Shown here: one piece after another, positions 1-64,000 of the stretch
Position numbering within the stretch: the stretch's first letter is position 1
How the letters are laid out: every line of letters begins with the position of its first letter
Source of the DNA: Sandaracinus sp.
GTDB lineage: Bacteria; Myxococcota_A; Polyangia; Polyangiales; Houyiibacteriaceae
Assembly: GCA_002699025.1 (NCBI GenBank)
Contig: PABA01000002.1
Location: forward strand, 49,812 to 113,811
Direction: 5' to 3'
DNA: 64,000 nucleotides
Notes under the pieces: model-generated
What the model saw: the letters and a program-made list of their open reading frames with translations, nothing else
The model's database searches: none
Told to the model about the DNA's origin: nothing
Position numbers and translations under genes: made by a program

Positions 1-1
1 T

Positions 2-1720
2 CTGCTCCGGCAGGCCGAGCCCGAGGCGCCCTCCGCCGACCCGACCCGCACCCAGTGGACCGCGCCCCAGACGGCCCTGACGCTCCACGGCTACTTCCGC
101 GTGCGCGGCGAGCTGCAGGACAGCTTCTTCCTCGGGCGCGACGACGTGCCCTTCAACCTCTTCACGCCCGCCGACCGGGACGTCCTCCCCGAGGGCGGCT
201 GCCGCGGCGGTGAGCCCGGCGACGATCCGGATCGCGACGCCTGCAACGGCAGCGACCGGCTCCGCTTCGCCAACATGCGCCTGCGCCTGCGGCCGACCAT
301 CGGCCTCAGCGACGACGTCCGCGTCCGGATGACGATCGACGTCTTCGACAACCTGGTCCTCGGCTCGACGCCGGATGGCACCGTCTACATCCCGCCCGGC
401 GCGGCGGGGAACGACACGGGCGAGTTCATCCAGCCCGCCCGCACGCCCGGCGTGCCCATCGACTCCTTCGCGGCGACCCAGAACCCGCAGCAGGGCTACC
501 GGAACTCGCTCCGGGACAGCATCTACGTGCGCCACGCCTGGGCCGAGGTGACCAACCGCGGGCTCGGTCAGCTCCGCTTCGGCCGCATGCCCTCGCACTG
601 GGGTCTCGGCGTGCTCGCCAACGACGGCATGGGCATCGACGCGGACCAGTCGAGCGACGTCGACCGGATCATGGGCCTGACGCGGCTCGCCGGCATCTAC
701 ATCGTCGCCGCCTGGGACTTCGCCGCGCAGGGGCTCCAGCAGCAGCTCCTCAACGATCTCCGGGGCGTGCCCTTCGACGCCTCGACCAAGGACGACGTCC
801 GCCAGTACGTCTTCGCCCTCGCGCGCCGCACCGAGCCCGAGGAGCAGCAGGCGCGGCTCCAGCGCGGCAGCTGGGTGCTCAACGGCGGCTTCTACTTCGT
901 CTTCCGGAAGCAGTTCCTCTCGACCATCGGGCCGGGGCAGGCCGGCGCCTTCCCGTCCATGGCGAGCTACGAAGACCTCTTCGTGCGCCGGAACGCGCGC
1001 GCCTTCATCCCCGACCTCTGGGCCCAGTTCCTCTGGGGCGGGCTCCGGCTCGAGATGGAGGCCGTCTACATCGCCGGCGAGATCGAGAACATCGAGAACG
1101 ACAGCTTCGTCCAGCAGGACTTCAAGATCCGCCAGTTCGGCGTGGCCTTCGAGGGCGAGTACCGGCTCCTCGACGACAAGCTCTCCATCCGCCTCTACAC
1201 CGGCTACGCCTCTGGCGATGCGGACATCAACGGCCTCTCGCAGCGCCAGGGCCTGCTCGCCCAGCAGACCGACAACCGGACCATCAGCCACATGCAGTTC
1301 CACCCGAACTACCGGGTCGACCTCATCCTCTGGCGCAACATCCTGGGTCGCGTGGCCGGCGCCTGGTACCTCAAGCCGGGCCTCAGCTACGACATCATCC
1401 GCAACCCCTTCGGCCAGCTCTTCGGCATCGGCGCGGACCTCGTCTACAGCCGCGCCGCCCAGGAGGTCCAGACCTACGGCTCGGATCCGAACCTCGGCGT
1501 CGAGCTCGACTTCTCGGTCTACTACCGGAGCGAGGACGGGCCGGAGATGTTCGACGGCTTCTACATGCAGTTCAACTACGGCGTCCTCTTCCCGCTCGCC
1601 GGCCTCGGCTACGCGAGCTACATGGGCGTGCCGGAGAACCCGCGGGACGACGACCCGCTGCGGAACCAGGGCCTGAAGAACGCCCAGACCCTCCGCCTCA
1701 TCCTCGGCGTCCAGTACTGA
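2..1720 (+). CDS. TIGR04551-like outer-membrane protein (5' partial)
   Basis: The reading frame is open from the window edge, so the true start lies upstream; about 572 residues are visible. The protein is rich in aromatic and short alternating segments and ends in an aromatic residue (ILGVQY), as outer-membrane beta-barrels often do. The stretch GQLRFGRMPSHWGLG and the repeated charged/aromatic strands resemble the TIGR04551 family, known mainly from myxobacteria, whose function is not established. The first visible residues (Pro/Ala/Glu-rich) look like the linker between a signal peptide and the barrel. It is followed 53 bp later by radA on the same strand, with no obvious functional link. 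The family call is from memory of its motifs; a porin-like alternative cannot be excluded. Confidence 0.6.
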   Translation: MLRQAEPEAPSADPTRTQWTAPQTALTLHGYFRVRGELQDSFFLGRDDVPFNLFTPADRDVLPEGGCRGGEPGDDPDRDACNGSDRLRFANMRLRLRPTIGLSDDVRVRMTIDVFDNLVLGSTPDGTVYIPPGAAGNDTGEFIQPARTPGVPIDSFAATQNPQQGYRNSLRDSIYVRHAWAEVTNRGLGQLRFGRMPSHWGLGVLANDGMGIDADQSSDVDRIMGLTRLAGIYIVAAWDFAAQGLQQQLLNDLRGVPFDASTKDDVRQYVFALARRTEPEEQQARLQRGSWVLNGGFYFVFRKQFLSTIGPGQAGAFPSMASYEDLFVRRNARAFIPDLWAQFLWGGLRLEMEAVYIAGEIENIENDSFVQQDFKIRQFGVAFEGEYRLLDDKLSIRLYTGYASGDADINGLSQRQGLLAQQTDNRTISHMQFHPNYRVDLILWRNILGRVAGAWYLKPGLSYDIIRNPFGQLFGIGADLVYSRAAQEVQTYGSDPNLGVELDFSVYYRSEDGPEMFDGFYMQFNYGVLFPLAGLGYASYMGVPENPRDDDPLRNQGLKNAQTLRLILGVQY

Positions 1721-1773
1721 CGCGCGCCCGCGGCGCCCGGGCAATCGTCCGGCGCGCCGCGCGATGAGGCCCC

Positions 1774-3147
1774 GTGGCGAAGAAGAAGGCGAAGAAGCCG
1801 TCCTACGCCTGCCGCGCCTGCGGCGCGCAGTTCGCGCGCTGGATGGGTCGCTGCACGACCTGCGGCGAGTGGGACACGATCGAGGAACAGGCCGCCGCGC
1901 CGAGCACCGCGTCGAAGGAGCGCACCGGGGGGGCGCGGCCGATGCGCATCGGGGACGTCTCGACGGAGGACGCGCGGCGGCTCCCGACGGGCATCGGCGA
2001 GCTCGATCGGGCCCTCGGCGGCGGGCCCGTGCGCGGCGGCGTGGCCCTCCTCGGCGGAGACCCGGGCATCGGCAAGTCGACGCTCCTGATGCAGGCGCTG
2101 GCGGCGCTCGCGGCCCGGGACGAGAGCGCCGTCTACGTGACGGGCGAGGAGTCGGCCTCGCAGGTGGCGCTCCGGGCGCGGCGCATCGGGGGCGCGGGCA
2201 TGGAGGCCGTGCGCATCCTGGCGACGACCGAGCTCGAGGACGCGGAGGCGGCGCTGAGCGCGGAGAAGCCGGCGGTCGCGGTCATCGACTCGATCCAGAC
2301 GCTCCGCGCCGCGAGCCTGAGCTCGGCGCCCGGCAGCGTGAGCCAGCTCCGGGAGGTGGCCGCGCGGCTCATCGACCTGGCGAAGCGGCACGGCATCGCG
2401 CTCTTCCTGATCGGTCACGTGACCAAGGAAGGGGCCATCGCCGGGCCGAAGGTGCTCGAGCACCTGGTGGACACGGTGCTGAGCTTCGAGGGGGATCGGA
2501 GCCACGCCTTCCGCGTGCTCCGGGCGACGAAGAACCGCTTCGGCCCCGCGCAGGAGATGGGCGTCTTCGAGATGGACCGGGAAGGGCTCCGCGAGGTGCC
2601 GGACCCGAGCGCGCTCTTTCTGGCCGAGCGGCCCGAGGGCTCGGCCGGATCGGTGGTCGTGCCGACGGCGGAGGGGACGCGGCCGCTGCTCGTGGAGCTC
2701 CAGGCGCTGGTGGCGCCTGCGGTCTACGGGAACGCGCGGCGGGTGGTCTCCGGGCTCGACGGGAACCGGCTGGCGATCCTGTTGGCCGTGCTGGACCGGA
2801 AGGCGCAGACCCGGGTGCTCGACCGGGACGTCTTCGCGTCGGTGGCGGGCGGGGCGCGGGTGGACGAACGGGCCCTCGACCTGGCGCTCGCGGTGGCCGT
2901 GGTCTCGTCCTACCGGCAGCGGGCCGTGCCGGCGGACCTGGTCGTCTTCGGCGAGGTCGGCCTCGCGGGGGAGGTGCGCGCCGTGCCCCGGCCGGGGCCG
3001 CGCATCGCCGAAGCGCGCAAGCTCGGCTTCCGGCGGGTGCTCCTCCCGAAGACGAACGCCGAGCGGCTGACGAAGAAAGAGAAGAAGGGCCTCACGTTGA
3101 TGCCCGTCGGCACCCTGGCCGAGGCCCTCGAGACCGCCCTCGACTAG
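1774..3147 (+). CDS. radA: DNA repair protein RadA (Sms)
   Basis: 457 residues with a GTG start. The order is that of RadA: an N-terminal four-cysteine zinc finger (CRACG ... GRCTTCGEW), a RecA-like ATPase with Walker A GGDPGIGKST near residue 92, the RadA-specific KNRFG motif (KNRFGPA) around residue 251, and a C-terminal Lon-protease-like domain (VFGEVGLAGEVRAV). RadA is a DnaB-type branch-migration helicase that processes recombination intermediates in the cytoplasm. Length is normal for the family. The GTG is chosen because the following Lys-rich N-terminus leads straight into the zinc finger. Confidence 0.96.
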   Translation: MAKKKAKKPSYACRACGAQFARWMGRCTTCGEWDTIEEQAAAPSTASKERTGGARPMRIGDVSTEDARRLPTGIGELDRALGGGPVRGGVALLGGDPGIGKSTLLMQALAALAARDESAVYVTGEESASQVALRARRIGGAGMEAVRILATTELEDAEAALSAEKPAVAVIDSIQTLRAASLSSAPGSVSQLREVAARLIDLAKRHGIALFLIGHVTKEGAIAGPKVLEHLVDTVLSFEGDRSHAFRVLRATKNRFGPAQEMGVFEMDREGLREVPDPSALFLAERPEGSAGSVVVPTAEGTRPLLVELQALVAPAVYGNARRVVSGLDGNRLAILLAVLDRKAQTRVLDRDVFASVAGGARVDERALDLALAVAVVSSYRQRAVPADLVVFGEVGLAGEVRAVPRPGPRIAEARKLGFRRVLLPKTNAERLTKKEKKGLTLMPVGTLAEALETALD

Positions 3148-3184
3148 TGCAGGGCCAGGAGTGCGTACCCGCTCCTACCCGCTC

Positions 3185-4966
3185 CTAGAGCGGCCGGCCG
3201 GCCGGTCGCTCGAGGAGGTGGCGCGAGTGGTGGCGGGCGCGGGCGCACTCGACGGCGGTCAGACGCTTGGGGCCGGTCACGAGGGGGAGGGCGCCGTCGC
3301 TGTCCATGAGCCGCCACGGCTCGTCGGGGCCGACGTTGTCCGGGTGGAAGGGCTGGTCGAGGAGCACGTGGCCGAGCTCGTGGGCCTGGGTCCAGGAGGC
3401 GCGCTGGCGGTGGATGCCCCGGCGGTCCAGGACGACGGCGCCCGCGATGGCGCCGCCGTCGGACTCGATGAAGGCCTCGCCCTGGCGGCCGGCGCGGCGG
3501 AAGGCGGGGACGATGACCAGCTCGAGCGTGGTCGGGTCGTCGTCGCGCAGCGCGTGGAGGAGGGCGCGCTCCTCGAGGGTCCCGGCGGCGGCGTCGGCGT
3601 TGCCGAAGGTGTCGAGGCCGTCCGCGAGGTCGACGACGCCGAGCTGGACGGATTGGCGCGGGTCCGTGCTCAGCGGGTGCTCGCCGTCCGGGGCGAGGGT
3701 CACGGGGCGGCCTCGGCGACGCACGTGCACGTCGGCGCTCCCGTCGGCGCCGTGGCTCGTCCGGGGGTTCACGGTCACGTGGGCGTCGAAGCCCGCGGCG
3801 TCGAGGGCGGCGGCGATGCGGAGGGCGGTCGCGGCCGGGCTCAGGCCCCGGGGGATGGCGATGGGCCCGATCGGGCGGTCGTCCGCGCGGAAGCGGATCG
3901 CGCCGCCGCGGGAGGGGAGCCCGTCGCCATCGCCGACGGCGAGGAGGGTCGGCGGGGGCGCGTCCACCACGGCCACGTCCGCCTCGCTCGGGGGCCCGAA
4001 GCCGAGGTGGCATTGGAGCCAGACCTCGTTCGCGATGCGCACCTGCTCGCGAGCGAGGGCCTCGGCGCCGGCGTCGTCGCCGCCCACCGCCGGGACGCCC
4101 TGGTGGCGCACGACGCGCACGCGGAGCCGGGCGCGGCGGGCGGCGCGGGGGCCGGCCTCGCGCCCCGGCCGACCGACCCGCGCGCTCTGCCGGGCGGCGC
4201 CGAGGCGGGCGTGGACGGCGTCCCGGAGACCGACGCGGAGCAGGCGCCCGCCCGTGCCCGGCGCGGCCTCGTCGAGCGCGTCGCCCACGAGCCGGAACCA
4301 GGGCGTGAGGCGCTCGCCCTCGCCTTCGCCGCGGAGCGGGAGCGAGAGCTCGCCGAGGAGCGATCCGTCCGCGGCCCGGCGCTCGATCCGAAGCTCCGTG
4401 GCGGCATCGCCGGCGCCCTCGACCTCCACGCGGAGCGCCTCCGGGTCGCCGGCGCGCGGGGCGAGGGGGCTCCGCGGCAGGGACTCGTCGTTGGGGATCC
4501 GGCGGGTGATGGCGAGGGCGTCGCGGCGCGCGTCCACGGGGCCCGCGGGCCGGACCAGGCGGAGCGTGACGACGCGGAGCGCGAGCTCCGCGGCGCCCCG
4601 GGGCGAGCGGAGGCGCAGGCGCGCCGGCCCGGCGGCGAGGCCCTGCACGGAGACGGTCGTGGGGAGCCGCAGGCGCGCGCCCGGCTCGAGGGGGCGGCCT
4701 GCGCGGAACACGCGGAGGCCGCCCTCCCAGTCGAGGCTCGCCGCGCCGCGGCCCTCGAGGCGAAGCGGGAAGAGGTCCTCCGGGGGCGGCGCGGAGCTCT
4801 CCCGGTCGCGGGTGCCGTCCTCGTCGTCGTCGTCGTCGTCCACGGCGACCCAGAGCGCTCCCTCGCCCTCGACCTCGAAGCGGGGAGCCTGGGCGGCCGC
4901 CGCACCGGGCGCCCCGAGGGCGGCGCAGGCCAGGAGGAGCCAGGGGGCCGCGTGCCGGGCGCTCAC
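3185..4966 (-). CDS. secreted zincin-like metalloprotease candidate
   Basis: 593 residues. The GTG start at 4966 overlaps the gmk stop (GTGA), which supports translational coupling and defines the start. A signal peptide is clear (hydrophobic LLLACAALGAPGAAA, cleavage near residue 24), followed by an acidic run of aspartates. The C-terminus carries HELGH (residues 529-533) followed by LMDSDG about 20 residues later, which looks like a zincin active-site helix with a possible Met-turn. The middle is not recognised. Probably an exported metal-dependent hydrolase or peptidase; substrate unknown. No third metal ligand can be assigned with certainty (a His lies 8 residues after the second motif His). 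Confidence 0.75.
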   Translation of the reverse strand: MSARHAAPWLLLACAALGAPGAAAAQAPRFEVEGEGALWVAVDDDDDDEDGTRDRESSAPPPEDLFPLRLEGRGAASLDWEGGLRVFRAGRPLEPGARLRLPTTVSVQGLAAGPARLRLRSPRGAAELALRVVTLRLVRPAGPVDARRDALAITRRIPNDESLPRSPLAPRAGDPEALRVEVEGAGDAATELRIERRAADGSLLGELSLPLRGEGEGERLTPWFRLVGDALDEAAPGTGGRLLRVGLRDAVHARLGAARQSARVGRPGREAGPRAARRARLRVRVVRHQGVPAVGGDDAGAEALAREQVRIANEVWLQCHLGFGPPSEADVAVVDAPPPTLLAVGDGDGLPSRGGAIRFRADDRPIGPIAIPRGLSPAATALRIAAALDAAGFDAHVTVNPRTSHGADGSADVHVRRRGRPVTLAPDGEHPLSTDPRQSVQLGVVDLADGLDTFGNADAAAGTLEERALLHALRDDDPTTLELVIVPAFRRAGRQGEAFIESDGGAIAGAVVLDRRGIHRQRASWTQAHELGHVLLDQPFHPDNVGPDEPWRLMDSDGALPLVTGPKRLTAVECARARHHSRHLLERPAGRPL

Positions 4967-5604
4967 GGCTCGGGTGGCGGCTCGCGGAGCAGCGCTTCGG
5001 CGCTCGGCGCCAGCCGCCGGCGCCGGCAGAGCTCGGCGTGGATGATGCCGCGGAGCTCGGCGAGGGCCTGCTGGAGGTCGTCGTTGAGCACCAGATAGTC
5101 GAAGAAGGGGTAGTGCTCGATCTCCTCCTTCGCCTTCGCGTAGCGCCGCTCGAGGGACTCGGGCGACTCCGTGCCGCGGCTCTCGAGGCGGCGCCGGAGC
5201 TCGCTCATGGAGGGCGGGAGGATGAACACGCCGACGGCCTCGGGGCGCTTGGCCTTGATCTGCCGCGCCCCCTGGTAGTCGACGTCGAAGAGGAGCACGC
5301 GGCGACCGGCCCGCCGGGCCCGCTCGATCTCGCCGACGCTGGTGCCGTAGAGGTTGCCGTGGACCTCGGCCCACTCGGCGAACTGGCCCTCGGCGATGCG
5401 CGCCCGGAAGGCCGCGTGATCGATGAAGTGGTAGTCCTGCCCGTCCACCTCGTTGGGCCGCGGCGCGCGCGTCGTGTGCGAGATGGAGAAGGCGAGCTGC
5501 TCACCGAACTGGTCGAGGAGCCGGTGCGTGAGGGTCGTCTTCCCGGCGCCGGAGGGCGAGCTGATGATCAGCAGCAGGGGCTCGCTGGCGTGCGACTGGT
5601 TCAC
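4963..5604 (-). CDS. gmk: guanylate kinase
   Basis: 213 residues, GTG start. Phosphorylates GMP to GDP with ATP in the cytoplasm. The P-loop SSPSGAGKTT lies at residues 15-24, followed by the GMP-binding SISHTTRAPRPNEVDGQDYHF region and the LLFDVDYQGA segment, all typical of Gmk. The length is normal. An extended -10 element ends six bases before the GTG, so the mRNA may begin at the start codon. Its stop overlaps the GTG of the downstream secreted zincin-like gene. It lies near yicC as in many bacteria (often yicC-gmk). Confidence 0.97.
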   Translation of the reverse strand: MNQSHASEPLLLIISSPSGAGKTTLTHRLLDQFGEQLAFSISHTTRAPRPNEVDGQDYHFIDHAAFRARIAEGQFAEWAEVHGNLYGTSVGEIERARRAGRRVLLFDVDYQGARQIKAKRPEAVGVFILPPSMSELRRRLESRGTESPESLERRYAKAKEEIEHYPFFDYLVLNDDLQQALAELRGIIHAELCRRRRLAPSAEALLREPPPEP

Positions 5605-5610
5605 CGCGCC

Positions 5611-5619
5611 GGTTTAGCA
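5611..5619 (-). promoter_or_regulatory. extended -10 promoter of gmk, predicted leaderless
   Basis: On the minus strand the sequence reads TG-C-TAAACC, an extended -10 element. Six bases separate it from the gmk GTG, so transcription would begin at the start codon itself. No good -35 is visible. The same CGTGCTA core precedes tolC (9567) and the lipoprotein gene (39300). Confidence 0.4.
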
Positions 5620-5738
5620 CGTCTCTCGCCCGCGTCGCTCGCCCTCCGTCCACCGCCGCCCGCCTCCGTGTGCTCGGGAGGCTCCGGCGTCTCCTTCCGG
5701 TGCGCCGCGAGGCCCATCGCCCAGCCCGCTCGCCGCCG

Positions 5739-6626
5739 TCAGAGGACGTTCTGGACCTGCTCGCGCATGCGCTCGACGTCGGCCTTCAGCTCGACGACGC
5801 TCCGCGTCACCTCGACCTCCGGGGTCTTGGCGCCGAGCGTGTTCACCTCGCGGGCCATCTCCTGGAGGAGGAAGTCGAGCTTCCGCCCGTGGGACGGCCC
5901 GGTGCTCTGCATGAGCTCCACGAACTGGTCGCAGTGGCTCGTCAGCCGGGCGAGCTCCTCCGCCACGTCGGTGCGCTCGGCGAAGAGCGCGACCTCGTGC
6001 TCGAGGCGCCCCTGGTCCAGCTCCAGGTCGCGATCCGCGAGGAGCTTCTCGAGGCGCTCCCGGAGCCGCTGCCGCTGCGCCGCGACCACCGTCGGGCAGA
6101 GCACGCGCACCTGCGCCAGCTTCGCCCGGATCGACTCGAGGCGCGTGCTCAGGTCCTGCGTGAGCGCCTTGCCCTCGCGCAGGCGCATGGCGTCGAGGGC
6201 GTCGCAGGCCTCGGCCGTCGCCTCGAGGAGGCTCTCCCGGAGCGCCTCGCCATCGGCCGGGCCGCCCGGCGTGAAGAGCCCGGGGACCGAGGAGAGCAGC
6301 GAGAGGGGGAGCGGCTCCCCGGGGGCGAGCTCGTCGCGGAGCGCCTGGAGCTGCTGGAAGGCCGAGCGGGCGAGCGCTTCGTCGAGCGTCGGCGCCCGCT
6401 CCACGCGACCCTCCACGCGCGCCATCACCTCCACCCGGCCCCGGCGGAGGCGCTTGCGGAGGAGCGCCTCCACAGCGGCCGTGTGCTCGGCGAGCGGCGC
6501 CGGCAGGCGGACGCGGCAGTCGAGGAAGCGGTGGTTCACCGCCCGCATGTCCACGACCAGGCGCACCGGCGCGTCGTCCACGGACGTTCGCGCGTCGCCC
6601 GACCCGTAGCCGGTCATGCTGCGCAC
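5739..6626 (-). CDS. yicC: YicC family endoribonuclease-like protein
   Basis: 295 residues, GTG start giving the family N-terminus (RSMTGYGSG). YicC proteins have an N-terminal YicC-like domain and a C-terminal DUF1732 domain; the latter is recognisable here as DFLLQEMAREVNTLGAKT about 60 residues from the end. Members have been linked to RNA cleavage and stationary-phase survival. Length is normal. A TG-A-TACACC element ends seven bases upstream of the GTG, suggesting a leaderless transcript; a downstream ATG (6617) that would give MTGYG is the alternative start. Confidence 0.92.
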   Translation of the reverse strand: MRSMTGYGSGDARTSVDDAPVRLVVDMRAVNHRFLDCRVRLPAPLAEHTAAVEALLRKRLRRGRVEVMARVEGRVERAPTLDEALARSAFQQLQALRDELAPGEPLPLSLLSSVPGLFTPGGPADGEALRESLLEATAEACDALDAMRLREGKALTQDLSTRLESIRAKLAQVRVLCPTVVAAQRQRLRERLEKLLADRDLELDQGRLEHEVALFAERTDVAEELARLTSHCDQFVELMQSTGPSHGRKLDFLLQEMAREVNTLGAKTPEVEVTRSVVELKADVERMREQVQNVL

Positions 6627-6633
6627 GCCCCAA

Positions 6634-6642
6634 GGTGTATCA
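6634..6642 (-). promoter_or_regulatory. extended -10 promoter of yicC, predicted leaderless
   Basis: Minus strand TG-A-TACACC, then seven bases (TTGGGGC), then the GTG at 6626. The spacing places the transcription start at or within a base or two of the start codon. Confidence 0.4.
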
Positions 6643-6761
6643 CGCAGCCGGTCGGGCCCCCCAAGAACTCGTCGCCGGGGCGAGCCCTCCGCGCCGGGAA
6701 ACCGAGCCGGGAGGCGTTGGAAGGGGTGAGGGGGGCGATCGCGGGGCGACCGCCGCGCCGC

Positions 6762-7274
6762 TCACTCGAGGTGCTTGCGGCTCTTGAGCGAGGCCATGAC
6801 CTTCTCGTACTCGACCTCGAAGGCGGCCGTGCCCTCTTCCAGGTTCTTGATCTTCGAGCGGACCTCCCGGTCGAGGTCGCTCTCCATGTTCGTGTGCTTG
6901 CGCAGCACGGTGGCGATCTTCTTGCGGAGCACGCCGTCCTCCGCCCAGACCTCGGCGACGTTCGCCGAGTGGAAGAGCATCGTCATGAGCTGCTCGACCA
7001 GGTAGGGGAGCTGCTCGTCGTGCGGCGGGAAGCCCATCTCCTTGGCGACCTGCGCACGGACCTTGCCCATGACGGCGTAGGAGAGGCCGGCCCGCTCCAT
7101 GCGGTCCTTCGCCTCGTCGACCACGCGGCGGCTGCGGCGGATGAACTCCTTGAGGACGGCCTCGAAGTCGAGCCGCACCTCCTCGGAGCTCTCGACCTCG
7201 ATGTCTTCGTCCTTCGTCAGCTCGCGGAGGAGGTCCTCCGCGATGAAGGGAACCTTCCCGGAGTACAGCTTCAT
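6762..7274 (-). CDS. DUF507 family protein
   Basis: 170 residues starting at the ATG that gives MKLYSGKVPFIAEDLL, the conserved start of DUF507 proteins. The frame remains open further upstream but that part is low-complexity and lies in the promoter. The protein is highly charged and helical, with repeated segments (residues about 3-90 and 95-165) that look like two related halves. Function is unknown; the family is mostly found in Deltaproteobacteria/Myxococcota, Aquificae and relatives. It lies between yicC and mlaC on the same strand. Confidence 0.85.
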   Translation of the reverse strand: MKLYSGKVPFIAEDLLRELTKDEDIEVESSEEVRLDFEAVLKEFIRRSRRVVDEAKDRMERAGLSYAVMGKVRAQVAKEMGFPPHDEQLPYLVEQLMTMLFHSANVAEVWAEDGVLRKKIATVLRKHTNMESDLDREVRSKIKNLEEGTAAFEVEYEKVMASLKSRKHLE

Positions 7275-7284
7275 CGCCGGAGTC

Positions 7285-7313
7285 GGTGTACGTGGAAACC
7301 GCCGCCCCCGCAA
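7285..7313 (-). promoter_or_regulatory. promoter of the DUF507 gene
   Basis: Minus strand TTGCGG, 17-nt spacer, TACACC. The -10 ends ten bases before the ATG at 7274, so the leader would be only a few bases long. Confidence 0.4.
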
Positions 7314-7329
7314 GAGCGGCCGGCGCGCC

Positions 7330-7941
<612 letters not shown>

Positions 7942-8103
7942 GGCGGGGCTCATGGCGGTCGCGGAGGGGGTGGGGGCCAGGCGGCTCGTGGGGGATGCGG
8001 GGCGAGGGCCAGTCATCGGAGGTGGGACGCGGGGGCGGAGCCGGATATTCGGCGCGCGCTCGGCGTGGGCGCCGGGCACCGCGGAGCGGGCCTCCGAGGA
8101 CGG

Positions 8104-8178
8104 TCGCCCGGCGTTCAGCCGCCCAGCCTTCGGTCGCCCGGGCTTCACTCGCCCGGGCTTCACTCGCACGGGCTTCAC
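8104..8178. repeat. 15-bp tandem repeat (five copies) across the tolC 3' end
   Basis: Five units of TCGCCCGGGCTTCAC, the two central ones identical and the outer ones diverged, at 8104, 8119, 8134, 8149 and 8164. The last unit contains the stop codon of the tolC-family gene. The array fills part of the gap of about 230 bp between tolC and mlaC; apart from it the gap shows no feature I can support. Confidence 0.85.
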
Positions 8179-9560
8179 TCGCATGGTGGCTCCCAGCCAT
8201 CGGCGGGCAGGAGCGCCTCACCCGTCACCCGCTCGAGCTCGGCGGCGGCCGTGTTCACGTCGCGCACGGCCTGGAGGTGGGAGAAGCGCGCCGTGAAGTA
8301 GGCCTTCAGCGCGTCGATGAGGTCCTTCGGCTCGAGCGTGCCGAGGTCGTAGGCCTGGGCCGCCGAGACGAACCAGGCGCGCCCCTGCCGGCGTCCGCGC
8401 TGCCAGGCCTCCTCGCGGCGCAGGGCGTCCTGGTAGGCCTGCACGGCGAGGCGCACCTCGAGGCGGATGCCGAGCCGGGCCTCCCGGGCCTGCGCCCGCG
8501 TCTCCTCGAGCCGCGCCCGGGCCCGGTCGCGCCGGTGCACCTGCCCGGCGAAGTCGAGGTTCCAGCGCATCACGAGCCCGGCGCCGAGCTGCGGCCGGTT
8601 CGCCTGATCCTGGATGAAGGGGTTCTCCTGGTCCGTGCGCCCGGGCGCCCAGGTGAGCGCGGCCTGGAAGCCGAGGCCGAAGTCCGGCGCGAAGCCCACC
8701 CGCTCGGCGTCGAGGGCCGCCTCCCGCGCCTCCAGCGCCGCCTCGAGCATGCCGAGCTCGGGTCGCGCCTCGGACGCCTCGAGGAAGCGCGCCATGGTCG
8801 TGTCCTCGAGGGCGATGGGCTCCATGGGGCAGTCCGGCACGCGGATCGCGTCGAGCCCCGTGAGCGCCTGGAGCGCCGCCTCCGAGCCGTCGTGGAGCCG
8901 CTCGATCTCGCTGGCCCGGGCGCGGACCTCGGCGAGCGCCGTCTCGAGGCGGAAGCGATCGAAGGGGTTCACGTCCGGATCGCCCTCGGCGAGCATCTCC
9001 TGGAGCTTCTCGGCGGCGCGCTCGAGCTTCGGGAGGCCCTCGCCGATCATCTGCTGGAGGTCGAGCGAGAGCTGGAGCGCGAAGTAGGCGCGGCGGACGT
9101 CGAAGCGGAGCCGGGCTTCGGCGCGCTCCTGGTCGAGGGTGGCGGCCCGGACGCCGGCTCGCGCGGCGCGCTTGAGCGCCCGCAGCTTGCCGAAGGTGTA
9201 GAGGGGCACGACGCCGCGGATGCCGACCTGCGCCGCGGGGCCCCAGCCCTCGTTCAGCGGGAGCTGGTCCTGGTCGCTGTAGACGGGCGTGCCGGTGGCG
9301 TCGGGGACGACCGTCAGGCCCGCTGTGCCCTCCCAGCCGCGAAAGAAGGGCGAGAGGCGGGCCTCTCCGAGCCGCGCCTCGGCGGCCTCGATGGCCGCGC
9401 CGCGCGCCTCGAGGGCCGGGTAGTGGCGCTCGGCGGCGTCGACGAGCGCCTCCAGATCGCGCACGGGCGGATCCGCCTCCGGCTCCTGCGCGAGGACCGA
9501 GGTGACGCCGGCGCAGGCGAGGGCGCTGGCCAGGACCAGGTGGGGCAGCCGCGGGGCCAC
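8175..9560 (-). CDS. TolC family outer-membrane efflux protein
   Basis: 461 residues, GTG start followed by a signal peptide (LPHLVLASALACAGVTSVLA). Two outer-membrane-efflux-protein repeats are visible: an N-terminal half with long Ala/Glu/Arg-rich coiled coils (residues about 35-70 and 120-215) and a second half (about 235-445) with the same pattern, each with a short beta segment (GIRGVVPLYTFGK; GLVMRWNLDF). TolC-family trimers form the outer-membrane duct of tripartite efflux pumps or type I secretion. No inner-membrane pump gene is adjacent, but mlaC follows. Its last codons lie in a 15-bp tandem repeat. An extended -10 ends six bases before the GTG. Confidence 0.88.
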   Translation of the reverse strand: MAPRLPHLVLASALACAGVTSVLAQEPEADPPVRDLEALVDAAERHYPALEARGAAIEAAEARLGEARLSPFFRGWEGTAGLTVVPDATGTPVYSDQDQLPLNEGWGPAAQVGIRGVVPLYTFGKLRALKRAARAGVRAATLDQERAEARLRFDVRRAYFALQLSLDLQQMIGEGLPKLERAAEKLQEMLAEGDPDVNPFDRFRLETALAEVRARASEIERLHDGSEAALQALTGLDAIRVPDCPMEPIALEDTTMARFLEASEARPELGMLEAALEAREAALDAERVGFAPDFGLGFQAALTWAPGRTDQENPFIQDQANRPQLGAGLVMRWNLDFAGQVHRRDRARARLEETRAQAREARLGIRLEVRLAVQAYQDALRREEAWQRGRRQGRAWFVSAAQAYDLGTLEPKDLIDALKAYFTARFSHLQAVRDVNTAAAELERVTGEALLPADGWEPPCE

Positions 9561-9566
9561 GACGAG

Positions 9567-9575
9567 GTGTTAGCA
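9567..9575 (-). promoter_or_regulatory. extended -10 promoter of the tolC-family gene, predicted leaderless
   Basis: Minus strand TG-C-TAACAC, with six bases to the GTG at 9560, the same geometry as gmk. It sits directly downstream of the two hairpins that separate this gene from ompH. Confidence 0.4.
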
Positions 9576-9579
9576 CGCA

Positions 9580-9611
9580 TTCGGGGCCCGGGCGTTACAG
9601 CGGGCCCCGAA
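9580..9611. terminator. GC-rich inverted repeat between ompH and tolC
   Basis: Perfect 10-bp inverted repeat TTCGGGGCCC / GGGCCCCGAA with a 12-nt loop. No T-tract follows on either strand, so termination is inferred only from position (just after ompH and just before the tolC promoter). Confidence 0.35.
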
Positions 9612-9614
9612 CGC

Positions 9615-9650
9615 GAGACGCCGCCGTCGGCGGACCGGCGGCGGCGTCTC
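9615..9650 (-). terminator. strong GC-rich hairpin downstream of ompH
   Basis: Perfect 12-bp stem GAGACGCCGCCG / CGGCGGCGTCTC with a 12-nt loop, 36 bp after the ompH stop on the minus strand. It lacks a U-run, as many hairpins in GC-rich genomes do. It may stop or protect the ompH transcript. Confidence 0.45.
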
Positions 9651-9686
9651 GGAGCGACGGAGCGTTCCGCTCGGGCGGCGGAGCGT

Positions 9687-10250
9687 TCAGCGTCGCTTGG
9701 AGCGCATGGACGACATGCTGCTCGAGCCGCCGCGCTCCTGGTTGTACTGCTGGATGACCTGGTCCGTCAGGTCGAGGTTGCCGGGCACCCAGACCACGCC
9801 GCCCTCGTTGGCCTCCACGATGAGCGTGTAGCCCTCGCGCTGGCCGATGCGCCGGAGGATCTCCTGCATCCGCTCGAGGATGCTCTTGGTGAGCTGGGCC
9901 TCCTTCGCGGCCAGCTCGCGCTGGTACTCCACGTAGGTCGACTGCAGCTCGATGAACGCCTTCTGGTACTCCTCGAGCCGGGCCTCGAGGGCCTCGCGGC
10001 TGAGGACGTTCTTCTGGCGCTCGATGTCCTCCTTCATCTTCTTCAGCTTCTCCTGCGCCGCGTCGAGGCTCTTCTGCCGACGGCGGAACAGGCGCTTGAG
10101 GCGAGCCTTCGCGCGGCGACCGTCTTCGGTCTCGTTCATGGCGCGCTGCAGGTCGACCACGGCGATGCGGGACTGGGCGTAGAGGCTCGGCGCGATGCTC
10201 GAGAGGAGCACGGCGGCGAGGAGGGTGATGGCGTGGCGCTGGAGGCTCAT
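9687..10250 (-). CDS. skp: OmpH/Skp family periplasmic chaperone
   Basis: 187 residues beginning at the ATG before a signal peptide (LLAAVLLSSIAPSLYAQS). The mature N-terminus RIAVVDLQRAMNETEDG is the canonical Skp start, followed by two long charged helices (residues about 45-125, tentacles), and a C-terminal strand region (GYTLIVEANEGGVVWV). Skp holds unfolded outer-membrane proteins on their way to the BAM complex. It follows bamA by about 120 bp, the usual bamA-skp pairing, but has its own well-formed promoter. The C-terminus has an extra Ser/Met/Arg-rich tail. Confidence 0.92.
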   Translation of the reverse strand: MSLQRHAITLLAAVLLSSIAPSLYAQSRIAVVDLQRAMNETEDGRRAKARLKRLFRRRQKSLDAAQEKLKKMKEDIERQKNVLSREALEARLEEYQKAFIELQSTYVEYQRELAAKEAQLTKSILERMQEILRRIGQREGYTLIVEANEGGVVWVPGNLDLTDQVIQQYNQERGGSSSMSSMRSKRR

Positions 10251-10290
10251 GGGCGTCCTTTTTCGTGCCTTCGAAGAAGCTGGCGGCGGC

Positions 10291-10319
10291 GGAGTAGCTG
10301 TCCCGCTCGCCCGGGTCAA
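10291..10319 (-). promoter_or_regulatory. promoter of skp
   Basis: Minus strand TTGACC, 17-nt spacer, TACTCC, inside the bamA-skp gap. The predicted start leaves a leader of about 34 nt that includes AGGA before the ATG, so skp can be expressed apart from bamA. Confidence 0.5.
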
Positions 10320-10371
10320 GGAGGGGGGGAGGTCCCGGTGCTGGGACGAGGAGCGCTCCCCCGGATTCATT

Positions 10372-13161
10372 TCAGAACGAGTTTCCGATGGTGAACTCGA
10401 AGCGGATCTTGTCTTCCCAGGGCTTCCGGTTGATCGGGATGCCCCACTCGAAGCGGAGCGGGCCGAGCGGCGAGAACCAGCGGAAGCCGAAGCCCCAGGA
10501 GTTGCGGATGCCGCGGATGTCGAAGCCGCAGGGGTCCGTGCTCCGGTCGCCGGTCGTGGTCTCGGGGCCCTGGCAGAGCGCGTTCTCGAGGTTCCAGACG
10601 TTGCCGCCGTCCGTGAAGAGGACAGCACGGATGCCCACGGAGGGGACGATCGGGACCTCGAGCTCGGCCTGGTAGAAGAGCTGCAGGTTGCCGCCGATGG
10701 CCACGCCCTCGGCGATGCCGTTGCCGGCGCGGGGCGGGACCGCGTTCGGGTCCGTGGAGCGCGGGATGGAGACGCGCGGGCCGAGGCTGTTCAGCGGGAA
10801 GCCGCGCACGTTGAAGATGCCGCCGAGGAAGAAGCGCTCGAAGATCGGCACGCCGCGGTTCTGGCGCGAGTTGATGAGGCCGAACTCGGCGTTGACCTTG
10901 AAGATGACCGGCCGCTCGGCGCCGAGGGAGAAGATCTGCCGGTAGTGGCGGACGAAGGCCGTCTGCCGGAAGAAGACCTGGTCCGAGCCGAGGAAGCGGT
11001 CGGCGACCTCGGCCGAGTAGCTCGCGAACCAGCCGTCGCTCGGGAAGAGGCGGTTGTTCCGGTTGTCCCAGGTGAAGGTGAGCCGGAGCGAGCTGGTGAG
11101 GCCCGAGCGGAAGAGGTTGTCGAGGGGGACCCGGCGGAAGATGTTGAAGCCCGCGCCGCCGCCGCCGCTCTGGAAGAAGCCGCCGGTGCGCGCGCTGATG
11201 CGCACGAGCTCGGCGCGGTACTGGAGCGCGACCCGGAGGCGCCGGTCGAAGATGGGATGGCCGAGCGTGAGGCCGCCGCCGGTGCTGTCGCGGTTGAAGT
11301 CGGCGAACTGGCGGATGGTCTTGAAGACGTCGACGCCGAGGCCCCACTGGGTGCCGAGGAACCAGGGCTCGAAGAAGCGGAGCTGGACGAGCTGCCGGAT
11401 GCCCGAGAGCTGGAGCTGCAGCGAGAGGCTCTGGCCGTTGCCGAAGAGGTTCTGCTGCTGGATCTGCGCCGTGAGGATGAACTGCTCGATGGAGCTGAAG
11501 CCGGCGCCGACCTGGAAGGTGCCCGTGGCGCGCTCCTGCACCTCGACGTTGATGACCATCCGGTCCGGCGCCGAGCCGGTCTCCTCGGAGAGATCCGTGC
11601 GCTCGAAGTAGCCGAGGGCCTCGATGCGCCGCTTGGAGCGCTCGACGAGGGTCTGGTCGTAGAGCTCGCCCTCGAGGATGAGCATCTCGCGGCGGATGAC
11701 GCTGTCGCGCGTCTTGGTGTTGCCGCGGATGTTGATGCGCTCGATGCGCACGGGCGGGCCGCGGACGATCGACACGGTGATGTCGACGATGCGCCGCTCG
11801 CTGTCGAGGTTCGTCTCCGGGCCCACCTCGACCCGGGCGTAGCCCTCGTCGCGGTAGGTGCGCGTGATCTCCTGGAGGCCGAGGGCGATCTGCGTGCGGC
11901 TGAACCAGTCGCCGCTCTCGAGGTCGATGGCGTCGCGGAGATCGGACTCGAGGGGCTCGACCTCGGCGCCGTCGGCGTTGACCTCCCGCACGCGGAGGCG
12001 ACCGACGCGGAAGCGCGGTCCCTCGTCGATGGGGATGGTGATGTCGATGTGCTCGCGATCGGCCGTGAGCTCGATGCGCGGGACGCCGACGCTCATCGCG
12101 AGGTAGCCCTGGTCGTAGTACCAGGCCTGCAGGCGCGTGACGTCGTCGTCGAAGGCGTCCGAGTCGTAGTGGTCGTCGTCCGAGATGAAGGAGAAGAAGC
12201 CCTCCTCGGACGTCTGCATGATCGCGTTCAGGTCGTCGGCGGGGATGTTCCGGTTGCCGACGAAGCGGATGCGGCGGACGGAGACCTCGGCGCCCTCCTC
12301 GATGGAGAAGCGGACCTCGATCTCGTTGTTGTCGTTCTGGATCCGGCGGATCTCGTACTCGACGCGGGCGAGGAAGAAGCCCTCCTCGGCGTAGAGGTCC
12401 CGGATCTTCGTGACCTGCCGGCGGACGTCCGGGACCGAGAGGATGGCGCCCTCGCGGAGGGTGATCTTCTCGTCGATGTCCTCGTCCTCGACCTCGTCGT
12501 TGCCGTCGAAGACGATGCGGCCGATGGCCGGGCGCTCGCGCACCCGGACGATCATCTCGACCTCGTTGCCGACGCGCTCGGCCTCGATGACGAGGTCGTC
12601 GAAGAAGCCCATCTCCCAGAGGGCGCGGGCGTCGCGGGCGACCTCGTCGTCGGTGCAGGGGAGGCCGCGGCGCAGACGCATGGTGGCGCGGACGTCCTCC
12701 GGGTCGACGCGGCGGGCGCCCTCGACGCGGATGCGGCGGATCATGCGGCCGTGGCAGAGGGGGCGCGGGACGCGGGGGCGCTGGGTCTGGGGGGCGTAGG
12801 GGTCGCCGGCGGGCGGAGGCTCGGGCTCGGCGTCCTCGCCCTCGAGGTCTTCCTCGTCGTCCCAGTCCTCGTCGTCGCCCTCGAGGTCGTCGTCGCCGTC
12901 GTCGTTGCCTTCGAGGTCTTCGTCCTCGTCCTCGTCCTCGCCCCAGTTCTCGTCGCCGCCGTCCTCGTCGTCGCCGCCGAGCTCTTCCTCGTCCGGCTCG
13001 GCTTCGCCCTCGGCGGGGGCCTCCTCCCCCTCGGGGGGCGCGGGCTCCGGGGGGCTCTCGCCGCCGGTCTGCGCCGACGCCACCGAGGCGACGAGCGCGC
13101 CGAGCGCGATGAGCACGAAAAACCGGGTCGGAGACCCGGCAGGTCGGGAAAAGCGAGGCAT
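10372..13161 (-). CDS. bamA: outer membrane protein assembly factor BamA
   Basis: 929 residues from the ATG before a signal peptide (residues 1-30). After it comes an unusual highly acidic low-complexity linker (about 43-113, mostly Asp/Glu/Gly), then five POTRA domains (about 140-560) and the 16-stranded Omp85 barrel ending in Phe. The conserved VRGF motif of the L6 loop is at 785-788. BamA is the central outer-membrane insertase. Typical proteobacterial BamA is about 750-850 residues; the excess here is mostly the acidic linker. It sits between lolD and skp, and its promoter overlaps the lolD stop codon. Upstream in-frame codons (to 13212) are excluded because they fall in the promoter. Confidence 0.96.
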   Translation of the reverse strand: MPRFSRPAGSPTRFFVLIALGALVASVASAQTGGESPPEPAPPEGEEAPAEGEAEPDEEELGGDDEDGGDENWGEDEDEDEDLEGNDDGDDDLEGDDEDWDDEEDLEGEDAEPEPPPAGDPYAPQTQRPRVPRPLCHGRMIRRIRVEGARRVDPEDVRATMRLRRGLPCTDDEVARDARALWEMGFFDDLVIEAERVGNEVEMIVRVRERPAIGRIVFDGNDEVEDEDIDEKITLREGAILSVPDVRRQVTKIRDLYAEEGFFLARVEYEIRRIQNDNNEIEVRFSIEEGAEVSVRRIRFVGNRNIPADDLNAIMQTSEEGFFSFISDDDHYDSDAFDDDVTRLQAWYYDQGYLAMSVGVPRIELTADREHIDITIPIDEGPRFRVGRLRVREVNADGAEVEPLESDLRDAIDLESGDWFSRTQIALGLQEITRTYRDEGYARVEVGPETNLDSERRIVDITVSIVRGPPVRIERINIRGNTKTRDSVIRREMLILEGELYDQTLVERSKRRIEALGYFERTDLSEETGSAPDRMVINVEVQERATGTFQVGAGFSSIEQFILTAQIQQQNLFGNGQSLSLQLQLSGIRQLVQLRFFEPWFLGTQWGLGVDVFKTIRQFADFNRDSTGGGLTLGHPIFDRRLRVALQYRAELVRISARTGGFFQSGGGGAGFNIFRRVPLDNLFRSGLTSSLRLTFTWDNRNNRLFPSDGWFASYSAEVADRFLGSDQVFFRQTAFVRHYRQIFSLGAERPVIFKVNAEFGLINSRQNRGVPIFERFFLGGIFNVRGFPLNSLGPRVSIPRSTDPNAVPPRAGNGIAEGVAIGGNLQLFYQAELEVPIVPSVGIRAVLFTDGGNVWNLENALCQGPETTTGDRSTDPCGFDIRGIRNSWGFGFRWFSPLGPLRFEWGIPINRKPWEDKIRFEFTIGNSF

Positions 13162-13183
13162 TCGGGCAGGGGGACGTCGCGCG

Positions 13184-13212
13184 GCTATACTCGTGGCCCT
13201 GGATCGGGTCAA
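13184..13212 (-). promoter_or_regulatory. promoter of bamA
   Basis: Minus strand TTGACC, 17-nt spacer, TATAGC, the best -10 match in the window. The -35 hexamer covers the lolD stop codon. The leader to the bamA ATG would be about 16 nt. Confidence 0.55.
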
Positions 13213-14120
13213 GCGTTGGAGGAGGGGGTTTCAGCCCCCGATTCGCCGCCCTCGTCGGACGATTCCGCGCCCCGCGGCGCGGCCTCCCCGGGCGCCTCCC
13301 CCTCGCTCTCGCTCCCCGAACGCGCTTCGGCCGCGTCTTGTTCGGCCTCGGCCGGCGCGCTGGGCGAATTCGCCTCGCCGCCGCCCGCCATGCGGGCGAT
13401 CTCCTTGCGCTCGTCGGACTCGATGACGCCGTCCCGCATGGCCACGACGCGCGGCATGCGCGCGGCCATGGCGAGGCTGTGGGTGACGAGGAGGAAGGTC
13501 GTGCCGCGCTTCTCGTTCAGCTCGAAGAAGAGCTGGTGCACGGACTCGCTCGTCTTCGTGTCGAGGTTGCCCGTGGGCTCGTCCGCGAGGATCAGCGCGG
13601 GCTCCATGACGAGGGCGCGGGCGAGGGCCACGCGCTGCTGCTCGCCGCCGCTGAGCTCGCCGGGGCGGTGGGCGAGCCGGTGGGCGAGGCCGACCTCCTC
13701 GAGGAGCGCGCGGGCGCGGCTTCGGAGCTTCGCCCGGTCCATGCCCTGGATGAGCCCGGGCATCATGACGTTCTCGAGCGCGTCGAACTCGGGCATGAGG
13801 TGGTGGAACTGGAAGACGAAGCCGATCGTCCGGTTCCGGAAGCGGGCCAGCTCGCTGCTCGAGAGCTTGGTGACGTCCCGCCCCTCGTACTCGATGCTCC
13901 CGCTCGTCGGCAGGTCGAGCGTGCCGAGGATGTGCAGGAGCGTGCTCTTGCCCGTGCCCGAGGGGCCGACGCAGCAGACCATCTCGCCGCGCGCGATCTC
14001 GAGGTCGACGCCCTTGAGGACCTCGACGGTCTTGCCCTCGTGCATGAAGGTCTTCTTCACGGCGCGGGCGCGGACGAGCGTGTCGGAGTCGGGCATGGCG
14101 TTCGGTTCGAGGGGGCTCAT
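13209..14120 (-). CDS. lolD: lipoprotein-releasing ABC transporter ATP-binding protein LolD
   Basis: 303 residues. The ATG overlaps the stop of the permease gene (ATGA), supporting coupling; a second ATG 24 bp downstream is possible. Walker A is GPSGTGKST, the signature is [15 protein letters not shown], Walker B is [13 protein letters not shown] and the switch His is in LVTHS, with the LolD-type [15 protein letters not shown] segment. LolD energises extraction of lipoproteins from the inner membrane by LolCE for delivery to LolA. The last 65 or so residues are an acidic Ser/Ala/Glu/Gly tail absent from the standard family length (about 230). Confidence 0.93.
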
Positions 14121-16417
14121 TGCCAGCGGAGCGCGTCCACCGGGCGGGTGCGGCTCGCGAGGACGGCGGGGAAGATCGTGGCGACCACGCAGATGCCGAG
14201 GGCGACGGCGCCGACGAGGACGAACTCGGTCGGGTCGACGTGCACGGGCAGGCGGTCGATGTAGTAGACCTCCGGGTTCAGCCGGAAGCCGAAGTGCTCG
14301 AAGACGAAGGTCACGAGGTAGCCGAGGCCGAGGCCGATGGCGGCCCCATAGAGGCCGATCAGCAGCCCCTCGAGCATGAAGATCTGGACGACGGCGCGGC
14401 GCGTCGTGCCCATGGCGAAGAGGATGCCGACCTCGCGGCTCTTCTCCTGGACCATGAGCGTGAGCGTGCCGAAGACGCAGAAGCCGGCGATGAGGATCGC
14501 GATGCCGAGCGTGATGAACATCGCGAGCTTCTCGAGCTCGAGGGCGCCGAAGAGGCCCTGGTTGAGCTCCTGCCAGTCGCGGACGCGGAGCGAGTCGCGG
14601 CCGATGGCCTCGCGCACGTGGCCGGCGATCTCCGGGGCCCGGTCGACGTCGCCGACCTTCACCTCGATGCCGCTGATGGCGCCGCCGGTGGAGAGGAAGG
14701 CCTGGGCCCGCTCGAGCTGCACGTAGACGAGCTTCATGTCGTACTCGTACATGCCGCTGTAGAAGACGCCGGCGACGCGGAAGCGGCGCGACTTCGGCAT
14801 GGGGCCGGCCGGGCCGAGCTCGCCGAGGGGGGAGACGACGTCGACCTCGTCGCCGAGGAAGACGCGGAGCGTGCGGGCGAGCTCCTTGCCGAGGATGATC
14901 CCCGGGAGCACCTCCCGGTCGTCGTCCACGGGGGCGGGGGGCGCGCGGAGGAAGTCGTCGAGCTCGTTCGCGGGCGCGTCGTCGGGCTCGTTCGCGGGCG
15001 CCTGGAGCTCGCGCTCGATCTCCCGGACCAGGCTGCCGTCGCCGTCCGCGTCCTCGCCCGGGCGGACCTCGAGCGGGAGGATGGTGCGGCGCTGCTCGGC
15101 GGGGATGTCGAGGAGGCGCTCGGGGTGGACGAGGTAGTCGAGCTCGCCGCGCGTGAGGTTCTGCTCGAGGTCCGTGACGGCGCCGATGCTGGCCGGGTCC
15201 ACGCCGCGGAGGACGGCCGTCGACATGTTCGTCGCCGAGGTGATCATCACGTCGCCCTCGACGTAGGGCGTGGCGGCGACGACGCCCTCGGCGCCGCGGA
15301 CGGCGGAGAGGGTCGGGTCCCAGCCCTCGAAGGTGCCGCCCTCGCGGTCGACGACGACGTGGGCGTGGTTGCCGAGGATCTTCTGCTTCAGGTCCTGGCG
15401 GAAGCCGCCCATGACGCTGAGGACGCCGACGAGCATGCAGGTGGAGACGGCGACGGCGCCGATGCTCAGGCCGCCGATGGCCGCGAGGAAGCCGCTCTTC
15501 TTGGCGCGGAGGTGGCGGGCGGCGACGAGCGGGCGGAAGCCGGCCGTCTCGATGCCCATCATGAACACCGGGAGGAGCCGCACGAAGACGCGCGTGGCGA
15601 AGACGGCCGTGAATCCGAGCCGCGTGCCGGGATCGATCAGATCCTCGAGCGCGTCCGTCGCCGGCTGCATGGGCAGCGCGAAGAGGGACCAGAAGAAGGC
15701 GAGCGTCGCGAGGATGTCGAAGACGATCCAGAAGACGAAGCGCCCGCGGAGCGGCAGGAGGAACCACAGGCTCGTCAGCGCGATCAGGTCGATGGCCAGG
15801 GCCACCCCCGCGATGACGGCCGTGGCCTGGAAGACCTCGTTGAGGCGGTCGCTGAGAGAGAGGAGCGACTCGTCGAGCTGGTAGGTGAACGCGAAGCCGT
15901 CCGTGACGGACTCCATGGCGCCGAGGGCCAGGAGCAGCAGCGGGGCGTGGACCAGGACCAGCGTGACCAGGTGGATGCCGGCGGAGGCGATGATGCGGCC
16001 GCGGCCGTGGGCGCCGGGTTGGAGCCGGACGCCCCGGCGCAGGGCCGCCACGGAGGCGAAGAGCGCCAGGCCGGTGAAGGCGGCGTAGCCCCCGAGCGGC
16101 GCGGCCGGGGCGCCGCCGGTCGCGAGCCAGGCGACGAGCGGGGCCCAGAGCACGAGGGTCGCGGCGACGGCGCCGATCTGCAGCAGGGCGGCGAGGGCGT
16201 GGAAGGCCGGGAGCGGGCCGACGCGCGTGACCGTCCCGCCGCGCGCGGGCAGGAGCGAGAGCCCGTGGACCACCTCGAGCATGCCCACGGCCACGAAGAG
16301 CCAGGACACCATGACGCGCCCGCCCTCGGACACGACGAAGGAGAAGGCCGCGAGCCCGCCCGCCAGGAGCAGCGCGGCGACGCCGAGGAAGAGGTGCAGG
16401 CGGGCCCGGGCGCGCAT
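14117..16417 (-). CDS. LolC/LolE-type ABC permease with an added N-terminal membrane domain
   Basis: 766 residues from the ATG one base after the lysS stop; an ATG 24 bp upstream inside lysS is the alternative. The C-terminal part (from about residue 300) is a MacB/LolCE-type permease: [18 protein letters not shown] membrane helix, a large periplasmic domain with an acidic Asp-rich insert, and three C-terminal helices with [16 protein letters not shown], the coupling-helix region. Before it are about 300 residues with seven further predicted membrane helices, not part of normal LolC/E (about 400-415). With LolD downstream it should release outer-membrane lipoproteins; a single permease gene implies a homodimer. 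Confidence 0.88.
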
Positions 16418-16418
16418 C

Positions 16419-18095
<1,677 letters not shown>

Positions 18096-18150
18096 GGCGC
18101 GTCCTTCTGGCTGGGGTTGGGGCGGGCGGGTTGAGGCGGGCGGCAGGCGC

Positions 18151-19288
18151 TCAGTTCGCCTGCTTCTTCGCCTGCTCCTGCGCCTTCCGCTGGTCGGCGC
18201 TGAAGAGGAGGTAGCTCTCGATCAGCTCGTCGAGGTCGCCGTCGAGCACCGCGTCGGCGTTGCCGATCTTGGTCTCCGTGCGCTCGTCCTTGACCATCTT
18301 GTAGGGCTGGAGCGTGTAGGTGCGCGCCTGCGAGCCGAAGGCGATCTCCGACTGGTCGCTGAGGAAGGCCTCCTCGAAGGCGGCCTCGCGCTCGCGGCGC
18401 TCCTTCTCGAAGAGCAGGCCCTTGAGCATCTTCATGGCCTGCTCCCGGTTCTGGTGCTGGGAGCGCTCGTTGTCGCAGCGCACGACGAAGCCGGACGGGA
18501 GGTGCGTGATGCGCACGGCGGACTCGGTCCGGTTGACGTGCTGGCCGCCGGCGCCGCCCGAGCGCATGCGGTCGATCTTCAGATCCTCGTCCTTGATCTC
18601 GATCTCGAAGCTGTCGTCGAGGTCCGGCACGACGCTCACGCCGGCGAAGCTGGTCTCGCGGCGGCCGGAGAACTTCGAGATGCGGATGAGGCGGTGGACC
18701 CCGTTCTCGGCGCGGAGGAAGCCGTAGGCGTTCGGGCCCTTCACCAGGAACGACGCGCGCGAGATCCCGACGGGCTCGGCGTCCTGCTTGTCGATCATCT
18801 CGACCTTGAAGCCCTTCGCGTCGCACCAGCGGAGGTACATGCGCAGGAGCATCTCGGCCCAGTCCTGGGCGTCCGCGCCGCCGGCGCCGGAGTTGATCGA
18901 GACGATCGCGTCCTGGTCGTCGTCCGGCTCGAGCATGCGCTGGAGCTCGAGCTCGCGGACGCCGGCCTCGAGCTCGGGGATCTGCTCGATGAGCTCGGCG
19001 ACCTCGGGGTCGTCCGGGTCCTCGACCAGCTCGAGGATCTCGAGGAGGCCGGTGACGTCGTTGGAGAGCGCCTCGAACTTCTTCACCGTGCCCTCGGCCC
19101 GGGCGCGATCGCGCATGAGCTTCTCGGCGCGCTCGCGATCGTCCCAGAAGCCTTCGCGGACGGAGAGGTTGGTGAGGCGGTCGACCTCGTGCTTCAGGCC
19201 GTCGACGTCAAAGGTACCTCCCCAGCGCGTCGAGGCGCTGAGCGAGGTCCGTGAGCGTGTCGCGGCTCTCACTGATGGAGACGGTCAT
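18151..19288 (-). CDS. prfB: peptide chain release factor 2, expressed by programmed +1 frameshift
   Basis: The gene is complete only if read in two frames: 26 codons from the ATG at 19288 to CTT at 19211, an in-frame TGA at 19210-19208, then a +1 shift to GAC at 19209 and on to the stop at 18151, giving 378 residues. The second part has the GGQ loop ([17 protein letters not shown]) that triggers peptidyl-tRNA hydrolysis and the RF2 fold throughout. RF2 reads UGA and UAA; when it is scarce, ribosomes pause at the UGA and shift, so the gene regulates itself. A GGGAGA ribosome-binding site lies upstream of the ATG and a TTGACA-N17-TACCTG promoter before that. An annotation starting in the second frame would give a wrong N-terminus. 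Confidence 0.97.
19208..19223 (-). promoter_or_regulatory. programmed +1 frameshift site of prfB
   Basis: Minus strand GGGGAGG-TAC-CTT-TGA-C: an internal Shine-Dalgarno-like run three bases before the CTT slippery codon and the UGA stop, the same spacing as in the E. coli site. tRNA-Leu slips from CUU to UUU and translation resumes at GAC. Confidence 0.93.
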
Positions 19289-19323
19289 GGTGGTGTTTCT
19301 CCCGAGCGGGGCGCGGGAGGCGT

Positions 19324-19352
19324 CAGGTAGCTCGCCGGCCGCGGGGTGTCAA
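19324..19352 (-). promoter_or_regulatory. promoter of prfB
   Basis: Minus strand TTGACA (perfect -35), 17-nt spacer, TACCTG, leading to a leader of about 28 nt before the ATG at 19288. Confidence 0.5.
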
Positions 19353-19537
19353 CGGCGGTGCGGGCCGGATCATTCGCGCGGAGCGCGCGGCGCGGTGGTG
19401 CCGGCGCCGGAGCTGGGAAGCGCTGGGCTCGGGCCGCGGACAGCCGGGCAGTAGCGCTGAGCCGGGAAGCGCCGGGCGGGCAGCGCCGAACCACGGGGAG
19501 GCTCTCGCGGCGCTCGACGGGGTGACGCGCCGGGCGC

Positions 19538-20395
19538 TCAGCGCGGGAGGCGGAGCTCGGCCTGGAGGAGGGCGCCGCCGCGGGTGGGCGTCGCGTAGAC
19601 CTGCCCCTCGAGCTGGCCGGTGGCCACGTCCAGCACGACGAGGGTCGCGCCGAGGGCCACGAGGACCGCGCCCCCGACGTAGAGGCCGAGGGCCGTGGTG
19701 CGCTTGCGCTCCGCGTCCCGGTAGAGCTGCGCCTCGGGCGAGCCCGGCTCGAGGAGCACCGTGTCTCCGCCGCCGCCGCCCGTGAGCATGTCGAGCTCGT
19801 CCAGATCGTCGCGGCCGTTGCCGGCGAGCACCGCGCCGCCCAAGAAGAGGCCGCCACCCGCGAGCGCGCTGACGAGCCCGCCCCAGAGCAGGCCGTGGCT
19901 GCGGGGAGGGGGCTCGGTGCCCGGGGCCCGGTGCTCGGCCACCTCGACCTCCTCGCCGTCCTCGGGCTCGGTCGGCGGCGGAGCGTCGTTCATGAAGGGG
20001 TTCGGCGCGTCGGCGGCCTCCGGCTCGGGGGGCGGGGAGCCGAGGGCCTGCCGGAGCGAGAGGGCCTGGCGGATGTCCGAGGCGCGTTGGGTCGCATGCG
20101 CCCGGTAGCGGCCCGTGTCGTCCTCGGCGGCGCAGCGCTCGTAGGCCCGGGCGGCCTGCTCCTCGTGGCCACCCCAGCGATCGTAGGTGAGGGCGAGGTT
20201 GCAGAGCGTGGCCGCGCGCGGCTCGATCTCGTAGCTGGCGAGGAAGGCGCGCTCGGCGTCCGTGAACTCGCCCTCGCGCAGCGACTCGACGCCGGCGCGG
20301 AAGAGGCTGCGGGCGTCCTCCTGGGCGTGCGTGGGCGTGGGCGTGGCGAGGAGGGCGGCGGCCAAGGCGAGCGCGAGCGGGAGGGCGCGGATCAT
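19538..20395 (-). CDS. exported TPR-like protein with C-terminal membrane segments
   Basis: 285 residues. The ATG overlaps the stop of the upstream kinase gene (ATGA). A signal peptide (LPLALALAAALLATPTPTHA) is followed by a TPR-like helical region (SLFRAGVESLREGEFTDAERAF ... CNLALTYDRWG, residues about 27-95), a Pro/Glu-rich linker, and two hydrophobic segments (about 168-190 and 235-258) separated by a Gly/Asp-rich piece. Such kinase-plus-TPR pairs are common in myxobacterial genomes. It probably acts in the envelope as a partner of the kinase; no enzymatic motif is visible. The gap from its stop to the prfB promoter side (19353-19537) holds nothing I recognise. Confidence 0.7.
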   Translation of the reverse strand: MIRALPLALALAAALLATPTPTHAQEDARSLFRAGVESLREGEFTDAERAFLASYEIEPRAATLCNLALTYDRWGGHEEQAARAYERCAAEDDTGRYRAHATQRASDIRQALSLRQALGSPPPEPEAADAPNPFMNDAPPPTEPEDGEEVEVAEHRAPGTEPPPRSHGLLWGGLVSALAGGGLFLGGAVLAGNGRDDLDELDMLTGGGGGDTVLLEPGSPEAQLYRDAERKRTTALGLYVGGAVLVALGATLVVLDVATGQLEGQVYATPTRGGALLQAELRLPR

Positions 20396-22137
20396 TCGGG
20401 GTCCTCGATGATACCGCCGGACCAGCCGGGTTCGTCGATGACCTCGCCGCCCCAGCCGGCGCCCATGCTCGGCGCCATCGTCGCCTCCATGCTGGGCTCC
20501 ATCGTCGGCGCCTCCATCGTGGGCGCCTCCATCGTGGGCGCCTCCATCGTGGGCGCGGAAGACTCGGTCATCGTCGGCGTCTCGGTCATCGTGGGGGGCG
20601 TGGCGGCACGCGTGCGGCCGCCGCGCATCGTAGTTCGTCGGCGGGGGGCCGTCTCTTCCCTCGCTTCCGCCGAGGAGGAGGGCGAGCCGGCGTCGGCGGG
20701 CCCCGCGTCCGGGGGCGAGCCTGCGTCGACTCCCGCCGGGCCGGCGTCCTCCCGGGTGGCGGGCGGGCCGGCCGTGGTCGCGGGGGGCGCCTCCCCCTCG
20801 CGCGCCGCCTCGCCGTCGTCGATGAGCCGGAGCGCGGCCACGGCGCCGAGCGCGGAGAGCGCGCCGAGCACCAGCCCGAGCACGAGCCAGCGACCCCAGC
20901 GGAGCGGGCGAGCGAGGTGCGCGGTCGTGCGATCGGCCGTGTGATCGGCAGAGCCCGGGGGACTTGTGGCCGCGGCCGCCAGAGGCGAGGAGCCCGGCGC
21001 GATCGGCCCGGTCTCGGCTCGGGCGCCTGCGGTCGGGGGCAAGCCGGCCGGCCGCGAAGGGGACTCGGCGGTGGGCGGCACGTGCGGGCGCGAGGGGGAC
21101 TCGGCGGTGGGCGGCACGTGCGGGCGCGAGGGGCTCTCGGCCGTCCGCGGGAAGGCGCGCGGATCGTGGCCGTCGATGGGGACGGCGACGCCCGGGAGGG
21201 GCGTGAGCGGGCCGGTCGCGCCCGGCGGGATGGGCGGCGAGGAGGGGAGGGCGCGCGTCGGGGGCAGCGAGGGGGTCTCGAGGGTGCGCGAGAGGGCGAC
21301 GGCGTCGACGCGCCGGAGGGCGTCGGCCGCGGCGCGGGCGCTCGCAAGACGCTGGGCGGGCTCCTTGTGGAGGAGGCTCTCGAGGACGTGGCGGATCGCC
21401 GGCGGGAAGCCGTCGGTGGGCGGCACCGGGGCCGTGAGGATGGCGTGCATCAGCGCGGCCGTGGACGGCGCGTCGAAGGGGAGGCGACCGACGAGCATCT
21501 CGAAGAGCACGACGCCGAGGGCCCAGAGATCCTGCGCGGGGGCGGGGCGGGCGCCGGAGAACTGCTCGGGCGCGATGTAGGGGAGCGAGCCGAGGACCTG
21601 GTGCGACTGGGTGATGCGCGTGAGGAAGCCGTCGTCGACGCTGGCGGCGAGGCCGAAGTCGAGGAGCTTCACCGGGATGGGCCCGTGCGCGAGGCCGATG
21701 TTGGAGGGCTTCAGATCGCGGTGGACGATGCCGGCGGCGTGCACCTCGTGGACGGCTTCGCAGAGCGCGATGAAGAGGGGGAGGGCCTCCTCGGCGGGGA
21801 TGGAGCCGTCGCGGTCGAGGCGGTGCTGGAGCGTCTCGCCCTCGACCAGCTCCATCACGTACCAGGGGCCGAGGCCGGGCTCGACGCCGAAGTCCGTGAC
21901 CTGGGCGACGCGGGGCGTGCGCAGGCGGGCGAGGGCGCGGGCCTCGCGCTGGAAGCGCTGGACGAGCTCGTCGGTCTGGGGGCCGACGCGGACGACCTTG
22001 AGCGCGGCCGGTCGCTCGAGAGCGACGTGGCTCACCTCGTAGACCGTGCCCATGCCGCCCCCGCCGAGGGCCCGCACGATGCGGTAGCGCCCGGCGACGA
22101 CGGTCCCGGCGAGAGACGGTTGGTGGGAATCGGTCAC
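20392..22137 (-). CDS. membrane-anchored Hanks-type Ser/Thr protein kinase
   Basis: 581 residues, GTG start. The kinase domain spans about residues 18-275: Gly-loop LGGGGMGTVYEV, catalytic Lys in ALKVVRVG, HRDLKPSN catalytic loop, LDFGLAAS and the APE-equivalent IAPEQ. A Pro/Ser-rich juxtamembrane linker contains a 12-residue repeat (TAESPSRPHVPP), then one membrane helix (WLVLGLVLGALSALGAVAAL) and an extracytoplasmic tail with repeated PTMEA units. All catalytic residues are present. The tail may sense an envelope signal and the downstream TPR protein is translationally coupled. A TATCAT element lies 15 bp upstream of the start but no -35 is convincing. Confidence 0.9.
   Translation of the reverse strand: MTDSHQPSLAGTVVAGRYRIVRALGGGGMGTVYEVSHVALERPAALKVVRVGPQTDELVQRFQREARALARLRTPRVAQVTDFGVEPGLGPWYVMELVEGETLQHRLDRDGSIPAEEALPLFIALCEAVHEVHAAGIVHRDLKPSNIGLAHGPIPVKLLDFGLAASVDDGFLTRITQSHQVLGSLPYIAPEQFSGARPAPAQDLWALGVVLFEMLVGRLPFDAPSTAALMHAILTAPVPPTDGFPPAIRHVLESLLHKEPAQRLASARAAADALRRVDAVALSRTLETPSLPPTRALPSSPPIPPGATGPLTPLPGVAVPIDGHDPRAFPRTAESPSRPHVPPTAESPSRPHVPPTAESPSRPAGLPPTAGARAETGPIAPGSSPLAAAATSPPGSADHTADRTTAHLARPLRWGRWLVLGLVLGALSALGAVAALRLIDDGEAAREGEAPPATTAGPPATREDAGPAGVDAGSPPDAGPADAGSPSSSAEAREETAPRRRTTMRGGRTRAATPPTMTETPTMTESSAPTMEAPTMEAPTMEAPTMEPSMEATMAPSMGAGWGGEVIDEPGWSGGIIEDPE
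20511..20555. repeat. 15-bp tandem repeat encoding the kinase tail
   Basis: Three identical copies of CCTCCATCGTGGGCG plus a diverged fourth upstream, encoding the repeated PTMEA units of the extracytoplasmic tail of the kinase. Confidence 0.85.
21061..21132. repeat. 36-bp direct tandem repeat in the kinase linker
   Basis: Two perfect 36-bp copies starting at 21061 and 21097, with a diverged third copy adjoining. They encode the 12-residue TAESPSRPHVPP repeat between the kinase domain and the membrane helix. The perfect identity suggests recent duplication. Confidence 0.85.
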
Positions 22138-22252
22138 GAGGCTCCGGCGCCCATGATAGACGCGCGCCGCGACGATGCAGGCCTTCGTCGGGCATCGCGC
22201 CGGTGCGGCGTCGCGGAGGGCGCCGAGCCCGCGCGCCGGCGTGCTGGGGGGG

Positions 22253-22642
22253 CTACGAGGTGCGCTTGCGCAGCTTCTCGTAGAGATCGCGGCCCAGGCT
22301 CGAGACCATGAGGTCCTCGACGATCCGCTCGATGCGCGCCCGGTCCGCCTCGGAGTCGTAGACGAAGCCGATCCCCATGCCCGGCTCCGTACCCTCCACG
22401 GCGGCCTCTGGCTTCACGTGCCACTGCACCTTGCCGCGCAGGCGCAGCGGCTCCCCGAGCTTCGGCACGGTCAGCAGGAAGTGGAACTCGGTCCCGATGG
22501 GGAGCGGCTTCGGCGTCCGGATGAAGGTGCCGCCCTTGCTGATGTTCCGCGTGTAGTCGGCGAAGAACGCGTTCAGGCGCTGGTACTCGACCTTCAGCTC
22601 GATCGGGGCGCGGGGCTCCTGGCGTCGTTCGTCATCCGTCAT
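22253..22642 (-). CDS. PilZ domain protein (Mxan-type, TIGR02266-like)
   Basis: 129 residues from the ATG giving MTDDERRQEPRAPIEL. PilZ domains bind cyclic di-GMP through RxxxR and D/NxSxxG; here RRQEPR and RNISKGGTF are visible at residues about 6-11 and 37-45. The beta-barrel strands LRLRGKVQW and GMGIGFVY follow. It lacks any partner domain, so it should act as a stand-alone c-di-GMP adaptor. It is divergent from the sigma-factor gene and shares its upstream region. Confidence 0.85.
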   Translation of the reverse strand: MTDDERRQEPRAPIELKVEYQRLNAFFADYTRNISKGGTFIRTPKPLPIGTEFHFLLTVPKLGEPLRLRGKVQWHVKPEAAVEGTEPGMGIGFVYDSEADRARIERIVEDLMVSSLGRDLYEKLRKRTS

Positions 22643-22696
22643 GGGGCCGGGTGGAAGCCTCGCCGAAACGGGTCGAAACGGCCACTTCTTCGTCTT

Positions 22697-22725
22697 CATT
22701 CCGCGCCGCGTGGCTTTTCCGTCAA
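22697..22725 (-). promoter_or_regulatory. possible promoter of the PilZ gene
   Basis: Minus strand TTGACG, 17-nt spacer, GGAATG. The -35 is good but the -10 is weak. The divergent sigma-factor promoter lies about 20 bp away on the other strand. Confidence 0.25.
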
Positions 22726-22743
22726 AAGCTCGCCGCCTCTTCG

Positions 22744-22772
22744 TTGTCGTAGCCGACGTGTTGTCCTACCGT
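22744..22772 (+). promoter_or_regulatory. promoter of the sigma-factor gene
   Basis: TTGTCG, 17-nt spacer, TACCGT, leaving a leader of about 155 nt before the ATG at 22932. The leader holds a short direct repeat (GGGAGCGGTGTC twice, 22896-22925). Confidence 0.35.
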
Positions 22773-22931
22773 GCGACCCGCGCCTGGAGCGCAGCGGGAG
22801 GGGAGCCGTGCACCAGCGGCCGGCTCCGCCTCGCGTGGCGAGCCTCCCCGGTCGGGGGGTCTCGCTCCGCCCCCGCGCCCTCCCGGCGCGATGCAGGGAG
22901 CGGTGTCCCAGGGAGCGGTGTCGCGGGGAGC

Positions 22932-23519
22932 ATGGGGGAAGCGGACGAAGCAGCGCTGCTCGAGCGCGCGCAGGCAGGCGACGAGGCCGCCTTCGGCCGG
23001 CTCGTGCGCCTCCACGAGCGGCGGGTCTTCGCCACGGCCGTGCAGATGCTCGGCGATCGGGGCGAGGCCGAGGACGCCGCCCAGGAGGCCTTCCTCCGCG
23101 CCTGGCGCGCGCTGGACCGCTTCGACGGGCGCTCCAAGCTCTCGACCTGGCTCTATCGAATCACCGTGAACGTCTGCCTGAACACGCTGCGCAAACGGAA
23201 GCGCACGGCCGCCGCCGACGTCGACGACCCGCGCATGCCGGAGCCGACGGCCGATCCGGACCAGAGCCAGACCGACCCGGCGCGCAGCTTCGAGGCGCGC
23301 CAGCTCCAGGAGCGGCTCGCCGTCGCCCTCGACGAGCTCTCGCCCTCGCTGCGGAGCGCCGTCGTGCTGGTCCTCCTGCAGGGGCTCCCGCACAAGGAGG
23401 CGGCGGAGGTCCTCGGCTGTCCCGAGGGCACGGTGGCCTGGCGCATCCACGAGGCGCGGCGTCGTCTCCGGGCGAAGCTCGCCGACCTGATGCGCGCGGC
23501 CGGGAGGGAGGCGTCGTGA
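22932..23519 (+). CDS. ECF-type RNA polymerase sigma factor
   Basis: 195 residues from the ATG giving MGEADEAALLERAQAGDE. Sigma region 2 spans residues about 20-90 (FGRLVRLHERRVFATAVQML ... WLYRITVNVCLNTLR) and region 4 about 130-185 (LDELSPSLRSAVVLVLLQGL, PHKEAAEVLGCPEGTVAWR helix-turn-helix). No region 1 or 3, as in ECF sigma factors. The stop overlaps the GTG of the next gene (GTGA), the usual arrangement for an ECF sigma and its membrane regulator. Confidence 0.93.
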   Translation: MGEADEAALLERAQAGDEAAFGRLVRLHERRVFATAVQMLGDRGEAEDAAQEAFLRAWRALDRFDGRSKLSTWLYRITVNVCLNTLRKRKRTAAADVDDPRMPEPTADPDQSQTDPARSFEARQLQERLAVALDELSPSLRSAVVLVLLQGLPHKEAAEVLGCPEGTVAWRIHEARRRLRAKLADLMRAAGREAS

Positions 23520-24811
23520 GCGCGGAGGAGCTCGAGCGGCGCATCCACGAGGTGCTGGATGCGGGGCGGGCGCCGGAGGAGGATCCGGAGCTCGCCGAGG
23601 CGTTCCGGGAGGGCGAGCGCGGCCGGGAGGCGGCGACGCTCGCCGAGGAGCTGGGCCAGGTGGACGCCTGGGTGCGGGGCTGGGAGCCGGTGACGCTCTC
23701 GGACGACGGCTTCGCGGCGCTCGCCGCGCGGGTGGAGCAGCGGCTCGACGAGTCGCTCGCGCCCATCGACGACCCGACGCTGCCGCCGGTCTTCGACGAC
23801 GAGGACTCCTGGCGGCGGCCCAAGGACGAGGCGGAGGTGGCGCGCTCCGGGGAGTATGCGCTGGACGCGCTGACGCAGGCGGCGTCCGGGGCCGAGGCCG
23901 CGCCCGCGCCGGCCGTGGCCGCCGCCGCATCTCCGCCTGCGGCGTCTCCGCCCGCCGCGGCCGCTCCTGCGCCCGAGGAGGCGCGCGCGGAGGTCGTGGA
24001 TCTCGCCTCGCGGCGCGAGAGCAAGACGCCCTGGATCCTCGCGGCGGCGGCCGTGGCGGGCCTCGCGCTGACGGGCTCGCTCATGTGGGCCGGCGGCGAC
24101 GCCGAGGAGGCCCAGTCGGTGGCGATGGCGCCGGCGGCGGAGGAGGCCGAGCCGGCCGAGCGGGGCGCCGCGACCCTCGACGATGCGTTCTTCGAGACGG
24201 CGGAGGGCGAGGCCGAGCCGACCGCTCAGGCGGCCCCCGCGGAGGCCCCGGCCGGGGCGACGGAGCAGGGGGGCGCGAGCGCGGGCTCCTTCGCGTCGGC
24301 CCGAGGGGCGGAGGTCGTCGAGGCCGAGGAAGCCGCGGCCGACGAGCTCGCCACCGAGGGCATCGCGGATCAGGCGTTGGCGGAGGCTTCGCGGCCGGGC
24401 GCGCCGAGTCGCCGCCGGGCGCGCCGCTCCCAGCCGGCCCCGACGATGTCCACCGGCACGGCCTCGAGCGCGATGGCCGCCTCGATGCGTTCGGTGCGGG
24501 TCGCCTCGGCGCTCGGCGGCGCCCGCGACGAGGCCGAGGGCGATGCCACGCGTGGCCCGGGGCCGCCCTCGGCACGCGCCGTCGCGGCGCGGACGGAGGA
24601 GGCGGTCGCCCGCTGCTTCGGCGGGGACGCGCCCGCCGACCTGAGCGCGCGGCTGACGATCGAGGGGCCGACGGGGCGGGTGCGTCGCGCCTCCGTCGAG
24701 TCCGAAGCCGCGAACGAGAGCCAGCGGCGGTGCGTGCGGCGCGCCCTCGAGAGCGCGACCGTGCCCGAGGGCGGCACGGCCATCTACCGGCTCCGCGTGC
24801 GCTGGAACTGA
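23516..24811 (+). CDS. putative membrane anti-sigma/partner protein of the ECF sigma factor
   Basis: 431 residues, GTG start overlapping the sigma gene. The N-terminal 120 residues are acidic and cytoplasmic, followed by an Ala/Pro linker, one membrane helix (TPWILAAAAVAGLALTGSLM, about residues 171-190), an Ala/Glu-rich periplasmic stretch, and a C-terminal domain of about 75 residues (RTEEAVARCFGG ... LTIEGPTGRVRRASVE ... CVRRALESATVPEG). That C-terminus resembles the AgmX/PglI C-terminal or TonB-like domain of myxobacteria. No zinc-binding HxxxCxxC motif is visible. Anti-sigma role is inferred from overlap and topology only. Confidence 0.7.
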   Translation: MSAEELERRIHEVLDAGRAPEEDPELAEAFREGERGREAATLAEELGQVDAWVRGWEPVTLSDDGFAALAARVEQRLDESLAPIDDPTLPPVFDDEDSWRRPKDEAEVARSGEYALDALTQAASGAEAAPAPAVAAAASPPAASPPAAAAPAPEEARAEVVDLASRRESKTPWILAAAAVAGLALTGSLMWAGGDAEEAQSVAMAPAAEEAEPAERGAATLDDAFFETAEGEAEPTAQAAPAEAPAGATEQGGASAGSFASARGAEVVEAEEAAADELATEGIADQALAEASRPGAPSRRRARRSQPAPTMSTGTASSAMAASMRSVRVASALGGARDEAEGDATRGPGPPSARAVAARTEEAVARCFGGDAPADLSARLTIEGPTGRVRRASVESEAANESQRRCVRRALESATVPEGGTAIYRLRVRWN

Positions 24812-24916
24812 CTCCGCAACGGGCCCCGGGACCGGCTCGCCAGGGCGCGGCGGCGAGGCCCCAGCGGGATGCCGGAACGAGCTCGCGCCGGCCGCGGTGA
24901 CGGCGCGCGGCCGGGC

Positions 24917-24925
24917 TGATAGTGT
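24917..24925 (+). promoter_or_regulatory. extended -10 promoter of the kinase/ATPase gene, predicted near-leaderless
   Basis: TG-A-TAGTGT ending eight bases before the GTG at 24934. The alternative GTG at 24922 lies inside this element and so would not be transcribed. A GGTGAC hexamer at 24896 may serve as a weak -35. Confidence 0.4.
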
Positions 24926-24933
24926 CGCCCGCC

Positions 24934-27900
24934 GTGGGACGCAGGGTCCTCTTCGGCTCGTACGAGCTCCTCGAGCGCATCGGGGAAGGCGGGATGGCCG
25001 AGGTCTGGCGAGCGCGTTCGCGCGGCGTCGCCGGCTTCGAGAAGACCGTCGTGATCAAGCGCGTCTTGCCGTCGCTGATGGCCCGCCGCGACTTTGCGTC
25101 GCTCCTCGTCCGCGAGGCCAAGATCGCGGCCCTCCTGAACCACCCGAACGTCGTCCAGATCTTCGAGCTCGGCGAGGAGCAGGGCGCCTACTTCATCGCC
25201 ATGGAGTACGTCCACGGCTGCGACCTGGCGACGGCCATCGCCAGCCAGCCCGATCCGATGGCCGCCGCCGAGCAGGGCGGCCTCTCGCTGGGGCTCCGGC
25301 TCTGGGTGGCCGCGGAGGCCGCCAAGGCCCTCGACTACGCCCACCGCCGCCGCGACGAGGACGGGCGCCCCCTGCAGATCGTCCACCGCGACGTCTCCCC
25401 CCAGAACGTGCTCCTCGGCTACGAGGGGCAGGTCAAGGTCGCCGACTTCGGCATCGCCCTCGCCGACCAGCGCGGCCTCGGCCGGGACGAGAACCCGCGC
25501 ATGCTCCGCGGCAAGTACGCCTACATGTCGCCGGAGCAGTCCCGCGGCGAGGCCCTCGACAACCGCTCGGACGTCTTCGCCCTGGGCATCGTGCTCCACG
25601 AGATGCTCGTCGGGCGCCGTCTCTTCAAGGCTACCGACCGCACCGAGACCCTCCGCCGCGTGCAGGAGGCGGACGTACCCGCGCTGGACCTCGCGCGCCT
25701 CGGCGCGCCGCCCCTGCTCGGGGAGATCGTCCATCGCGCCCTCGCGCGCGACCGGGAGGCCCGCTACCCGTCCGCCGGCGCCATGAGCGAGGACCTCTCC
25801 CGGGTGATGGTGGAGATGGGCCTCTTCGTCGGCTCCCACGAGCTCAGCGACGCGCTCTTCCACATCGCCCCGCCCGACGACGCGAGCCGCGTGAACAAGC
25901 TGCGCGTCGACGTGCTCGAGCGCGTCGGCGAAGACGCGACGGTCGCCGCCGCCGCCGAGGAGCTCCGACCGACGCCGGTCGCCGAGGCGGAGTCGACCCG
26001 GGCCCTGCCGACCTCCCAGCGCATCCGCTCCGAGGTGCGGCCGGGCGTGTTGCTGATGGCCTCGGCCGAGGGCTCCGAGGAGCTGCCGCGCATCGCGGGG
26101 GAGGTCGGCGCCGCCGTGCTCCCGCCGCTCGTCGGGCTCCGCGAGGCCTGCTTCGGGTTCGTGCGCGAGCCGGAGCGTGGCGCCTCGGCCGCGGTGCAGG
26201 TGGCCCTCGAGCTCCAGCGCGCGGGCTACGCGGGGCCGCTCGTCGTGGCCTCCGGGGAGCTGCGCGTCTTCTCCGTGGAGCCGCCCGCCGTCGAGCCCCT
26301 CGCGACGACCCGCGAGCGCGCCCACGCCGTCCTCGCGGCGGAGCGCCGCGGTGTGCGCGTCGATCCGAGCCTGGTCGAGGACCTCGGCTGGCGCTTCGCC
26401 TTCGAGGAGGACGCGCCCGGCGACTGGCCGCGGGTGGCGGGGTTCCGGCGGCGCGCGGACGCGGAGCTCGAGGCGACGCGGCTCGGGCCCCTCGTCGGTC
26501 GCCGGGACGTGATGCAGCGCCTCGGCGGCGCGCTCGAGGACGTGCTGCGCGGGCGCGGGCGGGCGCTGCTCCTCGTCGGCGCGTCCGGCGTGGGCAAGTC
26601 GCGCGTGCTCGCCGAGCTCCGGGCCAGCATGGAGCCGGAGGGCGCGGCGGTGCTGCTCACGCACGGGCGGGCCCCGGACGCGGAGCAGAGCTTCGCGGCG
26701 CTCTCGGGCCTGGTGCGCGATCTCTGCGGGCTCGACGACGACGAGGCGCCCGAGGCGCGGCGGGAGAAGCTCGAGCGGCTGCGGGTGCTCGGGCTCCGCG
26801 AGCGGGAGGTCGCGCTGCTCGGCGCGCTCGTCGGCGTGCCCTCGGAGGTCCCGGAGCGGCCCGGGCGGCCGCGGGGCATCGAGCTCGTGGTGGCGCTCCG
26901 GAAGGCCGTCCGCGCGCTCGCGGCGGATCGCCCGGTGGTGCTCGCCTTCGAGGACGCGCACTGGATGGACGAGGCCTCGCGGCAGCTCCTCGACCTGCTC
27001 CTCGCGGGCCTCGCGAGCACGCGCGTGCTCGCCGTGGTGACGGCCCGGCCGGGCGCCGCGCTGCCCCACCTGCGTGTGGAGCGCCTCGTGCTGCGCGAGC
27101 TCGATCCGCTCTCGGCGGGCAAGGTCTTCGCCCATCGGGTCGGCGTGCGCCACCTCGAGGAGGAGCTCGTCGACCGCCTCGAGCGAGCCGTCGGAGGCAA
27201 CCCGCGCTACCTCGGGCTCCTCGCGGACGCGCTCGCGGAGGCGGGCCGGATCGAGATCTCGGGCGGGCTCCTGCACGGCTTCGGGGAGGGCGCGCTCCCC
27301 CTGCCTCCCGCCATGGCGCGCCGGGTGGCGGCGGGGGTCGCCGCGCTGCCCGCGCGGACGCGGCGCATCCTGCGCCTGGTGGCCACGAACCCGGCGCCGA
27401 TCGATCTCTCGACGCTCGCGGCCGTGGAGGGGGTGCCCCGCGACGTGGTGGAGCCGGCGGTGCATCGGCTCCTCGCCTCCCGCATGCTCCGCGGCGGCTC
27501 GGCGGGTGGGCGCCGAGAGCGCGCGAGCGAGCTGCCCTGGCCTCGCCGGCAGGCCCCGCTCCCCGCCGCCGTGACCGTTCGGGGCGGCGAGCTCGTGCGG
27601 CGCGCCATCCTCGCCGGCGTGCCGGAGCCCGAGCGGGAGCGGCTCCACGCGCGCATCGCCGACGTGCTCCGCCGGAGCGGCGCCGGGCAGGACGATCGCG
27701 TCGAGGCGCTGGCCTACCACTCGGCCCGGGCCGGGGACCTGGCGCACGCGCCCGACGAGCTGGAGCGGGCGGCGGGGCTCGCACTCGAGCGGGGGGAGCC
27801 GCTCCTGGCGGCGGAGCGCTACGCGGAGGCCGCGCGGCTGCTGCGGCAGGCGCAGCGCCGGGGCGATCGGAACGACGGGCCGCGGCGGGTGGCCGAGCTC

Positions 27901-28881
27901 TGCGCCCAGGCCTCCGAGGTCGCCCTCGAGGCGGGCGGCGTGGACCTCGCGGAGGCCGTGCTCGAGCTCGCGCCGGAGGTCGAGGCGGACGCGCGCCTCG
28001 CCCTCCGCGTGGGGCTGGCGCGGGCGCGGGCCATGGCGCGGCGGGAGCGCTGGTCGGAGGTCGTCGCCGAGGTCGAGGCGCTCGACGATCGGCTCGAGCA
28101 GGGCGATCCCACGCTCCGCGCCCGGGTGCGGATGGTGCTCGGGCGGGCGCTCCTCGAGACGGGCCAGGTGGAGCGGGCGGTCGAGGCGTTCCGCGACGCG
28201 GTGCAGGTGCTCGAGATCGGCGGGGAAGGGCGCGACGTGGGGCGGGGGCTCTGCGGGCTGGCCATCGCCCTGGCGCGGGCCGGCGAGGAAGAGGCGGCCG
28301 CGGAGGTCTCGACGGCGGCGCTCGTGGCGGCGGTCTGCCATGGCGGCGCCGAGCTCCGCTGTGGCTCGCTCGTGGCGGCGGCGGAGGTCGCCGAGGCCCG
28401 AGCGGACCACGCGCTCGCGGCGGTGCGCTGGGCCGAGGCGGCGCAGGTCGCCGAGCGGGAGGAGCTCGGCGAGGAGTTGGCCCGGGCGGCCGTGCGGGCG
28501 GCGGTGGCGGCGGTCTTCGCCGGGAGCGAGAGCGAGGCGGCGGTCTGGGTCGCGCGGGCCGTGCCGGCGGCGAAGGCCCACGGGCTGGACGCGGTGGTGG
28601 CGCTGGCCGAGGCGGTGCGCGCGGCGCTGGCGCTGGCGGCGCACCCGGATCCGCACTTCGTGCGCGGGTTGGTGCGTTCGGTGGATCACCTCGAGGCGCT
28701 CGGGCGGCTCGGGGAGGCGGCCTACGCGCTCGACATGCTGGCGCGGGCCCACGTGGCGCTCGGGGACGTGCCGGCGGCGATCCGGACGCTCGGGCGGGCG
28801 GGACCGCTCGCGCGGGCGGCGGGGCGACCGCGGCTTCGGGAGCGGCTGCACGCCCGGGCGGACCGGTTGGCGCGGGGGTGA
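24934..28881 (+). CDS. Ser/Thr kinase - cyclase-homology-like - AAA ATPase - TPR signalling protein
   Basis: 1,315 residues from the GTG giving MGRRVLFGSYELL. The N-terminal kinase (about 5-290) has IGEGGMAEVW, the catalytic Lys in VIKRVLP, HRDVSPQN at 151-158, ADFGIAL and MSPEQ. Residues about 367-510 look like a degenerate class III nucleotidyl-cyclase homology domain (REPERGASAAVQVALELQ; RAHAVLAAERRGV) without clear metal-binding aspartates. An AAA ATPase follows: Walker A GASGVGKS at 549-556, Walker B VVLAFEDAHW around 669-677. The C-terminal third is TPR-like helices (about 900-1315). The layout is that of PknK-like or MalT-like multi-domain regulators. No membrane helix, so cytoplasmic. 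Confidence 0.9.
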   Translation: MGRRVLFGSYELLERIGEGGMAEVWRARSRGVAGFEKTVVIKRVLPSLMARRDFASLLVREAKIAALLNHPNVVQIFELGEEQGAYFIAMEYVHGCDLATAIASQPDPMAAAEQGGLSLGLRLWVAAEAAKALDYAHRRRDEDGRPLQIVHRDVSPQNVLLGYEGQVKVADFGIALADQRGLGRDENPRMLRGKYAYMSPEQSRGEALDNRSDVFALGIVLHEMLVGRRLFKATDRTETLRRVQEADVPALDLARLGAPPLLGEIVHRALARDREARYPSAGAMSEDLSRVMVEMGLFVGSHELSDALFHIAPPDDASRVNKLRVDVLERVGEDATVAAAAEELRPTPVAEAESTRALPTSQRIRSEVRPGVLLMASAEGSEELPRIAGEVGAAVLPPLVGLREACFGFVREPERGASAAVQVALELQRAGYAGPLVVASGELRVFSVEPPAVEPLATTRERAHAVLAAERRGVRVDPSLVEDLGWRFAFEEDAPGDWPRVAGFRRRADAELEATRLGPLVGRRDVMQRLGGALEDVLRGRGRALLLVGASGVGKSRVLAELRASMEPEGAAVLLTHGRAPDAEQSFAALSGLVRDLCGLDDDEAPEARREKLERLRVLGLREREVALLGALVGVPSEVPERPGRPRGIELVVALRKAVRALAADRPVVLAFEDAHWMDEASRQLLDLLLAGLASTRVLAVVTARPGAALPHLRVERLVLRELDPLSAGKVFAHRVGVRHLEEELVDRLERAVGGNPRYLGLLADALAEAGRIEISGGLLHGFGEGALPLPPAMARRVAAGVAALPARTRRILRLVATNPAPIDLSTLAAVEGVPRDVVEPAVHRLLASRMLRGGSAGGRRERASELPWPRRQAPLPAAVTVRGGELVRRAILAGVPEPERERLHARIADVLRRSGAGQDDRVEALAYHSARAGDLAHAPDELERAAGLALERGEPLLAAERYAEAARLLRQAQRRGDRNDGPRRVAELCAQASEVALEAGGVDLAEAVLELAPEVEADARLALRVGLARARAMARRERWSEVVAEVEALDDRLEQGDPTLRARVRMVLGRALLETGQVERAVEAFRDAVQVLEIGGEGRDVGRGLCGLAIALARAGEEEAAAEVSTAALVAAVCHGGAELRCGSLVAAAEVAEARADHALAAVRWAEAAQVAEREELGEELARAAVRAAVAAVFAGSESEAAVWVARAVPAAKAHGLDAVVALAEAVRAALALAAHPDPHFVRGLVRSVDHLEALGRLGEAAYALDMLARAHVALGDVPAAIRTLGRAGPLARAAGRPRLRERLHARADRLARG

Positions 28882-29207
28882 GCGCGGGCGCGCGGGGACG
28901 CTGGCGCGGTCGAGGAGGAAGGGGTCGCGGGCGCCGGTCGAGGTCGTGGCGGGCTCGGGTCGCCGCCGTCGGTCCGGGGCGTCGGTCGAGGCGCCGCCGG
29001 GCCGGAATGGCGGGTCGCGGAGCTGCTTGACTGGGGTGGGGCCGCCTCCTAGGCTGCCGGCCCCCGCGTTCACCGAGGCGAGCGCCGCCTTTTTCACCGT
29101 CCCGCGAACCACCAGCAGCCCTTCGCCCGCGCCCCTTCTTCGGGGGCACCTCGCTGAGTGGGGTGGGGCCGCGGCTCGCGAGATCGCGCGCACGGAGTGC
29201 GTAGCAG
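28882..29207 (+). other. 326-bp gene-free leader region before the S1 gene
   Basis: No coding sequence is supported. It holds a TTGACT-N17-TAGGCT promoter at 29027 and a short hairpin GCCCC-N6-GGGGC around 29131-29146, both placed in front of the S1-domain gene. Bacterial S1-type genes are often autoregulated through their leader, so the hairpin is a candidate site. Confidence 0.45.
29027..29055 (+). promoter_or_regulatory. promoter of the S1-domain gene
   Basis: TTGACT, 17-nt spacer, TAGGCT. It predicts a leader of about 145 nt before the ATG at 29208. Confidence 0.45.
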
Positions 29208-31811
29208 ATGACCGAAGAGAACCACGAGAACGAGGCCCCGGCGACGGGCTCGACCCCCAACCCGGCCGAGACGGCGAAGCCCGAGGCGTCGCCCTCGGCC
29301 GAACCGAGCGCGCCGGACACGAGCGCAGCCGACACGAGCGCGGTGGAAGCCAACGCGGTCGAGCCGAGCGCGACGGACGCCGGCGAGACCGGTGCGGCCG
29401 ACGCCAGCGCAGGGGGGACGGGCGCCGAGACCGCGCCCGATGGCGCCGCCACCGAGGCCAGCCAGCCGACGTCGGGTGAGGCGGACGCGAAGCCGGACGC
29501 TCCCGCCGCCGGAGGAGACGCGGCTGCGAGCCCGGACGCTCCCGCCGCCGAGGGAGACGCGGCTGCGAGCCCGGACGCACCCGCCGCCGAGGGAGACGCG
29601 GCTGCGAAGCCGGACGCTCCCGCCACCGGAGAGGGCGCGGCGAAGGGCGAGGCGAAGCCCGCGGGCTCCGAGCAGGCCGCGCAGGCCGGCGGGGACGGCG
29701 CCGAGGGCGGCAAGAAAAAGAAGAAGAAGCGCAAGCGCAAGAAGAAGAAGAAGGGGGAGGGCGAGAAGAAGCAGGCCTTCACTCATCTCTTCGAGGGCAC
29801 GCCGCGGGCGCACGCCTTCCGCGTGGGCGAGATCATCGCCGGACGCGTCGAGAAGGTCGCGGACGGCGCCATCGTCGTGGACCTCTTCGGCAAGGCGACG
29901 GCGGTCGCGGACGTGAACGAGCCCCGCGAGATCCCGGAGCCCGAGCCGGAGCCGGAGCCCAAGGCGGCTGCGCCGGCCGAGGGCGCGGGCGAGGCGAGCG
30001 CGACGCCTGCGGCCAGCGACGCCCAGTCCGCCGGAGAGGCGGGCGCGGAAGCGGCGCCCATCACGACCGACGCCGCTTCGGGGGAGGCGGCTGCGCCGAA
30101 GACCGCGGAGGTCGGGAGCGCGCCGGCCGAGGGGTCGGCTCCGACCGAGGAAGAGGCTCAGGCGGCTGCGGCGCCGGCCGAGGGGTCGGCTCCGACCGAG
30201 GCCGCGGCTCCGACCGAGGCCGCGGCTCCGACCGAGGCAGCGGCATCGACCGAGGCAGCGGCATCGACCGAGGCGTCGGCTTCGACCGAGGCAGCGGCAT
30301 CGACCGAGGCAGCGGCATCGACCGAGGCAGCGGCATCGACCGAGGCAGCGGCTCCGGCCGCGCCGGTGGAGGCCACCGCGACGTCGGATGCCCAGACCGA
30401 GGCCGCTTCGGCCGCCGCCGAGGCTCCGGCCGCCGCCGAGGCAGCGAGCGAGCCTGCGGCGACCGACGCCGCGGAAGCGCCCGCGCCGGCCCAGCCCGCT
30501 CCGCCCCCCGAGCCGCCCGCCGTGGGCTCCATCTTCCGGGGCCGCGTCGGCGCCGTCGCGGAGAGCGGCCACATCGCCATCGTGAACCGGCTCATCGATC
30601 GGCCCGCCGCGAAGGCCCGGATCTTCGCCGCCCGCGACGCCAAGGAGCGCGTCGAGGGGGTCGTCTACGGGTACAACCGCGGCGGCTTCGACGTCCTCGT
30701 CGAGGGCATCCGCGCCTTCTGCCCGGCCGGCGGCATGGCCATCGAGAACGTCGACGATCCCTCCGCGTTCGTCGGCAAGAAGCTCGAGTTCACGGTCCCG
30801 CCCTCCAAGGGCAAGGGCAAGAGCATCATCGTCACGCGGCGCGGCATCCTCGAGCGTGAGCTCCGCAAGGCCGCCCGGGCGCGCCTCAAGGAGCTCGAGG
30901 TCGGCCAGCGGATCCAGGGCCCGGTCACCGAGGTCCGCGACTACGGCCTCCTCGTCGACCTCGGCCAGGGGCTCGAGGGCCTCGCGCACCAGAGCGAGCT
31001 CTCCTACAAGCGCGGCGTGAAGCCGTCGGAGATCGCGAAGGTCGGCGACGAGCTCACGGTCGAGGTCCTCAAGGTGCAGCCGGCCACGCGCCGCGACCGC
31101 ACGGGCCGCGTCTCGCTGAGCCTCCGCAAGTGCCTGCCCGATCCCTGGGAGGAGCACGCCGACGCCGTGAAGGTCGGCGCCGTGCACAAGGGCAAGGTCA
31201 CGGGCACGACCGACTTCGGCGCCTTCGTGGAGATCGCCCCCGAGATCGAGGGGCTGCTCCACATCTCCGAGCTGGGCGGGGACAAGCACCTCAAGCACGC
31301 GAACGAAGCCGTGAGCGAGGGCGACGAGCTCGACGTGCTCGTGGAGCGGGTGGACAAGGGTCAGCGGCGCATCAGCCTCGCCAAGCTCACGCCGGAGGAG
31401 CTCGAGGCCATCCAGAAGGGCGAGATCGATCCGACGGTCGCGCCGAAGTCGCTCAAGCCCGGCTCGCACGTGACGATCGTCATCGACCGGGTCGAGCACC
31501 ACGGCTGCATGGCGCACGTGAAGGGCGTCATCGGCAAGCGGGGGCGCGCCTACCTGCCCAACCGCGAGCTGCCGGACGGCTCGGGCGATCGGAAGAAGTC
31601 CTTCGGCCAGGGCAAGGAGGTCCAGGCGAAGATCGTCGGCAAGGACCGCTCCGGGGCGCTGCGCGTGTCCGTGAAGGGCCGCCAGATCGACGAGGAGCGG
31701 AAGGCCGTCCGCGAGTACCGCAAGGAGGCCGCCAAGCAGGGGGGCTTCGGCACCTTCGGCGACCTCCTGCGCTCCAAGCTCGACGGCGACGACAGCTCCG
31801 CTTCGAGCTGA
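29208..31811 (+). CDS. S1-domain RNA-binding protein with Ala/Glu repeats and a poly-basic cluster
   Basis: 867 residues. Residues 1-165 are an Ala/Glu/Pro-rich low-complexity region with a 13-residue repeat; 169-188 is an almost pure Lys/Arg cluster; 205-241 starts an S1-like strand set (GEIIAGRVEKVADGAIVVDL) that is interrupted by another Ala/Thr/Glu repeat region (242-436). S1-type segments then run at about 438-548, 564-640 (TEVRDYGLLVDLGQGLEGL), 655-727 (TGTTDFGAFVEIAPEIEGLL) and 750-824. Classical S1 motifs are clearest in the third and fourth. Related to ribosomal protein S1/RNA-binding proteins of the myxobacteria; probably binds RNA or the ribosome. Whether it is the main rpsA cannot be decided, and it lacks the usual six-domain layout. 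Confidence 0.85.
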   Translation: MTEENHENEAPATGSTPNPAETAKPEASPSAEPSAPDTSAADTSAVEANAVEPSATDAGETGAADASAGGTGAETAPDGAATEASQPTSGEADAKPDAPAAGGDAAASPDAPAAEGDAAASPDAPAAEGDAAAKPDAPATGEGAAKGEAKPAGSEQAAQAGGDGAEGGKKKKKKRKRKKKKKGEGEKKQAFTHLFEGTPRAHAFRVGEIIAGRVEKVADGAIVVDLFGKATAVADVNEPREIPEPEPEPEPKAAAPAEGAGEASATPAASDAQSAGEAGAEAAPITTDAASGEAAAPKTAEVGSAPAEGSAPTEEEAQAAAAPAEGSAPTEAAAPTEAAAPTEAAASTEAAASTEASASTEAAASTEAAASTEAAASTEAAAPAAPVEATATSDAQTEAASAAAEAPAAAEAASEPAATDAAEAPAPAQPAPPPEPPAVGSIFRGRVGAVAESGHIAIVNRLIDRPAAKARIFAARDAKERVEGVVYGYNRGGFDVLVEGIRAFCPAGGMAIENVDDPSAFVGKKLEFTVPPSKGKGKSIIVTRRGILERELRKAARARLKELEVGQRIQGPVTEVRDYGLLVDLGQGLEGLAHQSELSYKRGVKPSEIAKVGDELTVEVLKVQPATRRDRTGRVSLSLRKCLPDPWEEHADAVKVGAVHKGKVTGTTDFGAFVEIAPEIEGLLHISELGGDKHLKHANEAVSEGDELDVLVERVDKGQRRISLAKLTPEELEAIQKGEIDPTVAPKSLKPGSHVTIVIDRVEHHGCMAHVKGVIGKRGRAYLPNRELPDGSGDRKKSFGQGKEVQAKIVGKDRSGALRVSVKGRQIDEERKAVREYRKEAAKQGGFGTFGDLLRSKLDGDDSSASS
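29496..29612. repeat. 39-bp tandem repeat in the S1 gene
   Basis: Three near-identical 39-bp units encoding a 13-residue repeat (DAPAAEGDAAASP) in the low-complexity N-terminus. Confidence 0.8.
30186..30353. repeat. 18-bp tandem repeat array in the S1 gene
   Basis: About nine 18-bp units encoding the hexapeptides APTEAA and ASTEAA (residues 327-382), inside the insertion that splits the first S1-like segment. Some units are identical at the DNA level, so length is likely to vary between strains. Confidence 0.85.
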
Positions 31812-31834
31812 ATTCCTTCGTCCGTCGAATCATC

Positions 31835-31863
31835 TTGCAGAGCCTCTCGGGCGCTGCTAACCC
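31835..31863 (+). promoter_or_regulatory. promoter of tRNA-Val
   Basis: TTGCAG, 17-nt spacer, TAACCC, with TG-C directly before the -10 (extended -10). It lies 65 bp upstream of the tRNA. Confidence 0.5.
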
Positions 31864-31877
31864 TTCCGCCCCGCGTC

Positions 31878-31922
31878 GCCGAGGACCCCCTCGGCACGCA
31901 GCGGAAGACCCCGCGAGGGGTC
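31878..31922 (+). terminator. two small hairpins between the S1 gene and tRNA-Val
   Basis: Hairpin one is GCCGAGG / CCTCGGC (31878-31895); hairpin two is GACCCC / GGGGTC closed by a GCGA tetraloop (31907-31922). Both sit downstream of the tRNA promoter, so they lie in the 5' leader of the tRNA precursor as well as downstream of the S1 gene. Neither has a U-run. Confidence 0.3.
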
Positions 31923-31928
31923 ACCCCA

Positions 31929-32003
31929 GGGCGATTAACTCAGTGGTAGAGTGCCTTCTTCACACGGAGGAAGTCCGCAGTTCAAATCTGCGATCGCCCA
32001 CCA
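31929..32003 (+). tRNA. tRNA-Val (anticodon CAC)
   Basis: A full cloverleaf can be drawn: acceptor GGGCGAT / ATCGCCC, D-stem ACTC / GAGT, anticodon stem CCTTC / GGAGG with loop TTCACAC (anticodon CAC, reading GUG), five-base variable loop, T-stem CGCAG / CTGCG with loop TTCAAAT. Discriminator A and CCA are encoded. It stands alone with its own promoter and intrinsic terminator. GUG is a frequent Val codon in such GC-rich DNA. Confidence 0.97.
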
Positions 32004-32005
32004 CG

Positions 32006-32031
32006 GCCCGCGCTTCGGCGCGGGCTCTTTT
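32006..32031 (+). terminator. rho-independent terminator of tRNA-Val
   Basis: Eight-base-pair stem GCCCGCGC / GCGCGGGC with a TTCG tetraloop followed by TCTTTT, just after the CCA end of the tRNA. It is the only textbook intrinsic terminator I see in the window. Confidence 0.92.
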
Positions 32032-32094
32032 CGTTCCGTCCGGCTTCTGCGATCGAGCCCCCGCGATCGAGCCCCCGTCATCGAGCCCCGCCGT

Positions 32095-32123
32095 TTGACA
32101 CCCCCTCGCCACGGGTGACAGAT
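32095..32123 (+). promoter_or_regulatory. possible promoter of the thiolase gene
   Basis: A perfect TTGACA -35 is followed after 17 nt by ACAGAT, a poor -10. Just upstream (32049-32088) is a triplicated short repeat, GATCGAGCCCCCG-like. A clear AGGAGG ribosome-binding site precedes the ATG at 32231. Confidence 0.3.
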
Positions 32124-32230
32124 CCCCTGCACCCCGGGCGCGCTCCCGCGCCCGCGTTCGCAACCGGTATCAGTGCTCCGCGCCGAGCGGAGCGTCGCGG
32201 GGCGCTCGCCCCGCCGCAGAGGAGGTCCCC

Positions 32231-33409
32231 ATGGCTCGCGAGGTCTTCATCGTCGGCTCCGCCCGCACCCCGATCGGCTCTTTCCAGGGGGCGCTCTCGA
32301 GCGTCGACGCCACCGAGCTCGGCGCCACCGCCATCCGCGCCGCCCTCGAGCGCGCCGGCGTCTCGGGCGACCAGGTCGACGAGACCTACATGGGCAACGT
32401 GCTCACGGCCGGCGTCGGTCAGGCCCCGGCGCGCCGCGCCGCGAAGAAGGCCGGCGTCCTCGACAAGACCCCGGCGACCACCGTGGGCAAGGTCTGCGGC
32501 TCGGGCCTGATGTCGGTGGTCCTCGGGACCAAGAGCATCCTCCTCGAGGACGCGGACATCGTCGTCGCGGGCGGCATGGAGTCCATGACCAACGCCCCGT
32601 ACATCATGCCGAAGGCGCGCGCCGGCTTCCGCATGGGCCACGGCAAGGTCCTCGACTCGATGATCCTCGACGGCCTCTGGGACCCCTACAACGACTTCCA
32701 CATGGGCAACGCCGGCGAGATGTGCGCCAAGGAGCACGGCTTCTCGCGCGAGGCCCAGGACGAGTTCGCGAAGACCTCCTACGAGCGCGCCCAGGCGGCC
32801 CAGAAGGAGGGCAAGTTCGACAAGGAGCTCACGCCCGTCACCTTCCAGACCCGCAAGGGCGAGGTCACGGTCAGCGAGGACGAGGAGCCGGGGCGCGCGC
32901 GCTTCGACAAGATGGCCAAGCTCCGCCCGGCCTTCGACAAGGAGGGCACGATCACGGCCGCCAACGCCTCGAAGATCAACGACGGCGGCGCGGCCCTCCT
33001 CCTCGCGAGCGGCGAGGCGGTGAAGAAGCACGGCCTGAAGCCCATCGCGCGCGTGGCCGGCTACGGCGGCCACGCGCAGGCCCCGGAGTGGTTCACGACC
33101 GCGCCCGTCGGCGCCATCGAGAAGACGCTCGCGCGCCTCGACCTGAAGCCCGACGACATCGACCTCTGGGAGGTCAACGAGGCCTTCGCCGTCGTGAGCA
33201 TGGCGTGCGTCTCGCAGGCCTCCGTGCCGCACGAGAAGATGAACGTCTGGGGCGGCGCCATCGCCCTCGGCCACCCGATCGGCTGCAGCGGCGCGCGCAT
33301 CCTGGTGACGCTCCTCAGCTCCATGGAGGACCGGGACGCGAAGCGCGGCCTGGCCACGCTCTGCATCGGTGGCGGCGAGGCCGTCGCCGTGGTGGTCGAG
33401 CGGGTCTGA
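32231..33409 (+). CDS. acetyl-CoA C-acetyltransferase (thiolase)
   Basis: 392 residues with a strong AGGAGG ribosome-binding site. The nucleophile Cys is at residue 89 (KVCGSG), exactly as in PhaA-type thiolases; the His in GHPIGCSGAR and the second Cys in TLCIGGGEA are present, as is NEAFAVV. It condenses two acetyl-CoA or cleaves acetoacetyl-CoA. With the dehydrogenase and crotonase at 35307 and 36205 it makes the acetyl-CoA to crotonyl-CoA route used in short-chain oxidation, PHB or butyrate metabolism; the direction is not evident from the sequence. Confidence 0.93.
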   Translation: MAREVFIVGSARTPIGSFQGALSSVDATELGATAIRAALERAGVSGDQVDETYMGNVLTAGVGQAPARRAAKKAGVLDKTPATTVGKVCGSGLMSVVLGTKSILLEDADIVVAGGMESMTNAPYIMPKARAGFRMGHGKVLDSMILDGLWDPYNDFHMGNAGEMCAKEHGFSREAQDEFAKTSYERAQAAQKEGKFDKELTPVTFQTRKGEVTVSEDEEPGRARFDKMAKLRPAFDKEGTITAANASKINDGGAALLLASGEAVKKHGLKPIARVAGYGGHAQAPEWFTTAPVGAIEKTLARLDLKPDDIDLWEVNEAFAVVSMACVSQASVPHEKMNVWGGAIALGHPIGCSGARILVTLLSSMEDRDAKRGLATLCIGGGEAVAVVVERV

Positions 33410-33413
33410 GCCC

Positions 33414-35195
33414 GTGACCACGTCGCCCCAGCCGACCTCGGCGGCGCCGACGCTCCGGTTGGAGGACGCGGAGGGCGAGGAGGCGCGGGATCTCGCCCGC
33501 CTCCTCGCCGCGCGCGTGCCGGTCGCGGCGGCCGGGCTCCTGCCCGTCGAGCGGGACGTCGACGAGGCCCGGCTGGTGGCGGCGGTCGAGGCGGCGGGGG
33601 CCCGCGTGTGGCTCCGCCCGCTCTTCCCGAGCCGGGCCGTGGCCGAGCGTTTCCCGGACCTCCCGCCGCTCTGCGGCGCCGCGGACGCCGTGGCCGCGGC
33701 CGGGGCGCTGCGCGCGGGCTTCGAGGCGTCCGGTGCGCCCGTCCAGCGCCTGGTCGTGCGCGTCGTCGGCGCCGACGCGGCGGCTCCGCGGGGTGGGGCG
33801 GCGAGCGCGGCCTGGAGCGGGGACCCCGACGAGCTCTCGGTCTGGGCCGAGGGCGAAGAGGCCTGGCGCATCGACCGGCGCTCGACGCGGGTCGTCGAGC
33901 CGGGCGCGGGGCTCCTCGTGCAGCAGGCGGAGGCGGTGGCCGATCTCGTCGACCGGGCGCAGCTCGCGCTCGGTCTGCCGGTGCGCATCGACTGGGTGTT
34001 CCAGGACGGGCGCCCGAAGGTCCTCGGCGTGCGGCCCCTGACCATCACGCCGACCTTCACGACGCACCGCTGGCGGCGCCTCGCCCTGGTGGCGGCCGAC
34101 GAGGGCACGGTCGCGCCGCTCGCCATCGACGCCCTCGATCGGGCGCTCGGCGCGGACGAGCCCGGGCCCCACGTCGAGGCGGCCGTGCGGCGGATCTACG
34201 CGCGCCCCTATCGGCGCCGCGAGGGCGAGCCGGCGCGCCTCGGCCGGAGCGAGCCCGAGCCCTTCCCCACGGCCTCGCGCCGGGCGGGCGCGGTGGTGGG
34301 CGAAGTGGCCCCGGTGCTCGCGGCGGCGCTCCGCCTGGAGCGTGGCCTCCCGGCCCGCATCGCCCTCCTCGACGAGGTGCACGTGCAGGGCGTCGACGGA
34401 CGCGCGCTCCTCGCGGCGCTCCGCGATCGGCAGCGGCTGGTCGCGGAGGCGCTCTTCCTCCTCGACCGCACGCGCATCGCCACGCGGCACACGCTCGAGG
34501 CCCTCGAGGCGGTGGTCGGGCCCCTGCCTCGCGCCTGCGTCCCGGCCCTGGCCGCGCCCCGCGCCGCCCGGCCCCGGCGCCGCGCCGTCGACCGGCTCGA
34601 GCGCCTGCGGGAGCAGGTCGTCGCCGAGCAGGGTCGGCTCGTCCCGCGGGCGCAGCTCGGGCCCGAGGCGGGTCGGGCGTGGGACGCGCTCCGGGCGGAC
34701 TTTGCGGCGCTACGGCCCCTCGGCATCGACGTGACCCCGCGGCCCATCGGCGCGGACGACGCGACCCTCTTCGCGGCGCTCGAGCGTCTGCCGCGGCAGG
34801 GGCATCGGCACCGGGAGCGCGCGCGGGCGGACGCGGCACGGCGCGTCCAGGCCACGGCGCGCTCGCGCTCCGTCGGGCGGCTCCGGGCGGGCCTCGCGGT
34901 CTCCCTGACGGCGCTCCTGCGGCGCATCGCCCGCGCCAAGGGCGGGGTCGCGGAGGGCGTCGCGTCGGCCATGCTCCGCCTGCGGGAGGCGGCCGTGGAG
35001 GTGGGCGCGCGCCTCGTCGACCAGGCGGTGCTCGAGGAGGCCGAAGACGCGCTCTACCTCAGCCTGGACGAGCTCGAGGAGGCGCTCCGGGGCGAGCCGG
35101 GCGCCTACGCGGCGCGCGTACGGCTGAGGCGCGAGGACGACCTCCGCTGGGCCGCCTTCGACGCCCCGCGGCGCGTCGGCCCGCGCTCCGGCTGA
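33414..35195 (+). CDS. PEP synthase/PPDK-like protein lacking key catalytic domains
   Basis: 593 residues, GTG start four bases after the thiolase stop, so likely cotranscribed. I do not recognise a full family member. Residues about 140-215 resemble the end of a PPDK N-terminal ATP-grasp domain (AVADLVDRAQLALGLPVRIDW ... GVRPLTI, compare ARPIT in PEP synthases). Residues about 470-575 resemble the helical region before the phosphohistidine domain (ALYLSLDELEEAL, compare FFLTLDEL). The usual phosphohistidine motif (TSH or GGxxSHAA type) and the PEP-binding barrel are missing. It may be a degenerate or repurposed PEP-utilising enzyme. Its role among acyl-CoA genes is unknown. Confidence 0.6.
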   Translation: MTTSPQPTSAAPTLRLEDAEGEEARDLARLLAARVPVAAAGLLPVERDVDEARLVAAVEAAGARVWLRPLFPSRAVAERFPDLPPLCGAADAVAAAGALRAGFEASGAPVQRLVVRVVGADAAAPRGGAASAAWSGDPDELSVWAEGEEAWRIDRRSTRVVEPGAGLLVQQAEAVADLVDRAQLALGLPVRIDWVFQDGRPKVLGVRPLTITPTFTTHRWRRLALVAADEGTVAPLAIDALDRALGADEPGPHVEAAVRRIYARPYRRREGEPARLGRSEPEPFPTASRRAGAVVGEVAPVLAAALRLERGLPARIALLDEVHVQGVDGRALLAALRDRQRLVAEALFLLDRTRIATRHTLEALEAVVGPLPRACVPALAAPRAARPRRRAVDRLERLREQVVAEQGRLVPRAQLGPEAGRAWDALRADFAALRPLGIDVTPRPIGADDATLFAALERLPRQGHRHRERARADAARRVQATARSRSVGRLRAGLAVSLTALLRRIARAKGGVAEGVASAMLRLREAAVEVGARLVDQAVLEEAEDALYLSLDELEEALRGEPGAYAARVRLRREDDLRWAAFDAPRRVGPRSG

Positions 35196-35223
35196 GCCCG
35201 CGCACAGCGCCGGGGCGCCGCGG

Positions 35224-35253
35224 TTGACGGGCGGCCGAGTGCGTTGGTACGCC
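35224..35253 (+). promoter_or_regulatory. promoter of the 3-hydroxyacyl-CoA dehydrogenase gene
   Basis: TTGACG, 18-nt spacer, TACGCC (or 17 nt and GTACGC), about 53 bp before the ATG at 35307, which has GAGG as ribosome-binding site. Confidence 0.4.
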
Positions 35254-35306
35254 CCTCCACCCCGCAGCGCGCCGACGGCGGCGCGCGCGGAGAGCGAGGT
35301 ACACCC

Positions 35307-36194
35307 ATGGCGGACATTCAGGTCTTCGGCGTCGTCGGCGCCGGTCAGATGGGGCGGGGTATCGCCCAGGTCGCGGCGCAGAGCGGCTTCCAGGTGAAGC
35401 TCCTCGACGCGAAGCAGGAGCTCGCGGAGAAGGGCAAGGAGCGCATCGCCAAGCAGCTCGACCGGCTGGTCGGCAAGGGACGCATGGACGAGGCGGAGAA
35501 GACCGAGGTGCTCGGGCGCATCGACCCGGTCGCCGACTACGCGGCCTTCGCGCAGGCGGACATGGTCGTCGAGGCCGCCACCGAGGACCTCACGGTGAAG
35601 TCCGAGATCTTCCGCCAGGCCGACGCGGCCATGGAGAAGGCCGACGGCATCCTCGCGAGCAACACCTCGAGCATCTCGCTCACCAAGCTCGCGGCGGCCA
35701 CCGAGCGCCCGCAGAACGTCATCGGGATGCACTTCATGAACCCGGTGCCGCTCATGAAGCTGGTCGAGCTCGTCCGCGCGCTGCAGACGAGCGACGAGAC
35801 CTTCGAGCGCACGCGGAAGATCGGCGAGACCATGGGCAAGATCCTGGTCACGACGAAGGACATGCCGGGCTTCATCGTGAACCGCATGCTCATCCCCTTC
35901 CTGAACGAGGGCTGCTTCGCGCTCCAGGAGGGCCTCGGCACGGTCGAGGACATCGACGCCGCCGCCCGGCTGGGCCTGAACCACCCGATGGGGCCCTTCG
36001 AGCTCGCCGATCTGATCGGCCTCGACACGGTGCTCTACATCGGCGAGGTGCTGCACCGCGAGTTCGGCGACGACAAGTACCGCCCGCCGGCGACGCTGCG
36101 GAACTACGTGGCGGCCGGCTGGCTGGGTCGGAAGTCGGGCCGTGGCTTCTACCACTACGACGAGCGCGGCCAGAAGATCACGAGCGAGGCCTGA
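35307..36194 (+). CDS. 3-hydroxyacyl-CoA (3-hydroxybutyryl-CoA) dehydrogenase
   Basis: 295 residues from the ATG giving MADIQVFGVVGAGQMGRG; the longer frame upstream covers the promoter and is not used. The NAD-binding GAGQMG lies near residue 11, the catalytic His and the IGMHFMNPVPLMKLVE segment near 140, and the family C-terminal domain with DMPGFIVNRMLIPFLNE and FELADLIGLDT follows. Converts 3-hydroxyacyl-CoA and acetoacetyl-type CoA using NAD. Ten bases separate it from the crotonase gene. Confidence 0.95.
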   Translation: MADIQVFGVVGAGQMGRGIAQVAAQSGFQVKLLDAKQELAEKGKERIAKQLDRLVGKGRMDEAEKTEVLGRIDPVADYAAFAQADMVVEAATEDLTVKSEIFRQADAAMEKADGILASNTSSISLTKLAAATERPQNVIGMHFMNPVPLMKLVELVRALQTSDETFERTRKIGETMGKILVTTKDMPGFIVNRMLIPFLNEGCFALQEGLGTVEDIDAAARLGLNHPMGPFELADLIGLDTVLYIGEVLHREFGDDKYRPPATLRNYVAAGWLGRKSGRGFYHYDERGQKITSEA

Positions 36195-36204
36195 GGGAGC
36201 AGCC

Positions 36205-36978
36205 ATGAGCGACGTCGTCCTGCTGACGCACGAGGGGCCGATCGGCACCCTCACCATCAACCGCCCGGACAAGCTGAACGCGCTGAACCCGGACGTCCTC
36301 ACGGGCGTGTCGAACGCGCTGGCCGAGTGCCGCGAGAAGGGCACGCGCTGCCTGATCGTGACCGGCGCCGGAAAGGCCTTCGTCGCCGGTGCGGACATCG
36401 CGGCCATGAAGGACATGAAGCCGGAAGAGGCGCGGGAGTTCGCGTCGCTCGGGCATCGGGTCGGCCACGAGATGGAGAGCCAGCCCTTCCCGATCATCGC
36501 CGCGATCAACGGCTTCGCCCTCGGCGGCGGCTGCGAGCTGGCCATGGCCTGCGACTTCGCGCACGCGAGCACCAAGGCGAAGCTCGGCCAGCCCGAGGTG
36601 AACCTCGCCGTCATCCCCGGGTTCGGTGGGACCCAGCGGCTGCTGCGCCGGGTGGGCGTCGCCATGGCGCGCGAGCTCGTCTACACGGGCAAGATGATCG
36701 GGGCCGAGGAGGCCAAGCGCATCGGCCTGGTCAACGACGTGCACGAGCCCGAGGCGCTGATGCCGGCCGTGACCAAGCTGGCCCAGACCATCGCGAAGAA
36801 GGGCCCGCTCGCCATCGCCGCCGCCAAGCGGGTGATCCTCACGGGCGCGGACGAGGCGCTGCCGAAGGCGAACGCGCTCGAGATCGACGCCTTCGCCGGC
36901 TGCTTCGAGACGGCCGACCAGAAGGAGGGCATGGCCGCCTTCCTCGAGAAGCGCGAAGCCGACTTCAAGGGCGAGTAG
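36205..36978 (+). CDS. enoyl-CoA hydratase (crotonase)
   Basis: 257 residues. Crotonase fold with the CoA-binding AGKAFVAGADI (oxyanion hole) and both catalytic glutamates in GGGCELAMAC and QPEVNLAVIPGFGGTQRL, so an active hydratase is likely. It hydrates crotonyl-CoA or longer enoyl-CoAs, and follows the hydroxyacyl-CoA dehydrogenase in what looks like one operon. Length is normal. Confidence 0.95.
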   Translation: MSDVVLLTHEGPIGTLTINRPDKLNALNPDVLTGVSNALAECREKGTRCLIVTGAGKAFVAGADIAAMKDMKPEEAREFASLGHRVGHEMESQPFPIIAAINGFALGGGCELAMACDFAHASTKAKLGQPEVNLAVIPGFGGTQRLLRRVGVAMARELVYTGKMIGAEEAKRIGLVNDVHEPEALMPAVTKLAQTIAKKGPLAIAAAKRVILTGADEALPKANALEIDAFAGCFETADQKEGMAAFLEKREADFKGE

Positions 36979-36981
36979 CCC

Positions 36982-37003
36982 CCGCCGACCCGCCCGTCGG
37001 CGG
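36982..37003. terminator. hairpin between convergent genes
   Basis: Perfect 8-bp stem CCGCCGAC / GTCGGCGG with a six-base loop, three bases after the crotonase stop. No U-run. Its place between converging transcripts suggests a terminator. The rest of the gap to 37186 shows only GC-rich sequence. Confidence 0.45.
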
Positions 37004-37186
37004 CCCGCCGCTCCCCTAGCGACGAGCCCTCGGAACCCGACCGCCGGCGTCGCCGGCGTCGCGGCGCGCGCGCTCGTGCTGTGTGAAGGCGAAGCCGTGG
37101 TCCGCGAACGCGGCCGCCGCCTCCGCAGCGCGCGCCGCCGGCGAAGAGCGGACGGCGGAGAGCAGACGGCGCCAGCGCAGCGAGCC

Positions 37187-39292
37187 TCAGCGCGCGGCGA
37201 CGGCCGGCGCTTCGCCCTGCGTGAGGACGAAGCGGTGCCCCGCCGGGAGCGTGAAGGTCTCGGTCGTCAGCGCCGCGTCCGGCCAGCGCACCTCGACCTC
37301 CGCCCCGCACGCCTCCCCGAGCCCCACGTGGAGCACGAGGTCCGACTGCGAGCCGTAGTGCCCGTGCCCGCCGTCGACCTCGAGGAGCTGCACGAAGTCC
37401 CCGTAGCGCACGCGCACCTGCGCCCCGATCGCCGCGCGGTTCGTGCCCTCGCCACCGACCAGCTTCAGCTGCACCCAGTTGCCGGCCGGCGTCACGTTCT
37501 CGAAGGCCCGCACCTGTGGCGTCTCGTAGCAGTCGTAGGGCTCCCCGGCGGCGCAGCGCGCCCGGCTGTGTCCGACCACCATGTCCAGGTCGCCGTCCCG
37601 GTCGAAGTCCGCCACCACCACGCCATGGCTCCGGTGGTGCAGGAAGAAGTCCTCGGGAGCGACCTCCGTGAAGCGCATGGGCTCCCCCTGGTGGAAGAGC
37701 AGGCCGCGGTTGCCCGGGTAGTCGCTCGCGCCGACGTACACGTCGAGGCGGCCGTCGTTGTCGAAGTCGAGGAGCGCGTTCGTCATGTGCCCCTCGTCCC
37801 AGTTGGTGCGCCCGAGGTGGTCCGCCTCGAGCCCCATCGCCGCGTCGCCCGGCCGGCGGAAGCGCACGCCCTCGGCGCCGCTCTCGTTCACGAGCAGCTC
37901 GCCCCCGTCGGACCCGGCGCCGGCCCACCAGTGCTTGATCTCCCCCGTGAAGAGGTCGAGGTCCCCGTCGTTGTCGACGTCCCCGGCCGCCGTCGCGCCG
38001 CTGTTGCCGCCGAGCCGGAAGGGCTGCCGGTCCTGGTCGTGGTTCCAGTTCGGCGTGCCGCAGGAGATGAGCGGGCTCTCCACGTCGGCGCAGCCCTCGG
38101 CCTCGGGGTTGCTCCGGCAGAAGCAGCGCGCGAACTGGTTGTCCTCCCAGCGGAGGTCGTCGTCGTAGGCGTAGCCGCTCGCGACGCTCTCGTTCACGAA
38201 GGAGACCGCGCCGTCCTCGCCGCGCACGCCGCGCCAGAGGTGGTTCGGTGAGCGCCCGTAGCTCGCCGCCAGGAGCTCGGGCGTGCCGTCGCCGTCGAGG
38301 TCCCGCGCGAGCGCGGCCCAGGCCCGGGTCCGCGCCTCGCCGGCGTTCAGCGTGTCGATGTCGGTCCAGTCGTCCGTCAGGAGGCCCGCCTCCTCCGTCA
38401 CGACGCGAAAGCCCCCCGCGCCGTCGCCGAGGTAGAGCCGGTCCTCCATGAAGAAGATCCGCCCCTCGCTCGGCGCGAAGTTGTGCTGTGGGACCCAGAG
38501 GTCCACGACGCCGTCCCGGTCCACGTCGACGAAGCTCGCGCCGGCCGGCACGTCCACCCGGTCTGGGCTCCGCACGTCGCTCTCCGGTCCGAGGGCGAAG
38601 ACCCCGCTTCCGTCGTTCAGCAGGATCTCGCTCCGCTCGCCGCCCGTGGCCTCCTCGTCGACGGTGTTCGTGCCCAGGTAGGCGTCGAGGTCCCCGTCGT
38701 TGTCCACGTCCGCGAAGGCGACGATCTCCACCGGACGGCCGACGCCCGGGCCGAGCTCCCCGCGCGTCCGGAGGAGGCCGCTCGCCCGGGTCACGTCCTC
38801 GAAGCCGGCGCCGGTGTTCCGCAGGAGCCAGGTGCGCCGCGTGCCCTCGGGGTCGAAGTCGTCGAGCGCCTGCCCGCCCCGGCGCACGACCAGATCGGCC
38901 CAGCCGTCGCCGTCCACGTCGGTCACGTTCAGGCGCACGCCGACGACGCCCTCGAGGCCCCAGTCGGCGGTCGCCTCGCGGAAGTGGGGCGTGCCGGCGG
39001 CGAAGCGCGAGCCGCCGGGCACGCAGACGGCCTCCGGGAGCGGGGCGACGCAGGCGAGGGCCTCCGCGTCGCAGGTCTCGCCCTCGCCGCAGAGCGGGCC
39101 GTCGGCGGCGCCGCAGTGGCAGAGGCCGTCGGTCTCCGAGCAGACGCCGCCGGGGGCGCAGCTCACGGCCGCGCAGGGCGAGTCGGGGGGGTCCATCCCC
39201 CCGTCGTCGCAGCCTGCCGCTCCCGCGAGGAGCGCGGCGCAGAGCATCAGCCCCCGCGTGGCGCTCCACGGCCCCCGATTCGTGCCGAGCAT
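37187..39292 (-). CDS. FG-GAP/VCBS-repeat lipoprotein with ASPIC/UnbV domain (CRTAC1-like)
   Basis: 701 residues from the ATG before a lipoprotein signal (LCAALLAGAAGC, lipid-Cys about residue 29). An EGF-like cysteine-rich segment follows (about 35-90, CAPGGVCSETDGLCHCG), then a seven-bladed propeller with calcium loops DVDGDGWADL, DVDNDGDLDAY, DVDRDGVVDLW, DLDGDGTPE, DVDNDGDLDLF, DFDNDGRLDVY and DFDRDGDLDMV. The C-terminal 100 residues are an ASPIC/UnbV domain. Probably a surface-exposed calcium-binding adhesion or structural protein; no enzyme activity is known for the family. An extended -10 ends seven bases before the ATG. Confidence 0.9.
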   Translation of the reverse strand: MLGTNRGPWSATRGLMLCAALLAGAAGCDDGGMDPPDSPCAAVSCAPGGVCSETDGLCHCGAADGPLCGEGETCDAEALACVAPLPEAVCVPGGSRFAAGTPHFREATADWGLEGVVGVRLNVTDVDGDGWADLVVRRGGQALDDFDPEGTRRTWLLRNTGAGFEDVTRASGLLRTRGELGPGVGRPVEIVAFADVDNDGDLDAYLGTNTVDEEATGGERSEILLNDGSGVFALGPESDVRSPDRVDVPAGASFVDVDRDGVVDLWVPQHNFAPSEGRIFFMEDRLYLGDGAGGFRVVTEEAGLLTDDWTDIDTLNAGEARTRAWAALARDLDGDGTPELLAASYGRSPNHLWRGVRGEDGAVSFVNESVASGYAYDDDLRWEDNQFARCFCRSNPEAEGCADVESPLISCGTPNWNHDQDRQPFRLGGNSGATAAGDVDNDGDLDLFTGEIKHWWAGAGSDGGELLVNESGAEGVRFRRPGDAAMGLEADHLGRTNWDEGHMTNALLDFDNDGRLDVYVGASDYPGNRGLLFHQGEPMRFTEVAPEDFFLHHRSHGVVVADFDRDGDLDMVVGHSRARCAAGEPYDCYETPQVRAFENVTPAGNWVQLKLVGGEGTNRAAIGAQVRVRYGDFVQLLEVDGGHGHYGSQSDLVLHVGLGEACGAEVEVRWPDAALTTETFTLPAGHRFVLTQGEAPAVAAR

Positions 39293-39299
39293 CCGGAGC

Positions 39300-39308
39300 G
39301 GAATAGCA
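39300..39308 (-). promoter_or_regulatory. extended -10 promoter of the FG-GAP lipoprotein gene, predicted leaderless
   Basis: Minus strand TG-C-TATTCC, preceded by GCGAGACG, with seven bases to the ATG at 39292. The stretch GAGACGTGCTA is almost shared with the gmk promoter. Confidence 0.4.
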
Positions 39309-39395
39309 CGTCTCGCCTGCAAAGGCGTGAGAACGGTCACCCCAAGCGAGCGTTGTTCACGGTCGGTGGGGCGGTGGCCCGAGTCGCCCGACTCG

Positions 39396-40169
39396 TCACC
39401 ACTCGCCCTCCGGCGCGCCGAGCCCGCACTCGCGCACCAGCGTCTCCGGCAGCGCATAGCCTCCGAGCTCGAGCCGCCCCCCGGAGGCGAAGGTCTCCGA
39501 CGCCTGCTCGCGGAGCGCCTCGTCGAAGAGCTCCCGCGCGCGCTCGCACTCGCCGCGCGTCGCCGCCAGCTCCGCCGCCAGCTCGAGCCGCCCCCCGCGC
39601 GGGGCTCCGAGCCGCTCGGCCAGCGCGAGCCTCGCCTCGGCCAGCTCCAGCAGCTCCTCCCCCCGCGCCTCCCAGGCGAGCGCCAGCACCGCCTCCCCGT
39701 CCCACGGGTCCACCCGCACGGCCCACCAGGCCGCCGCGCTCGACACGCTCCGCACCTCGTCCGGCGCCACGTCCAGCACCCGCCGCGCCGCCCAGACGCC
39801 CACGAGCGGACCGAAGCCGATCACGAAGCCGAGGACGAGCGCCCCCGGCCGCGGCCGCTCCGGGCGCTGCCCGCGCACGCTCTTCAGCCGCACGAAGAAG
39901 CCGGCGAAGGTGAGCCCCGCCACGAGCAGCATGAAGGCCACGTTCCAGCCGCCGCTCCGCTGCACGAGCGTCGGGCCGACGGCCGGCTGGGCGAGCACCG
40001 CCGCGAAGGCCAGGCTCGCGCTCGCCACCCCGCCCGCCGCGTAGGCGAAGCCGTCCCGATCCCGCACGAGCAGCCGCGTGAGCCCCAGGAGCAGCGGCGG
40101 CGCGACGAGGGCGCCGAGCAGCGCGAGCGCCAGCGCGAAGTGCGCCTCCTCGAAGGGAAGGGGCGCCAC
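39396..40169 (-). CDS. small integral membrane protein of unknown function
   Basis: 257 residues with GTG start two bases after the xth stop. Four hydrophobic segments are visible (about 9-32, 42-62, 75-95, 110-132), then a soluble C-terminal region of Glu/Ala/Leu-rich helices (ELLELAEARLALAERLG ... ECERARELFDEAL) resembling TPR repeats. I do not recognise the family. Position suggests cotranscription with xth. Confidence 0.7.
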   Translation of the reverse strand: MAPLPFEEAHFALALALLGALVAPPLLLGLTRLLVRDRDGFAYAAGGVASASLAFAAVLAQPAVGPTLVQRSGGWNVAFMLLVAGLTFAGFFVRLKSVRGQRPERPRPGALVLGFVIGFGPLVGVWAARRVLDVAPDEVRSVSSAAAWWAVRVDPWDGEAVLALAWEARGEELLELAEARLALAERLGAPRGGRLELAAELAATRGECERARELFDEALREQASETFASGGRLELGGYALPETLVRECGLGAPEGEW

Positions 40170-40171
40170 GC

Positions 40172-40987
40172 TCAGAGATCGAGCTCCACGAGCACCGGCG
40201 CGTGGTCCGAGGGGCCGACCTTCTTGCCCTGCTTCTTCTTCTCCTCGGCCGTGCCCATCCCGTTCGGCACGCGCTCGGCCCGGTCCACGGCCGCGCCGAT
40301 CACCCGCCCGGCGAGCGGCGTCGTCCCGTAGACGTGGTCGATGCGCAGCCCGGCGTTCCGCTCGAAGCCCCGCGCCCGGTAGTCCCACCAGGAGTAGACG
40401 CCGCCCTTCGGGTGGAAGGGCTCGAAGAGGTCGCTCATGCCCCACTCGCGAAACGCCGCGATGGCTGCCCGGACCTCGTCGTTGCAGAGCACCGTGCCCT
40501 CGTACTCCTCGGGCTCGGCGACGTCCTTCGGGTAGGCGACGTTGTAGTCGCCAGCGAGCACGACCCGGTCCTTCGCCGGGTCGAAGCGGCGCGCGAGGTA
40601 CTCCCGGAGCCGCTCCATCCAGGCGAGCTTGTAGGCGTACTTGTCCGAGCCCAGGCGCCCGCCGTTCGGGAAGTAGGCGCTCAGCACGTGCACGCCCTCG
40701 ACCTCGGCGCTCACGAGGCGCGACTGGTCGTCCTCCACGTCGTCCTCGAGCCCACGGTGGACGTCGCTCGGCTCCGCCTTCGAGAGGATGGCCACGCCGT
40801 TGTAGGTCTTCTGCCCGAAGACCGTGCAGTGGTAGCCCCGCTCCTCGCAGGCTTCGCGTGGGAAGGCCTCGTCGACGACCTTCAGCTCCTGCAGGCAGAG
40901 CACGTCCGGGTCGTGCGCGTCGAGCCAGTCGAGGAGGCGCTCCTCGCGGGCCTTCACCGAGTTGATGTTCCAGGTGACGAGCTTCAC
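40172..40987 (-). CDS. xth: exodeoxyribonuclease III
   Basis: 271 residues with a GTG start giving VKLVTWNINSVKAREERL, the standard start of ExoIII; an ATG 18 bp upstream is possible. Key motifs: NINS, LQELKVVD (metal Glu), VLAGDYNVAYP (Asp/Asn) and SDHAPVLVEL (catalytic Asp-His). It removes 3' blocks and cuts at abasic sites in base excision repair. Length is normal. Confidence 0.95.
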   Translation of the reverse strand: MKLVTWNINSVKAREERLLDWLDAHDPDVLCLQELKVVDEAFPREACEERGYHCTVFGQKTYNGVAILSKAEPSDVHRGLEDDVEDDQSRLVSAEVEGVHVLSAYFPNGGRLGSDKYAYKLAWMERLREYLARRFDPAKDRVVLAGDYNVAYPKDVAEPEEYEGTVLCNDEVRAAIAAFREWGMSDLFEPFHPKGGVYSWWDYRARGFERNAGLRIDHVYGTTPLAGRVIGAAVDRAERVPNGMGTAEEKKKQGKKVGPSDHAPVLVELDL

Positions 40988-41018
40988 GGCGCGAGCATGG
41001 CGCACGGGCCCGCGCCCG

Positions 41019-41405
41019 TCACGCGAGCGCGACGCACTCGATCTCGACGTCCACGTCCTTCGGCAGCTGCTTGACCGCCACGCAGGCGCGCGCCGGCGGC
41101 TCGAGCCCCTCGAAGTAGCGCGCGTAGACCTCGTTGACGGCGCCGAAGTCGCTCATCTCGGCGAGGAAGATCGTCACCTTCACGATCTTCGCCCAGCCGC
41201 TCCCGGCGGCCTCGAGCACGGCGCCGAGGTTCTCCATGGCGCGCTCGGTCTGGGCCTGGACGTCGCCGTCGACCAGCGCGCCGGTGGCGGGGTCGAGGGG
41301 GATCTGCCCGGAGCAGAAGACGAAGCCGTTCGCCTTCACGGCCTGCGAGTAGGGCCCGATGGCGGCGGGGGCGGCGTCGGTCGCGACGATCGTGCGCTCG
41401 GTCAT
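41019..41405 (-). CDS. ridA: RidA family enamine/imine deaminase
   Basis: 128 residues. RidA signature: IGPYSQAV near residue 16, the family Arg in PPARACVAVKQLP and Glu in EIECVALA. It hydrolyses reactive enamines and imines such as 2-aminoacrylate formed by PLP enzymes, including those of serine metabolism. It sits 31 bp upstream of xth and 250 bp downstream of purA. The ATG start is fixed by the family N-terminus. Confidence 0.93.
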   Translation of the reverse strand: MTERTIVATDAAPAAIGPYSQAVKANGFVFCSGQIPLDPATGALVDGDVQAQTERAMENLGAVLEAAGSGWAKIVKVTIFLAEMSDFGAVNEVYARYFEGLEPPARACVAVKQLPKDVDVEIECVALA

Positions 41406-41655
41406 GGTCGGCTCTCTCTCCTCGCGCGCTCTGGCGCGGCGTCTCGGTGGTCTCGCGCCGTCGCGGCGCGTCGTCGTCTCTCGTGACCGCTGTCGCGGGC
41501 CATGTCGCGCGAGGCCGGTGGGCGACCTCGGGATGCGTCGCATTCGGAGGAGCCTCGTCGCGCGCGTTCGGCGAGCCCCATCGGCCAGCGCCCACGGTCG
41601 TCCGCGGCCGAAGGCGTCAGCCGGCGTCCTCAGCCGGCGTCCTCAGCCGGCGTCC
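41406..41655 (-). other. 250-bp gap between purA and ridA
   Basis: No gene is supported. It holds TCTC/GCGCG-rich sequence and, at 41618-41665, a 13-bp tandem repeat reaching into the end of purA. I do not see a convincing promoter for ridA here. Confidence 0.5.
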
Positions 41656-41665
41656 TCAGCCGGCG
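41618..41665. repeat. 13-bp tandem repeat across the purA stop codon
   Basis: Three perfect units CAGCCGGCGTCCT (41618, 41631, 41644) and a partial fourth. The purA stop codon and the last two codons (Ala-Gly-stop) fall at the junction of units three and four, so the array lies exactly over the gene end. Confidence 0.9.
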
Positions 41666-42933
41666 AAGGGATCGCTCAGCCCGATCGTCTCCTCGCGGTC
41701 CGGGCCGACGCTGATGATGTCGATCGGGCAGCCGACCAGCTCGGCGATCCGGTCCACGTAGCGCCGGGCCGCCTCGGGCAGCGCCTCGCGCTCCCGGCAA
41801 GGGCCGAGCTCCGCGCCCGGGAACCCCTCGCTCGTCTCGTACACCGGCTCGACCCGGCTCATGGCGTCGAAGGGCGGCTGCGCGAGCACCTCCCCGTCGA
41901 GCCGATAGCCCGTGCACACGTCGATCGCGTCCACCGCCGCCAGCACATCCAGCTTCGTCAGCGCGATCGAGGTCATGCCGTTGACCTGCACCGCGTAGCG
42001 GAGCGCCGGCCCGTCGAGCCAGCCACAGCGCCGCGGCCGCCCGGTCGTCGCGCCGAACTCGGCCCCCGCCGCGCGCAGCTTCTCGCCCGCCGCGTCCTCG
42101 AGCTCGGTGGGGAAGGGCCCGCCGCCGACGCGCGTCGTGTACGCCTTCGTGATCCCGATGACCTTCCGGATCTGCGTCGGGCCCACGCCCGCCCCCGTGC
42201 ACGCCCCGCCGCTGATCGCGTTCGAGCTCGTCACGAAGGGGTAGGTGCCGTGGTCGACGTCCAGCATCGTCCCCTGCGCCCCCTCGAGGAGCACCTTCTT
42301 CTCTGCCGCGAGGGCCTCCGCGACGCGCCCCGCGCCGTCCGCCACGTAGCTCTCGAGCCGCTCCCCGAGCGCCCGCAGCCCGCGCGCGATCTCCTCCGCG
42401 CTCGGAAGCTCGCCGCCGAGCGCCTTCACCCGCGGCTCCCAGGCCGCCAGGTTCGCGCCGACCTTCTCCGCGAGCCCGGGCCGGATGAGGTCGCCCACGC
42501 GCACCCCACGCCGGCCGACCTTGTCCTCGTAGGCCATGCCGATGCCGCGCTTCGTCGTGCCGATCTTCCCGTCGGCCGCCTCGCGCAGCCCGTCCACCAG
42601 CTTGTGCTGCGGCATCACGACGTGCGTCCGATCGGCGATCCACAGCCGCCCGGCCGTGCTCACGCCGCGGGCCTCGAGCGCGTCGATCTCCTCGACCAGC
42701 GTCTCCGGGTCCGCCACGCAGCCTTGGCCGACGATGCACTCGCAGCCCTCGTGCAGGATGCCGCTCGGGATGAGGTGCAGGACGAGCTTCTCGCCCTTCA
42801 CCACGAGCGTATGTCCTGCGTTGGCGCCGCCCGCGTAGCGGACGACCACGTCCGCATGGGGGCTGAGCAGGTCGACGACCTTGCCCTTGCCTTCGTCGCC
42901 CCACTGGGCTCCGACCACGACGATTGCCGGCAT
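41656..42933 (-). CDS. purA: adenylosuccinate synthase
   Basis: 425 residues. N-terminal GTP-binding GAQWGDEGKGK, then the NAGHT loop, GTTKRGIGMAYEDK, LLEGAQGTMLDVDHGTYPF and the C-terminal GRPRRCGW. Converts IMP and aspartate to adenylosuccinate with GTP, the first committed step to AMP. Length is normal. It lies 47 bp after hisZ on the same strand, so the two are likely cotranscribed. The last codons come from a 13-bp repeat. Confidence 0.97.
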   Translation of the reverse strand: MPAIVVVGAQWGDEGKGKVVDLLSPHADVVVRYAGGANAGHTLVVKGEKLVLHLIPSGILHEGCECIVGQGCVADPETLVEEIDALEARGVSTAGRLWIADRTHVVMPQHKLVDGLREAADGKIGTTKRGIGMAYEDKVGRRGVRVGDLIRPGLAEKVGANLAAWEPRVKALGGELPSAEEIARGLRALGERLESYVADGAGRVAEALAAEKKVLLEGAQGTMLDVDHGTYPFVTSSNAISGGACTGAGVGPTQIRKVIGITKAYTTRVGGGPFPTELEDAAGEKLRAAGAEFGATTGRPRRCGWLDGPALRYAVQVNGMTSIALTKLDVLAAVDAIDVCTGYRLDGEVLAQPPFDAMSRVEPVYETSEGFPGAELGPCREREALPEAARRYVDRIAELVGCPIDIISVGPDREETIGLSDPFAG

Positions 42934-42980
42934 CTTCTCTCTCGTTGCTCCCGCCGAGCGGCGCGCCCGGCTCGCTCGTC

Positions 42981-44276
42981 TTAGCCCTTGGCGCCCTTCG
43001 GCGCATGCGCTTCCGCGAGCCAGTCGCGGAGCGCGAGCACGCCGCCCACGCCGTCCTCGAGGGCGCGGCGCTTGCCGTCGCTCGCCCGCCGGAGCTCGCC
43101 CGCGCCCAGCACGCCGTCGTAGCCCCAGGCGCGCGCGAAGCCGAGGGCCCGATCGCCGACGCTCTCCGGCAGCGCGGCGACCTCGACGCCCGCGTCGCGG
43201 AGGCCCGCCACCAGCTCCGCCGGGGCGCCGAGCTCCGCGAGCCGGAGCGGCCGGGAAGGGCGCCAGGGCCTCCCCGCCGCCTCGAGCGCCCAGAGCACGT
43301 GGCCCACGTCCAGGCCGAAGCCCGTCGCCGGCGCCGGCCGGCCGAAGCGCCCGAGCAGCCGGTCGTAGCGCCCGCCGCCCCCGAGCGGCTCGCCCGGCCC
43401 CTCCGCCAGGAGCGCGAAGCTCACGCCCGTGTAGTAGGCGTGCCCGCGGAGCTCGCCGAGATCCACGCCGAGCTGCGGCTCGAGCCCCCGCTCGGCGAGC
43501 CCGTCCCAGACCCGAGCCAGCTCGTCGAGCGCCGCGCGGCTCTCCGCGTCCTTGTAGCGCCGCCGCGCCCGGCCGAGCACGGGCCGCTCGCCGTAGAGAT
43601 CGACCAGCCCGAGCACGCGGCGCCGCTGCCGCGCGGGCACCTTCGCCTCGCGGAGCCGCGCCTCCAGCGCGTGGGCATCCTTGCTCGCCAGGGCCTCGGC
43701 CACCGGCGCCCGCGCCGCCTCCGGCACCTCCGCCAGAAGCAGCCGCCCGAGGCCGACCTGGCCGAGCTCGACCCGCACGCCGGGCAGCCCCACCAGCGCG
43801 CAGGCCTCCGCGGCGAGGCCGATCACCTCGAGGTCCGCCCCCAGCCCGCCGAAGCCGACACACTCCACGCCCGCCTGCGAGAGCGCCCGCGACTTCCGCG
43901 CGCGCCCGCGTCGCCGCCGGAGCATCGTGCCGTGGTAGCAGAGCCGCCAGGGCGCCGGCCGGTCCGAGAGGCGCGTCGCCACGATGCGCGCGATCTGCGG
44001 CGTGATGTCCGGCCGGAGCAGGGCCACCTCGCCCGTCTCCGGCTCGACGAAGCGCAGCACGTCGCGCCGGTCGAGCTCGAGGCCGCGCTCGAGCACGTCC
44101 GCGTACTCGAAGGCCGGCGTCATCACGCGCTCGTAGCCATAGCGCTGGAAGAGCCCCAGCAGGCGCGACGCCAGCGAGGCGCGCACGCGCGCCGCCTCGG
44201 GGAGGTGGTCGCGCATGCCGGTCGGAGGCGTCAGCGGGAGGTCCGCGACGACCCGGGTCGACGGTCGAGAGGCCAT
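42981..44276 (-). CDS. hisZ: ATP phosphoribosyltransferase regulatory subunit HisZ
   Basis: 431 residues related to the catalytic core of histidyl-tRNA synthetase: GMRDHLPEAARVRAS (motif 1) and LLRPDITPQIARIVATRL (motif 2), YHGTMLRRRRG. Unlike HisRS it lacks the anticodon-binding domain profile and the HisRS-specific RYE-type motifs, which favours HisZ, the partner of short-form HisG in histidine synthesis. A hisZ-purA pair is a known order in several bacteria. No hisG in the window. A true HisRS is the less likely alternative. Confidence 0.85.
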   Translation of the reverse strand: MASRPSTRVVADLPLTPPTGMRDHLPEAARVRASLASRLLGLFQRYGYERVMTPAFEYADVLERGLELDRRDVLRFVEPETGEVALLRPDITPQIARIVATRLSDRPAPWRLCYHGTMLRRRRGRARKSRALSQAGVECVGFGGLGADLEVIGLAAEACALVGLPGVRVELGQVGLGRLLLAEVPEAARAPVAEALASKDAHALEARLREAKVPARQRRRVLGLVDLYGERPVLGRARRRYKDAESRAALDELARVWDGLAERGLEPQLGVDLGELRGHAYYTGVSFALLAEGPGEPLGGGGRYDRLLGRFGRPAPATGFGLDVGHVLWALEAAGRPWRPSRPLRLAELGAPAELVAGLRDAGVEVAALPESVGDRALGFARAWGYDGVLGAGELRRASDGKRRALEDGVGGVLALRDWLAEAHAPKGAKG

Positions 44277-44310
44277 GCTTGCTCGGCTCGGAAAAGGGGC
44301 TCGGCGGGCT

Positions 44311-45891
44311 TCAGATGGTGACGTACTCGACGCCCTCGATGTGCTCGAGGCCCCGGAGCTCCTCGAGGACCGCCTCGGCGACCTCCGAGTCGACGTTCCA
44401 GAGCGCGAGCGCCTTGCCCGTCTCCTCGTCGAGGCCGACCTGGAGCCGCGCGACGTTCACGCCGTGCTTGCCGAGCACGCTGCCGATGGCGCCGATCACG
44501 CCGGGCTTGTCGTCGTTGCGGACCACGACCGCGTGCCCCTTGAGCACCGCGTCCATCTCGTAGCCCTCGAGCCCCACGAGCCGCAGGCCGCCGCCCCGGC
44601 TCCGCCGCCCGGTCGCCGTGTGGATCCCCTCGCCGTCGTTCACGACGACGCGGATGATCGGCAGCGGCTCCCCGGGCTCGCTCACCTCGAAGAGCTTGAT
44701 GTCCCGCTCCTTCGCCTCGTAGGGCGCGCTCAGCGGGTTCACCGCCTCGCCGAGGTGCCGCTCGAGGAAGCCCGCGAGCGTCTCCTGCGCGAGCGGCGAG
44801 ACCAGCTCGGCGAGCTCTCCGTACGCGGTCACGCGGATCTCCCGCGCGCCGTCCGCGAGCTGCGCGAGCAGCCGGCCGAGCCGCCGGGCGACCTCGAGCT
44901 GCGGCCCGAGCCGCGACGCCGCGTCCCCCGCGAGCGAGGGGACGTTCACGCCGTTGTCGATCGTGCCGTGCTTCAGGAAGGCGACGACCTGGTGGGCGAT
45001 CTGCACGCCGACCCGCTCCTGCGCCTCCGCCGTCGACGCGCCGAGGTGCGGCGTGAGCACCACGTCGTCGCGCTCGAGCAGCGGGTGCCCGCTCATCAGG
45101 GGCTCGGTCTCGAAGACGTCCAGCGCCGCGCCGGCGATCTCGCCCGCGTCGAGCGCCTTCACCAGCGCCTCCTCGTCCACGATGCCGCCGCGGGCCGCGC
45201 AGATCAGCCGCGCGCTCTTCTTCATCTTCGCGAAGGCGTCCGTCGAGAAGAGGTGCTTCGTGCTCGGCACGAGCGGCGCGTGCACGGTCACGAAGTCGGC
45301 CCGATCGAGGAGGTCGTCGAGCTTCACCAGCTCCACGCCGAGCCGCTCCGCATGCTCCACGCTCAGCTCCGGGTCGCAGGCGATGACCTTCATCTTCAGG
45401 CCCTGCGCCCGGTCCGCGACGATCCGCCCGATGTTGCCGAGGCCGACCACGCCGAGGGTCTTGTTCCAGAGCTCCGTGCCCTGGTTCTCCTTCTTCGCCC
45501 AGGTGCCCGCCTTCAGCGCGCCGTGCGCCCGCGGGATGTTCCGCGCGAGGGACATCATGAGCGCGAGCGCATGCTCGGCCGTCGTCACCGCGTTGCCGAG
45601 CGGCGTGTTCATGACGACCACGCCCTTCTTGCTCGCGGTGGGCAGATCGACGTTGTCGACGCCGATGCCCGCGCGGCCGATCACCTTCAGGCTCCGCGCC
45701 GCCTCGAGCACCTTCTCCGTGACCTTCGTCCCGCTCCGGATGATGAGCGCGTCGTACTCCCCGATGAGCTCGCAGAGCTCGTCCTCGGAGAGACCGGTCT
45801 TCACCTCGACGTCGACATCCGACGTCTCTCGCAGCACCTGCAGGCCCGCTTCACTCAGCTTGTCCGAGACGAGGACCTTTACCGTGGTCAT
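44311..45891 (-). CDS. serA: D-3-phosphoglycerate dehydrogenase
   Basis: 526 residues, the long SerA type. The catalytic NAD domain has VVGLGNIGRIVADRA near residue 146, RGGIVDEEAL and the HLGASTAEAQ segment with the active-site His. An intervening domain follows and then an ACT domain (DDKPGVIGAIGSVLGKHGVN) at the C-terminus, the site where serine feedback-inhibits the enzyme. First step of serine synthesis from 3-phosphoglycerate. It lies 34 bp upstream of hisZ and has its own promoter, so serA-hisZ-purA is probably one unit. Confidence 0.96.
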   Translation of the reverse strand: MTTVKVLVSDKLSEAGLQVLRETSDVDVEVKTGLSEDELCELIGEYDALIIRSGTKVTEKVLEAARSLKVIGRAGIGVDNVDLPTASKKGVVVMNTPLGNAVTTAEHALALMMSLARNIPRAHGALKAGTWAKKENQGTELWNKTLGVVGLGNIGRIVADRAQGLKMKVIACDPELSVEHAERLGVELVKLDDLLDRADFVTVHAPLVPSTKHLFSTDAFAKMKKSARLICAARGGIVDEEALVKALDAGEIAGAALDVFETEPLMSGHPLLERDDVVLTPHLGASTAEAQERVGVQIAHQVVAFLKHGTIDNGVNVPSLAGDAASRLGPQLEVARRLGRLLAQLADGAREIRVTAYGELAELVSPLAQETLAGFLERHLGEAVNPLSAPYEAKERDIKLFEVSEPGEPLPIIRVVVNDGEGIHTATGRRSRGGGLRLVGLEGYEMDAVLKGHAVVVRNDDKPGVIGAIGSVLGKHGVNVARLQVGLDEETGKALALWNVDSEVAEAVLEELRGLEHIEGVEYVTI

Positions 45892-45931
45892 GCCGACTCC
45901 TCGGCGCGCTAGACGCCGCGCGCACCGAGGC

Positions 45932-45961
45932 GGCCTACCAGTCGCCGCCGGACGGCGTCAA
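45932..45961 (-). promoter_or_regulatory. promoter of serA
   Basis: Minus strand TTGACG, 18-nt spacer, TAGGCC. The -35 overlaps the stop codon of the upstream kinase gene. Leader of about 35 nt to the ATG. Confidence 0.45.
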
Positions 45962-47919
45962 GCGGCCCAGCGGACCAGCCCGAGCTGCAGCGCGAGGAGG
46001 CTGACCCGGTAGCCGCGCTGAGGGTCCGCGTCGCTGGCGAAGCGCTCCGCCAGCTCGGCGAGCGAGGTCGGCGTGGCCGCCGCCGCGAGCAGATCCTGGA
46101 CCGGCTCCGGGAGGGCCTCGACGGTCGCGTAGCTGGGCAGCTGGGGCACCCGCTCGAGCGGGTCGAGCAGCCGGCTCCGGAAGCGCGCGTCCTCGAGCCC
46201 GGCGGCCAGCCGGCGCCCGAGCCCCTCGTCGAGGATCGACCAGACGTCGAGGTCGAGGGGGAAGCCGCTCGGCGGCGCGGGCACGCCCCGGTAGAGCTCG
46301 GCGGTCCCGACCTCCCACTGGAAGAGCTCGAGGAGCTTCTCGCGGACCTGATGCGCGATGTGCCGGAAGAGCTCGACGGCCTCCACGAGCTGGAGCCCCA
46401 CCAGCGTGTCGCCGAGGCGCCCATCGAAGCGGGGGAGCACGGCGAGAGCCATGTCGAGCTCGCCCCGCGAGATGACCCCCTGCGCGACGAGCATCTCGCC
46501 GAGCATCTCGCCGGCGAGGTTGCTGCTCACGAACTGTGGCTGCCCCTTCTCGACGTAGACCTCCTTGCGCACGCCGCCCCGCGAGCAGAGCCAGAGCCCC
46601 GAGTCCTCGCGCAGCGCCGACTCGGCCAGGGCGCGCACGAAGCCGCCGCCGCCGAAGTTCCGCCGCGCGTCCGGCTCCGTCGCCAGCCGCGCGTCGCGCG
46701 TGATCGGCGTGAAGGTCGACATCGGCAGGTGCCGGAGCAGGGCCGGCTGGTCGCGCACGGCCTGCGGCGCGCCCCCGTCGATGGCCACGCGATCCCCGGC
46801 GCCCACGCGCCCGGTGGTGATCGCCTCGACCAGCTCCGCGAAGCTGAAGGGCCCGAGCTCGCCGCCCCCTTCGGCGTGCACCACGTAGGTCTGGCTCGGC
46901 AGATCCGCCGTCACGGGCGTGCCGGGCCGCTGGAGCTCCTCCGAGACCGATTCGACGACCGGCGTGAGCTGGTCCGCCACGTCGATCCCGCTCGCCGCCT
47001 GCACCAGGCCGGCGAGCTCCCGCTTGAGCGCCGAGACCGGCTCCGGCACGAAGGGCGCGAGGCGCTCCGCGAAGGCGACGGCGCTCTCCGGGCGCGTCTC
47101 CGGCTCCTTGGCGAGGGCCGCCGCGACCGCGTCCCGGAGATCGTCGGGGAGGGGGAGATCGAGGAAGGGCTGGATGTTCGCGTCCCGGATGGCCAGCAGG
47201 ATCGCCAGCTCGCTCCCGCCCGCGAAGAGCGGCCGCCCGAGGAGCAACTCGGCGGCGATCACCCCGGCGGCGAACACGTCCGCCGATCGCCCGGCCGCGC
47301 CCCCCGTCACCTGCTCCGGCGCCAGGTAGCCGAGCTTCCCCTTCGCGCGCATCGACACGCCAGGGAGCGCGTTCCGGATCTTGGCCTTCGCGATCCCGAA
47401 GTCGCCGAGCTTCACGTCCCCGTGGATCGAGAGCAGGACGTTCGAAGGGCTCACGTCCTGGTGGACGATGCCGAGCGGCTCCCCGTCGGGCCCCTGCGCC
47501 TCGTGGACCGCGGCCAGGCCCGCGAGGAGCTCGCGCACGATGAAGCAGGCGAGCTCGGGGCCGAGCGTCTTGCCCTGGCGCGTCAGCCAGCGCGTGAGCT
47601 TCCAGAGGTCACAACCCGGGACGTACTCGAGCGCGAGGTAGGGCTGCTCGGCGGCCTCGCCCGACCCGAGGAGCGTGACGACGTTCGGGTGGTCGACCTG
47701 GCCGGCGAGCCGCGCCTCCTCCTCGAACATGGCGAGGCCGGCCGCCTCCGCCGCCACGTGCGGGAGCATGCGCTTGAGCACGACGATGCGCGGCGCTCCG
47801 ACGTCGCGCGGCTCGAGCGCGCGGAACACCTCCGCCATGCCGCCGACCGCGATCCGGTCGACGATCTCGAAGCGCCCGAACCGGCTGTGGGGCTCGGGAG
47901 GGGGCGGGAGCTCGCGCAC
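45958..47919 (-). CDS. Ser/Thr kinase-like protein with GYF_2-like and DUF4388-like domains
   Basis: 653 residues with GTG at 47919. Kinase domain about 16-270: Gly-loop IAVGGMAEVF, Lys in VVLKRML (residue 49), catalytic loop HQDVSPSN at 153-160 (Gln in place of the usual Arg), DFG at 173, APEQ. Next, about 385-430, a GYF_2/DUF4339-type segment (YVVHAEGGGELGPFSFAELV), and about 455-580 a DUF4388/PATAN-like segment (LWLCSRGGVRKEVYVEKGQP). These modules are typical of myxobacterial signalling proteins. Likely active (Lys, Asp, DFG present) but of the non-RD type. TATCAT ends seven bases upstream of the GTG. Confidence 0.88.
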   Translation of the reverse strand: MRELPPPPEPHSRFGRFEIVDRIAVGGMAEVFRALEPRDVGAPRIVVLKRMLPHVAAEAAGLAMFEEEARLAGQVDHPNVVTLLGSGEAAEQPYLALEYVPGCDLWKLTRWLTRQGKTLGPELACFIVRELLAGLAAVHEAQGPDGEPLGIVHQDVSPSNVLLSIHGDVKLGDFGIAKAKIRNALPGVSMRAKGKLGYLAPEQVTGGAAGRSADVFAAGVIAAELLLGRPLFAGGSELAILLAIRDANIQPFLDLPLPDDLRDAVAAALAKEPETRPESAVAFAERLAPFVPEPVSALKRELAGLVQAASGIDVADQLTPVVESVSEELQRPGTPVTADLPSQTYVVHAEGGGELGPFSFAELVEAITTGRVGAGDRVAIDGGAPQAVRDQPALLRHLPMSTFTPITRDARLATEPDARRNFGGGGFVRALAESALREDSGLWLCSRGGVRKEVYVEKGQPQFVSSNLAGEMLGEMLVAQGVISRGELDMALAVLPRFDGRLGDTLVGLQLVEAVELFRHIAHQVREKLLELFQWEVGTAELYRGVPAPPSGFPLDLDVWSILDEGLGRRLAAGLEDARFRSRLLDPLERVPQLPSYATVEALPEPVQDLLAAAATPTSLAELAERFASDADPQRGYRVSLLALQLGLVRWAA

Positions 47920-47926
47920 GGACGCG

Positions 47927-47932
47927 ATGATA
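47927..47932 (-). promoter_or_regulatory. -10 element of the DUF4388 kinase, predicted leaderless
   Basis: Minus strand TATCAT with seven bases to the GTG at 47919. The same TCTATCAT core precedes the kinase at 22137, though there at a larger distance. Confidence 0.35.
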
Positions 47933-48087
47933 GAGCGCCGGCGCGCCGCCGAACCACCTTCGTGACGTTCGACGGTTCCGCCGGCCGATCCCGCCGGCCG
48001 ACGAATCGAGGGAGCGCGCTCGACACCCCCCACGCGACTCGCGCGTCCGGTCGGAGCTCGACCCGGATGATCGCGCGCCCTCGCCGA

Positions 48088-48096
48088 TGGTATGCG
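48088..48096 (+). promoter_or_regulatory. extended -10 promoter of the O-methyltransferase, predicted leaderless
   Basis: TG-G-TATGCG ending five bases before the ATG at 48102. The ATG at 48087 overlaps this element and is therefore unlikely as start. Confidence 0.4.
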
Positions 48097-48101
48097 AGCC
48101 C

Positions 48102-48758
48102 ATGGCCGACTCCAGCTCCCGCCAGGGCGAACGCTACGCCACCGACGCCGTCCTCGCCTTCGTCCGCCGCGTCCACGCGCCCCACGACGAGGCCCTCCAG
48201 CGCGCCTTCGACGCCCCCGAGCGCGAGGGCATGCCCGCCATCCAGGTCGGCCCCGACGAGGGCAAGACGCTCATGCTCCTCCTGCAGCTCGCCGGCGCCC
48301 GCCGGGTCGTCGAGATCGGTACGCTCGCCGCCTACTCCACCCTCTGGATGGCCCGCGCGCTCCCGGAGGACGGGAAGCTCTGGACCTTCGAGAAGGAGCC
48401 GAAGCACGCCGAGGTGGCGCGCGCGAACCTCGAGGCCGCGGGCCTCGCCGACCGGGTGGAGGTGCGCGTCGGCGACGCGATCCAGGGGCTCGCCTCGATC
48501 GAGGCCGAGGGGCCCTTCGACGCCGTCTTCGTCGACGCGGACAAGGGCCGCTACGACCGCTACGGGGCCTGGGCTGCCGCCCACCTCCGGCCGGGCGGGC
48601 TGCTCCTGGGTGACAACGCGTACTTCTTCGGTCGGCTCGCCGACGAGGACGACGAGGCCGCCGCGGCCATGCGCCGCTTCCACCAGCAGGCCGCCCGCGA
48701 CTTCGAGACGGTCTGCCTGCCGACCCCGGACGGGCTGCTCCTCGGCCGCCGCATCTAG
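48102..48758 (+). CDS. O-methyltransferase (Methyltransf_3 / COMT type)
   Basis: 218 residues. SAM-binding VEIGTLAAYSTLWMA near residue 70 and the metal/substrate motif DADKGRYDRY around 145, in the order of cation-dependent catechol O-methyltransferases. It methylates a hydroxylated small molecule of unknown kind. The gene stands alone between a divergent kinase gene and a 289-bp gap; its stop codon lies at the start of a 13-bp tandem repeat. Confidence 0.9.
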   Translation: MADSSSRQGERYATDAVLAFVRRVHAPHDEALQRAFDAPEREGMPAIQVGPDEGKTLMLLLQLAGARRVVEIGTLAAYSTLWMARALPEDGKLWTFEKEPKHAEVARANLEAAGLADRVEVRVGDAIQGLASIEAEGPFDAVFVDADKGRYDRYGAWAAAHLRPGGLLLGDNAYFFGRLADEDDEAAAAMRRFHQQAARDFETVCLPTPDGLLLGRRI

Positions 48759-48812
48759 GCGGCCGCATCCAGCGGCCACATCCAGCCGCCGCATCCAGCC
48801 GCCGCATCCAAG
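48748..48812. repeat. 13-bp tandem repeat across the O-methyltransferase stop codon
   Basis: Five units of about 13 bp (GCCGCATCCAGCC and variants) at 48748, 48762, 48775, 48788 and 48801. The first contains the stop codon of the methyltransferase. Confidence 0.85.
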
Positions 48813-49001
48813 ATGCCCCCAGCCTGGGACACCGAGCCGGCGTCAGGAGCTCCGATCGCCCTCCCGCGCATCTCTCCGCGTCCGACCCGGCACGCCCGTC
48901 GGCGGCCCCCACTCGCGTCAAGCCCCGCCAAGGGCGAGTGAATCGTCGTTCAGGAAGGTTTATGTGGACGAAATGTCGACGAATTTTGCGGAATTGCCTG
49001 C
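48813..49001 (+). other. rest of the 48759-49047 gap; AT-richer stretch
   Basis: No gene is supported. From about 48935 to 49001 the base composition drops clearly below the surroundings (TTTATGTGGACGAAATGTCG, AATTTTGCGGAATT), directly before the -35 at 49002, as expected for an UP element or a regulator site. Confidence 0.45.
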
Positions 49002-49030
49002 TTGACGCGACCCCGGCGGGAACCTAGCCC
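49002..49030 (+). promoter_or_regulatory. promoter of the small exported protein at 49048
   Basis: TTGACG, 17-nt spacer, TAGCCC, with an AT-rich stretch immediately upstream. Leader of about 11 nt before the ATG. Confidence 0.4.
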
Positions 49031-49047
49031 CCGCCGGCAAGGCACGT

Positions 49048-49563
49048 ATGTCGCCCACCACCCGCAGCAAGCTCTGGGTCGGGGCGGCCGCGCTGGCGCT
49101 CGTGGTGCCGGCGGGGCTGGCTCTCGCCCGCATGGTCGCCGGACCCTCCACGGATCCGAGCGCCTGGGCGGGCGTGCGCCTCGGGATGTCGACGCAGCAG
49201 GTCCGCGAGCGTTACGACGCGCCGGGGACCTGGTCGACGGAGACCCTCCCGGACGGGACGCTCGTGCTCGCGCACGCCCGCTCGGAGGCCGGCACGGAGC
49301 CCCGCTCGGAGGCCGGGGAGGGCGCCGAAGGCCCCGTTTCCCCTGCGAAGAGCGTGCGATTCGAGTTCCACGAGGGTCTCCTCGTGGCCGTCCGGGCCCG
49401 CGTCCCCGCGCGCTCCGCGTCGGCAGGCGATCGCCTCGAGATCGTTCCCGAGGCCGTCCGCCGGGAGGCCACCACCCCGGAGGGCGACCTCCAAATCACC
49501 ATCATCGCTCGGAATTGCCCGGTTCACCGGGCCGAGGTGGAGGAGCTGCTCTCCACCCGCTGA
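49048..49563 (+). CDS. small exported or membrane-anchored protein, SmpA/BamE-like motif
   Basis: 171 residues. N-terminal hydrophobic segment (LWVGAAALALVVPAGLALA) acts as signal or anchor. Residues about 41-58 (WAGVRLGMSTQQVRERYDAPG) resemble the conserved LGMTxxEVxxxxGxP motif of SmpA/BamE-like proteins; a Glu/Ala-rich repeat (RSEAG twice) and a C-terminal strand-rich part follow. Function unknown. It lies about 105 bp before the ACIII operon on the same strand. Confidence 0.7.
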   Translation: MSPTTRSKLWVGAAALALVVPAGLALARMVAGPSTDPSAWAGVRLGMSTQQVRERYDAPGTWSTETLPDGTLVLAHARSEAGTEPRSEAGEGAEGPVSPAKSVRFEFHEGLLVAVRARVPARSASAGDRLEIVPEAVRREATTPEGDLQITIIARNCPVHRAEVEELLSTR

Positions 49564-49606
49564 GCTCTCCCCCCGAGGGTCGTCGTGCGAAGCGCCGCAC
49601 TTCGAC

Positions 49607-49635
49607 TTGTCCCGCGGTGGACCATCCCGTAAAAG
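49607..49635 (+). promoter_or_regulatory. promoter of the ACIII operon
   Basis: TTGTCC, 17-nt spacer, TAAAAG, 33 bp upstream of the actA ATG. The only candidate in the 105-bp gap. Confidence 0.4.
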
Positions 49636-49668
49636 GGCCGCCGCGAGCCTCAAAGAACGTACGGCAAC

Positions 49669-50307
49669 ATGCAGATCTTCCCTCGCCAGTTGAATCTCCT
49701 GCCACTGGTCCTCGGTGCCGCGGCGTTCGTCGGCGGCGGCGTGCTGACCTTCGTGGTCTGGTATTACTTCTCCCCGAAGCACCTCCAGGTCGGGTACGCC
49801 CCCGAGCAGCCGGTCCCCTACAGCCACCGACTGCACGCCGGCGAGCTCGGCATGGACTGCCGGTACTGCCACTCGAACGTGGAGTACGGCGCCTATGCGA
49901 GCGTCCCCCCGACGCAGACCTGCATGGGCTGCCACTCCATCGTGTGGCCGGAGTCCGGCAAGCTCGCTCCGATCCGCGAGAGCTGGGAGACCGGTGAGTC
50001 CGTGGAGTGGGTCAAGGCCCACGTCATCCCGGACCACGCCTACTTCAACCACTCGGTGCACGTCTCGGCCGGCGTCGGCTGCGTGAGCTGCCACGGCCGC
50101 ATCGACCAGATGGAGGTCGTGCGGGTGGACCAGCCCATCGCCATGCAGTGGTGCCTCGAGTGCCACCGCGACCCGGGTCCCAACCTTCGTCCGCCTTCCG
50201 AGGTGACGAACATGGAGTGGGAGCCCGACGACGAATGGCTCGCCGCGATGGACGAGCACGTCGCCGCCGTCAACCCCCCGGAGCACTGCTCCGGCTGCCA
50301 CCGCTGA
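49669..50307 (+). CDS. actA: alternative complex III subunit ActA, pentaheme cytochrome c
   Basis: 212 residues. One N-terminal membrane anchor (LLPLVLGAAAFVGGGVLTFVV) and a periplasmic domain with five CxxCH heme motifs: CRYCH, CMGCH, CVSCH, CLECH and CSGCH. ActA receives electrons inside ACIII, which oxidises menaquinol and reduces cytochrome c in place of the bc1 complex. First gene of the act operon; 15 bp separate it from actB. Confidence 0.95.
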   Translation: MQIFPRQLNLLPLVLGAAAFVGGGVLTFVVWYYFSPKHLQVGYAPEQPVPYSHRLHAGELGMDCRYCHSNVEYGAYASVPPTQTCMGCHSIVWPESGKLAPIRESWETGESVEWVKAHVIPDHAYFNHSVHVSAGVGCVSCHGRIDQMEVVRVDQPIAMQWCLECHRDPGPNLRPPSEVTNMEWEPDDEWLAAMDEHVAAVNPPEHCSGCHR

Positions 50308-50322
50308 AGAGGGCCTGAACCC

Positions 50323-53300
50323 ATGAGTCGTCGCAAGCCCTACGAGTTCGCTTCCGGAAAGGGGCCCGTCACCTGGCGGAGCCTCGAGGACAAGCAGGCG
50401 CGCCCCGAGGAGAAGAAGGCGCTGGCCGAGGCCGAGAGGCCCGGCGGCTTCCTCGGCGGCCTGGTCGGTACCGGAGGTCTCCTGAAGAAGAAGGCCGGCG
50501 CCGCCGAGCGCTCGCCCCTCGCGGACCAGCCGCGCGTGAGCCGGCGTGGCTTCCTCGCCACGACCGGCACCGCCACCGCCGCCCTCTCCCTCGCGGGCTG
50601 CGTCCGCCGCCCGAAGGAGAACATCCTCCCCTACGTCCAGGGCCCGGAGTACCAGCTGCCCGGCCGGCCGCTCCACTTCGCGACGGTGACCCAGCGCGGC
50701 AACGACGCGCTCGGCATCCTCGTGACGAGCCACGTCGGTCGCCCGACCAAGGTCGAGGGCAACGCGGAGCACCCGTCGAGCCTCGGCGCCACGGACGCCC
50801 GCGCCCAGCAGATGGTCTGGGACCTCTACGATCCCGACCGCTCCCGCGGCCCCGCGCAGCCCACGGGCGACGGCTTCGAGGACAAGACCTTCGCGGAGTT
50901 CGACGCCGCCTACCGGGAGCTCATCGCGGCCCACGCGGGCACCGGCGGCCGCGGGCTCCGGGTGCTCCTCCCGCCGACCAACAGCCCGTCCCTCCGGCGC
51001 GTCCGGCGGAAGCTCCTCGAGCGCTTCCCGCAGGCCAAGGTGCACACCTGGGAGTCGGTCCACGACGACACCATCCGCGCCGGCGCCCGCATGGCCTTCG
51101 GCGAGGTCGCCTACCCGCTCTACGACCTCACCCGCGCCGACGTCGTCCTCTCCCTCGACTCCGACTTCCTCGGCGCCGACGAGGGGATGGTCCGCGCCAG
51201 CCGCGCCTTCGGAGCGCGCCGCGCCATCACCAACCCCGACCGCGACCACATGCTCCGGCTCTACGCGGTCGAGGGCGGCTTCACGGTCACGGGCGCGAAC
51301 GCCGACCACCGGCTCCGCGTCGCCGCGCAGGACGTCGAGCGCTTCCTGAAGGCGCTCGCCGCGGCCATGGAAGGCAAGAACGGCTTCACCCTCGGGGCCC
51401 TCGCCGGCGCCGTCCAGGGCGCGGAGGCCGAGGCGCACTGGGCGCCCTTCATCGACGCCCTCGCCGCCGACCTCACGGGCGAGCGCGGCGCGTCGAACCG
51501 CACCCAGCCGGGCCGCTCCTTCGTGGTCGTCGGTCGCCGCCAGCCGGCCCGGGTCCACGCGCTCGGCCACGCCATCAACCACGCGCTCGGCGCCATCGGC
51601 GGTGGCGTCCGCATCTACCCGCCGAGCGACCCCGAGCAGCCGCTCTGCCTCGAGAGCCTCCAGGAGCTCGTGGCCGAGGCCGACCAGGTCGAGACGCTCC
51701 TCATCCTCGGCGGCAACCCGGCCTACGACGCCCCCGCCGACCTCGACCTCGCCGGCCTCCTCGGCCGGGAGGGCGTGACGAGCATCCACCTCGCCAGCCA
51801 CCGCAACGAGACCAGCGAGCTCTGCACCTGGCACGTCCCTCTCGCGCACGAGCTCGAGACCTGGGGCGACCAGCGCGCCGCCGACGGCACCCTCTCCATC
51901 CAGCAGCCGCTCATCGCGCCGCTCTTCGGCGGTCGGAGCGCCCTGGAGATGCTCGCCCTCGCTGCCGGCGAGCGGAACTGGCGCGGCCACTACGTGGTGC
52001 GCAAGACGATGCGCGAGCAGATGCCGACCTCGGTCGCCTTCCAGCGGCAGTGGCGGCGCTCGCTCCACCGCGGGATGGTGCCCGGCTCGGCCGACGCGCC
52101 GCTCACGCCGGCCATCCAGTCCGCGGCCGTCTCCGCCGCCCTCTCGGGCGCGGAGGCGCCGGCCGCGCTGAGCGCCTCGAACCTCGAGGTCCAGTTCGCG
52201 CCCGACCCCTTCCTCTGGGATGGGCGCCACGCGAACAACCTCTGGGCCCTCGAGACGCCCGACCCGATGACCAAGATCGTCTGGGACAACGCGGCCATCG
52301 TGTCGCGCCACACCCGCGACGAGCTCGGTCTCCAGAACGGCGACACCATCCGGCTCAGCAAGGGCGGCGCCACCATCGAGGTGCCCGTCTGGGGTCTCCC
52401 GGGTCAGGCCGATTGGACCGTGACGCTGCTCCTCGGCTGGGGCCGCACGGCGGCCGGTCGCTACGGCACCAAGCAGACCTGGCCGGGTGTCGGACCCGAG
52501 CCCGACTGGCAGGCCGGCGGCTTCGACGTCCACCCGCTCCGCACCACCGAGGGCTTCCACTTCGCGGCCGGCGTCTCGGCCGAGAAGAGCGGCTCCTACG
52601 AGCTCGTTCAGACCCAGACCCACGGGTACATGGAGGGGCGGCCCATCGCCATCGACGCCACCCTCGAGGAGTACCGGCAGGAGCCCGAGTTCGCCTCCTA
52701 CCGCACGGTCGACATGAGCTCGATCGGGCCGCTCTGGCAGGAGGTCGACTACTCGCCGCGCGAGGTCGCCACGGGGCGGATGCTCCACAAGTGGGGCATG
52801 GTCATCGACCTCACGAGCTGCACGGGCTGCAACGCCTGCGCCGTGGCCTGCCAGGCGGAGAACAACATCCCCTGCGTCGGCAAGCAGGAGGTCAAGCGGG
52901 GCCGCGAGATGGCCTGGATCCGCATCGACCGCTACTTCGTCGGCGAGGACGCGGACGAGCCGGCCATCACGATGCAGCCCATCGGCTGCCAGCACTGCGA
53001 AGAGGCCCCCTGCGAGAACGTGTGCCCGGTCAACGCGACGGCGCACAGCCCCGAGGGCCTCAACGACATGGCCTACAACCGCTGCATCGGGACGCGCTAC
53101 TGCGCCAACAACTGCCCCTACAAGGTGCGGCGCTTCAACTACCTCGACTGGCACAACCACCTGGACGACCCCTGGGCCTTCCACGGCGAGTTCAGCGAGA
53201 TGCGCCAGATGCAGTTCAACCCGAACGTCACGGTGCGCATGCGCGGCGTCATGGAGAAGTGCACGTACTGCGTGCAGCGCATCCAGGAGGCCAAGTTCGC

Positions 53301-53565
53301 GGCGCGCCGCGAGGACCGGCAGGTCGAGGACGGTGACATCATCACGGCCTGTCAGGCGGCCTGCCCGACCGGCGCCATCATCTTCGGCGACCTCAACCTC
53401 GAGGACAGCCGGGTCGCCCGCGCGGCGGCCGTGAACCGCCAGTACAAGCTGCTCGCCGAGGTCGGCGCGCAGCCTCGCACGACCTTCCTCGGGAAGATCC
53501 GGAACACCAACCCGCACCTCGGCGGCGGCCACGCGGCCGGCGGTGACGAGGAGGCCCACGGATGA
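50323..53565 (+). CDS. actB: alternative complex III subunit ActB (molybdopterin-oxidoreductase-like with Fe-S domain)
   Basis: 1,080 residues. A twin-arginine signal ([10 protein letters not shown], residues 73-82) lies after an unusual 72-residue Lys/Glu-rich lead, and Cys93 in LSLAGC is a possible lipid site. The large middle domain is homologous to molybdopterin oxidoreductases, which in ACIII carries no cofactor. The C-terminal 250 residues hold ferredoxin-type clusters: [43 protein letters not shown] and CTYCVQR with CQAACPTGA, enough for three [4Fe-4S] and one [3Fe-4S]. It overlaps actC (ATGA). Confidence 0.96.
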
Positions 53566-55022
53566 GCGCCCACGCTCCCATTCATGAAATCGGGGAACGC
53601 CACATGCTCCCCGAGGGGACGACCTTCAACGACGTCACGGAGACGGTCGCCCGCATCACCGAGACGAAGGCTCCCCGCGGCTGGTGGATCCTCTTCTTCC
53701 CGTCGCTCGGCCTGCTCGGCCTGATGGTCGCCTGCATCGGCTACCTGGTGACGATGGGCGTCGGCGTCTGGGGCAACAACGCCCCGGCGTACTGGGCCTG
53801 GGACATCACCAACTTCGTGTGGTGGATCGGCATCGGTCACGCCGGCACGCTCATCTCGGCGATTCTGTTCCTCTTCCGCCAGAACTGGCGGACGAGCATC
53901 AACCGCTTCGCCGAGGCCATGACGGTCTTCGCCGTCCTCTGCGCGGCCATCTTCCCGGCGCTCCACACCGGCCGGCCCTGGTTCGACTACTACCTCTTCC
54001 CCATCCCGAACCAGATGGCGATGTGGCCGAACTTCAAGTCGCCGCTGATGTGGGACGTGTTCGCCGTCAACACGTACCTCACCATCTCGGTCATCTTCTG
54101 GTACGTCGGCCTCATCCCGGACCTGGCCACGCTCCGGGACCGGTCGAAGAGCCTGCTCCGGAAGCGCATCTACGGCGCCCTGGCCCTGGGCTGGCGCGGC
54201 TCGCACCGCCACTGGCAGCACTACGAGCGCGCCTACCTCATCTTCGCCGCCATCAGCACGCCCCTCGTGCTCTCGGTGCACTCGGTCGTGTCCTTCGACT
54301 TCGCGACCTCGGTCATCCCGGGCTGGCACACGACCATCTTCCCGCCCTACTTCGTCGCGGGCGCCGTGTTCTCCGGCTTCGCCCTCGTGCTGACGTTGAT
54401 GCTCATCGTCCGCACCGTCTTCGGGCTCCACAACCTGGTCACGATCAAGCACCTGGACTTGATGAACAAGTTCATGCTCGCGACCGGGATCATGGTCGGA
54501 TACGCCTACGCGATGGAGTTCTTCATCGCCTGGTACTCCGGCAACCCGTACGAGTCCTGGGTGTTCTTCCACAACCGGCTCGGCTTCGGCTACCTGGACG
54601 AGCAGGGCAACTGGGGCCCGCTCTGGTGGAGCTACTGGGCGATGGTGAGCTGCAACGTGCTCGCCCCCCAGGTGTTCTGGTCGAAGCGGATGCGCACGAG
54701 CATCCCCGTGATGTTCGTGGTGACCATCTTCATCAACATCGGGATGTGGTTCGAGCGCTTCGTCATCATCGTGACCTCGCTCTACCGCGACTTCATCCCC
54801 GGCAGCTGGGGCAGCTTCGAGCCGACGTGGATCGACATCTGCCTCTACCTGGGCACCTTCGGGCTCTTCATGACCCTCTTCCTCCTCTTCGTGCGGTGGA
54901 TCCCGATGATCGCCATCGCCGAGGTGAAGTACACGCTGCCCCAGGCGCACCCGACCCACGACGACCACCACGAAGAGGACCACGCCCACGCTGCGGAAGC
55001 GGCGCCGGCGCCCGCGGAGTGA
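53562..55022 (+). CDS. actC: alternative complex III subunit ActC (NrfD/PsrC-like quinol-binding membrane protein)
   Basis: 486 residues with about ten membrane helices. NrfD/PsrC-like subunits form the quinol site; the conserved pattern here includes [18 protein letters not shown] and HSVVSFDFA, matching ActC and ActF of known ACIII. The C-terminus ends in a His/Glu/Ala-rich tail. The ATG overlaps actB and the stop is three bases before actD, so the operon is tightly packed. Confidence 0.95.
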
Positions 55023-55025
55023 TCG

Positions 55026-56117
55026 ATGGCCGACGAGAAGAACGACGAGACGCAGGAGAAGGCCAGCTCCGAGGAGTCCTCGGAGAAGGCCTCGCGTGAG
55101 ATGAGCGACGAGCTCGACACGAAGGCCGCCGCCGAGGAGGCCGACGCCGCTGCGGACGAAGCCGACGAGGCCGCCGCCGAGGCCGAGGCCGCCGCGGACG
55201 ACGCCAAGGACTCCGAGCACGTGGCCGAGCGCGCCGCGCGCGACGCCGAGTACGACGAGGACCACAGCGAGTCGCCGCGCGTCGAGGAGGCCACCGCGAA
55301 GGCGGAGGCGGCCGCCGAACGGGCGCACGCGGATCGCGACGACGCCAAGGAGGCCGCCTCCGAGGCGAAGAAGGACGCGAAGGCCGCGCACGACGCCGCC
55401 GCCGAGGGTGATCCGGAGGCCGCGAAGGCCGCCGCCGCCGAGGCGAAGGCGGAGGCGGCGCGCGCCAAGGCCGACGCGAAGGACGCCGAGGACGCCGCCG
55501 AGGAGGCCATCGCCGCCATGCACACGGCGGACGAGGCCAAGCTCGCGCACGCCGACGAGGACCTCGAGCCGGAGAAGCGGCCCGCCCTCTACCTGGCCCA
55601 GTACGAGACGCCGAACGAGCTCGTCGCGGCCGCGGAGAAGGTCCGGGACGCCGGCTACGAGAGCTGGGACTGCCACACGCCGTATCCGATGCACGGCCTC
55701 GACGAGGCGATGGGTCTGCGGCCGACCAAGATCGGCATCATCAGCTTCGTGGCCGGCATGACGGGCCTCGTCACCGCCGTCCTGATGATCCAGTTCATGA
55801 ACAACTGGGACTACCCCATCAACATCGGCGGCAAGCCGGTCGGGGCCGGGGCCTTCCCCTCGATGGTCCCCATCATGTTCGAGCTGACCATCCTGCTCAC
55901 GGGCTTCGGCACGCTCTTCGGCTTGCTGCACCTCGCCCGCCTGCCGCGGCACCACCACCCGATCTTCGAGTCGGACCGGTTCGAGGCCGCGACGGACGAC
56001 AAGTTCTTCATCTCCATCGAGGTCGAGGACGAGAAGTTCGACCTCGACAAGACCCGAGCCCTGCTCGAGTCGACCGAACCGAGCCACCTCGAGCTGGTCG
56101 AGGAGGAGATCGGATGA
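55026..56117 (+). CDS. actD: alternative complex III subunit ActD (DUF3341) with long acidic N-terminal extension
   Basis: 363 residues, about twice the usual ActD. Residues 1-186 are an Ala/Glu/Asp/Lys-rich region with coiled-coil character and no hydrophobic segment. The DUF3341 part (about 188-360) has the ALYLAQYETPNELVAAAEKV start, WDCHTPYPMHGLDEAMG, and two membrane helices (about 240-262 and 280-305). ActD stabilises the complex; the role of the extension is unknown. It overlaps actE (ATGA). Confidence 0.93.
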   Translation: MADEKNDETQEKASSEESSEKASREMSDELDTKAAAEEADAAADEADEAAAEAEAAADDAKDSEHVAERAARDAEYDEDHSESPRVEEATAKAEAAAERAHADRDDAKEAASEAKKDAKAAHDAAAEGDPEAAKAAAAEAKAEAARAKADAKDAEDAAEEAIAAMHTADEAKLAHADEDLEPEKRPALYLAQYETPNELVAAAEKVRDAGYESWDCHTPYPMHGLDEAMGLRPTKIGIISFVAGMTGLVTAVLMIQFMNNWDYPINIGGKPVGAGAFPSMVPIMFELTILLTGFGTLFGLLHLARLPRHHHPIFESDRFEAATDDKFFISIEVEDEKFDLDKTRALLESTEPSHLELVEEEIG

Positions 56118-56767
56118 CCCGCTTCGTTCCCATTCTCTCCGCCCTCGTCGGGCTGACCGCGCTGGCTGGCTGTCGCGGGCAGGTCTCGGAAGAGCCGCCC
56201 ATCGTTCCCATCCGGAACATGTACGACCAGCCGCGCTACGACCCGCTCGAAGAGAGCGACTTCTTCCAGGACGGGCGCACCATGCGGCCGCCGGTCGAGG
56301 GGGCCATCGCCCGCGAGATGGAGCCCGACTCCACCATCGCGACGGGGCGCACCGAAGACGACAGCGCCTGGCTGCTCGAGGTGCCCGCGCAGGTCGTGCA
56401 GCGCGGTGGCGGCATGGAAGCCGTCGTCGAGCGGGGCCAGGATCGCTACGAGATCTACTGCGCCCCCTGCCACGGCGTCGCCGGTGACGCCGAGGGCCTG
56501 GTCGCGAACCGGGCCGTCGAGCGGGGCTTCGCGACCCTGAAGCCGCCGAGCTTCCACGACGACCGCATCCGCCACATGCCCGACGGTCAGCTCTACGCGA
56601 CCATCACCAACGGTATCCGCAACATGCCGAGCTACCGGCACAACGTCCCGCAGGACGATCGCTGGGCCATCGTCACCTACGTGCGGGCCCTCCAGATCAG
56701 CCAGGCCTCGCGCTCCACGGCGATGAACGACGCCACGGCCGCGGGCTCCGAGGAGGCGACGCAGTGA
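56114..56767 (+). CDS. actE: alternative complex III subunit ActE, monoheme cytochrome c lipoprotein
   Basis: 217 residues. Lipoprotein signal with LTALAGC (Cys20), then a cytochrome c domain with CAPCHGV (heme) near residue 115 and a distal Met candidate in GIRNMPSY. It is a peripheral heme subunit of ACIII. The stop overlaps the GTG of actF. Confidence 0.94.
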   Translation: MTRFVPILSALVGLTALAGCRGQVSEEPPIVPIRNMYDQPRYDPLEESDFFQDGRTMRPPVEGAIAREMEPDSTIATGRTEDDSAWLLEVPAQVVQRGGGMEAVVERGQDRYEIYCAPCHGVAGDAEGLVANRAVERGFATLKPPSFHDDRIRHMPDGQLYATITNGIRNMPSYRHNVPQDDRWAIVTYVRALQISQASRSTAMNDATAAGSEEATQ

Positions 56768-58212
56768 GCGCCGAGAAGAAGACGGGTGGCAAGAAGCCCA
56801 CCTACCGCATCCCCGAGAGCGACGGCTTCTGGGCCAAGACCAGCTGGCAGGCCTCCGCCGTGCTCGCGCTGGTCGGCCTGGGCCTCTGCGTCTTCGGCTT
56901 CACGCAGAACCCCGAGCGCTTCGGCTACGCCTACCTCTTCGGGTTCTTCACCGTCCTCACCTTTGCCTTCGGTGGCCTCTTCTACGTGCTCGCGCTCCAC
57001 TTCACGGGCGGGCACTGGGGGCTCACGGCGCGCCGGCTCGCCGAGATCATCGGCCTGAGCGTCGTGCCCACGGCCATCCTGGCCATCCCGCTCTTCGCGG
57101 GCGTCGCCACGGGCACCTTCGACCTCTACGACGAGTGGATGGGCAGCCACCACGGCGGCCACGGCGAGGAGCACGGTGGTGAGCACGGCGAGGAGCACGG
57201 CGACGACCACGCCGAGCCGGCCGAAGGGGAGGGCGCTCACGGTGAGGCCGAGGAGCACGGCTCCCTCTTCGCCCCGAGCGTGGCCCGCGCCCAGGAGTTC
57301 CCTCCGCAGGTGGATCCGCAGCCGCCGATCCGCAGCCACGAGGTGCACACGCCCCAGATGGAGGCCGCGCACCACCACATCATCGAGCACAAGTCGGGCT
57401 ACCTGAACCAGGGCCGCTGGTTCGGCTTCGCGGCGCTCTACTTCCTCATCTGGATCGGCCTCGCGGTCTTCTACTTCCGGAGCAGCGTCAAGCAGGACGA
57501 TGCGCCGAAGAAGGAGCGCTTCGAGCTCACGAACAAGATGAAGAAGGTCTCGGCCCTCGGCGCCATCGCCTTCGGTCTCTCGCTCACCTTCGCCGCCTTC
57601 GACTGGCTGATGGCCCTCGAGGGGAGCTGGTACTCGACCATCTTCGGCGTCGTCATCTTCGCCGGCTCGGCCGTCGCCGTGCTCGCCCTGATCATCGTGC
57701 TCGGTATCGGCCTGCACCGGAAGGGCCACATCGGGAACGCCCTGAACGTCGAGCACTTCCACGACCTCGGGAAGCTCATGTTCGGCTTCATGTGCTTCTG
57801 GGCCTACGTGAGCTTCAGCCAGTGGATGCTGATCTGGTACGCGGGCATCCCGGAGGAGCAGACCTGGTACCACAAGCGCTGGCAGGACGGCTGGAAGGCC
57901 TGGGCGCTCTTCATGATGATCGGCCACTTCGGCCTGCCCTTCTACTTCCTCATCTCGCGCATCGTGAAGCGGAACCTCGGGATGCTGCGCCTCGGCGCCA
58001 TCTGGCTCATCTTCATGCACGTCTGCGACATCTACGTCTTCGTGCTGCCGCAGTACGGCGGGTTCGGCCCGAGCGCGATCGACTTCGGTGCGCTGCTCTT
58101 CTGCGGCGGCGTGTTCTTCACCTTCGTGTTCCGCATGCTGATGCGCGTCCCCCTCATCCCCCTGGGTGACCCGCGTCTCGAGCGGGCCCTTCACCACCAT
58201 CAGAGCCACTGA
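56764..58212 (+). CDS. actF: alternative complex III subunit ActF with His-rich loop
   Basis: 482 residues, GTG start overlapping actE. NrfD-like membrane protein of about ten helices; the core segments (FAAFDWLMALEGSWYSTIFG, HDLGKLMFGFMCFWAYVSF, QWMLIWYAG) match ActF. Between helices 3 and 4 (residues about 128-166) there is a hydrophilic loop of alternating His, Gly and Glu/Asp, followed by Ala/Glu. It forms the proton-translocating membrane part with ActC. Followed by a small gene after 11 bp. Confidence 0.94.
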   Translation: MSAEKKTGGKKPTYRIPESDGFWAKTSWQASAVLALVGLGLCVFGFTQNPERFGYAYLFGFFTVLTFAFGGLFYVLALHFTGGHWGLTARRLAEIIGLSVVPTAILAIPLFAGVATGTFDLYDEWMGSHHGGHGEEHGGEHGEEHGDDHAEPAEGEGAHGEAEEHGSLFAPSVARAQEFPPQVDPQPPIRSHEVHTPQMEAAHHHIIEHKSGYLNQGRWFGFAALYFLIWIGLAVFYFRSSVKQDDAPKKERFELTNKMKKVSALGAIAFGLSLTFAAFDWLMALEGSWYSTIFGVVIFAGSAVAVLALIIVLGIGLHRKGHIGNALNVEHFHDLGKLMFGFMCFWAYVSFSQWMLIWYAGIPEEQTWYHKRWQDGWKAWALFMMIGHFGLPFYFLISRIVKRNLGMLRLGAIWLIFMHVCDIYVFVLPQYGGFGPSAIDFGALLFCGGVFFTFVFRMLMRVPLIPLGDPRLERALHHHQSH

Positions 58213-58223
58213 CGGAGCAAGAG

Positions 58224-58754
58224 ATGGCTGGTCCCGGATTCGACGACACCTCCACGCGCGACAAGACCATCGTCTTCTGGACGGTCCTGAGCTGCGTGGT
58301 CCTCCTGAGCCTGATCCCGCTCTTCCACAGCTACTTCAACTCCATGACCGACGCGGAGTTGGAGGCGAAGGTGCTGGAGCGTGACGACGACGGCGACGGC
58401 GAGGTCGACTACCTCGCCGAGCGCAACCGCACGGTCGCCGAGCATCGCGCCCTCCTCCGGGAGGCGCCCATCAGCATCGAGGCGGCCAAGGCGCAGCTCG
58501 CGAGCCGCGGGCGGAACGTCCCGGTCGTCCGGCCGCGGCGCAACGACGACCTCGGGACCGCCGAGGCCGACGCCGTCGCCGCGCTCGACGCCGTGACCGG
58601 CTGGGGCCAGCTCCCGCGCGAAGAGGCGCGGGCCGAGGCCGAGGAGGCGCTCCGGCGTCGCCGCGCGGCCGAGGAGGCTGCCCGCCAACGCGCCCTCGAG
58701 CTCGAGGCCACCGAGGCCGCGGCCGAGGCCGAGGGAGCCACGCCGGCCCCCTGA
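58224..58754 (+). CDS. small membrane protein of unknown function within the respiratory cluster
   Basis: 176 residues. One N-terminal helix (IVFWTVLSCVVLLSLIPLF, about 16-34), then an EF-hand-like DDDGDGEVDYL loop (about 54-64) and a long Ala/Glu/Arg coiled coil at the C-terminus. It has a GGAGCAAGAG ribosome-binding site and lies between actF and sco on the same strand. Its position suggests an accessory or assembly role for ACIII or the oxidase. I do not recognise the family. Confidence 0.65.
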   Translation: MAGPGFDDTSTRDKTIVFWTVLSCVVLLSLIPLFHSYFNSMTDAELEAKVLERDDDGDGEVDYLAERNRTVAEHRALLREAPISIEAAKAQLASRGRNVPVVRPRRNDDLGTAEADAVAALDAVTGWGQLPREEARAEAEEALRRRRAAEEAARQRALELEATEAAAEAEGATPAP

Positions 58755-58804
58755 CGGTTCACCGTCTCCCGCCCTGACCCCACATTTCCGTACGTACGCG
58801 CTCC

Positions 58805-59728
58805 ATGTTCCGACTCCTCCCCATCGTCGCCTTGCTCGTCGGCGTCGCCCTCCAGGCGACCCCGGCCGAGGCGCAGCGTCGCCTGACCGGCGGCGTGGAG
58901 GGGTCCGGCGCGCGCCCGGTGCCGCACCTCGATCGCATCGGGGTGGACGAGCGCCTCGATCAGCAGATGCCCCTCGACGTGCCCTTCCGGGATCACGAGG
59001 GGCGCGAGGTCTCGCTCCGCGACTACGTCGACGGGGAGCGCCCCGTGCTGCTGACCTTCGCGTACCACACCTGTCCCTCCCTCTGCTCCCTCGTCCTCGA
59101 CGCGGCCAAGAACGCCGTGAAGGAGACCGAGTGGACGCCGGGCGACGAGTACCAGGTCGTGACCATCAGCATCGACCCGGACGAGACCGTCCAGGCCGCC
59201 GCGGACAAGCGCCGCGAGGTCCTCGGCGAGCTCGGTCGGGACGGCGCGGACTGGCACTTCCTCGTCGGCTCGCAGGAGGCGATCCAGCGGGTGACGGCCG
59301 CTGCCGGCTACCGCTACTTCTACGACGAGGCCCAGGAGCAGTACGCCCACCCGGCGGCGTTCATGTTCCTCACCCCGGACGGCAAGCTCGCGCGCTACCT
59401 CTACGGGCTGCGGATGGACCGCAGCGACGTGCGCCTCGCCCTCCTCGAGGCCTCCGAGGGGCGTTCCATCTCCACCGGCGAGCGCATCCTCCTCTACTGC
59501 TACGCCTACGACCCCGAGGCCAACTCCTACACCCTCATGGCGTGGAACGTCATGAAGATCGGTGGGGGCCTCACCGCGCTCGCGATGGGGTTCTTCCTCT
59601 TCGTGCTCTGGCGCCGCGAGCGCCGCCGCGGGGGTCTCCTCGAAAACGATTCCGACGTGCCCACCGAGCGTGGTGATACGTCGTCTGGCTCGGCTTCGCT
59701 CCGCGAGCCCAAGCAGGTTGAAGCATGA
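58805..59728 (+). CDS. sco: SCO1/SenC family copper chaperone
   Basis: 307 residues. Signal sequence (LLPIVALLVGVALQATPAEA), then a thioredoxin-like domain with the copper motif CPSLCSLV (residues 97-101 region) and later HPAAFMFLTPDG with the third copper ligand His. It inserts copper into the CuA site of ctaC. Unusually long: after the domain there is a second hydrophobic segment near residues 265-285 and a basic tail, which may anchor it. The stop overlaps the ctaC start (ATGA), linking expression to the oxidase. Confidence 0.93.
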   Translation: MFRLLPIVALLVGVALQATPAEAQRRLTGGVEGSGARPVPHLDRIGVDERLDQQMPLDVPFRDHEGREVSLRDYVDGERPVLLTFAYHTCPSLCSLVLDAAKNAVKETEWTPGDEYQVVTISIDPDETVQAAADKRREVLGELGRDGADWHFLVGSQEAIQRVTAAAGYRYFYDEAQEQYAHPAAFMFLTPDGKLARYLYGLRMDRSDVRLALLEASEGRSISTGERILLYCYAYDPEANSYTLMAWNVMKIGGGLTALAMGFFLFVLWRRERRRGGLLENDSDVPTERGDTSSGSASLREPKQVEA

Positions 59729-60789
59729 CCGAACCGCAGGGAACCGTTCAGCTCCCGCCCCAGCTGTCGACGATCGCGCCCGAAGTCGACGACATGTACT
59801 ACCTGATCTACTGGATCAGCGTCGTCTTCTTCGTCGTGATCACCGGGGCGATGCTGTACTTCATGTACAAGTACCGGCGCCGCCCGGGTCGCAAGGCGAA
59901 GGCGCCGGGGCACGCGACGGCGCTCGAGATCGCCTGGACCGTCGCGCCGCTCTTCCTCCTCGTCTACCTCTTCCACATGGGCTTCCAGACCTACATCCAT
60001 GGGTCGGTGGCTCCGGATGACGCGGTCGACGTGCGCGTCCGCGCGATGCAGTGGAACTGGGAGTTCGAGCATCCGGGCGGGGTCATCGACGAGATGAACC
60101 TCTTCAAGGTGCCCGTGAACAAGCCGGTGCGCGTGATCATGAGCTCGAGCGACGTGCTCCACAGCCTCTTCATCCCGGCCTTCCGGGTGAAGCGCGACGC
60201 CGTCCCGGGCATGTACACCTCGCTCTGGTTCGAGGCGACCGAGCTCACGGACGATCGCGAGTGCGAGGTCGACGCCGACTGCCCCGAGGCCCACCAGTGC
60301 GGCCGGAACGGCACCTGCGCCCTCCCGCTCTTCTGCACCGAGTACTGCGGCGCGCCGCAGAACATCCAGGACTCGGCGGGCCGGAACACCAACCACTCCA
60401 CGATGATGGCCGACGTCCGCGTCATCACGCAGGAGGCCTACCAGGAGTTCCTCGAGCTCGGTCCGCCCCCGCCCCCCGAGTGCGAGGGCTCCGACGACAT
60501 GATGGAGTGCTGGGGCGAGCAGCTCTACGCCGTCAACGGCTGCGTCGGCTGCCACAGCGTCGACGGATCCGCGGGCCCCGCGCCCACCTGGCAGGGCCTC
60601 TGGGGCGCGCAGCGGGCCTTCGATGGTGGCGGCTCGGCGGTCGCCGACGAGAACTACATCCGCGAGTCGATCCTCCAGCCCCAGGCCAACATCGTCGAGG
60701 GCTACACGGCGGTGAACATGCCTCCGTACCGTTTGTCGGACCGGCAGATCGACGCCATCATCGCCTACATGCAGACCCTGAGCGAGTGA
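59725..60789 (+). CDS. ctaC: cytochrome c oxidase subunit II (caa3 type) with two insertions at the CuA site
   Basis: 354 residues. Two membrane helices (about 25-47 and 70-92), the cupredoxin CuA domain, and a C-terminal cytochrome c domain with CVGCHSVD (heme Cys273, Cys276, His277). CuA ligands: His146 in DVLHSLFIP, Cys204 and Cys208 with Glu206 in CTEYCG, then His224 and Met227 in HSTMMAD. Two insertions are unusual: residues about 174-201 containing four cysteines (180, 186, 192, 198) and about 210-223 between CG and HSTM. The fused cytochrome c marks a caa3 oxidase, and ACIII can feed it directly. Confidence 0.95.
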
Positions 60790-60808
60790 GCAGGGAGCAA
60801 GAAGAATC

Positions 60809-62494
<1,686 letters not shown>

Positions 62495-62503
62495 AGACGG
62501 CCG

Positions 62504-62532
62504 CGCCGCGTCCCCTTCGGGGTGACGCGGCG
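62504..62532. terminator. stable hairpin between ctaD and ctaE
   Basis: CGCCGCGT-CCCC-TTC-GGGG-TG-ACGCGGCG: a 12-bp stem with one two-base bulge, ten bases after the ctaD stop. No U-run, so it may attenuate or protect the upstream message rather than stop it. The rest of the 151-bp gap holds CCCTTTTTCACGG-like sequence and a GGAGAG ribosome-binding site before ctaE. Confidence 0.45.
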
Positions 62533-62645
62533 TCCGGCCCGATGGCGCGGCGCGTGGGCGCTGCGCACCCTTTCAATCACTCCCTTTTTCACGGTTCGGT
62601 ACGGGACGGGGCACGCGCCCCGCAGTTCACAGGAGAGACCCCCCG

Positions 62646-63389
62646 ATGGCTTCCGACGCGCACGCGCACCACGGGCCGGCCTACCTCGCCCACCACTTCG
62701 AGACGCCCGCGCAGCAGTTCGATGCTGCCAAGCTGGGCATGTGGGCGTTCCTGGCGCAGGAGGTGCTGTTCTTCAGCGGCCTCTTCGTCGCCTACGGCAT
62801 CTTCCGCAATTGGTACCCCGAGGCCTTCTCGATCGGCTCGCACCTGCTCGACTGGCAGATGGGCGGCATCAACACCGTCATTCTGCTCGCCTCGAGCTTC
62901 ACGGCGGCCATGGCCGTCCGGGCCTCTCAGGTCGGGGACCGCAAGCAGACGACGATGCTGCTCGGGCTGACCATCGTCTTCGCCTTCGGCTTCATGGTCG
63001 TGAAGTACTTCGAGTACACCCACAAGATCCACGTCGGGATCCTGCCGGGTCAGTACTGGGGGTGCCCCAGCTTCGACTGCGGAACCGCAGCGCCGGAGGC
63101 GTTCGCCGAGGAGGTCGCCGCGGCGATCGACGCGGCCCATCTGAACGCGGGTCCGGGCATGGTGCCCTACCACCTCCGCTCCTTCTTCGGCATCTACTTC
63201 GTGATGACCGGCCTCCACGGTATCCACGTGCTCATCGGCATCGGCCTCATCGCGTGGATCATGCGGCGCAACCAGAAGGGCGAGTTCAGCGCCGACTACA
63301 ACACCCCGGTCGACATCGTCGCCCTCTACTGGCACCTGGTCGACCTCATCTGGATCTACCTCTTCCCGCTCCTCTACCTCATCGACTGA
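62646..63389 (+). CDS. ctaE: cytochrome c oxidase subunit III
   Basis: 247 residues, ATG with a GGAGAG ribosome-binding site. Subunit III motifs: LGMWAFLAQEVLFFSGLFVAY, WYPEAFSIGSHLLDW, and a C-terminal TGLHGIHVLIGIGLI and WHLVDLIWIYLFPLLYLI. Six or so membrane helices. An extra soluble loop (about 140-175) contains a small Cys pair (CPSFDC). Completes the oxidase core with ctaC and ctaD. Confidence 0.96.
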   Translation: MASDAHAHHGPAYLAHHFETPAQQFDAAKLGMWAFLAQEVLFFSGLFVAYGIFRNWYPEAFSIGSHLLDWQMGGINTVILLASSFTAAMAVRASQVGDRKQTTMLLGLTIVFAFGFMVVKYFEYTHKIHVGILPGQYWGCPSFDCGTAAPEAFAEEVAAAIDAAHLNAGPGMVPYHLRSFFGIYFVMTGLHGIHVLIGIGLIAWIMRRNQKGEFSADYNTPVDIVALYWHLVDLIWIYLFPLLYLID

Positions 63390-63433
63390 GCGAGTGACGG
63401 CGAGAGAACCTCTTCTTCGGTTGGGAAACGACG

Positions 63434-64000
63434 ATGGCTGACTCCCACGCGCACGACGACCACGGCGACGACTACATGCCGCACGTCCACATCACCTCGG
63501 CGAAGGTGTATGCGGGCATCTTCGGGGCGCTCCTCCTCCTCACGGGCCTCACGGTCGCGGCCTACCGCGTCCGGCTCGGGGAGTGGAACCTCTTCGTCGC
63601 GGTGGTGATCGCGACCATGAAGGCGGCCCTGGTGATGGGCTTCTTCATGCACCTCCACTACGAGAAGACCTTCAACAAGCTGGTCTTCCTCGGCTCGTTC
63701 ATTTTCGTGGCCGTGTTCCTCGGCTACACGATCAACGACACCGGGCACCGGGGCCGCCAACAGAGCATGACGGGTCTGCGGGTGGATCCGGCGACGGGCC
63801 AGTACGCGCACGGCACGGCGGATCTGGTGGCGAATGGGGGGCTCTTCCAGCCGCTGCCCGGCTACGCCGCGGCGCCCACGGCCGAGGCCGAGGCCGAGGC
63901 GGCCGCGGAGACCCCGGCTGCCGAGGAGGCTGCGCCTGCCGAGGACGCTGCGCCCGCCGAGGAAGCTGCGCCCGCCGAGGAGGCCGCGCCCGCCGAGGAG
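63434..64000 (+). CDS. ctaF: cytochrome c oxidase subunit IV-type protein (3' partial)
   Basis: Open to the window edge; 189 residues are visible from the ATG at 63434. His/Asp-rich start (HAHDDHGDD), then three hydrophobic segments (about 25-45, 53-74, 80-98) with MGFFMHLHYEKTFNKLV, the pattern of bacterial caa3/bo3-type subunit IV (usually about 100 residues). Unlike those it continues with a soluble part and an Ala/Pro/Glu repeat (EEAAPAEEAAPAEE) that runs off the window. The tail may anchor a cytochrome or partner; the end is not seen. It follows ctaE after 44 bp. Confidence 0.85.
   Translation, partial: MADSHAHDDHGDDYMPHVHITSAKVYAGIFGALLLLTGLTVAAYRVRLGEWNLFVAVVIATMKAALVMGFFMHLHYEKTFNKLVFLGSFIFVAVFLGYTINDTGHRGRQQSMTGLRVDPATGQYAHGTADLVANGGLFQPLPGYAAAPTAEAEAEAAAETPAAEEAAPAEDAAPAEEAAPAEEAAPAEE

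Follow-up and report, generated by a model that had tools for sequence, protein, structure and literature searches.

The window, a stretch of 64,000 nucleotides of Sandaracinus sp. DNA, carries a ctaC gene beside genes for alternative complex III (ACIII) (Table 1). Its product is subunit II of a caa3-type oxidase and not a new enzyme: the three domains of such a subunit lie in the single CtaC chain, with Pfam matches over the cut-off to COX2_TM (PF02790, 29.1 bits), COX2 (PF00116, 37.2 bits) and Cytochrom_C (PF00034, 39.4 bits). The caa3 subunit II of Thermus thermophilus (2yev_B), with the same order of transmembrane, CuA and fused cytochrome c domains, was the best profile match and also the best Foldseek match (E 1.7e-21) in structure searches that used the whole CtaC model rather than the Cys-rich unit alone. 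It differs from the window CtaC in having a short hairpin and a canonical C-x3-C-x3-H-x2-M motif, without a Cys unit. The first-pass annotation had described a four-cysteine insertion ahead of the CuA ligands and a second insertion between them, and both are indeed present in ctaC. The inserts show why profile models stumble on this protein: the COX2 alignment breaks off at the start of the inserts (profile position 92 of 120), and the score against the NCBIfam CoxB equivalog TIGR02866 is 138.9 bits, below the curated cut-off of 147.7. Of the neighbouring genes, actC, actE and actF are named from the usual gene order, and Pfam gave nothing at E <= 0.01 for the gene in the actF position. The act-ctaC neighbourhood is conserved in relatives.

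Table 1. Features of the ctaC locus (window coordinates; residue numbers refer to CtaC)
Feature	Position	Strand	Evidence or remark
actC-actD-actE-actF, alternative complex III genes	53562..58212	+	Pfam ActD and NrfD over cut-off; actE cytochrome c domain
sco, CuA assembly factor	58805..59728	+	Pfam SCO1-SenC, 43.4 bits; overlaps ctaC start
ctaC, caa3-type oxidase subunit II, 354 aa	59725..60789	+	Two TM helices, CuA domain, C-terminal cytochrome c domain
CuA ligand His146	60160..60162	+	Invariant in 120/120 listed homologues
Expanded hairpin, residues 173-203	60241..60333	+	Between strand 165-171 and CuA Cys204
Four-Cys unit C-x5-C-x5-C-x5-C (Cys180, 186, 192, 198), likely two disulfides	60262..60318	+	0/4/8 Cys rule; pLDDT
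CuA ligands Cys204-x-Glu-x-Cys208	60334..60348	+	Both Cys invariant in 120/120 listed homologues; Glu206 nearly invariant
Ligand-loop expansion, 14 residues (210-223) between CG and His224	60352..60393	+	Canonical 2
CuA ligands His224-x-x-Met227	60394..60405	+	Invariant in 120/120 listed homologues
Cys253/Cys262, second Cys pair, linker to cytochrome c domain	60481..60510	+	
Haem c motif CVGCH, fused cytochrome c domain	60541..60555	+	Pfam Cytochrom_C
ctaD (subunit I) and ctaE (subunit III), downstream of ctaC	60809..63389	+	Pfam COX1 511 bits, COX3 67 bits

A review gives the CuA motif as HX34CXEXCX3HX2M (PMC9145763). The window CtaC reads H-x57-C-x-E-x-C-x15-H-x2-M and misses that motif in both the His-Cys spacing (57 versus 34) and the Cys-His spacing (15 versus 3); the published formula, given there as fixed, does not apply to the group to which this protein belongs. 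Fourteen residues separate Gly209 from His224, against two in the aligned Thermus (2yev_B) and Rhodobacter chains, which read CG-x-x-H in alignments among those listed, so that 12 residues are extra. All five CuA side-chain ligands (His, Cys, Cys, His, Met) survive at the residues where they had been annotated, and they are kept in 120 of the best 120 homologues out of 3449 with E <= 0.001. Among these best 120, the spacing between Cys208 and His224 is 10-26 residues in 118 and 3 in P0104 and P0119. The names of the relatives (Sandaracinus, Polyangiales, Polyangiaceae) put the group in or near Polyangiales.

The distribution of the stretched loop was surveyed in 170 loci from the class and phylum, of which 168 had a readable loop and 163 were distinct. 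Thirty automatic and 80 hand-picked loci were drawn from among the matches listed in a class search, which had a match in 231 of 289 genomes; a further 30 automatic loci had the best COX2 profile scores, a choice biased toward canonical loops, and the last 30 came from genomes chosen for low scores. The survey left out 11 genomes of genus g2, in the same family, with only weak matches (E 1.6e-24 to 2.4e-27), and did not count L184, where the ligand pattern is absent, or L185, which reads 3; the genus g2 genome G199 had no ctaC match in the class search. The Cys-His spacing was 3 in 113 of the 163 distinct loci and 10-31 in 50, shares that are not rates, the loci not being a random sample. Ordered by kinship, the long loop was found in the window's own locus (1/1), in 13 of 13 loci of the same family, in 35 of 74 loci of the same order, in 1 of 26 of the same class and in none of the 49 distinct loci from other classes of the phylum; 49 of the 50 long-loop loci thus belong to the window's order. 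The exception, L017, lies on a 3.6-kb contig and its loop is identical to that of L018, a locus of the window's order, so that L017 is likely a misplaced contig. Outside the phylum, the comparison covered solved structures (five alignments among those listed) and the 120 best relatives of one Bacteroidota (Prolixibacteraceae) CtaC, of which 119 read 3 and one fell outside the pattern. A literature search of titles and abstract openings, covering few subscription journals, returned neither inserts in Myxococcota CtaC nor stretched natural CuA loops.

The first insertion expands the hairpin that precedes the CuA cysteines. In the window CtaC 34 residues separate Phe169 from Cys204 and hold four cysteines within a span of 19 residues, while most canonical relatives of the class have a gap of 11. 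About 23 residues are therefore extra here, not the 28 first estimated, and for the second insertion the corrected figure is the 12 given above. Among the best 120 homologues this hairpin contains no cysteine in 80, four in 30 and eight in 10, and no other count occurs. The opening pair C-x5-C is present in 40 of 40 unit-bearing homologues listed, and the final Cys precedes the CuA Cys by five residues in 38 of 40; the other two, P0044 and P0053, have seven, as does L010, from another family of the same order. Relatives share the insertion: it recurs in frame in homologues from other genomes and metagenomes and in a paralogue in the same genome (66% identity). Since the insert is in frame elsewhere and all of the 120 listed homologues have a Cys count of 0, 4 or 8, it is neither chance nor a frame error, which the recurrence of both inserts excludes.

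In the predicted model of the window CtaC, residues 161-200 have pLDDT block means of 95-97, and the unit is located where strand 197-204 has its far end, at a distance of six residues from Cys204. Because of this position the unit lies outside the coordination sphere, and only the second insert is in the ligand loop; the earlier proposal that the copper site was rebuilt around both inserts as one event does not hold. In the model of a two-unit homologue, P0016, pLDDT falls from 97 to 84 over residues 171-230. Over the ligand region (residues 201-230) the block means of the window protein are 83, 77 and 87, and the stretched loop of P0016 drops to 47-56, against 77-87 in the window protein. 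Such lower values would be expected of a predicted loop if it were ordered only with a partner.

The four cysteines of the unit likely form two disulfides. It was also proposed that they bind a further metal ion near CuA, to which the presence of four Cys in 19 residues lends some plausibility. A disulfide unit fits better with the doubling to eight Cys and with a third Cys spacing that ranges from 4 to 35 residues among unit-bearing homologues; some homologues, moreover, match the disulfide repeats Dickkopf_N or Lustrin_cystein. Metal binding is thus unsupported and, in our judgement, very improbable, while the other part of the same proposal stands, namely that the pattern resembles Cys-rich units, common in this genome, and probably forms two disulfides. 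A second, smaller pattern is seen in the linker stretch around Cys253-Cys262, which has exactly two Cys in 90 of the 120 listed homologues and four in seven, all seven having an eight-Cys hairpin. The mean charge of the hairpin is -5.8 with four Cys, -8.4 with eight and -2.6 with none. This negative charge does not establish a docking surface, since comparable cores elsewhere in the genome are equally acidic (mean -3.5 for 72 of them, -3.2 for 20 distinct CtaC cores); charge was dropped as evidence for an acidic docking pad, the unit being no more acidic than its counterparts.

We compared the unit with Cys-rich units outside CtaC. Dickkopf_N (PF04706) and Lustrin_cystein (PF14625) have spacing of the C-x5-C-x5-C type, as in the CtaC unit; unlike them, the CtaC unit is embedded in a respiratory enzyme. 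The window CtaC itself has no Pfam match to either family at E <= 1. At E <= 0.1, four of the best 120 homologues match Dickkopf_N and 11 match Lustrin_cystein. Only P0044 reaches the Dickkopf_N cut-off among the eight homologues tabled, sitting exactly at it (25.0 of 25 bits), and the best Lustrin match, P0018, remains below its own (22 of 27 bits). A weak match of the window hairpin to Nodulin_late (E 0.15, 12.9 of 30.4 bits) was read as a match of Cys pattern and set aside. The window's own genome holds 42 Dickkopf_N places at E <= 1, three of them over the cut-off; control genomes had Dickkopf_N at E <= 1 in 11 of 14 and over the cut-off in 0 of 14. A DNA pattern for C-x2-D-x-D-C matched the genome 171 times, versus 41 for the reversed control. 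We then built a profile from 26 of the 40 CtaC units, leaving out 10 double units and four with long spacers, and ran it against 339 ORFs, spurious ones included. It gave one match at E 0.0035, where the best shuffle with fixed Cys reached 0.29, and at E <= 10 it gave 37 real and 45 shuffled matches. These results are suggestive at most, and we rejected the claim of proven homology with the other Cys-rich repeats; as far as sequence comparison goes, it is possible that they and the CtaC unit share ancestry.

The Cys unit and the loop stretch are two separate things with different distributions. Among the best 120 homologues the unit is present in 40 and absent from 80, including the fairly close P0019 and P0032, while the loop stretch, found in 118, occurs with or without the unit and in a much wider set. 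The surveyed loci agree, with the unit in nine of the 163 distinct ones (eight from the window's family, and L010). P0104, which combines the unit with a canonical ligand loop, demonstrates that the two inserts can be uncoupled. Other inserts occur at the unit's site. Family f38 (L161, L168-L170, L172, L173, L175, L176, L178-L180) has a long Cys-free hairpin there together with a canonical ligand loop, with 76-89 residues in the eight of 11 loci that were measured against the usual 11, and the P0082 group has Cys-free hairpins of 29-38 residues. L183, another subunit II, has a different hairpin insert with two Cys, its ligand loop again being canonical.

A FastTree tree of 276 rows was computed with the loop columns excluded; P0039 and 14 loci missed by the pattern (among them L022 and L073, both long-loop) are not in it, nor, by choice, are L001, L002 and L033-L045. 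Every one of the 49 rows with the unit falls in a single set of 185 rows (support 96), together with 116 of the 118 remaining rows that have a long loop, L094 and L098 falling outside; 20 unit-less rows inside the set have canonical loops. The tree requires seven changes for the unit and eight for the long loop. A second tree, computed under C20 from 83 rows hand-picked from the 276, requires eight changes for the unit, and many of its branches are weak. One origin for the unit was not rejected (AU p 0.269), and although the trees need seven or eight changes we do not claim multiple independent gains. The stretched loop likely spread first and more widely, the unit being added within that background.

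The main, serious rival to a functional reading is that the insertions are neutral ornaments: the hairpin and the Cys-His segment would be tolerant surface sites into which a common disulfide unit drifted, leaving electron transfer unchanged. The same hairpin accepts unrelated Cys-free inserts, in the P0082 group and in f38, the length of the long ligand loops ranges between 10 and 31 residues, and the excess of C-x2-D-x-D-C patterns indicates how common such units are in this genome. Against drift, the strict Cys count of 0, 4 or 8 and the near-constant spacing of five residues to the CuA Cys suggest a fold under selection, and in the main group of the 276-row tree the unit is retained in 42 of 45 rows (support 83), though the C20 tree splits that group. 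Taken together, we consider neutrality rather unlikely.

Gene neighbourhoods bear on two further explanations. Genes for act proteins were found in 26 of 30 ctaC neighbourhoods, around canonical, stretched and unit-bearing versions alike; the four without them are a short contig (L033), two lone ctaC copies (L045 and L251) and the Bacteroidota locus L046. An adaptation specific to ACIII was therefore rejected, since act genes accompany every loop type, and because they adjoin all versions of ctaC the operon gives no particular reason to see docking to ACIII as the cause. In Rhodothermus marinus, as in the window, ACIII occurs with a caa3 oxidase carrying a haem c of its own, and ActE is postulated there to be the electron donor to that oxidase, while in Flavobacterium ActE is dispensable (PMC8552683); the contacts of the Flavobacterium ACIII-oxidase supercomplex are made via oxidase subunit III (PMC8361435). 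A changed redox potential or altered docking to ActA/ActE, as suggested at first, is possible.

The second explanation is a role in assembly, in which SCO, while loading CuA, would recognise the extra Cys or the long loop or use them for disulfide exchange. The sco gene, whose end overlaps the start of ctaC, is its immediate upstream neighbour in 27 of 30 cases, and Sco proteins recognise CuA loops in other organisms (PMC6696091). However, sco precedes canonical ctaC too, and the even number of Cys in the unit is what is seen in structural disulfides, which makes this role improbable in our view. The sco stop and ctaC start codons overlap as ATGA (59725-59728), which suggests coupled translation.

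A precedent for the stretched loop comes from engineered Thermus CuA chimeras, in which the ligand loop on a CuA scaffold was altered in length, as in the window CtaC. Grafting the loops of other copper proteins produced type 1 sites, and a longer loop went with a higher reorganisation energy, ascribed to weaker shielding (PMC7480511). The chimeras differ in being engineered mononuclear type 1 sites, whereas the window loop is natural and retains the full set of CuA side-chain ligands. With every copper ligand kept, any effect of the inserts would be on the surroundings of the site; given also the rise of reorganisation energy with loop length in the chimeras, the reading we prefer is a remodelled electron-entry face. 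We propose tentatively, at somewhat below even confidence, that the four-Cys unit (likely with two disulfides) and the ligand loop longer by 12 residues remodel this face and not the copper ligands. In this remodelled face the unit would cap the cupredoxin barrel at its membrane-distal end as a rigid, stapled element, and might help the fused cytochrome c domain to settle over the CuA end. The stretched loop would expose CuA more to solvent unless a cover packs on it, and the insertions could then tune the coupling and reorganisation energy of electron transfer from haem c to CuA.

A broader version of the remodelled electron-entry face can be entertained, albeit doubtfully. The Polyangiales caa3 oxidases would then constitute a natural loop-expanded class of CuA sites, binuclear, with Cys-His spacings of 10-31, full ligands and altered shielding and reorganisation energy, in some lineages covered by a domesticated extracellular disulfide module that docks cytochrome c. 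The caa3 subunit II is already known; what appears to be new is that a natural CuA loop is stretched and that a Cys unit is grafted in. Oxidases that seem intact yet have 10-31 residues in this loop amount to a natural experiment relating loop length to CuA electron-transfer parameters, a question approached before with engineered chimeras (PMC7480511). The unit, for its part, is an example of a Cys-rich module, of a kind common in its own genome, grafted into a core respiratory enzyme.

The paralogue mentioned above is a second CtaC (G000 contig C197:19277-20314; L001, L265) that keeps both the Cys unit and CxxCH. The 19.5 kb read around it matched none of the ctaD, ctaE, sco or act proteins of the window, and the genome has two subunit I matches; this lone CtaC may be an alternative subunit II. 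L045 and L251 are similar lone copies. Three minor features of the window are also recorded. CtaE contains a two-Cys loop (GCPSFDCGT..., 63054-63173) resembling an insert, and its best-matching COX3 segment in Pfam begins just after this loop, at residue 182. In ActD, some 185 N-terminal residues with much Ala, Glu and Asp (55026-55590) form an extension ahead of the Pfam ActD domain (residues 189-354). Finally, a small ORF after ctaE (63434-64000) has a terminal Ala-Pro-Glu repeat that continues past the window edge.
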